A stretch of 23,516 bases of DNA, taken from the IMG/VR virus record IMGVR_UViG_3300017613_000219, positions 1-23,516 of that record; one strand, written 5' to 3'. Under the pieces are notes generated by a model. That model was not told the DNA's origin and made no database searches. It saw only the letters and a program-made list of their open reading frames with translations. The stretch comes from a virus. The position numbers and the translations under genes are program-made. Each line of letters starts with the position of its first letter. The first letter of the stretch is position 1. This document shows positions 1 through 23,516 of this stretch, piece by piece.

Positions 1-83
1 ATGATGCGTGGGGTATCTTGTCTGATATAGAAGATGATATAGATGACTGGAGTTGGCTTACAAAGTCTACACTTTGGGAATAA
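1..83 (+). CDS. 3' end of an upstream gene (partial)
   Basis: The frame beginning at base 3 is open from the window edge to a TAA at 81-83 and encodes an acidic, Trp-rich tail (DAWGILSDIEDDIDDWSWLT, then KSTLWE). The other two forward frames stop within the first 30 bases. Only 26 residues are visible, so no family can be named. The acidic C-terminus and the late promoter just after it fit the last gene of a preceding transcription unit, probably another virion gene given what follows. Confidence 0.55.
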   Translation, partial: DAWGILSDIEDDIDDWSWLTKSTLWE

Positions 84-87
84 AAAA

Positions 88-95
88 TATAAATA
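88..95 (+). promoter_or_regulatory. T4-type late promoter box
   Basis: TATAAATA lies between the upstream stop codon and the gene at 127. It is preceded by an A run and followed by ATATTGG. The same extended pattern (A-run, TATAAATA, N, TAT) occurs at 8278 and 10854, always in short gaps before virion genes. In T4 this octamer is the late -10 element read by the gp55 sigma factor; use by a gp55-like factor here is inferred. Confidence 0.75.
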
Positions 96-126
96 ATATT
101 GGAAGACTATACTTTAGGAGGTAATA

Positions 127-414
127 ATGATTGATGACAAAGCACAAGACGCTATAATGGAAGCATACGAAAAAACTATCTTGAATGAAAGACTAGGAGA
201 AAAAGGTAGAACAAAGCCTGAAAATTGGGATAAACGTGGAGTATCAAAGCTTAAAATGGCTGTAGATAATATTGAATTAGCAATTAAAAAACTTGCTGAT
301 GCCAGAAAGTTTGAAATCTATACTCCAGAAGGGATAAAGGCTTCTAAAGAAGAAATTCAGGATCTTATTACTCTTAAAAAAGAACTTACTGCTAGAATAC
401 AAAATCTATCATAG
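127..414 (+). CDS. Hypothetical helical protein
   Basis: This 95-residue, charged, almost wholly helical protein has no transmembrane segment. Residues 40-95 form a Lys/Glu-rich amphipathic stretch that could be a coiled coil. The start is supported by a strong TAGGAGG ribosome site seven bases upstream and by the late promoter at 88-95. I recognise no family. As the first gene of a late unit leading to the gp13-like neck gene, it is more likely a virion or assembly protein than a regulator. Confidence 0.7.
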   Translation: MIDDKAQDAIMEAYEKTILNERLGEKGRTKPENWDKRGVSKLKMAVDNIELAIKKLADARKFEIYTPEGIKASKEEIQDLITLKKELTARIQNLS

Positions 415-423
415 GAAAATAAA

Positions 424-813
424 ATGGAAATAATCGAAAAATTAAAATTATTTGAAGGAGTAAATTATCCAAAAGGTAATACTGTTACCGTTAACTGGCG
501 AATATGCAATCCTAAAGATGATAGCGGAGAATCATGTGAAGAAGTAAACATAGATATTGATTGGTGGCATGAACCAGAAGATCCAGATGTAGGTTATAGT
601 GAAAGATTTGAAGTAGAAGAAGTTAAATTCGGTGAAAATGTTAATTATATGGGAAAGAGATATAGATATGGTCAAGCATTTCCTAAACAATTAAGAAAAC
701 ATGTCATGGAATTTACTGATCCTATGCCTTCTTCCGTAAAATCTAAATTTAAAAATAATTGGGATGACTTTTTAGATTACCAGTTAGCTAAAGCATTAAA
801 CAGGAGATACTAA
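424..813 (+). CDS. Hypothetical protein with capsid-targeting-like N-terminus
   Basis: This 129-residue protein has no family I recognise. It begins MEIIEKLKLFEGV, nearly the same as the next gene's MDIIEKLEVFEKA, after which the two diverge completely. A short shared head on unrelated bodies is how T4 internal head proteins carry a capsid-targeting peptide. L-F-E followed by G fits the L/I-x-E cleavage rule of the T4 gp21 prohead protease. The middle is acidic and probably beta-rich (IDIDWWHEPEDPD); the end is helical and basic (DYQLAKALNRRY). The stop overlaps the next start as TAATG. Capsid targeting is an inference. Confidence 0.7.
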   Translation: MEIIEKLKLFEGVNYPKGNTVTVNWRICNPKDDSGESCEEVNIDIDWWHEPEDPDVGYSERFEVEEVKFGENVNYMGKRYRYGQAFPKQLRKHVMEFTDPMPSSVKSKFKNNWDDFLDYQLAKALNRRY

Positions 814-965
814 TGGATATTATAGAAAAGCTAGAAGTATTTGAAAAGGCCGAAGTAAAATCACTTCTTAAACATAAAATGAAGAAGAAAAAGAAAGAAC
901 ATGGATACCTTTCAACATCTATGTTTACTAAGAAAGAAAAAGACCAAATGAAGAAGGGGAAATAA
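813..965 (+). CDS. Small basic protein with the same N-terminal tag
   Basis: A 50-residue gene fills the gap before the gp13-like gene. Its ATG overlaps the previous stop and its TAA overlaps the next ATG, both as TAATG, and an AGGAG site lies upstream. It begins MDIIEKLEVFEKAEVKSLL, a near copy of the head of the gene at 424. The remainder is very Lys-rich (KHKMKKKKKEH, KKEKDQMKKGK), as expected of a DNA-binding internal head protein. The candidate cleavage site V-F-E has Val where the T4 rule prefers Leu or Ile. Function is unknown; packaging in the head is inferred. Confidence 0.6.
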   Translation: MDIIEKLEVFEKAEVKSLLKHKMKKKKKEHGYLSTSMFTKKEKDQMKKGK

Positions 966-1858
966 TGGCACTAGACATTAGACAATCAAAATCTGATTTA
1001 GCAGAAAGAATTAAAAGAAGGCTAGGTCATCCTGTAGTAAAGGTAGAGTTAGATCCTCAACAAATTTTTGATGCTATTGATTATGCAAGAGACAAATGGG
1101 TTAAATGGGCTGTAGGACAAGCTACCGCTGAAACATACATGACTCTCCTGCTTCGGGCTGATCAGAATTTTTACGATCTTCCAGTTGGAGTAGTAGAAGT
1201 AATTGACTATGATGATAGAGGTGCTGGATGGGGAGGAATAAATACTCTCTTCACTATAGACAATTTCTTTTTCAACAACGGTCTTTATAATTGGATATGG
1301 GCCACAGGAAATAGTTATGACTATAGCTTTGTCAGTTATCACTTATCACTTGACTATCTAAAAACTATAGATAGATATACACCTACAGCATACAATTATA
1401 AATACCATCCATTTACAAATCAGGTAGAAGTACATCCTGCTCCACCGTCTGGAAATTACATACAAGTAATCAATGATCAAGGACAAGAGATTACCGTAGA
1501 TTCTCCTGGATACGTACTGTTAAGAACTTTCATGATCGAAGGTAGTCATTATTCAGGTATGCAATCTAACAATCAACAAGCAGATCCTTGGAAGAGAAGA
1601 GAAACAGATCTTCATAGTGGGAATCTAAATGAAAACTTCTTTACTAGTGATTGGTTATTTGACTATGCACTTGCAGAGTGTAAAATAATTCTAGGGAGGA
1701 TTAGAAGTAAGTTCGCTGGATTTACTTCTATCGGTAATACTGGAATTGATTTAGACGGAGCGGATTTGATAGGAGAAGGTACTGCCGAAAAAGAAAAACT
1801 TGAAGAGACATTAAGATTAGAAGAAGTATATGAAGGATATCCTATTTTTTGGGGTTAA
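965..1858 (+). CDS. 13: Neck protein, T4 gp13-like
   Basis: This 297-residue protein has the gp13 N-terminal signature of T4-like phages: a helical start followed by IKRRLGHPVVKVELDPQQIFDAIDYARD. Around it are Trp/Tyr-rich segments typical of neck proteins that bind the portal and close the filled head. T4 gp13 is of similar size (about 310 residues). A gp14-like gene follows after three small genes, the expected partner in the neck ring. The start is supported by an AAGAAGGGG site. A TATAAATA at 1397 lies inside coding sequence (NYKYHPF) and is not taken as a promoter. Confidence 0.8.
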   Translation: MALDIRQSKSDLAERIKRRLGHPVVKVELDPQQIFDAIDYARDKWVKWAVGQATAETYMTLLLRADQNFYDLPVGVVEVIDYDDRGAGWGGINTLFTIDNFFFNNGLYNWIWATGNSYDYSFVSYHLSLDYLKTIDRYTPTAYNYKYHPFTNQVEVHPAPPSGNYIQVINDQGQEITVDSPGYVLLRTFMIEGSHYSGMQSNNQQADPWKRRETDLHSGNLNENFFTSDWLFDYALAECKIILGRIRSKFAGFTSIGNTGIDLDGADLIGEGTAEKEKLEETLRLEEVYEGYPIFWG

Positions 1859-1867
1859 GGAGGAAGT

Positions 1868-2083
1868 ATGGGTAATTTATTAGATAAATATTTAGGTGAA
1901 GGTGGGCCATATAGAGGTATGAGTATTGAAGGTTTAGCAAAACATATCAAGAAAAAATACGGTAAGAGTGTTAAATCCAGCGTAGTTACTAGTGCAATGG
2001 CAGAAGAGGGGCTTCATGGTGACGATGATTGGCCTGATATGGAAGACGCATTAGGAGCAATTGGAGTCAAAGTAAAAAAGTAA
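1868..2083 (+). CDS. Small protein, possible internal head protein
   Basis: This 71-residue protein starts nine bases after the gp13-like stop, with a strong AAGGAGG site. It begins MGNLLDKYLGEGGPYRG; L-G-E followed by GG matches the cleavage rule of T4 gp21, and DKYLGEGG resembles the NYLTEGG heads at 4310 and 5012. The body has a small helical domain (residues 18-48) and an acidic loop (HGDDDWPDMEDALGAIG). No family is recognised. It may be a packaged protein; the alternative is an unrelated small late protein with a chance match. Confidence 0.65.
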   Translation: MGNLLDKYLGEGGPYRGMSIEGLAKHIKKKYGKSVKSSVVTSAMAEEGLHGDDDWPDMEDALGAIGVKVKK

Positions 2084-2094
2084 GGAGGAATTAA

Positions 2095-2478
2095 ATGATC
2101 AGAAGAACATTCGGTGAATTCATAAGAGAAGGATCAGAAAAAGACGAAAAGATCTATAATGCAATTATGGATTTTTTTGCAGATAATCCAAATCCACCAG
2201 ATGAAGATATACACGACCTTGCAGAGAAACTAGGTATTGATACTCATAAATTTGAAGCTTACATTTACTCTATCTTAGGTTCTATCTTAGGAACTGGAGA
2301 AGCAAAGAAAAAGAAGTTTACAGAGAAAGACGCTGATAAGAAGGAATTGGAAATGGGAGTTAAAGTAGAAATGGAACATACTAAAAACAAAGCTGTGGCT
2401 AAACGTATAGCCTTAGACCATTTAGCGGAGTTACCAGATTACTATACTAGATTAACTAAAATGGAAGGTGAACATTAA
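2095..2478 (+). CDS. DUF5661-like protein with tag-like N-terminus
   Basis: This 127-residue protein has two parts. Residues 1-14 (MIRRTFGEFIREGS) look like the T4 internal-protein leader, which also has an EFI-x-E core, with I-R-E followed by G at the expected cleavage point. Residues 80-127 (KKELEMGVKVEMEHTKNKAV, then a DHLAELPDYYTRL block) match my recollection of DUF5661, a short helical domain of unknown function found in phages and bacteria. Residues 30-60 form a helical region (DEDIHDLAEKLGI). AAGGAGG precedes the ATG. The domain name is from memory and unverified; the function is unknown. Confidence 0.7.
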   Translation: MIRRTFGEFIREGSEKDEKIYNAIMDFFADNPNPPDEDIHDLAEKLGIDTHKFEAYIYSILGSILGTGEAKKKKFTEKDADKKELEMGVKVEMEHTKNKAVAKRIALDHLAELPDYYTRLTKMEGEH

Positions 2479-2487
2479 GGAGGGAAT

Positions 2488-2871
2488 ATGTCAGAACATA
2501 GTAAAATTTTAGAGAAGTATGAAAAAATGTTTGAAGATGGTAGTGCTTATAAACCTATTCGCTTGTCTCAACCTCAACCAAGCATGGCAGAAATGGAAGG
2601 AGCAGGAGTAGTAGAAGAAAAACCTAACATTCCTTTAGGTGATCAAGTAAACAGGGATAACTTTCAAAACGATGGACAGCCTGATTATTCAGAATCCGAT
2701 GCCTACATGGAAGGTAAAATTAATGAAATGAGAACTAGAAATACGCAGGATAACAATCCGAATGTTAATGTGCAACCTGATGTTATTAAAAGGCTCATAA
2801 AAAGAATAGACTTATTGGAGCAAGCTCTTACACTAGTCATGGAAACTCAATCTAAATTAATAAAGGGATAA
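2488..2871 (+). CDS. Hypothetical late protein with C-terminal coiled coil
   Basis: This 127-residue protein follows an AAGGAGGG site and abuts the gp14-like gene directly: its TAA is at 2869-2871 and the next ATG at 2872. The central region (residues 25-90) is polar, rich in Pro, Gln and Asn, and probably disordered. Residues 97-125 (PDVIKRLIKRIDLLEQALTL) form a regular heptad-like helix suited to oligomerisation. It has no signal peptide or transmembrane segment. Its place between neck genes suggests a structural or assembly role; no family is recognised. Confidence 0.65.
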   Translation: MSEHSKILEKYEKMFEDGSAYKPIRLSQPQPSMAEMEGAGVVEEKPNIPLGDQVNRDNFQNDGQPDYSESDAYMEGKINEMRTRNTQDNNPNVNVQPDVIKRLIKRIDLLEQALTLVMETQSKLIKG

Positions 2872-3525
2872 ATGAAGTCACATAAACTAATAAAGCCTAA
2901 ATGGGATCTTCATCAGTTACAAGATAACGTAGAACATGATTTATTCGAATCCGTAATAGTAGAATTTACAGATATATCAGGAATACAATGTCTATATTAT
3001 ATAAGAGATGAAGGAACACCAAAAGATTATTTCTATGGTGAATCAGACCGTACAAGATATCTAAATTCACATTTAACTAGATTAATATATGAGCCTACAG
3101 AGGAGCCTACATTAACTACTGGATTTGGTATCTATTCGGAAGAGATGATTTCATTTGCTTCTATTCCTAAATTAACTATGACTAGAGATGTTAGTGCTGG
3201 ATATCATCCGAAGCCTGGAGATGCTATAATTACTCTATGGAATAATAGAGCTTATGAAATAGCAGACGTAGCAGAAGAAGAGAAGATATTCCAACTGAAA
3301 AAAATGATTTGGGGTTTCGTACTTAAACCTTACAGATTTAGCGAAGAATCAGATTCAGCTAGAGAAATTTCAAGGTTCAATAGAGATCCAAGTCCAGAGA
3401 TCAGAGATACTTTGACTACTCCGTTAACTGCATACGGAGATAACGAAGAAATTACAGAAGAAAGTGATGAGATTTTTGACTATTCAAAAGATTTAGATAT
3501 AGATTCAAAAATATACGGATACTAA
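2872..3525 (+). CDS. 14: Neck protein, T4 gp14-like
   Basis: This 217-residue protein (T4 gp14 has 256) keeps the gp14 core. Residues 82-115 (GFGIYSEEMISFASIPKLTM and following) resemble the T4 segment in which the protein is described as an oriented 'FGL' block followed by an R-P-x-x-G-D stretch; here that stretch is HPKPGDAIITLWNNRAYEIA. Next comes the Phe/Gln-rich block IFQLKKMIWGFVLKPYRFSEES. gp14 joins gp13 to form the neck that accepts the finished tail. No clear ribosome site lies between this gene and the previous stop, so translation is probably coupled. Confidence 0.78.
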   Translation: MKSHKLIKPKWDLHQLQDNVEHDLFESVIVEFTDISGIQCLYYIRDEGTPKDYFYGESDRTRYLNSHLTRLIYEPTEEPTLTTGFGIYSEEMISFASIPKLTMTRDVSAGYHPKPGDAIITLWNNRAYEIADVAEEEKIFQLKKMIWGFVLKPYRFSEESDSAREISRFNRDPSPEIRDTLTTPLTAYGDNEEITEESDEIFDYSKDLDIDSKIYGY

Positions 3526-3526
3526 T

Positions 3527-4300
3527 ATGAGATTTAAATTATACCTAGTAGAAAAAACTTTTAATATTAAAAAGGATGTTGATTTAATTTATAATAAACT
3601 GATGAAAGGTTTTGTAGCTGAAATAGAAAGAGGGGAATTACCTCCAACCGAAATTATTCAAGGATCAATGAAAGGAATTGGATATTCTAGAGATTCAATG
3701 TCTAGTGATCTATTAAGAAGTAAATCAGCTAGAGCGGCTCATGCTATAAAACCTGTATCAATAGAAGTAGGGGTTTTTCCATCTCCAGCATATCAACCAA
3801 CTAAAAATAAAATACATTTAACTTTTTCTCCACATGTTTTAGATATACTAAGGCAAGGGATAAGTTTACCAGTAAATCAACAAAGAAGATTTAAAGCTGA
3901 AACTTCACCGAATAGAATAAAAGCAACAATAGCTCATGAACTTTCACATTGGATGAATGATGTACTACATAATAGTCATATAGAAAAGATAGTAGATCTA
4001 GCGGGTGAATATAATGATCCAAGTATTCTTAAATTGGGCAAAGAAGATGTTAACATGACTCATTTTGAAATAGATGCTCAGATACACGGTATTAAGACAT
4101 TGAAGCAACAACATACTACAGCGCAATGGAATAAATTGACTCTGGCTGATATGATGGATCTATATCCACCGATATACGGAACATGGGAAGCTACAAAGCA
4201 GTATGGAAAAGAAGTAAACAATATATGGAAGAAAATGCTATTGAAAAGAATGGCTAGAGAAAAAATATTAGGAAAGAATATGAGGACTTTTCCAAAATAG
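3527..4300 (+). CDS. Metallopeptidase-like protein with capsid-targeting tag
   Basis: This 257-residue protein carries the zincin motif HELSH at residues 137-141, in the helix IKATIAHELSHWMNDV. A second acidic block, HFEIDAQIHG (Glu181), could supply the third zinc ligand as in HExxH...E proteases. The N-terminus MRFKLYLVEK is shared with the genes at 4310, 5012 and 5925 and looks like a capsid-targeting peptide, with L-V-E as the cleavage point. Residues 30-75 are otherwise unrecognised. Its ATG follows the gp14-like stop by one base. I infer a protease packaged in the head and delivered with the DNA. Alternatives are an inactive fold or a virion-processing enzyme. Confidence 0.7.
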   Translation: MRFKLYLVEKTFNIKKDVDLIYNKLMKGFVAEIERGELPPTEIIQGSMKGIGYSRDSMSSDLLRSKSARAAHAIKPVSIEVGVFPSPAYQPTKNKIHLTFSPHVLDILRQGISLPVNQQRRFKAETSPNRIKATIAHELSHWMNDVLHNSHIEKIVDLAGEYNDPSILKLGKEDVNMTHFEIDAQIHGIKTLKQQHTTAQWNKLTLADMMDLYPPIYGTWEATKQYGKEVNNIWKKMLLKRMAREKILGKNMRTFPK

Positions 4301-4309
4301 GAGATTAAT

Positions 4310-4999
4310 ATGAGATTTAAAAATTATTTAACCGAAGGTGGAAATTACAATCTGAATGTCGCTAAAGTACCGCTAGATAAAGCAAGGGCTTATGCTGAAA
4401 AAATATTTGGAAGTAAAGAAGCACTAGATAAAGCAATTCCTAACTTTGATAAGAATTATCAAGGATTACAGAATTTATATAAAAAGGAAGCACTAGACAT
4501 TCAAAGAATTAAAATGCCTGTCATTGAACCAGACGATATGAAGAAATTTGATGAGAGATTAAAAAGTGGATCAATTGATATCTTCAAACCATTTGCTAAA
4601 GGAAGAAAGGATTTTGATAAAATTGCTCAGAAAGAAGGAGAGAAATGGGTAAAGCTAGGTCAAAAAGATGGTGATCCTAATGACGATAAAGTTCCTGCAA
4701 AGTGGACTACGTTAGCTGGACAAAAATTAAAACCACTACAAGGTCAACTATGGCTAGAGAAGTTAGTCGGTAATATTAAAAAATTCGGAGCGCCAAAGGT
4801 CGGATCTCCTGTATTAAAGACCACTATTATTGTATCTAAAGAAGGATATATTTTAGATGGACATCATAGACATGGACAAGTAATGTTGACAGATCCAAGT
4901 TTGAAAATGCAAGCTTTACATATTCCACTAGATGTTAAGACTCTCCTTAAAATGGGAAAGAGATACGGAGAAGCAATAGGGAATAAAGCCAAAGCATAA
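4310..4999 (+). CDS. ParB-like-fold protein with capsid-targeting tag
   Basis: This 229-residue protein begins MRFKNYLTEGG, the cassette's shared leader, with L-T-E followed by GG at the predicted cleavage site. Residues 171-190 (TTIIVSKEGYILDGHHRHGQ) carry the DGHHR signature of the ParB/sulfiredoxin-like fold, which binds or hydrolyses nucleotides in various families. Residues 20-130 are a charged helical region of unknown role. AGGAG precedes the ATG. The fold is seen in plasmid-partition proteins, nucleases and some toxin-like phage proteins; which activity applies here cannot be read from the sequence. Head packaging is inferred from the leader. Confidence 0.7.
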   Translation: MRFKNYLTEGGNYNLNVAKVPLDKARAYAEKIFGSKEALDKAIPNFDKNYQGLQNLYKKEALDIQRIKMPVIEPDDMKKFDERLKSGSIDIFKPFAKGRKDFDKIAQKEGEKWVKLGQKDGDPNDDKVPAKWTTLAGQKLKPLQGQLWLEKLVGNIKKFGAPKVGSPVLKTTIIVSKEGYILDGHHRHGQVMLTDPSLKMQALHIPLDVKTLLKMGKRYGEAIGNKAKA

Positions 5000-5011
5000 G
5001 AAGAGGTAATT

Positions 5012-5824
5012 ATGAGATTTTTAAAATATCTTACAGAAGGAGCAGGACGATTTGGTTATACTTCTAATATGGATGCTGATAATCATCGTACTCTTGAAAG
5101 CCTAGTCAAGTCTAATAACGGCATATTCAAAAGTATGAAGCAAAGATGGTTTCTACTTGAGAAGCAATTTAAACATAGACAAATAGGTGGTAAAAATAGC
5201 GATTTAGGTAGCGACTTTAGTTCAAAGCAAATGAGAGGGTTTAGTGGACTCAAGAAAGGTGATTATCTAGTTGAGATAGATGCTTATATGGTTTTCGGAA
5301 AAAAAGGCGCTGGTCAAGGAACAAGGCGTTTAGAATGGGGTTATGTAGTGGATGACGTAGGAGTAAGAGAAAAATATAAATACGGATTTAGCTATTCAGA
5401 TGGTGGACATGCATCTCAATTAGAGAATAGTAAAACTAAACAGCAATGGAAAAGAGATGAAAATGATGCAGTAAAAGAATTTCGTGAACTAGTTGCTCAA
5501 GAAGATATGGCTAGAGACAAAAAAATAAAAGCCAGTACAGCCGAATTGATGAAGAGTGAATATGTAGGTGTTATTGGTGAAAGAGTAAAAGGACATGATA
5601 TAGAAGTACTCCGTAAGCATGAATTTGAAACGCAATTCGGCTGGAGTGCCATAACTGTAATGAAAGATAATGATGGAAATATGATTCAACATTTCGGAAG
5701 AAACAAACTCAAAAAAGGTGATAAGAAAAAAGTTGACTTCACAGTAAAAGGACATGATCCAGCGGAAGTAAACAGATGGAATAAAGTACCATACAAACTT
5801 ACTTCGGTGAATAGAGTAAAATAG
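5012..5824 (+). CDS. Putative internal head protein, unknown body
   Basis: This 270-residue basic protein begins MRFLKYLTEGAG, again the shared leader with L-T-E followed by GA. The body is Lys/Arg-rich. Its final 60 residues (FGWSAITVMKDNDGNMIQHF, then KGDKKKVDFTVKGH and LTSVNRVK) resemble a small beta domain at the ends of some phage and plasmid DNA-metabolism proteins, with the pattern 'FG...Y.M.D.DGN...F......GD.....GTVK.H....LTRV'. That resemblance is from memory and weak. AGAGG precedes the ATG. A TATAAATA at 5385 is within codons for KYKYGF. The role is unknown. Confidence 0.65.
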   Translation: MRFLKYLTEGAGRFGYTSNMDADNHRTLESLVKSNNGIFKSMKQRWFLLEKQFKHRQIGGKNSDLGSDFSSKQMRGFSGLKKGDYLVEIDAYMVFGKKGAGQGTRRLEWGYVVDDVGVREKYKYGFSYSDGGHASQLENSKTKQQWKRDENDAVKEFRELVAQEDMARDKKIKASTAELMKSEYVGVIGERVKGHDIEVLRKHEFETQFGWSAITVMKDNDGNMIQHFGRNKLKKGDKKKVDFTVKGHDPAEVNRWNKVPYKLTSVNRVK

Positions 5825-5928
5825 GAGAAAGATTTCAAAATTATATAAATGAGCTATTCAATCAAGCCGTTGAGCTTCAAGTACAAGAAAAAGTAGATAT
5901 ACTGTTTTCAGGAAAACCGACACCATGA
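5821..5928 (+). pseudogene. Start-less remnant of a tagged internal-protein gene
   Basis: This frame reads IGERFQNYINELFNQAVELQ, then VQEKVDILFSGKPTP, and stops at TGA 5926-5928. RFQNYINE aligns with the shared leader RFKNYLTE, including an I-N-E cleavage motif, but the codon where ATG should be is GAA (5827-5829). Compared with the junction before 4310 (AAAATAGGAGATTAATATGAG), the junction here (AAAATAGGAGAAAGATTTC) looks as if a short segment containing the start codon was deleted. The frame still overlaps the next start as ATGA, so it may be translated by an unusual start or readthrough, or it may be dead. Confidence 0.5.
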
Positions 5929-6905
5929 GATTAAAGAAATACTTAGTAGAAAAATCATTTATGCAATCAGATATACCTAGAGTTTTTAGAGTAGCTATGG
6001 AATGGGGATATGATGAAAAAGCTTTTAAAACTTTAAAACAACTAGAGAATATGCAGTTAAAAGGGTTGACTGGTATTAGTGACGCTGGAGATTTAACATT
6101 TCAATGGATAGGAGCAGGAAGAGATATACTTCTAGTAATGAAAGGACAAGAAGTAGTCGATAATAATAAAATATCCAGATTCCTATATGACAATCCTCAT
6201 TATATGTTAAGTAATAACATGAAATGGTTGAGAAGAATGTACCAGAGAAGAGAAGGGGATGATACTCCTGGAATTCTTTTTAATTTGAATAAAGAAGTAT
6301 TTATAATTCTTGCAAGAAGAGGACATATAACTAAATATGATATAGAATACTCCGCACCATATCAAACAATGGCAAGTAAACATCTTGTAGGGAACGCTAA
6401 AATAAACGGAGTTAAAGATTATATAAAAGTTTTTAGAAAGACATATAGAACCATAGCGGCTAAAGAAAGAAAAGAGGATCATTGGAATCATAGAGAATTC
6501 ATGAGGAAATCCGAAGAAGAAACTAATACCAGAGGTGGATTTGAAGAGAAGTTCGATAAGATATCAGATGCAGAATTCGCTAGTGTAGTACAAGAAGCCT
6601 TTGATGAAATAAAAAGGATTTACGGTAGTGAAGGAGAATGGGTAGTCAAAACAAAAGTTCTAAATGTTCCTAAAAAATCATATTTATATGTAATGGAAAA
6701 ATACCCAAAGGAAGAAGTAAAATCATATAAAGAAAATCCTGAAAAGCTTATGGATTCTTGGACAAAAGAAGGGATAATAAGGTGGATAAAACTTACAGAT
6801 GGAATTGATAAAAAATTAAAAGGTAAATATATAGTTAAGTATATTAGTGCAAAAGAATTTAGAAGAGTACAAACAATACATTTTAGTAGGACAGATAAAA
6901 AATGA
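5925..6905 (+). CDS. Putative internal head protein, unknown body
   Basis: This 326-residue protein, the last and largest of the tagged set, begins MRLKKYLVEKSF, with L-V-E as the candidate cleavage site. The body is mixed helical and charged, with many Arg and Lys residues (e.g. MKWLRRMYQRREGDDTPGIL), and I recognise no catalytic motif. No strong ribosome site precedes the ATG; the start overlaps the TGA of the remnant at 5821-5928 as ATGA. The gene overlaps the gp15-like start by four bases. An internal head protein injected with DNA is inferred from the leader alone. Confidence 0.65.
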   Translation: MRLKKYLVEKSFMQSDIPRVFRVAMEWGYDEKAFKTLKQLENMQLKGLTGISDAGDLTFQWIGAGRDILLVMKGQEVVDNNKISRFLYDNPHYMLSNNMKWLRRMYQRREGDDTPGILFNLNKEVFIILARRGHITKYDIEYSAPYQTMASKHLVGNAKINGVKDYIKVFRKTYRTIAAKERKEDHWNHREFMRKSEEETNTRGGFEEKFDKISDAEFASVVQEAFDEIKRIYGSEGEWVVKTKVLNVPKKSYLYVMEKYPKEEVKSYKENPEKLMDSWTKEGIIRWIKLTDGIDKKLKGKYIVKYISAKEFRRVQTIHFSRTDKK

Positions 6906-7669
6906 AAGATTATTTCTTTTTTCATGTTTTTAGAAAAACATTGATACAATTTTTAGATGCTTTCGATGATATTAAGATTGCTAGATATACTCCAGATGGA
7001 TCAGCAATTGAAAAATATGTTGAAGTACCAATAAAGCTATCCGCAAAAGAAAAGGTTTACTATTGGTTGAATACAAGAAAAGACGATATAATGCTACCTA
7101 TGATTACTGCATGGATATCTTCAATTGATTTTGCCGCTGACAGAGCGGTAAATAACTTCTTCGAAATATGTAAAGGAGCCAATACAGAGACAGAAGAGTT
7201 CCAGAAATTTTTACATCCTATTCCATATAACCTTACAGTTACTATGAATATATGGGCGTTGCATATGGTAGATATTGATCAAATTATGGAACAAATACTT
7301 CCATTTTTTGCTCCACATATTTTTGTTAGAGTTGGATTAGAAGAACTAGGTATTGATTTTGATGTCAAAGTAATTTTTAGAAGTGCCACTCCAGAAATAA
7401 GTCATGAAATGGGAGATGACGAATACAGAGTAATTAACTACACTATGGATTTCGAATTACAGACATGGTTCTTTAAACCAGTAGAGACAAGTAAATTGGT
7501 AGGTAAGATCTTCAATAGTATTTGGACTAATCCAGAAGCATTTTGTGAATACGTTGGGGATACCGATTCTACCTTTTCCTCTGGAGCTTCGGGAGGAACA
7601 CATATAGATCTAAGAGGAAAAATTGAGGATGGAGATTTAATTATTAAATACAATCTCTTTGAACCATGA
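6902..7669 (+). CDS. 15: Tail terminator / sheath stabiliser, T4 gp15-like
   Basis: This 255-residue protein (T4 gp15 has 272) matches gp15 in several blocks: N-terminal FHVFRKTLIQFLDAFDDIKI, the strand EKYVEVPIKLSAKEKVYYWL, then IPYNLTVTMNIWALHMVDID with QIMEQILPFFAPH (T4 has QIVEQILPYFQPH), and a C-terminal DYEWS-like strand (YTMDFELQTWFFKPV). gp15 forms the hexamer that caps the sheath and tube and joins the head neck. The start overlaps the previous stop as ATGA. In T4, gp13, gp14 and gp15 are adjacent; here the tagged cassette lies between 14 and 15. Confidence 0.82.
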   Translation: MKDYFFFHVFRKTLIQFLDAFDDIKIARYTPDGSAIEKYVEVPIKLSAKEKVYYWLNTRKDDIMLPMITAWISSIDFAADRAVNNFFEICKGANTETEEFQKFLHPIPYNLTVTMNIWALHMVDIDQIMEQILPFFAPHIFVRVGLEELGIDFDVKVIFRSATPEISHEMGDDEYRVINYTMDFELQTWFFKPVETSKLVGKIFNSIWTNPEAFCEYVGDTDSTFSSGASGGTHIDLRGKIEDGDLIIKYNLFEP

Positions 7670-7670
7670 C

Positions 7671-7699
7671 AGAGCGCAGAACCGCTCTAGTTAGAGCGG
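7671..7699 (+). promoter_or_regulatory. Alternative hairpins in the 7670-7710 leader
   Basis: CCGCTCT (7682-7688) can pair with AGAGCGG (7693-7699) around the loop AGTT. It can also pair, as CGCTCT, with the upstream AGAGCG (7671-7676). The two stems exclude each other. The downstream stem ends directly before the AAGGAAAA ribosome site of the gene at 7711. It could be a translational control or mRNA processing element; it has no U tract and so is a poor terminator. Confidence 0.45.
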
Positions 7700-7710
7700 A
7701 AGGAAAATAA

Positions 7711-8244
7711 ATGACTATTACATGTGGACAATCAGGTTTAACTAATCTAGACAAAGCTACACCTACGAATTTTCAGTTGATATTTCCGAAACTTCCTACA
7801 GAAGAAACTATATCTGCTAATAATCCGTTTGTTATGAATATCTTTTCTGCTGTTATACCTAGTTTATCAATGGCAGAAGAAGAGTTACGTTGGCAGAGTA
7901 ACAAAACAAAACATGCTCTTGTACCTTTGGAATATGATTCATGGCTAGTTAGTTATGTAGTGGATTCTCAATTAGCAAATTGGAAACTTCTTTATGATTG
8001 GATGTCATTTATAAACAATAATAATGATAAGATAGCAGAACTACATAGTGTATATGGTGTTGATGCAAGTCTGGTTACTACAAATAATTATAGAACACCA
8101 GTTCTTGAGCTTAGATTTATAGATATTTGGCCTAGTACTTTGGGAGAAGTTTCCTTTAGTACAAGAGAAGGTGACGTACAATTAGAAAGTACTGTAAATT
8201 TTACATATGACTACTTTGAAGTTATCAGACCAATTTCCTCATAA
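7711..8244 (+). CDS. Tail-tube-like protein (second tube paralogue)
   Basis: This 177-residue protein has the size (T4 gp19 is 163) and strand pattern of a myovirus tail-tube subunit. It begins with FQLIFPKLPTEETI, then the middle strand pair ALVPLEYDSWLVSYVVDSQL and WKLLYDWMSFINN, and the final pair LELRFIDIWPSTLGEV and ESTVNFTYDYFEV. The closing layout (IDIWPSTLGEV...FTYDYFEV) parallels the gene at 10282 (HDAWPKEVGQI...FTYSYHEV), so the two are probably paralogues. It lies upstream of the sheath while the other lies downstream. It might form the tube end near the neck, a baseplate junction, or a specialised ring. Fold assignment is moderate and the exact role is unknown. Confidence 0.65.
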   Translation: MTITCGQSGLTNLDKATPTNFQLIFPKLPTEETISANNPFVMNIFSAVIPSLSMAEEELRWQSNKTKHALVPLEYDSWLVSYVVDSQLANWKLLYDWMSFINNNNDKIAELHSVYGVDASLVTTNNYRTPVLELRFIDIWPSTLGEVSFSTREGDVQLESTVNFTYDYFEVIRPISS

Positions 8245-8277
8245 AACCTTATTTTTTCTTCAAAAACATTAAAAAAA

Positions 8278-8285
8278 TATAAATA
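8278..8285 (+). promoter_or_regulatory. T4-type late promoter box before the sheath gene
   Basis: TATAAATA is preceded by a seven-A run and followed by GTATTAG, the same extended pattern as at 88 and 10854. It lies in the 147-base gap between the tube-like and sheath genes, about 107 bases before the sheath ATG. A dedicated late promoter would suit the high demand for sheath subunits. Confidence 0.78.
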
Positions 8286-8357
8286 GTATTAGAAGAAGTA
8301 CTTACTTTATCTCATAAATAACATGGGATAGTAATATCTTTAATAATTTAGAAAAGC

Positions 8358-8377
8358 TATCGGGAAATAATCCGATA
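8358..8377 (+). promoter_or_regulatory. Leader hairpin before the sheath ribosome site
   Basis: TATCGG (8358-8363) pairs with CCGATA (8372-8377) around an eight-base A/T-rich loop. It ends just before the CAGGAGG ribosome site of the sheath gene and would lie in the leader of a transcript from the late promoter at 8278. It may stabilise the mRNA or keep the ribosome site open; the stem is short, so function is uncertain. Confidence 0.4.
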
Positions 8378-8391
8378 TAACAGGAGGAATT

Positions 8392-10221
8392 ATGACACAA
8401 TATTTATCACCGTTAGTAGACGTTAATGAAATAGATCTTACGACTACTATCCCTGCCGTAGCAACAAGTATTGGTGTGAATGTGTTGAGGAATACTTGGA
8501 AGGGGCCAGAACTAAAAGTTCAACTAGTCAATACTATTGATGAATTGACTCAAATTTTCGGAGCGCCTAGTGATGACTCTTATGAAGATCTTATGGCATC
8601 AGTAGGGTTCTTGCAATATGGAAATAATCTATATTGTACAAGAGTAATGCCACCTAGTGCAACATTCGCTGGAGCTTATGGAACTGTATTATCTGGAAGT
8701 TCTTTAACTCCATACGTTTCAGGAAGTGCTTACCAGTTATCGGATTTCGTTTCAGAAGATCCAGATGAATTTGGTGAAGAGGATACAGTATTTGATGCTG
8801 GCCCGCCCGCAAGACCTGATTTTGGTTCACAACTTTCCTTTATAGCTAATAGTAGAGGAGATTGGGGTAACTATGTAAAGGTAGCAATTGTAGGAAGAGA
8901 CACTTATAACAATGTTAGAAAAGGAATTGATAATGATATCGCTGGTGGATCACCTACAGGAAGTCCAGGTATTTCCGCTGATTTATACGATGATATTGAT
9001 AGTCAAGTAGACTTAGCGTTTGACGATGACAAAGAATTTATCGTTATAGTCAAAGCCGCAGAACAATTTGATCTCAATAAAACCGTAATCCCTTATTCTG
9101 TAGTAGAGTCATTTTTAGTAAGTACAGATCCTCTAGCTATAGACGATGAAGGGGGTACACAATACTGTATAAATGTAATTAATGCCAGATCACAATATAT
9201 TAGAATGGCAGTAACAGCCGAGTTTAAAAACACTAGTATGAAAAACAAATGGATGATTGACTATACTAATCTTGGTGGTGGAGTCAATAATCAGGGAGAT
9301 CTTGTTCAAGATGGAGATATTATAGATGCAATTGATCTTTATTCGGACGCTGAAAGAATAGATGTCAATATCTTTATCGACAGTAATAAGTCTTCTACTG
9401 TAAAGAGACATATTCTAAGTGTTTGTGAAAGCAGAAAGGATGCTGTAGGAGTACTAGATGTTCCTAAAGCATTAGTAGTAAATAATAGAGGTAACGAAGC
9501 AACCGATTGTAGAGATTGGAGAATTGGAACATTAAGTAATCCTGCTCCGTTTGAGGATTTTAATGAGAATTCTAGTTATGTTGCTCTTTATGCTAACTGG
9601 TTAAACGTCTATGATAAATGGAATAGTGTATATAGATGGATTCCTGCTTCTGGACAAGCGGCTGGTATCTACGCTAATACTGACGATGTAGCGGAAGCTT
9701 GGTTTGCTCCTGCTGGATTGAATAGAGCTATTCTAAATAACGTAAGAAAACTTTCTTGGAATCCTGTAATTGGTGAAAGAGACATCCTTTATAAGAATGG
9801 TCTTAATCCAATCGTAAGTTTTCCAGGTCAAGGTAAAGTAATTTGGGGTCAGAAGAATATGCTAGACAAAACTTCTGCATTTAACCGAGTTAATATTAGA
9901 AGACTTTTTATCATACTAGCTAAAGCAATTTCAACTGCTTTGAAGTTCTTCTTATTCGAACCAAATGATACCTTTACCAGACTACAGGTAATCAATTTAA
10001 TTGATCCTTTCTTACGAGATGTTGTAGCCAGAAGAGGAATATTTGACTACATGATCGTTTGTGACGGTAGAAATAATACTCCAGAAAGAATTGATAGAAA
10101 CGAGTTATGGTGTGATATCTACATTAAGCCTACAAGGGCCGCTGAATTTATCGTACTTAACTTAGTTGCCACCAAAACTGGAGCAAGCTTTACAGAGTTA
10201 ATTTCTGCTCAAGCAGTTTAA
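8392..10221 (+). CDS. 18: Tail sheath protein, T4 gp18-like
   Basis: This 609-residue protein (T4 gp18 has 659) has the sheath N-terminus of T4-like phages: SPLVDVNEIDLTTTIPAVAT, then GPELKVQLVNTIDELTQIFG and the Tyr/Cys strand YGNNLYCTRVMPPSA. The conserved C-terminal domain is also present: YWERDILYKNGLNP-like text (here VIGERDILYKNGLNPIVSFP), GQGKVIWGQKNML, VNIRRLFIILAKAISTALKF, FEPNDTFTR and a closing VDIYIKPTRAAEFIVLNLV-type strand. Sheath subunits stack as hexamers around the tube and contract on infection. AGGAGG precedes the ATG, and a late promoter and leader hairpin lie upstream. Confidence 0.92.
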   Translation: MTQYLSPLVDVNEIDLTTTIPAVATSIGVNVLRNTWKGPELKVQLVNTIDELTQIFGAPSDDSYEDLMASVGFLQYGNNLYCTRVMPPSATFAGAYGTVLSGSSLTPYVSGSAYQLSDFVSEDPDEFGEEDTVFDAGPPARPDFGSQLSFIANSRGDWGNYVKVAIVGRDTYNNVRKGIDNDIAGGSPTGSPGISADLYDDIDSQVDLAFDDDKEFIVIVKAAEQFDLNKTVIPYSVVESFLVSTDPLAIDDEGGTQYCINVINARSQYIRMAVTAEFKNTSMKNKWMIDYTNLGGGVNNQGDLVQDGDIIDAIDLYSDAERIDVNIFIDSNKSSTVKRHILSVCESRKDAVGVLDVPKALVVNNRGNEATDCRDWRIGTLSNPAPFEDFNENSSYVALYANWLNVYDKWNSVYRWIPASGQAAGIYANTDDVAEAWFAPAGLNRAILNNVRKLSWNPVIGERDILYKNGLNPIVSFPGQGKVIWGQKNMLDKTSAFNRVNIRRLFIILAKAISTALKFFLFEPNDTFTRLQVINLIDPFLRDVVARRGIFDYMIVCDGRNNTPERIDRNELWCDIYIKPTRAAEFIVLNLVATKTGASFTELISAQAV

Positions 10222-10231
10222 TAGGTACAAT

Positions 10232-10253
10232 GGGGAGGGGCAACCCTCCCTTT
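10232..10253 (+). terminator. GC-rich hairpin after the sheath gene
   Basis: GGGAGGG (10233-10239) and CCCTCCC (10244-10250) form a seven-pair stem closed by the tetraloop GCAA (GNRA type) and followed by TTTAAT. It starts 11 bases after the sheath stop and is the most GC-rich element in an AT-rich gap. The U tract is short, so it may terminate only partly, or protect the sheath mRNA 3' end while letting some transcription reach the tube gene. Confidence 0.65.
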
Positions 10254-10281
10254 AATAGAAATTATTTAGAGGAGAAGAAAC

Positions 10282-10851
10282 ATGCCAGATATACGGAATT
10301 TTAACATTGAAGGGTTTAAAGCAGGATTCGGAGATGGAGCAAAGAGTTCATTATTTTACTACCAACCATCTTGGCCTACGCAAATGAACGCTCCGTTAAC
10401 AGAGCAAGAGACTATTTTTCTAGTCAAAACCGCTCAGATGCCTTCAACCGCATTGGAAGAGGTAACAATCAATTGGCAAGGGTTTGATTGGAAGTTCGCT
10501 GGAAAACATACCTATACCGATGTTACCATTACTTTTAATGTTGACTTAAAAGCAAAGGTACGTATGTTATTCGAATCATGGAGTAATTTAATTCATGATC
10601 CATTGACTAACTTTTATACTACACATAATATTCATATGCGAGATCAAAGACTACAGATGCTTGGATATGAAGGTGAAGTAATACTTGAGTTTATATTACA
10701 TGATGCTTGGCCTAAAGAAGTCGGTCAGATAGCTGTGGATTACTCTTCTACAGAAGTAGCCACATTCGATGTAACATTTACTTATAGTTATCATGAAGTA
10801 AGCTTTAATGAAGCTGGAGGATCAGGTATACCGTATGTTCCAGCACTTTAA
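10282..10851 (+). CDS. 19: Tail tube protein, T4 gp19-like
   Basis: This 189-residue protein has the gp19 position, directly after the sheath, and the tube fold's landmarks: FLVKTAQMPSTALEEVTINW, where T4-type tubes have a short acidic strand after PS, then the KFAGKHTYTDVTITFNVDLK strand pair, FESWSNLIHDPLTN, the loop HNIHMRDQRLQML, and EFILHDAWPKEVGQIAVDYS ending in ATFDVTFTYSYHEV. Tube subunits form hexameric rings that line the DNA channel inside the sheath. GAGGAG precedes the ATG. The gene at 7711 is a likely paralogue. Confidence 0.85.
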   Translation: MPDIRNFNIEGFKAGFGDGAKSSLFYYQPSWPTQMNAPLTEQETIFLVKTAQMPSTALEEVTINWQGFDWKFAGKHTYTDVTITFNVDLKAKVRMLFESWSNLIHDPLTNFYTTHNIHMRDQRLQMLGYEGEVILEFILHDAWPKEVGQIAVDYSSTEVATFDVTFTYSYHEVSFNEAGGSGIPYVPAL

Positions 10852-10853
10852 AA

Positions 10854-10861
10854 TATAAATA
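10854..10861 (+). promoter_or_regulatory. T4-type late promoter box before the hub-chaperone gene
   Basis: TATAAATA overlaps the region just after the tube stop and is preceded by TTTAAAA and followed by CTATGTG. This is the third intergenic copy of the extended pattern. It lies about 22 bases before the ATG at 10883, so the leader would be very short, with the GAGGAGGG ribosome site right behind the start of transcription. Confidence 0.72.
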
Positions 10862-10882
10862 CTATGTGAGGAGGGAACAAAT

Positions 10883-11632
10883 ATGTCAGATAAACCGAAG
10901 TTTTATGATCACATTAACACGTATGAATTTACTTGTAACTTACCAGGAGACGGAAACGAAGTAAAATTTAAGCCTGTCAATACTGGAACGCTGAAAAAAC
11001 TTTTAACCTATGAGAAAGAAACCAGTCTTTTAATTCAAGAACAAGCACTAGACGATATGATATTGGCTAGTGTTTTAACTGAGGACTTCAATATTAATGA
11101 ACTTTACTTAGAAGATAGGTTCTTTCTTCTAGTAGAATTAAGGAAGAAGACAAAAGGTGAAGTTCTTGAATTCTCTCTAACATGTCCTAACTGTAATTCA
11201 CAATCATTACAAAGAATTGATCTTGATAAAATGCCTGTAACACCATTAGATCCAGAAGCCGATAATGTAGTAGATCTTGGTAACGGTATAAAAATTTATT
11301 TAAGACGATTAAAAAGAAAACACCAGAAGGAAATACATCCGTCTATGATCGCACAACATCTAACGGATCTACAGAAACAAGCAGAAGTACAAATACTATA
11401 TCATGCTTGCGCTATAGATAAAGTAGAAAGTGAAGGTGGAGTAGATGATAATTTGAGATTATCAGATAAGAAATTTCTTTTAGAAAATATTCCTACTGGA
11501 GAGTATGATAAGATCAGAGATAAACTTGATGAGATGTCTTTTGGAGTAGATTTAGCTTATAATACTTCATGCAGACAATGTGATTACGAACAAAAAACAA
11601 TGGTTCCGATTGAAAACAATTTTTTTTCCTAA
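10883..11632 (+). CDS. Baseplate hub / tail assembly chaperone, T4 gp26/gp51-type
   Basis: This 249-residue protein fits the T4 baseplate family (PF12322 as I recall it) and sits just upstream of the tape measure, where tail chaperones occur. Its blocks are GDGNEVKFKPVNTGTLKKLL, DDMILASVLTEDFNINELYL, EDRFFLLVELRKKTKGEVLE and a helical C-terminal half. Two CxxC pairs, CPNC at 101-104 and CRQC at 230-233, would form one zinc site joining both ends. The last codons AAT TTT TTT TCC TAA lie on a run of eight T, where a -1 shift leads into a 65-residue extension. GAGGAGGG precedes the ATG. Confidence 0.75.
   Translation: MSDKPKFYDHINTYEFTCNLPGDGNEVKFKPVNTGTLKKLLTYEKETSLLIQEQALDDMILASVLTEDFNINELYLEDRFFLLVELRKKTKGEVLEFSLTCPNCNSQSLQRIDLDKMPVTPLDPEADNVVDLGNGIKIYLRRLKRKHQKEIHPSMIAQHLTDLQKQAEVQILYHACAIDKVESEGGVDDNLRLSDKKFLLENIPTGEYDKIRDKLDEMSFGVDLAYNTSCRQCDYEQKTMVPIENNFFS
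11620..11626 (+). promoter_or_regulatory. Predicted -1 ribosomal frameshift site
   Basis: A run of eight T (11620-11627) gives the slippery heptamer T TTT TTT in the reading frame of the hub chaperone, two codons before its TAA. After a -1 shift the ribosome would read TTC CTA ATT and continue to 11823. This placement, at the end of a tail chaperone gene immediately upstream of the tape measure, matches lambda gpG/gpGT and many other tailed phages. A sequencing error in the homopolymer is the main alternative. Confidence 0.65.
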
Positions 11633-11823
11633 TTAATCTGTGGGCAACAAATCTTAAAAGTGTAATTGAAGAACAATATATACTTGCGAGAAAAATAAAT
11701 ATAAGTCCAGATGTGAGTAATTTAATGCCTGATTTTGAAAGACAAATTTATATAAATCTGTTAATCAAAGAACTTCAAGAGGAAGAAAAAGCATTAAAGA
11801 AATCGACCAGTAATATAAAGTAA
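11626..11823 (+). CDS. Frameshift extension of the tail chaperone
   Basis: The -1 frame encodes 65 residues: FLINLWATNLKSVIEEQYIL, then ARKINISPDVSNLMPDFERQ, IYINLLIKELQEEEKALKKS and TSNIK. No good ATG start serves the whole frame; the only Met is in LMPDFE, which leaves just 32 residues. The helical segment with MPDFERQIYINLLIKELQEEE looks like the compact C-terminal domain that follows shorter chaperones in other myoviruses. The shifted product would be 313 residues (248 from the upstream frame). In lambda the extended form binds the tape measure while the tube assembles. It ends 11 bases before the tape-measure ATG. Confidence 0.65.
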   Translation, partial: FLINLWATNLKSVIEEQYILARKINISPDVSNLMPDFERQIYINLLIKELQEEEKALKKSTSNIK

Positions 11824-11833
11824 AGGATAATTA

Positions 11834-13612
11834 ATGGCTACAGCGGAACAAAAAACACAAGAAGAAGTAGCGAAAAGTGTAAAGAGAATATCTGAGCTTC
11901 TTGCTATGCATGGTGCTAATCCAGCACAAGTCAAAGCAGATAAAAAAGAAGATAAAGAACTTAGAAATAAAGAAAAGGATTTGCTTGCCAAATGGGTAGA
12001 AGTTGTTGATAAGCAAAAAGATGATCTTAAAAAACGTACTGTAAAAGTTTCCTCAATGACTAGTTTCATTGGAATGGAAGCAAAAAAATATTTTGCTGAA
12101 ACCGAAAGAAATCAAGTAACATGGGGAGGATTAGCTAAAGCTTGGGGTACAGGAATAAAAGATTGGTTTAATGCCGCTCAAAAACAAAGAACCATGTTAG
12201 GAGCAACATTAAGATTAGGTGCAACTTTATGGAAAGGTGTAAATGATCATGTCATAGGTGCAATAAAAAATATCTTCGGAAAAATAGGTAGTCAAGTAAG
12301 AGAAGTAATGGGAGAACTAGCAGAAGTTTTCGATGTCGTTATAGGAGTCTTTAAGAGTGCATTTAATTTCATAAAAGATTCTTTTCTAGGATTCTTCTCT
12401 AGAGTACCACCGCAGGATAGAAAGAGAAATCAACTTCTACAAAAAATAGTTGACTTCATGCGAAGAAGAGAAAAAAGAGATTTCGTTGACATGGGTAAAA
12501 CCGCTGGTGGGGCAAAAGGATTCTGGTTAATTATAGGTATGATAATTGCCGCATTAGTCGGAGGAATGATTAAGAAAATCTTAATGCCGTTTAAAATGCT
12601 TTTTAAAGGATTACGGATCGGAGCAGGATTAGCTAGAATTAAAATGTTCTTCCTAGCTTTTTCAAAATTTGGAAATGCATTATTTAAAATACAACACAAA
12701 ATTCTCTGGTATGGAGAGATGATTAAGGGATTACTTTCTTGGTTTCCAAAGATAGGAAAAGTACTAGGACATCTTTTTACAGCTTTGAGATGGGGTTTTA
12801 GATGGTTAGGTTGGCCTATACAAATTATCTTTTCAGTAATTGACTTCATTAAAGGATTTAATGCTACAGAAGGAAATATAGCACAAAAGATTATAGGTGG
12901 TCTGAAACAAGTAGTAAAAGGATTCATTGAATTACCAGTTAAATTACTAGGATGGGTAATAGAAAAAGTTTTAGGTTTATTTGGAGTAGAAGTAACAGGT
13001 GTAGCAGATAAAATAATGGGATGGATTGATACTATTCTTGAGATTAGTTATGGATGGTTAAAACCTATACTTGGATTTTTTGAAGGATTCTTTAGTACGG
13101 AAGGAAATATTTTGGATAAGCTTATCGGAGGAGTTAAAGGATTTTTTGATGGAATAAAATCAATGTTCATGACTATAGCAGGGCTTTTACCAGAATCAAT
13201 ACAAGAAAATATAGTTCAATTCTTTACTGCTTTTGGAGCTTTTTTTGAAATGTTAATTGATAAATTTAAAGGTCTTCTTGAGTGGTTCGGAATAGAATTC
13301 GATTCACCTGAAAGTAATAGTAATACTCCTATGGCTCCAGCGTCAAATGACTTTATGCAAGTAACTCAAGCGGAAGCCGCTATGTATGATGAAAAGATGA
13401 GAAACGCCAATGCTGGTATTACTGATGCTATTGAAAAACAAACTGAAAAACAAATTGAAGAACAAAAGAAATTATCCAAACAACAAGGTGACGCTATGGC
13501 AATAGCTCTTGGTGGTAATGCTGGTGGTGGTACGGCTCCAGGATCTCCTGATACTCAAATACCAGATGAATCCGATGCGCCTGGAATGTTTGGAAATGGG
13601 GCTGGATTTTAA
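11834..13612 (+). CDS. 29: Tail tape measure protein, T4 gp29-position
   Basis: This 592-residue protein (T4 gp29 has 590) has a charged coiled-coil head (residues 1-80). A long series of amphipathic and hydrophobic helices follows, including the membrane-like GFWLIIGMIIAALVGGMI (about 232-249) and LMPFKMLFKGLRIG. The polar C-terminus is rich in Gly and Pro. An internal repeat of about 28 residues occurs at 338-366 and 415-443 (KGFNATEGNIAQKIIGGLK and EGFFSTEGNILDKLIGGVK). A tape measure sets tail length and is ejected with the DNA; the hydrophobic helices suit pore formation. Its position right after the frameshifting chaperone supports the call, and AAAGGA precedes the ATG. Confidence 0.8.
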   Translation: MATAEQKTQEEVAKSVKRISELLAMHGANPAQVKADKKEDKELRNKEKDLLAKWVEVVDKQKDDLKKRTVKVSSMTSFIGMEAKKYFAETERNQVTWGGLAKAWGTGIKDWFNAAQKQRTMLGATLRLGATLWKGVNDHVIGAIKNIFGKIGSQVREVMGELAEVFDVVIGVFKSAFNFIKDSFLGFFSRVPPQDRKRNQLLQKIVDFMRRREKRDFVDMGKTAGGAKGFWLIIGMIIAALVGGMIKKILMPFKMLFKGLRIGAGLARIKMFFLAFSKFGNALFKIQHKILWYGEMIKGLLSWFPKIGKVLGHLFTALRWGFRWLGWPIQIIFSVIDFIKGFNATEGNIAQKIIGGLKQVVKGFIELPVKLLGWVIEKVLGLFGVEVTGVADKIMGWIDTILEISYGWLKPILGFFEGFFSTEGNILDKLIGGVKGFFDGIKSMFMTIAGLLPESIQENIVQFFTAFGAFFEMLIDKFKGLLEWFGIEFDSPESNSNTPMAPASNDFMQVTQAEAAMYDEKMRNANAGITDAIEKQTEKQIEEQKKLSKQQGDAMAIALGGNAGGGTAPGSPDTQIPDESDAPGMFGNGAGF

Positions 13613-13620
13613 GGAGAATT

Positions 13621-14670
13621 ATGCCTAAACAAAAAAATATAAGAAGCAAAGGAATAATTAAAAGGAATCCAAGTTCAACTCATCCTTGGTCTAGAAATCC
13701 TGAAAGTCAAGGGTTTGTTTGGATACATGTCAATGCCTTTGAAATTTTAGATCAACAATCTAAAGGTGTTGGAAAAATAACAGTAAATGAAGGTGCGCCT
13801 TTAGTTCAATTTGCTTTTCTTGCTCCATTAAATTTAACCGAAACAAACGCTCATAATTGGAATGAGTATGATTCTATGACTAGTAGATTAGCTCAGAAAG
13901 TACGAACAGCCGCTAAGATAGGCGCTGAATGGAATGGATTAGTAAGATCATTTGAAGGTAATACAGAAGCACAAACAGAATCAGCAAAAGGATACATTGA
14001 TAATATTAAAAAAAATGCTGGCAATAAGGGGTTTAGTGTAGCTAATTTAGTTAGAAAAGCTTATAATAGACTTTCTCCTCATAGTATTCCAAAAATAAAA
14101 GTAGATACTCCATTGTATTATGAAAATTCAGATAGAAGAACTTTTACATTCGAAGTAATGTTAGTAGCAGAAAGAAATCCAAAATCAGATATAATAGATA
14201 CCGTAAAAGATTTAATGAGATTTGCCGCTCCTGCTTTAAAAGGAACAGGAGGAATAGATATTCACTTTCCTTATATGTTTGAAGTATACACAAGGCCAAA
14301 TGAATTTATAAAATTTTCTACTCTGGCTTTAACTGCCGTACAACCTACATATAATTCTCCGTACATAGGTGGATATCCATCTAGCTGTAATTTACAACTT
14401 ACCTTTAAAGATCTATCTCCTCTATATAGATCAGCTATAGAACAAGGAACAGTTATAAATGTTGTGGGAGGTACTAGAAAAAATCAGAATGGATCAGGAA
14501 CAGAAGAAGTAGATTATGCTAATGCTAATCCAGATCCTAATTTTAATTTATATGGAAGTGAAGCATCAAGAAAAGCACATGATCAAAAGCTCATTGAATC
14601 TGGACTACATTCTGGTATAGATAATCAAGGTTTCGATGCCGATAACAGAAATTTTACAGACGATGCTTAA
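13621..14670 (+). CDS. 48: Baseplate tail-tube cap, T4 gp48/gp54-type
   Basis: This 349-residue protein (T4 gp48 has 364) carries a tube-like fold with long insertions. The matching C-terminal part is PYMFEVYTRPNEFIKFSTLA, LTAVQPTYNSPYIGGYPSSC and NLQLTFKDLSPLYRSAIEQG. This corresponds to the 'P-x-x-Y-x-x-G-Y-P-x-S-C-x-L-x-L-T-F-K-D' region of gp48 and gp54. In T4 these proteins cap the hub and start tube polymerisation. An N-terminal segment (SRNPESQGFVWIHVNAFEIL) and a helical insert are present. It is the last visible virion gene on the plus strand and stops two bases before a convergent gene. gp48 is preferred over gp54 mainly on length. Confidence 0.75.
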   Translation: MPKQKNIRSKGIIKRNPSSTHPWSRNPESQGFVWIHVNAFEILDQQSKGVGKITVNEGAPLVQFAFLAPLNLTETNAHNWNEYDSMTSRLAQKVRTAAKIGAEWNGLVRSFEGNTEAQTESAKGYIDNIKKNAGNKGFSVANLVRKAYNRLSPHSIPKIKVDTPLYYENSDRRTFTFEVMLVAERNPKSDIIDTVKDLMRFAAPALKGTGGIDIHFPYMFEVYTRPNEFIKFSTLALTAVQPTYNSPYIGGYPSSCNLQLTFKDLSPLYRSAIEQGTVINVVGGTRKNQNGSGTEEVDYANANPDPNFNLYGSEASRKAHDQKLIESGLHSGIDNQGFDADNRNFTDDA

Positions 14671-14671
14671 T

Positions 14672-14797
14672 TTATCTATTGAATACTATATGATATGGAG
14701 ATATGAATAGTAAAACAGTAAATGCATATTCAGCAGTACTAGTTTGAATAAGCCAGATAACAGCAAGTCCGAATAGTATGTTAAATATTTTTTGCAT
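14672..14797 (-). CDS. Small membrane protein (41 residues)
   Basis: This minus-strand gene encodes MQKIFNILFGLAVIWLIQTS, then TAEYAFTVLLFISPYHIVFN R. Two hydrophobic stretches (about residues 4-18 and 24-38) suggest a two-pass or hairpin membrane peptide. Its ATG shares the last base of the upstream gene's TAA (TAATG), so translation is probably coupled to the gene at 14797-15081. Its stop is one base from the gp48-like stop on the other strand. Small phage membrane proteins of this type often act in superinfection exclusion or lysis control, but nothing here shows which. Confidence 0.6.
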   Translation of the reverse strand: MQKIFNILFGLAVIWLIQTSTAEYAFTVLLFISPYHIVFNR

Positions 14798-15081
14798 TAA
14801 TAAAGTATCATCCCTTTACCCATTGAATCAGTTCTAAAACTACCAACCGAAAAAATTTCCGACAGGTCATAAAATTCTACAGGCTCATCTTCATCTGCAA
14901 TAAAACAGGTAGCATTGTTAATGACCGCTCTCAAAATATCTTGAACATACCCATCGTTTAAAACCACACCAGTAGTGGTTCTATCGAACATACCTCTGCC
15001 GTTGTACGATTCTCTAAGGCTTACGTCAAGCCCCTCATCTTCACAAACTTGAACCAAAGTTTCAGCTAATTTCAATTCCAT
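14797..15081 (-). CDS. Hypothetical protein, minus strand
   Basis: This 94-residue protein begins MELKLAETLVQVCEDEGLDV, then SLRESYNGRGMFDRTTTGVV; the 'Y-x-G-R-G-M' block recalls a small conserved phage protein family of unknown function, from memory. It is acidic, with two Cys residues and no transmembrane segment. The start is well supported: AAAGGAC eight bases upstream, and a TTGACA-N16-TATGAT promoter 30-60 bases before. It transcribes against the virion genes and forms a two-gene unit with the membrane peptide at 14672-14797. The function is unknown. Confidence 0.75.
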   Translation of the reverse strand: MELKLAETLVQVCEDEGLDVSLRESYNGRGMFDRTTTGVVLNDGYVQDILRAVINNATCFIADEDEPVEFYDLSEIFSVGSFRTDSMGKGMILY

Positions 15082-15104
15082 TTTTCTGTCCTTTCTTTAG
15101 AGTT

Positions 15105-15126
15105 TATTAGCAATCATACGCTAATA
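15105..15126. promoter_or_regulatory. Inverted repeat over the minus-strand -10
   Basis: TATTAGC (15105-15111) and GCTAATA (15120-15126) form a perfect seven-base dyad with an eight-base spacer. It contains the -10 box (15113-15118) of the minus-strand promoter. Its position suits a repressor operator controlling the minus-strand pair. It is also compatible with chance in AT-rich DNA. Confidence 0.4.
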
Positions 15127-15140
15127 TATTTTTTTTGTCA
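15113..15140 (-). promoter_or_regulatory. Sigma70-type promoter, minus strand
   Basis: On the minus strand, TTGACA (15140-15135) and TATGAT (15118-15113) are 16 bases apart, about 30 bases before the ATG at 15081. The -35 matches the host housekeeping consensus fully. It drives the 15081-14672 pair and is divergent from the promoter at 15207. Confidence 0.7.
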
Positions 15141-15206
15141 AGTGTTATTTTTGGCATGAATCTTGCATATACCTAAAATCATTGGAAAAATAAATCAAAA
15201 TAGTTC

Positions 15207-15235
15207 TTGACATTGTATCTAATATAAGATAGAAT
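15207..15235 (+). promoter_or_regulatory. Sigma70-type promoter P1
   Basis: TTGACA (15207-15212) and TAGAAT (15230-15235) have the ideal 17-base spacing. The -35 is perfect and the leader continues with AAACTCAAAAAAGGAGAAC before the ATG at 15269. The promoter and leader closely resemble those at 15436, pointing to a duplicated expression cassette. Host RNA polymerase would be enough to use it, so early expression is expected. Confidence 0.85.
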
Positions 15236-15268
15236 GGGTATAGAAACTCAAAAAAGGAGAACGGAGCA

Positions 15269-15427
15269 ATGAGACTGACATCAAAACAGATTCAACGGAA
15301 CATCGAAATTGAAAAGGATCTGAAAGCTAAGAAAATTTGTTGCGCTTGTGGGATGCCTTTCAGCAAAGTCAAGCGTAGCAAGGCTTTACAAGATACTTGT
15401 GAAATTTGTGAAAAAGATTTCGACTAA
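15269..15427 (+). CDS. Small zinc-ribbon protein
   Basis: This 52-residue protein starts MRLTSKQIQRNIEIEKDLKA with an AAGGAG site upstream and promoter P1. It has a helical N-terminus and a Cys4 ribbon: ICCACGMPF (Cys24/25 and Cys27) and DTCEICEKD (Cys44 and Cys47), each a CxxC. Such tiny ribbons in phage early regions often bind nucleic acid or host RNA polymerase. No family is recognised. It is the only gene between two near-identical promoters, so it was probably added or duplicated as a unit. Confidence 0.7.
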   Translation: MRLTSKQIQRNIEIEKDLKAKKICCACGMPFSKVKRSKALQDTCEICEKDFD

Positions 15428-15435
15428 AATAATGC

Positions 15436-15464
15436 TTGACATTCTATCTTATTTAATATAGACT
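15436..15464 (+). promoter_or_regulatory. Sigma70-type promoter P2
   Basis: TTGACA (15436-15441) with TAGACT (15459-15464) at 17 bases; a TAATAT box also overlaps at closer spacing. The sequence from -35 to the ribosome site copies P1 with few changes (TTGACATT, TATCT, AAACTCAAAAAAAGGA). It starts nine bases after the stop of the gene at 15269 and drives the gene at 15494. Confidence 0.75.
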
Positions 15465-15493
15465 TAAAGAAAACTCAAAAAAAGGAAAACAAA

Positions 15494-15964
15494 ATGAATT
15501 TTGAAATCGGACAAGAAGTTACTTTAAATGGTAGTATCTACAAAATTGCTGGTACTGTTAAAAGGTCTTGGCTTCTGGAGAAAGATGGAAAGCAATACAA
15601 GGCAACTTCTAACATGATGAAAAAAATTCAGGAGCAAAATAAAAATGGTATCGGTGTTGGAAAACGAAAACGGCAAAAAAGATCCGCTACCTTTCATATG
15701 GAAAAGCGTTTAGCTTATCGAAAAATTTTTGATCGAAATGCGAAGTTGCCAGAGACAGAAGAAGAATTGCTAGATGCTCTGGATGTTCTTTGCAATGAGC
15801 TTTCACCTGAGAATCTTTTCTGTGACGGTGAAATTTCCAGATCTGCTGGACTGAGAAAAGCAAGTGCCTTGAGAGCCGAATGGAAAGAAGTGGAAAGAAA
15901 ATTAGGTAGGAAAGTTTCAGAAGGAGAAGTTGAAAACCGCTGGTTAGAAAAACATAGGAGATAG
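15494..15964 (+). CDS. Hypothetical early protein
   Basis: This 156-residue basic protein begins MNFEIGQEVTLNGSIYKIAG, a short beta start like a KOW/SH3-type fold, followed by a Lys/Arg block (VGKRKRQKRSATFHMEKR) and a helical half (residues 80-156). The helical half is charged, with a pattern (EVERKLGRKVSEGEVENRWL) reminiscent of helical DNA-binding or adaptor proteins. AAAGGAAAAC precedes the ATG, and promoter P2 lies upstream. I recognise no family. A nucleic-acid-binding role is a guess from charge and the beta start. Confidence 0.65.
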   Translation: MNFEIGQEVTLNGSIYKIAGTVKRSWLLEKDGKQYKATSNMMKKIQEQNKNGIGVGKRKRQKRSATFHMEKRLAYRKIFDRNAKLPETEEELLDALDVLCNELSPENLFCDGEISRSAGLRKASALRAEWKEVERKLGRKVSEGEVENRWLEKHRR

Positions 15965-15968
15965 AAAA

Positions 15969-16424
15969 ATGGATTGGATGGATAAAAAACCAGAAGCTTG
16001 TAAACATAAAAGAAAAATAGACTTTACTACATGGTCTTTCGGTGACGAAAAACATATAGAACATTTCTTTTGTCCAAATTGTAAAGCCCATTGGTTCAAA
16101 GGCAAATACTATAATAAGGAACAATGGGAAGAATATATAAATGGGCCAGAGGACGAAGAAGAGAAAAAAGTTTTGGTAGTAGATAATATGGAGAATACAA
16201 ATAAACTCCTATTAGATTCAATAAAAAAATTAAAAGATTTAAATCTTCCTGGCGCTATGGTAGTAGGAAGAACTCCAGAAGATATAGAAATAAATTTTCC
16301 TTATGAATGTGCTGTATGTGGATTAAGATCAAACAAATTAGAGAAAATTTCAAATAACGGTAGATGCTTTAATTGTGATTCCCCATTAACTGATATCGAA
16401 AACGAAGACGAAGAGGAGATTTAA
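15969..16424 (+). CDS. Protein with two zinc-ribbon motifs
   Basis: This 151-residue protein starts four bases after the previous stop. Residues 11-38 hold CKH and FCPNC (Cys11, His13, Cys35, Cys38), and residues 114-136 hold CAVC and CFNC, a clear Cys4 ribbon with PYECAVCGLRSNKLEKISNN in between. The linker is acidic and helical (NMENTNKLLLDSIKKLKDLN), and the C-terminus is strongly acidic. Such modular ribbons suggest nucleic-acid or protein binding; no enzyme motif is visible. No family is recognised. Confidence 0.65.
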   Translation: MDWMDKKPEACKHKRKIDFTTWSFGDEKHIEHFFCPNCKAHWFKGKYYNKEQWEEYINGPEDEEEKKVLVVDNMENTNKLLLDSIKKLKDLNLPGAMVVGRTPEDIEINFPYECAVCGLRSNKLEKISNNGRCFNCDSPLTDIENEDEEEI

Positions 16425-16427
16425 TCC

Positions 16428-16565
16428 ATGAAAGCAAAATTTCAGAAAACAGATGAAGGTGTCAAGTTACTAGCTATCTACGTTGCTCAATTGACCAGAG
16501 AAGGAATGGCTTATCAGTTGGATGATTTAACTAACCATTATACCGTTATCATTACAGGGTTCTAA
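16428..16565 (+). CDS. Small hypothetical protein (45 residues)
   Basis: MKAKFQKTDEGVKLLAIYVA, then QLTREGMAYQLDDLTNHYTV and IITGF. It follows an AGGAG site at the end of the preceding gene, and its TAA overlaps the next ATG as TAATG. It is probably a small helical protein with a closing strand. It has no Cys or membrane segment. The prepilin gene follows it directly, so it may be translated with it; no family is recognised. Confidence 0.55.
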   Translation: MKAKFQKTDEGVKLLAIYVAQLTREGMAYQLDDLTNHYTVIITGF

Positions 16566-16924
16566 TGAATAATAAAGGCTTTACTCTTATAGAGCTTATA
16601 GCAGTTATGATCATACTAGGTATAGTAACTACCTTTGGTGTAGTTAAATTTATACGTATTGATCATACCGCTGAAATACGTGGTCTTGAGATAGGGCTAA
16701 TGGAGATCAATACCAGAGAAAAGCTTGTTTGGACTAATCTAAAAATTTCTTCCACTTCTTTTAATAACAATGAAGAATTTGATGCCGCTATAATTGAAGA
16801 AGTAGATTTGAATATGACTGATTATGTTTGGAATGGTACTACTCTATCTTTAGGTGGATCTTCTTTTTCACTAGAAAGAATTCCAGCTACCAGAAAACAT
16901 CCAGGAATATGGAAAAAAATATGA
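16565..16924 (+). CDS. Type IV prepilin / pseudopilin-like protein
   Basis: This 119-residue protein carries the class III signal sequence of prepilins: MNNKG, then FTLIELIAVMIILGIVTTFG. The peptidase would cut after Gly5, exposing Phe1 with the conserved Glu at mature position 5. The 20-residue hydrophobic helix is normal for pilins, and the short beta-rich remainder (WNGTTLSLGGSSFSLERIPA, HPGIWKKI) is typical of minor pilins or pseudopilins. From memory, the C-terminal part resembles short pseudopilins of deltaproteobacteria. Processing would need the host peptidase (PilD-type). A phage gene of this kind is unusual. It could block, decorate or alter host pili or type II secretion. ATG overlaps the previous stop as TAATG. 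Confidence 0.75.
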   Translation: MNNKGFTLIELIAVMIILGIVTTFGVVKFIRIDHTAEIRGLEIGLMEINTREKLVWTNLKISSTSFNNNEEFDAAIIEEVDLNMTDYVWNGTTLSLGGSSFSLERIPATRKHPGIWKKI

Positions 16925-17076
16925 AACCTATGTTTGAAGACATCTTAACAATTGATAAGAGCATGGGAGAATCCAGATTCCCACAAGTTTATGGTGTGAT
17001 TCTCTTTATCGAAACAATTATCCTCTGTCTACAAAAGGAAACTATAATTTCCTTTTGGAAACTATACTTTACTTAG
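16921..17076 (+). CDS. Small protein with one hydrophobic segment
   Basis: This 51-residue gene starts MKPMFEDILTIDKSMGESRF. Its ATG overlaps the prepilin TGA as ATGA, a typical coupled start. A hydrophobic stretch (VYGVILFIETIILCL, about residues 23-37) may span the membrane. A longer reading of this frame begins at 16828 but lies inside the prepilin gene and is not preferred. The end of the gene overlaps the GGAAACTATA repeats. It could be a partner of the pilin-like protein, but that rests only on adjacency. Confidence 0.5.
   Translation: MKPMFEDILTIDKSMGESRFPQVYGVILFIETIILCLQKETIISFWKLYFT
17037..17070 (+). repeat. Tandem GGAAACTATA direct repeats
   Basis: GGAAACTATAATTT (17037-17050) and GGAAACTATACTTT (17057-17070) are 14-base near-identical repeats with a 20-base period. 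They lie just before the ribosome site of the DUF932 gene. A related sequence, GGAAGACTATACTTT, lies at 101-115 before the first complete gene. Each contains a -10-like TATAAT or TATACT but no matching -35. They may be binding sites for a phage regulator or an alternative promoter. Confidence 0.45.
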
Positions 17077-17086
17077 AGGAAAAATC

Positions 17087-17998
17087 ATGCAACATTATAT
17101 TCCTATTGATACTCAAAATCCAGATGAAGCTATGTTACTTTCTCACAACTTCACGGTAGAAAGTCAAGACATAAAAACAGAAAGAGATATTTGGATTCCC
17201 GATAAGAAAGCAATCGTAAGAAGGGATACTAACCAATATTTAGGTACGGTAGGTAAAGGATGGGAACCAGTCCAACCAGAAGTACTTTACAGTATGGCAC
17301 AGGAACTTATCGAAGCTACCGATGGTTCAATTAACGGTCTTTTGAATATGTTTGACGGAGCAGTTATAGGAATATCATTTAAACTTGCGGAACGTGAGTT
17401 TGTAGACGATGATAAAATTGATTTGAACTTCCTTATGCTTACTGCTTTTAATGGTCAATATGGGCTTTCTGGAAGTGCTATAGCCTATCGACATGCCAAT
17501 GATAGCATGGCAAATACCAGCAACAAAGTCTTCAATTTAAAGCATACGAAATTTGTAGGCAATCGAATTGAAGTAGTCAAGGATATGCTCAAGTACTATA
17601 ATCAAGAAATCAGATCCTTTGACATGCTTATGAATAAGCTTGTTACTAAACCTATGAGCGAAGATCTAGCAGTTGATTGGTTCAAAACATTATTCCCTAA
17701 AGCTACTACTATTAGATCTACACGGATGCTTAATAACGCTATAGACAAATTCAAAACATTACTACGTATCGAAAACGCAAGAGGGGTTTCGGGGGTCGCT
17801 GGAACGTCTTACGGAGCTTGGTGTGCGTTGGCTCAATACATCAATCACCATAGAACTATCAGAGTTCATAATGATAGAAATCCAGAAGAAGTAAGATTCC
17901 AGACAATCAACTTTGGAACTGGTAATGTTATGATGCAAAAAGGAATTACAAAATTAACCAATGATTATTTTGATAAAGAAGAATTCATGATTGACTAA
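17087..17998 (+). CDS. DUF932 (phage/plasmid-like) protein
   Basis: This 303-residue protein matches the DUF932 family, known in plasmid and phage genomes as 'phage/plasmid-like protein' (TIGR03299). Typical blocks are RDTNQYLGTVGKGWEPVQPE near residue 45, DGAVIGISFKLAEREFVDDD, LNFLMLTAFNGQYGLSGSAI and the helical C-terminal half ending TGNVMMQKGITKL. The family's function is not established. AGAGG precedes the ATG, and the GGAAACTATA repeats lie upstream. Several other early genes follow on the same strand. A transferred accessory gene is plausible. Confidence 0.72.
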   Translation: MQHYIPIDTQNPDEAMLLSHNFTVESQDIKTERDIWIPDKKAIVRRDTNQYLGTVGKGWEPVQPEVLYSMAQELIEATDGSINGLLNMFDGAVIGISFKLAEREFVDDDKIDLNFLMLTAFNGQYGLSGSAIAYRHANDSMANTSNKVFNLKHTKFVGNRIEVVKDMLKYYNQEIRSFDMLMNKLVTKPMSEDLAVDWFKTLFPKATTIRSTRMLNNAIDKFKTLLRIENARGVSGVAGTSYGAWCALAQYINHHRTIRVHNDRNPEEVRFQTINFGTGNVMMQKGITKLTNDYFDKEEFMID

Positions 17999-18011
17999 CA
18001 AGGAGAAAAAA

Positions 18012-18431
18012 ATGGTAAGCACATACGAAGAAAGTTTCCAAGAAAAATATCGTAAAGCCGCTGATCCTATGACTAAAAAAGTTGATGACGCTGTACATGC
18101 AAGCGGTCAAGAAGAATCCGTAGTTTTCTATAGCGCATATGAATCTACGGAAGAAGGAATTCCTATTGATAATTTGGATGCCATTCCGATAGAAGGAAAA
18201 ATTCTGCTAGTCGATGCAGGAAGTGATTTCTATGGTAATGGTGAAGCCTACAAGGGTAAGACCTTAGACAATCCTACATGGTTAGAGCTTTGCGTAGCGG
18301 CTAATGAAATGATCCTTACTACCAAAGACTTACACCATATCTATCTTGAAGCAGTTATTCCTACTGGTAAAGTTTTGACTCTTCAAGATATGACAGAAAT
18401 TAAAATTTGCCATTTTAGCATGGGATCATAG
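18012..18431 (+). CDS. Hypothetical protein
   Basis: A 139-residue protein. The frame also offers an ATG at 17991, inside the previous gene, but the strong AAGGAG at 18000-18005 sits at the right distance from the ATG at 18012, so the later start is chosen. The protein is acidic, starting MVSTYEESFQEKYRKAADPM, with a beta-rich middle (IEGKILLVDAGSDFYGNGEA) and helical regions. No membrane segment or Cys motif is seen. No family is recognised. Confidence 0.65.
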   Translation: MVSTYEESFQEKYRKAADPMTKKVDDAVHASGQEESVVFYSAYESTEEGIPIDNLDAIPIEGKILLVDAGSDFYGNGEAYKGKTLDNPTWLELCVAANEMILTTKDLHHIYLEAVIPTGKVLTLQDMTEIKICHFSMGS

Positions 18432-18459
18432 GAAAATATTTGTTATAGGAGAATAAATC

Positions 18460-18777
18460 ATGCCTATATGGGTAGAACGCTGGCGTGTAAGAAGCCATAC
18501 TAACTCTGATAAAGAATATGTAGTTTCACTAGCCGATGACGGAGAGACATGGGGCTGTTCATGTCCTGCATGGAAGTTTCAACGTCATCGAATTAGAGAT
18601 GGTATCTGTAAACACATTCGGCAGATCCAGCATATTATTGAAGAAATGAGATTTGCAGAAGAAGAAGAACAAGAAGAAATTCTGATTGCCGAAGAATGGG
18701 AAGAAGAAAAACGATTTATATATCCAGATAATGTTACTCATGATGATTTTTTTACAGAAGAGGAATTTGTATTATGA
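18460..18777 (+). CDS. SWIM zinc-finger protein
   Basis: A 105-residue protein with a SWIM-type finger: W-G-C-S-C at residues 31-35 and C-K-H at 50-52, that is CxC-x14-CxH. SWIM domains bind DNA or protein. The leading strands (MPIWVERWRVRSHTNSDKEY) are the usual beta lead-in before the CxC. Residues 60-90 are very acidic (EEEEQEEILIAEEWEEEKRF). AGGAG precedes the ATG. The stop overlaps the next ATG as ATGA. DNA binding or a role in host or phage transcription is possible but not shown. Confidence 0.75.
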   Translation: MPIWVERWRVRSHTNSDKEYVVSLADDGETWGCSCPAWKFQRHRIRDGICKHIRQIQHIIEEMRFAEEEEQEEILIAEEWEEEKRFIYPDNVTHDDFFTEEEFVL

Positions 18778-18947
18778 TATTCCTACTTAATAACGGAACT
18801 GAAATTTCCATCAATTATAAAAATAATATGAGATTCATACATTGGCTATGCTCTAAGGTTTACATCAATGAACCAAAATATTTTTATTTAGGCTTGACAT
18901 TATGTGGTTTATCTGTTACAATGCAAAAAAAGGTGAAAAAATTATGA
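18774..18947 (+). CDS. Small hypothetical protein (57 residues) containing a promoter
   Basis: MIFLLNNGTEISINYKNNMR, then FIHWLCSKVYINEPKYFYLG, LTLCGLSVTMQKKVKKL. Both ends overlap neighbours as ATGA (18774 and 18944), a strong sign that it is translated. It may be a small beta/alpha protein with a hydrophobic tail (FYLGLTLCGLSVTM). The DNA of its last third is also a consensus sigma70 promoter for the next gene. No family is recognised. Confidence 0.55.
   Translation: MIFLLNNGTEISINYKNNMRFIHWLCSKVYINEPKYFYLGLTLCGLSVTMQKKVKKL
18894..18922 (+). promoter_or_regulatory. Sigma70-type promoter P3
   Basis: TTGACA (18894-18899) and TACAAT (18917-18922) are 17 bases apart, a near-consensus pair. 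It lies inside the 57-residue gene and starts transcription about 15 bases before the ATG at 18944, with AAAGGTG as the ribosome site. It gives the SLOG gene and those after it independent expression. Confidence 0.75.
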
Positions 18948-19360
18948 AGAAAATAGGAATCATAGGAACCAGACGGAGAAATATCCGAACTGACTTTATA
19001 AAGGTCAAAGATGCTTTCTTTGAAGTTTATGAAGACGGAGATTGGATTGTCTCTGGTGGATGTCCAGAAGGTGGAGATGCCTTCGCTGAAAAAATAGCTA
19101 GAGACTTTGGTATTCCTATTCTTACACTTCATGCCAGATGGAACCATAAATGGATTGATGAAGAAAAGAAGTTTATCCGTAAATACAATCAAGCCGCTGG
19201 TTTCATAAGGAATGGGCCTATAGCCGAACATTCAGATGTTATCATTGCTTGTGTCGCTGATGATAGAACTGGTGGAACAGAAGATACATTAAAGAAATTT
19301 GAAAAAGACAAGATAAGAGAAAAAAGATTTAAAATGGATGGGGAGATAATATTAGTATGA
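18944..19360 (+). CDS. SLOG-fold (YspA-like, DUF2493) nucleotide-binding protein
   Basis: This 138-residue protein shows the cpYpsA-type SLOG signature. MKKIGIIGTRRRNIR is the first strand and Arg-rich loop, and WIVSGGCPEGGDAFAEKIAR is the SGG...GGD nucleotide-binding loop at residues 34-53. Later strands include IPILTLHARW and HSDVIIACVADDRTGGTEDT, the closing GGT loop. SLOG proteins bind nucleotide-derived signals, and some relatives act in phage defence or signalling. The start at 18944 is preferred over one at 18902, which lies within the promoter. The ATG overlaps the previous stop as ATGA and the TGA overlaps the next ATG. Confidence 0.75.
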   Translation: MKKIGIIGTRRRNIRTDFIKVKDAFFEVYEDGDWIVSGGCPEGGDAFAEKIARDFGIPILTLHARWNHKWIDEEKKFIRKYNQAAGFIRNGPIAEHSDVIIACVADDRTGGTEDTLKKFEKDKIREKRFKMDGEIILV

Positions 19361-19683
19361 AAATTACAGTCAAAATGTCAGAGGATCTTGTAGTCATTTG
19401 CTCCAAATGTCATTGGTCTGGAGCTATTCAAGATGCTCATTGGATGAATGATTTTGTTGAGTATGGATATTGCCCAACATGCGGAGGTAAAGAATTCGAT
19501 GATATAGATTCATGGGAATCATGTAAAAAATATTTGGAACCAGAAGACAAATGGACATTTGAAAGAATCTATGATGGATGGAAAGCCAGAGCCTTTGTAT
19601 ATTTACTACTTATCTGTGGTTTGCTTTTCGGAGTTTTACCTTGGATTTGGGGTTGCTGTTCAATCCTTAAATGGATATTCTAA
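19357..19683 (+). CDS. Zinc-ribbon protein with C-terminal membrane helix
   Basis: This 108-residue protein has an N-terminal Cys4 ribbon, ICSKCHWSG (Cys15, Cys18) and YCPTCGGKE (Cys39, Cys42). It ends with one or two hydrophobic segments (about residues 80-107: AFVYLLLICGLLFGVLPWIW and GCCSILKWIF). The layout suggests a tail-anchored membrane protein with a cytoplasmic ribbon. The start overlaps the SLOG stop as ATGA; Met7 is an alternative start. It could associate with the SLOG protein, but that is inferred only from coupling. Confidence 0.65.
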   Translation: MKITVKMSEDLVVICSKCHWSGAIQDAHWMNDFVEYGYCPTCGGKEFDDIDSWESCKKYLEPEDKWTFERIYDGWKARAFVYLLLICGLLFGVLPWIWGCCSILKWIF

Positions 19684-19727
19684 AATGAATATTTTAAATT
19701 GAATGAGCTATTAGAAAGGGAAAGAAA

Positions 19728-20099
19728 ATGAATCATACTATTAAAAGAAAATTAAGAATCATGGATGAAATTCAAGACTCAATTGATACTCACATCTGGA
19801 AAATTTTTAATAGGTATGTTCTTCTAAAGAAAATTCGCTTCAATAGTCCTCATGATTGGAAAGTTGAAGGTGGTTCTATTTATTTTCATGGGTCAGATGG
19901 ATGTATGGGATGTTATGATAATATGTCATGTTCTATACCTGAAAAATTTTTCATAAACGAAGAAGAAGAATTTAAAATTCTTGAAGATGAAATTAAAGAG
20001 ATAGAAGCAAAGGAAGAGAGTAGAAAAAAACAAGAAGCTAAAAGAAAAGAACTTGCGCTATTAAAAAAATTGAAGACCAAATATGAATCCAAAAAATGA
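19728..20099 (+). CDS. Hypothetical protein with C-terminal coiled coil
   Basis: This 123-residue protein has AAAGGG before the ATG. Residues 1-85 include a small globular part with a Cys cluster (GSDGCMGCYDNMSCSIP). Residues 85-123 are a highly charged helix (EDEIKEIEAKEESRKKQEAK, RKELALLKKLKTKYESKK) suited to a coiled coil. The stop lies 17 bases into the next gene, whose start is internal. No family is recognised. Confidence 0.55.
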   Translation: MNHTIKRKLRIMDEIQDSIDTHIWKIFNRYVLLKKIRFNSPHDWKVEGGSIYFHGSDGCMGCYDNMSCSIPEKFFINEEEEFKILEDEIKEIEAKEESRKKQEAKRKELALLKKLKTKYESKK

Positions 20100-20376
20100 A
20101 TATGGTAGTCTATATCAAATCGGATATTGGGCTAACACAAAACGGTGGACTCAAACTCATATTAGAGATTGTGAAACTGGTAATCCTGTTTGTGGTAGTC
20201 AAATTTCAAAAGGGGTCGATGATGGTGTAGTCAAAGACAATTCCGAAACTGCACCAAAAAGGTTCCAATGGTGTTCTTGGGGATATTCTCAATATGACTA
20301 CATAGAATGTGAGCATTGTAAGAACTGGTTGAAGAGAAAACTGCTTACAGAAGCAGAATCAATAAAAACACGTTAA
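20083..20376 (+). CDS. Hypothetical Cys/Trp-rich protein
   Basis: This 97-residue protein overlaps the previous gene by 17 bases. It is rich in Trp, Tyr and Cys (SLYQIGYWANTKRWTQTHIR, WCSWGYSQYDYIECEHCKNW) with a CEHC pair that could bind a metal. No membrane segment is seen and no strong ribosome site is evident, consistent with coupling to the upstream gene. It is immediately followed by the long palindrome at 20375, a likely unit end. No family is recognised. Confidence 0.55.
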   Translation: MNPKNEYGSLYQIGYWANTKRWTQTHIRDCETGNPVCGSQISKGVDDGVVKDNSETAPKRFQWCSWGYSQYDYIECEHCKNWLKRKLLTEAESIKTR

Positions 20377-20404
20377 AAATAAGGTATAGCTATACATTAT
20401 TTTT
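20375..20404. terminator. Long perfect-centre palindrome, terminator or operator
   Basis: The arms AAAAATAA-G-GTATAG (20375-20389) and CTATAC-A-TTATTTTT (20390-20404) are complementary in 14 of 15 positions with no spacer. As RNA this gives a hairpin with an A tract before and a U tract after, fitting a rho-independent terminator working in both directions. As DNA it could be an operator for the phosphoesterase gene, 20 bases downstream. Confidence 0.55.
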
Positions 20405-20423
20405 AGCAAGGAGAAAAACAAAA

Positions 20424-21014
20424 ATGCTTTTTTCAAGCGATAAAATGTGGTTTACGGCTGATCAACATTTCTTTCACAAGAATATGTATAAAACAACCTT
20501 TTTTGCTTCTGGTTTCAAGCGTCCTTGGAGAACAGAAGCCGAAGGAAGAAAAAATATCATCGAAAGACATAACTCCGTAGTTCAACCTAGTGATTGGGTT
20601 GTACATGGAGGAGATTTTGCCTTTACTTCTAACCTGATGGTAGACCGACTTAGACCTATCCTAGAAAAACTCAATGGAAAACATATTCTTGTCTTAGGAA
20701 ACCATGACGAAATAAAACCATTTAAATATATTGATGTTGGGTTTACAAATGTAACTACTTCTGTTATAATGGAATTAGATAATAGATGGAAGATTGTAGT
20801 CAACCATGATCCTAGTGTAAGATGCGTGGTAGATAGTGATACGATTTTCCTATGTGGACATATCCATGACTTGTTTAAATCAATTCCAGAGAAGCTCACA
20901 GTCAATATTGGTGTAGATGTTTGGGATTACTACCCGATAAATCTGGATAACATAATGGATGAGCTAAGAGAAGAACTTCAACAAAGATTACTAAACAATA
21001 CTCCACAACCGTAG
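20424..21014 (+). CDS. Calcineurin-like metallophosphoesterase
   Basis: This 196-residue protein has all the metal-binding motifs of this family in order: DxH (Asp13, His15, in FTADQHFFHKN), GGD (62-64), GNHDE (92-96), the single His128 (VVNHDP) and GHxH (145-148, LCGHIHD). The segment FKRPWRTEAEGRKNIIERHN between the first two blocks is typical of the small phage and bacterial members. Such enzymes cleave phosphomono- or diesters, including nucleotide signals; the substrate cannot be told here. AAGGAG precedes the ATG, and the palindrome at 20375 lies upstream. Confidence 0.85.
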   Translation: MLFSSDKMWFTADQHFFHKNMYKTTFFASGFKRPWRTEAEGRKNIIERHNSVVQPSDWVVHGGDFAFTSNLMVDRLRPILEKLNGKHILVLGNHDEIKPFKYIDVGFTNVTTSVIMELDNRWKIVVNHDPSVRCVVDSDTIFLCGHIHDLFKSIPEKLTVNIGVDVWDYYPINLDNIMDELREELQQRLLNNTPQP

Positions 21015-21017
21015 GAA

Positions 21018-21065
21018 GTACTGAAAAAAAGGGGTAATTATGTACTGAAAAAAAGGGGTAATTAT
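21018..21065 (+). repeat. Exact 24-bp tandem duplication with duplicated ribosome site
   Basis: Two identical 24-base units (21018-21041 and 21042-21065) begin GTACTGAAAAAAAGGGG and end TAATTAT. Each has a GGGG ribosome-site-like core followed by ATG at the unit junction. The first ATG gives a two-codon frame (ATG TAC TGA); the second gives a 20-residue frame that runs into the next gene's start. It lies between the phosphoesterase stop and the gene at 21113. Confidence 0.8.
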
Positions 21066-21112
21066 GACTAATAGAGATTGGAATATGGAATTTTCGGATA
21101 AAAGGAGGGTTT

Positions 21113-22030
21113 ATGGATTTAATTAAAGGTGTGTATGATATTTCGGAAGAGTTTTTGAATTTACCAAGTTCATATCCGCAACATGTAGTTAGGGATAATG
21201 ATAAAATTACTGATCTTGTAAATCAAATGTCACAAGATGGTGTAGTCAATTTCTATACGGAAGAAGATCAAGAAGTAAAAAAAAAGAAGAATGTATTATA
21301 TATAATTCTTAGGGAATTAATAGCAAGTTCGATTAACTATTGCTACTGGTACGGTAACGCAAACATTAGACCTAATGGAGCCAATTCAGGAATGATGTAT
21401 GATTTGGTAGAAGAAGCAATGAAGGGATTTGATACAAATCCATCTACCGCTGTTTATGAAACTTTGTTAATGTTTTCTAGGTGCATAGATCATTTGATAT
21501 CACTTCTTTCAGTTTCAAGATTTCCTCTGTTGGAAGAAAGAAAAAGACATCTTCTTGAATTAACTGAAAACGGAAAAGGGATAAAATTTGCAACGTATGT
21601 TTCTCGCAATTTCGATAAAGCAAGTGGACAGACAATATTAGAAAAACTAGTCAAAACTTTTACAGGCTTTGCTTCTGATACTTTCCTGAAACGTGCTTCT
21701 CTTTTCTTCATCCAGCTATACAGGCAATTGGGTTGGTTCTATGATCTTGTCAAAGTCTTACATGTACCAGCGGATTACCAAGTACCAAACGTATTAAATC
21801 ATTTCGGAGCTTTCTACTATAGCAATGCTTTGAGTTTTAAAATGCAAGAAGGAAAACTAATTGAGCCAAGTTCGCTTATGGAATGTCAGCTAAGAGCCGC
21901 TACAGTACTGGTGTGTAAACAAATATGCGGAGCTACAGGATGGAACATTGCTGATGTCGATACATATCTCTGGACGAAGCGAAAATTACCAAGAACAAAA
22001 TTTCACTTGACAAAGACTACTGATTACTGA
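21113..22030 (+). CDS. Queuosine nucleotide N-glycosylase, QNG1/DUF2419-like
   Basis: This 305-residue protein aligns by eye with the queuosine salvage family (human QNG1, about 340 residues) across most of its length: INYCYW (74-79) with LNFSFW; FPLLEERKRHL (137-147) with MPLVEERHRIL; KRASLFFIQLY (193-203) with KRAQILVADTW; PADYQVPNVLNHFGAFYYS (219-237) with FADYRLPQVLAHLGALKYS; ECQLRAATV (257-265) with EVEIRGCSL; and DVDTYLW (281-287) with LLDYYLW. QNG1 hydrolyses queuosine 5'-monophosphate, releasing queuine. AAAGGAGG precedes the ATG. The closing Tyr is kept. The phage enzyme's substrate could be a different 7-deazaguanine nucleotide. The human sequence is recalled from memory. Confidence 0.75.
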   Translation: MDLIKGVYDISEEFLNLPSSYPQHVVRDNDKITDLVNQMSQDGVVNFYTEEDQEVKKKKNVLYIILRELIASSINYCYWYGNANIRPNGANSGMMYDLVEEAMKGFDTNPSTAVYETLLMFSRCIDHLISLLSVSRFPLLEERKRHLLELTENGKGIKFATYVSRNFDKASGQTILEKLVKTFTGFASDTFLKRASLFFIQLYRQLGWFYDLVKVLHVPADYQVPNVLNHFGAFYYSNALSFKMQEGKLIEPSSLMECQLRAATVLVCKQICGATGWNIADVDTYLWTKRKLPRTKFHLTKTTDY

Positions 22031-22054
22031 TAAGGTAGTTCATGGGAGAATATA

Positions 22055-22360
22055 ATGAATAAGGATGAATGGAATAAGGAAGCAGAAAATGCTTGGCTCC
22101 ATAGAGAAAGAGAATTAAAAAATCCAGTAGCAGTATCAAAAATTCAGACAATGGATTTGAAAAAGGGAGATGTCCTTCTAATATCTGTAAACGATGATAG
22201 AGGAGAATTACCTAGAAAGGTATTTGATAAATTAATCATGCACACCTTGACATTTTTTGAAAGTGAAATCAAAAAGGTATACGGAGATAAAGTTCAAATT
22301 ATCTTCATACCTAACTCAATGGACGTTTCGGTATTAAGATTGGAAGAATGGTTCGTATGA
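22055..22360 (+). CDS. Hypothetical protein
   Basis: This 101-residue protein has a charged helical start (MNKDEWNKEAENAWLHRERE) and then an alpha/beta pattern (KGDVLLISVNDDRGELPRKV, VQIIFIPNSMDVSVLRLEEW). GGGAG lies upstream of the ATG. Its stop overlaps the next ATG as ATGA. No Cys motif or membrane segment is present. It is transcribed with the QNG1-like gene, separated by 24 bases, but no functional link is visible. Confidence 0.6.
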   Translation: MNKDEWNKEAENAWLHRERELKNPVAVSKIQTMDLKKGDVLLISVNDDRGELPRKVFDKLIMHTLTFFESEIKKVYGDKVQIIFIPNSMDVSVLRLEEWFV

Positions 22361-22512
22361 AAATTTTTACAGAAGAAACATATAGAAGTAAACCACTTGT
22401 TAATATGACCGATGATATGGTTAGAATAACTATTCATTTGCCAATTAATCAATGGAGAATTTATAAACAAAGATTTATAGAACTACTTCATAAAATTAGG
22501 ATGAACAAGTAG
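22357..22512 (+). CDS. Small hypothetical protein (51 residues)
   Basis: MKIFTEETYRSKPLVNMTDD, then MVRITIHLPINQWRIYKQRF and IELLHKIRMNK. The start overlaps the previous stop as ATGA, which supports translation. A short strand is followed by a basic helix. No family is recognised. The gene at 22539 follows after a clear ribosome site. Confidence 0.55.
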   Translation: MKIFTEETYRSKPLVNMTDDMVRITIHLPINQWRIYKQRFIELLHKIRMNK

Positions 22513-22538
22513 TAAAAAATATAAAAGGAGAAATAATT

Positions 22539-23054
22539 ATGTCCAAAGTAAATGAAAAAAAAGTAAAGAGACTGAAAAATCAATCAGAGCTAAACGTCTA
22601 CTTTGACCAAGCATTAAAAGATCCTCATACCAGAATTGAGTATATCCGCAAAGGTAGAGGATTCCAGCCACGACAGAAGGTAGGAGTCATGATCGCTTGT
22701 ATTGATCCGATGGATGAAGGTAAAGTCATTATCGGATTTTCTTTATGTCATCAGACATGGGATGCCTTTGACCATACCGATTTCGGTCTGTATCAGGAAA
22801 AGGATTTCGGTAAGATGATTGCTCATCGAAGAGCCATGAAGAACAGAGACAAGGTGGAGTACTATGTTTATTCTACCAAGCTGGAAGAGAACTTTAAGGA
22901 GACTGTTTACATTCCTTATACCGTTCATGAGTCTCTTGTCAAATTCATCTATGATTCTTATAAGTACTATAAGGATAAAGAATTTCCGCTGTGGGTAGAA
23001 GGATATTACCCAAGAGAAACCGACAAAGTTGAAGTAGAACCTGAAACCGTATAA
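22539..23054 (+). CDS. Hypothetical protein
   Basis: This 171-residue protein follows a strong AAAAGGAG site. A basic start (MSKVNEKKVKRLKNQSELNV) precedes a mainly beta middle (KVGVMIACIDPMDEGKVIIG, FSLCHQTWDAFDHTDFGLYQ) with HRRAMKNRD and a Tyr-rich helix near the end (FIYDSYKYYKDKEF). It resembles general phage proteins of unknown function but no family can be named. The sequence uses C and G at third positions a little more than its neighbours, as judged by eye. Confidence 0.65.
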   Translation: MSKVNEKKVKRLKNQSELNVYFDQALKDPHTRIEYIRKGRGFQPRQKVGVMIACIDPMDEGKVIIGFSLCHQTWDAFDHTDFGLYQEKDFGKMIAHRRAMKNRDKVEYYVYSTKLEENFKETVYIPYTVHESLVKFIYDSYKYYKDKEFPLWVEGYYPRETDKVEVEPETV

Positions 23055-23068
23055 GAAAGGAAATCTCT

Positions 23069-23278
23069 ATGCATTACGGAAAGAGTAAACCAGTTAATTA
23101 TGGTTTGGAAAATCTACAGGAACAAAGAGCTAAAACAGATGATCCAGTAGAATTAGCAGATATTCAAAAACAGATAGACTTTCTCTTCTTTGGTTCTAAC
23201 AAAAAGAAGAAGACAAGAAAAGAGCGAAAAAGAGAAAGACGAAAAGAGCGCCAGAAGATAAGGGAGGAAGAATATTGA
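23069..23278 (+). CDS. Small very basic protein
   Basis: This 69-residue protein has AAAGGAAA before the ATG. A helical front half (ENLQEQRAKTDDPVELADIQ) is followed by a dense basic tail (KKKKTRKERKRERRKERQKI). The tail suits nucleic-acid binding. Its TGA overlaps a TTG start of the next gene. No family is recognised. Confidence 0.6.
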   Translation: MHYGKSKPVNYGLENLQEQRAKTDDPVELADIQKQIDFLFFGSNKKKKTRKERKRERRKERQKIREEEY

Positions 23279-23516
23279 TTACTTATTTAAGTGAAGCTAT
23301 GGCTTTGTCTGTTAAAGTTGCGATAGGAACTTTTTTATGGTTTGGTATAATCATAGGTGGGATTATTTTGATTGCCGCTATAGTGGGGCTTGTTATGAAA
23401 AAAAATAAAGAAGACAAAGCAAAAATTCCTCCAGCCCCCGAAGCCCCACGTAGAGCCGCACCAACCGTGACTTTAGCAGATTACAAAAAAGAAAAAGAAG
23501 ATGGAGGTACAGAATA
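23275..23516 (+). CDS. Membrane protein, partial at window end
   Basis: The frame starts with TTG at 23275, overlapping the previous TGA, with AGGGAGG at a good distance; an in-frame ATG at 23299 is the alternative. A single hydrophobic segment (about residues 16-41: VAIGTFLWFGIIIGGIILIA, AIVGLVM) is followed by a Lys-rich and Pro/Ala-rich tail (KIPPAPEAPRRAAPTVTLAD). About 80 codons are visible and the last codon is cut (TA-), so the stop may be right at the edge. No family is recognised. Confidence 0.55.
   Translation, partial: MITYLSEAMALSVKVAIGTFLWFGIIIGGIILIAAIVGLVMKKNKEDKAKIPPAPEAPRRAAPTVTLADYKKEKEDGGTE

Follow-up and report, generated by a model that had tools for sequence, protein, structure and literature searches.

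The DNA analyzed here (the window), a 23.5-kb virus record, is part of a 37.4-kb contig, IMGVR_UViG_3300017527_000241; the two are 99.99% identical over the 11.9 kb compared directly. Because this contig encodes a T4-type terminase, major head protein, tail sheath, and baseplate proteins, we assign the phage to the T4-like myoviruses. Its nearest named relatives, which are cyanophages and phages of Sinorhizobium and Ochrobactrum, share ~34-38% identity with it in capsid and sheath. In L209, which represents the same phage, the terminase large subunit (405-2951, minus strand) is split at its Walker A motif by a LAGLIDADG-containing insert, probably an intein. The products of four consecutive genes at 3527-6905 of the window begin alike, with MR(F/L)K(x)YL(x)E at the N terminus, and then continue as different proteins, as though they carried a common tag.

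A prepilin-like gene of 119 aa, with an ATG start, occupies positions 16565..16924, stop codon included, within a cluster of small genes on the plus strand. Using its conserved right-hand neighbor, a DUF932 gene (17087..17998, plus strand; PF06067, 2.2e-14; 64-70% identity in relatives), as an anchor, we located the prepilin at the matching place in three more distinct related phages, L102, L103, and L104; L105 is the same as L104 across the compared region. Upstream in the cluster, likewise on the plus strand, are a 156-aa gene with no assigned function (15494..15964; 72-84% identity in relatives), a 151-aa cysteine-rich, zinc-ribbon-like gene (15969..16424) whose C-terminal CxxC...CxxC part is conserved in L102-L104, and a 45-aa companion gene (16428..16565; 58-87% identity in L102, L103, and L104). 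The original prediction placed the prepilin within a run of overlapping small genes at 16428-17076. This holds for the conserved companion, which overlaps the prepilin start through the start/stop sequence TAATG. The third member, a 51-aa open reading frame (ORF; 16921..17076, plus strand) that overlaps the prepilin stop through ATGA, is an uncertain gene: it is better read from the ATG at 16921 than from the TTG at 16828 and was not seen at the matching place in the relatives. SWIM zinc finger, phosphoesterase, and queuosine salvage genes are further neighbors; the last (21113-22030; PF10343, 3.1e-17) is unexpected for a phage.

A class III signal in a conserved phage gene

Class III signals consist of a leader ending in Gly or Ala, followed by 20-25 hydrophobic residues, often with Glu at +5 (PMC10191384). 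The N terminus encoded at 16565-16924, MNNKGFTLIELIAVMIILGIV (MNNKG|FTLIE), has this form: in MNNKG|FTLIELIAVMIILGIV, a five-residue leader containing Lys (16565..16579, plus strand) ends in Gly at -1, with Phe at +1, Glu at +5, and a hydrophobic stretch of ~20 residues, and prepilin peptidase is predicted to cut after Gly5. Two family models recognize it above their cut-offs, Pfam PF07963 (N_methyl; 1.2e-7, 31.4 bits against a cut-off of 21.2, spanning residues 2-23) and NCBIfam TIGR02532 (IV_pilin_GFxxxE; 9.1e-8). We also scanned all six frames for G[hydrophobic]xxxE close to a start and followed by a hydrophobic stretch; the prepilin was the sole site in the window, and none of 200 Markov-1 sequences of equal length and composition contained one. 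The textbook signal with Glu5 first noted at these positions is thus confirmed, coordinates included.

The residues most closely tied to this signal are also the best conserved. All four phages keep N2, N3, K4, G5, F6, L8, and E10 without change, and three have the proline at mature position 22 that is usual in pilins. L102 and L103 carry full-length prepilins that are about 53% and about 48-49% identical to the window protein over aligned residues, and L104 has a 79-aa form that has lost nearly all of the head. Between L102 and L103, dN/dS is ~0.19, similar to that of the flanking genes (more distant pairs are close to saturation), which supports purifying selection on the gene. In each of the four phages the companion lies next to or close by the prepilin, on one side or the other. 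At the locus of more distant DUF932 relatives (L155-L159) we detected no prepilin, and the companion was not found in these prepilin-less phages; the prepilin is therefore an accessory gene of one sublineage.

These observations support the view that the ORF encodes a real phage prepilin-type protein, whose cleavage, methylation, and polymerization are predictions, and they uphold the earlier description of a phage gene in a tight cluster. A recently captured, inert bacterial gene or a chance ORF could also bear such a motif, which in its general form is common in bacterial genomes, and the G+C content of the gene (32%, against a phage average of 34%) is uninformative on this point. Four divergent copies at one locus, the low dN/dS, and a motif not expected by chance make this explanation extremely improbable, and the conserved, intact copies largely refute it.

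Promoters and the timing of expression

The cluster begins with a sigma-70-like promoter, TTGACA-17-TAGAAT (TTGACATTGTATCTAATATAAGATAGAAT; 15207..15235, plus strand; 11/12 match), whose family and spacer recur at the matching place in L102, L103, and L104. A second promoter of the same family, TTGACA-17-TAGACT (15436..15464, plus strand; 10/12), precedes the 156-aa gene and has counterparts in L102 at 4556 and in L103 at 4365. At the matching place, L102 (12/12) and L103 each have two such promoters, and the family is also represented in L104. In each contig, sigma-70 sites of this quality are commoner than in random sequence. Between a leftward gene and the prepilin cluster, positions 15113-15235 of the window hold divergent near-consensus sigma-70 promoters. 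The late-type sites of the window (TATAAATA), whose total count is not above chance, all fall in the structural part, several of them right before genes, and none is found in the prepilin region.

The conserved sigma-70 promoters, together with the confinement of late-type sites to the structural part, suggest that host RNA polymerase probably transcribes the prepilin early or in the middle of infection, using the host-like sigma-70 promoter. They also argue against a role in the virion. The gene does lie only ~1.9 kb downstream of the tail and baseplate block, as might a virion or tail component in which the pilin signal is coincidental or re-used. However, the leftward gene and an intergenic region with conserved near-consensus promoters separate it from that block, no late-type promoter lies in its region, and it keeps company with DUF932, SWIM zinc finger, phosphoesterase, and queuosine salvage genes. 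On the strength of gene position and promoters, we rejected the virion reading as very improbable.

Predicted fold and relationship to bacterial pilins

Structure prediction suggests a pilin-like architecture. In the AlphaFold models, a long N-terminal helix is followed by a second helix and a small sheet of three to four strands, giving a lollipop shape, and the matches of this shape to pilins in fold searches are non-significant. For the window protein, one of five models was good (pLDDT 80; 52-58 for the other four), and for the L103 homolog all five agreed (pLDDT 77-81). The mature N-terminal helix (alpha1; 16580..16747, plus strand) is hydrophobic over approximately residues 6-27 and amphipathic on to ~61; it is modeled as residues 8-61 in the window protein and as 8-29 plus 35-62 in the L103 homolog. 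The models and the alignment place alpha2 (69-81) and three strands in the small head (16748..16921, plus strand), which contains a LERIPATxKxP motif conserved in the long forms. With the L103 model as query, the top-ranking chain among 350,542 in the PDB was gonococcal pilin (1ay2) and the next Thermus PilA5 (6xxe), both at non-significant E values, and no match among PDB or viral models reached significance. A profile of the four phage proteins matched solved pilins (MshA, 1.9e-7), with the N-terminal helix accounting for most of the similarity.

We looked for a close host-derived relative, a search that the original prediction had suggested, and found none: the protein resembles bacterial pilins chiefly along the N-terminal helix, and its head matches nothing bacterial at a significant level. 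A scan of GTDB contigs returned N-terminal similarity only, partly because the pattern MNNKGFTL drove the search. Neither the phylum of Desulfopila nor that of Colwellia, each represented by ~400 genomes, gave a pilin-like match with a head-only profile. A tblastn search with a consensus pilin peptide gave no hits, probably an effect of masking or of the peptide's length. With the full-length profile, several pilins of 120-130 aa from Desulfopila-phylum genomes (L178, L187, L192) aligned almost end to end. Descent from these pilins is unproven; profile-profile comparison of the heads with one such group (L178, L180, L181, and L201) gave nothing.

Bacterial minor pilins and pseudopilins (type IVa, GspG/GspH, ComGC) share with the phage protein the class III signal, Glu5, a long helix, and a small head, and the NCBIfam GspG and ComGC models match its N-terminal part. 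Yet all scores fall far under the curated cut-offs for named pilins, and no assembly genes lie near the prepilin. The best equivalog, GspG, reaches 21.5 bits against a cut-off of 88.85, which places the protein outside GspG, GspH, ComGC, and PilA. Defense-system models did not match it.

A candidate modifier of host filaments and its counterparts in other phages

In 12 prepilin-bearing viral records, including the 37.4-kb contig and its relatives, most of them incomplete contigs, we found no prepilin peptidase (Peptidase_A24, PF01478) and no assembly ATPase (T2SSE, PF00437) over the cut-off. No complete type IV filament system of the phages' own was thus seen in these mostly incomplete contigs. 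The pattern implies that the host must supply the machine, although most of the contigs are fragments, in which absence proves little. A prepilin encoded without an assembly apparatus would probably be inserted into a pilus or secretion filament of the host.

We therefore favor, at roughly even odds (~0.5), a reading in which the phage prepilin acts on the host: it would be processed by the host peptidase, join a putative host type IV filament, and alter or poison that filament. Synthesis would be early or middle, from the host-like sigma-70 promoter. The protein would enter the inner membrane, where host prepilin peptidase would cut it after Gly5, and the mature helix with Glu5 could then be drawn into a pilus, a competence pilus, or a type II pseudopilus. 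Present there as an additional or poisoning minor pilin, the protein might change filament dynamics or exposure. The likely benefit would be a cell closed to other pilus-using phages, or a resetting of secretion or surface behavior during infection. Altered pilus dynamics have a bacterial precedent in Vibrio cholerae, where the ratio of minor to major pilin changes them (PMC13249403). The signal, conservation in four phages, selection, early-type promoters, the predicted fold, the lack of a phage peptidase or ATPase, and the possession of prepilins by unrelated phages count for this host-directed minor pilin. Against it count the lack of a significant bacterial head homolog, the non-significant fold-search E values, and a target filament that is putative.

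The truncated L104 form, together with other mini-prepilins, keeps two further explanations in play; with so little of the head left in L104, the protein may serve some end other than insertion as a regular subunit. The protein could be a membrane-anchored effector that merely uses a prepilin signal, with a helix that keeps a small domain in the periplasm or inner membrane and with no role in a filament; a superinfection immunity or envelope protein would be an example. The almost headless 79-aa L104 form, the similarly short KVP40 (66 aa) and Nankokuvirus G1 (59 aa) proteins, and a long-form head that is conserved yet resembles no bacterial pilin head we found are consistent with such an effector. 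A simple anchor, however, would not need the peptidase-site residues and Glu5 kept in all four phages, nor the pilin-helix proline kept in three, and we consider this explanation unlikely. Alternatively, the protein could act outside the filament as a competitive decoy, mainly tying up the prepilin peptidase of the host, or its assembly platform, and thereby blocking assembly of pili or of type II secretion. Early-type promoters and mini forms that retain only signal and helix would suit a decoy; a predicted folded head kept under purifying selection in three phages is more than a pure decoy would need, and we regard this possibility as quite doubtful.

The original prediction also held that phage pilin mimics are few, which our survey contradicts. 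Short prepilin-type proteins occur in KVP40 and its vibriophage relatives, Acibel004, cyanophages (S-CAM7/ACG-2014f), and other public phages (Nankokuvirus G1, vibriophage 033B, Aeromonas AhFM11, Microcystis phage MaAM05), and PHROGs has a 'pilin' family. An IMG/VR scan with a single degenerate motif returned 44 stretches, comprising ~20 distinct short prepilin types and longer host-gene-like proteins, and prepilin-bearing viral records reach 548 kb. Because phage prepilins look unrelated outside the signal and helix, capture appears to have occurred repeatedly. Other arrangements were also seen. The viral contig L005 (IMGVR_UViG_3300030106_006270, 96 kb; group L003-L009), which has CobS/CobT-like phage genes, encodes at 7299-9285 three consecutive N_methyl prepilins and, upstream of them, a fourth protein whose signal is Tad/Flp-like (GQSLAEFAVTTAMM); a prepilin peptidase was not found in this record. 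The 548-kb viral contig G811 (L147) has two adjoining prepilins at ~210259-210769, and in L116 and L135 a prepilin-like protein of 62 aa repeats one hydrophobic stretch, ELLITLVIAAI, three times.

The window prepilin is a new family within a known kind, phage-encoded prepilins. Its best PHROG, phrog_13280, has no assigned function and aligns over residues 1-26 only. The 'pilin' family phrog_3433, a name also used in the S-CAM7 and ACG-2014f records, likewise comprises a short phage protein with a class III signal and is filed under moron, auxiliary metabolic gene and host takeover; its match to the window prepilin is weak (0.0069), covers residues 3-36 rather than the full length, and leaves the heads unrelated. 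KVP40.0030 (66 aa) is also encoded in a non-structural region of a T4-like phage and has a class III signal, with 60% identity over residues 1-25, but it lacks the head domain and has other neighbors (thymidylate synthase). The Nankokuvirus G1 prepilin is similarly short, and an ORF of ValKK3, a KVP40-type vibriophage, has been noted as a low-homology PilE (PMC13142089). Acibel004 gp97, annotated as 'type IV pilus assembly protein, PilE-like' (107 aa), is another short phage prepilin among small genes, but its head is unrelated and it belongs to another phage group. In the literature searched, we found no experimental study of any phage pilin.

Prepilins recur in unrelated phages, and a conserved, selected, and probably early family offers a clear test case. 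More tentatively, and at somewhat less than even odds, we propose a distinct, early-expressed phage minor-pilin family that has a dedicated partner of 45 aa and that, once processed by the host, would become part of host type IV filaments and reprogram them during infection, a strategy that many phages would have reached independently; this proposal takes in both the single mini-prepilins of T4-like phages and the tandem three-or-four-prepilin cassettes of the L005 group. In support of a host-directed role, several phages are known to disable type IV pili by other means (PMC11436027, PMC8143254). Tip of a Pseudomonas phage and the Pf phage proteins resemble the prepilin in proposed purpose only, a host pilus changed during infection (PMC8143254, PMC11436027); the binding partner of Tip is the assembly ATPase PilB, and descriptions of Tip do not liken it to pilins. 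If the prepilin does enter a filament, lytic phages would be editing host pili or secretion through a subunit that they contribute themselves, whereas Tip binds the assembly motor.
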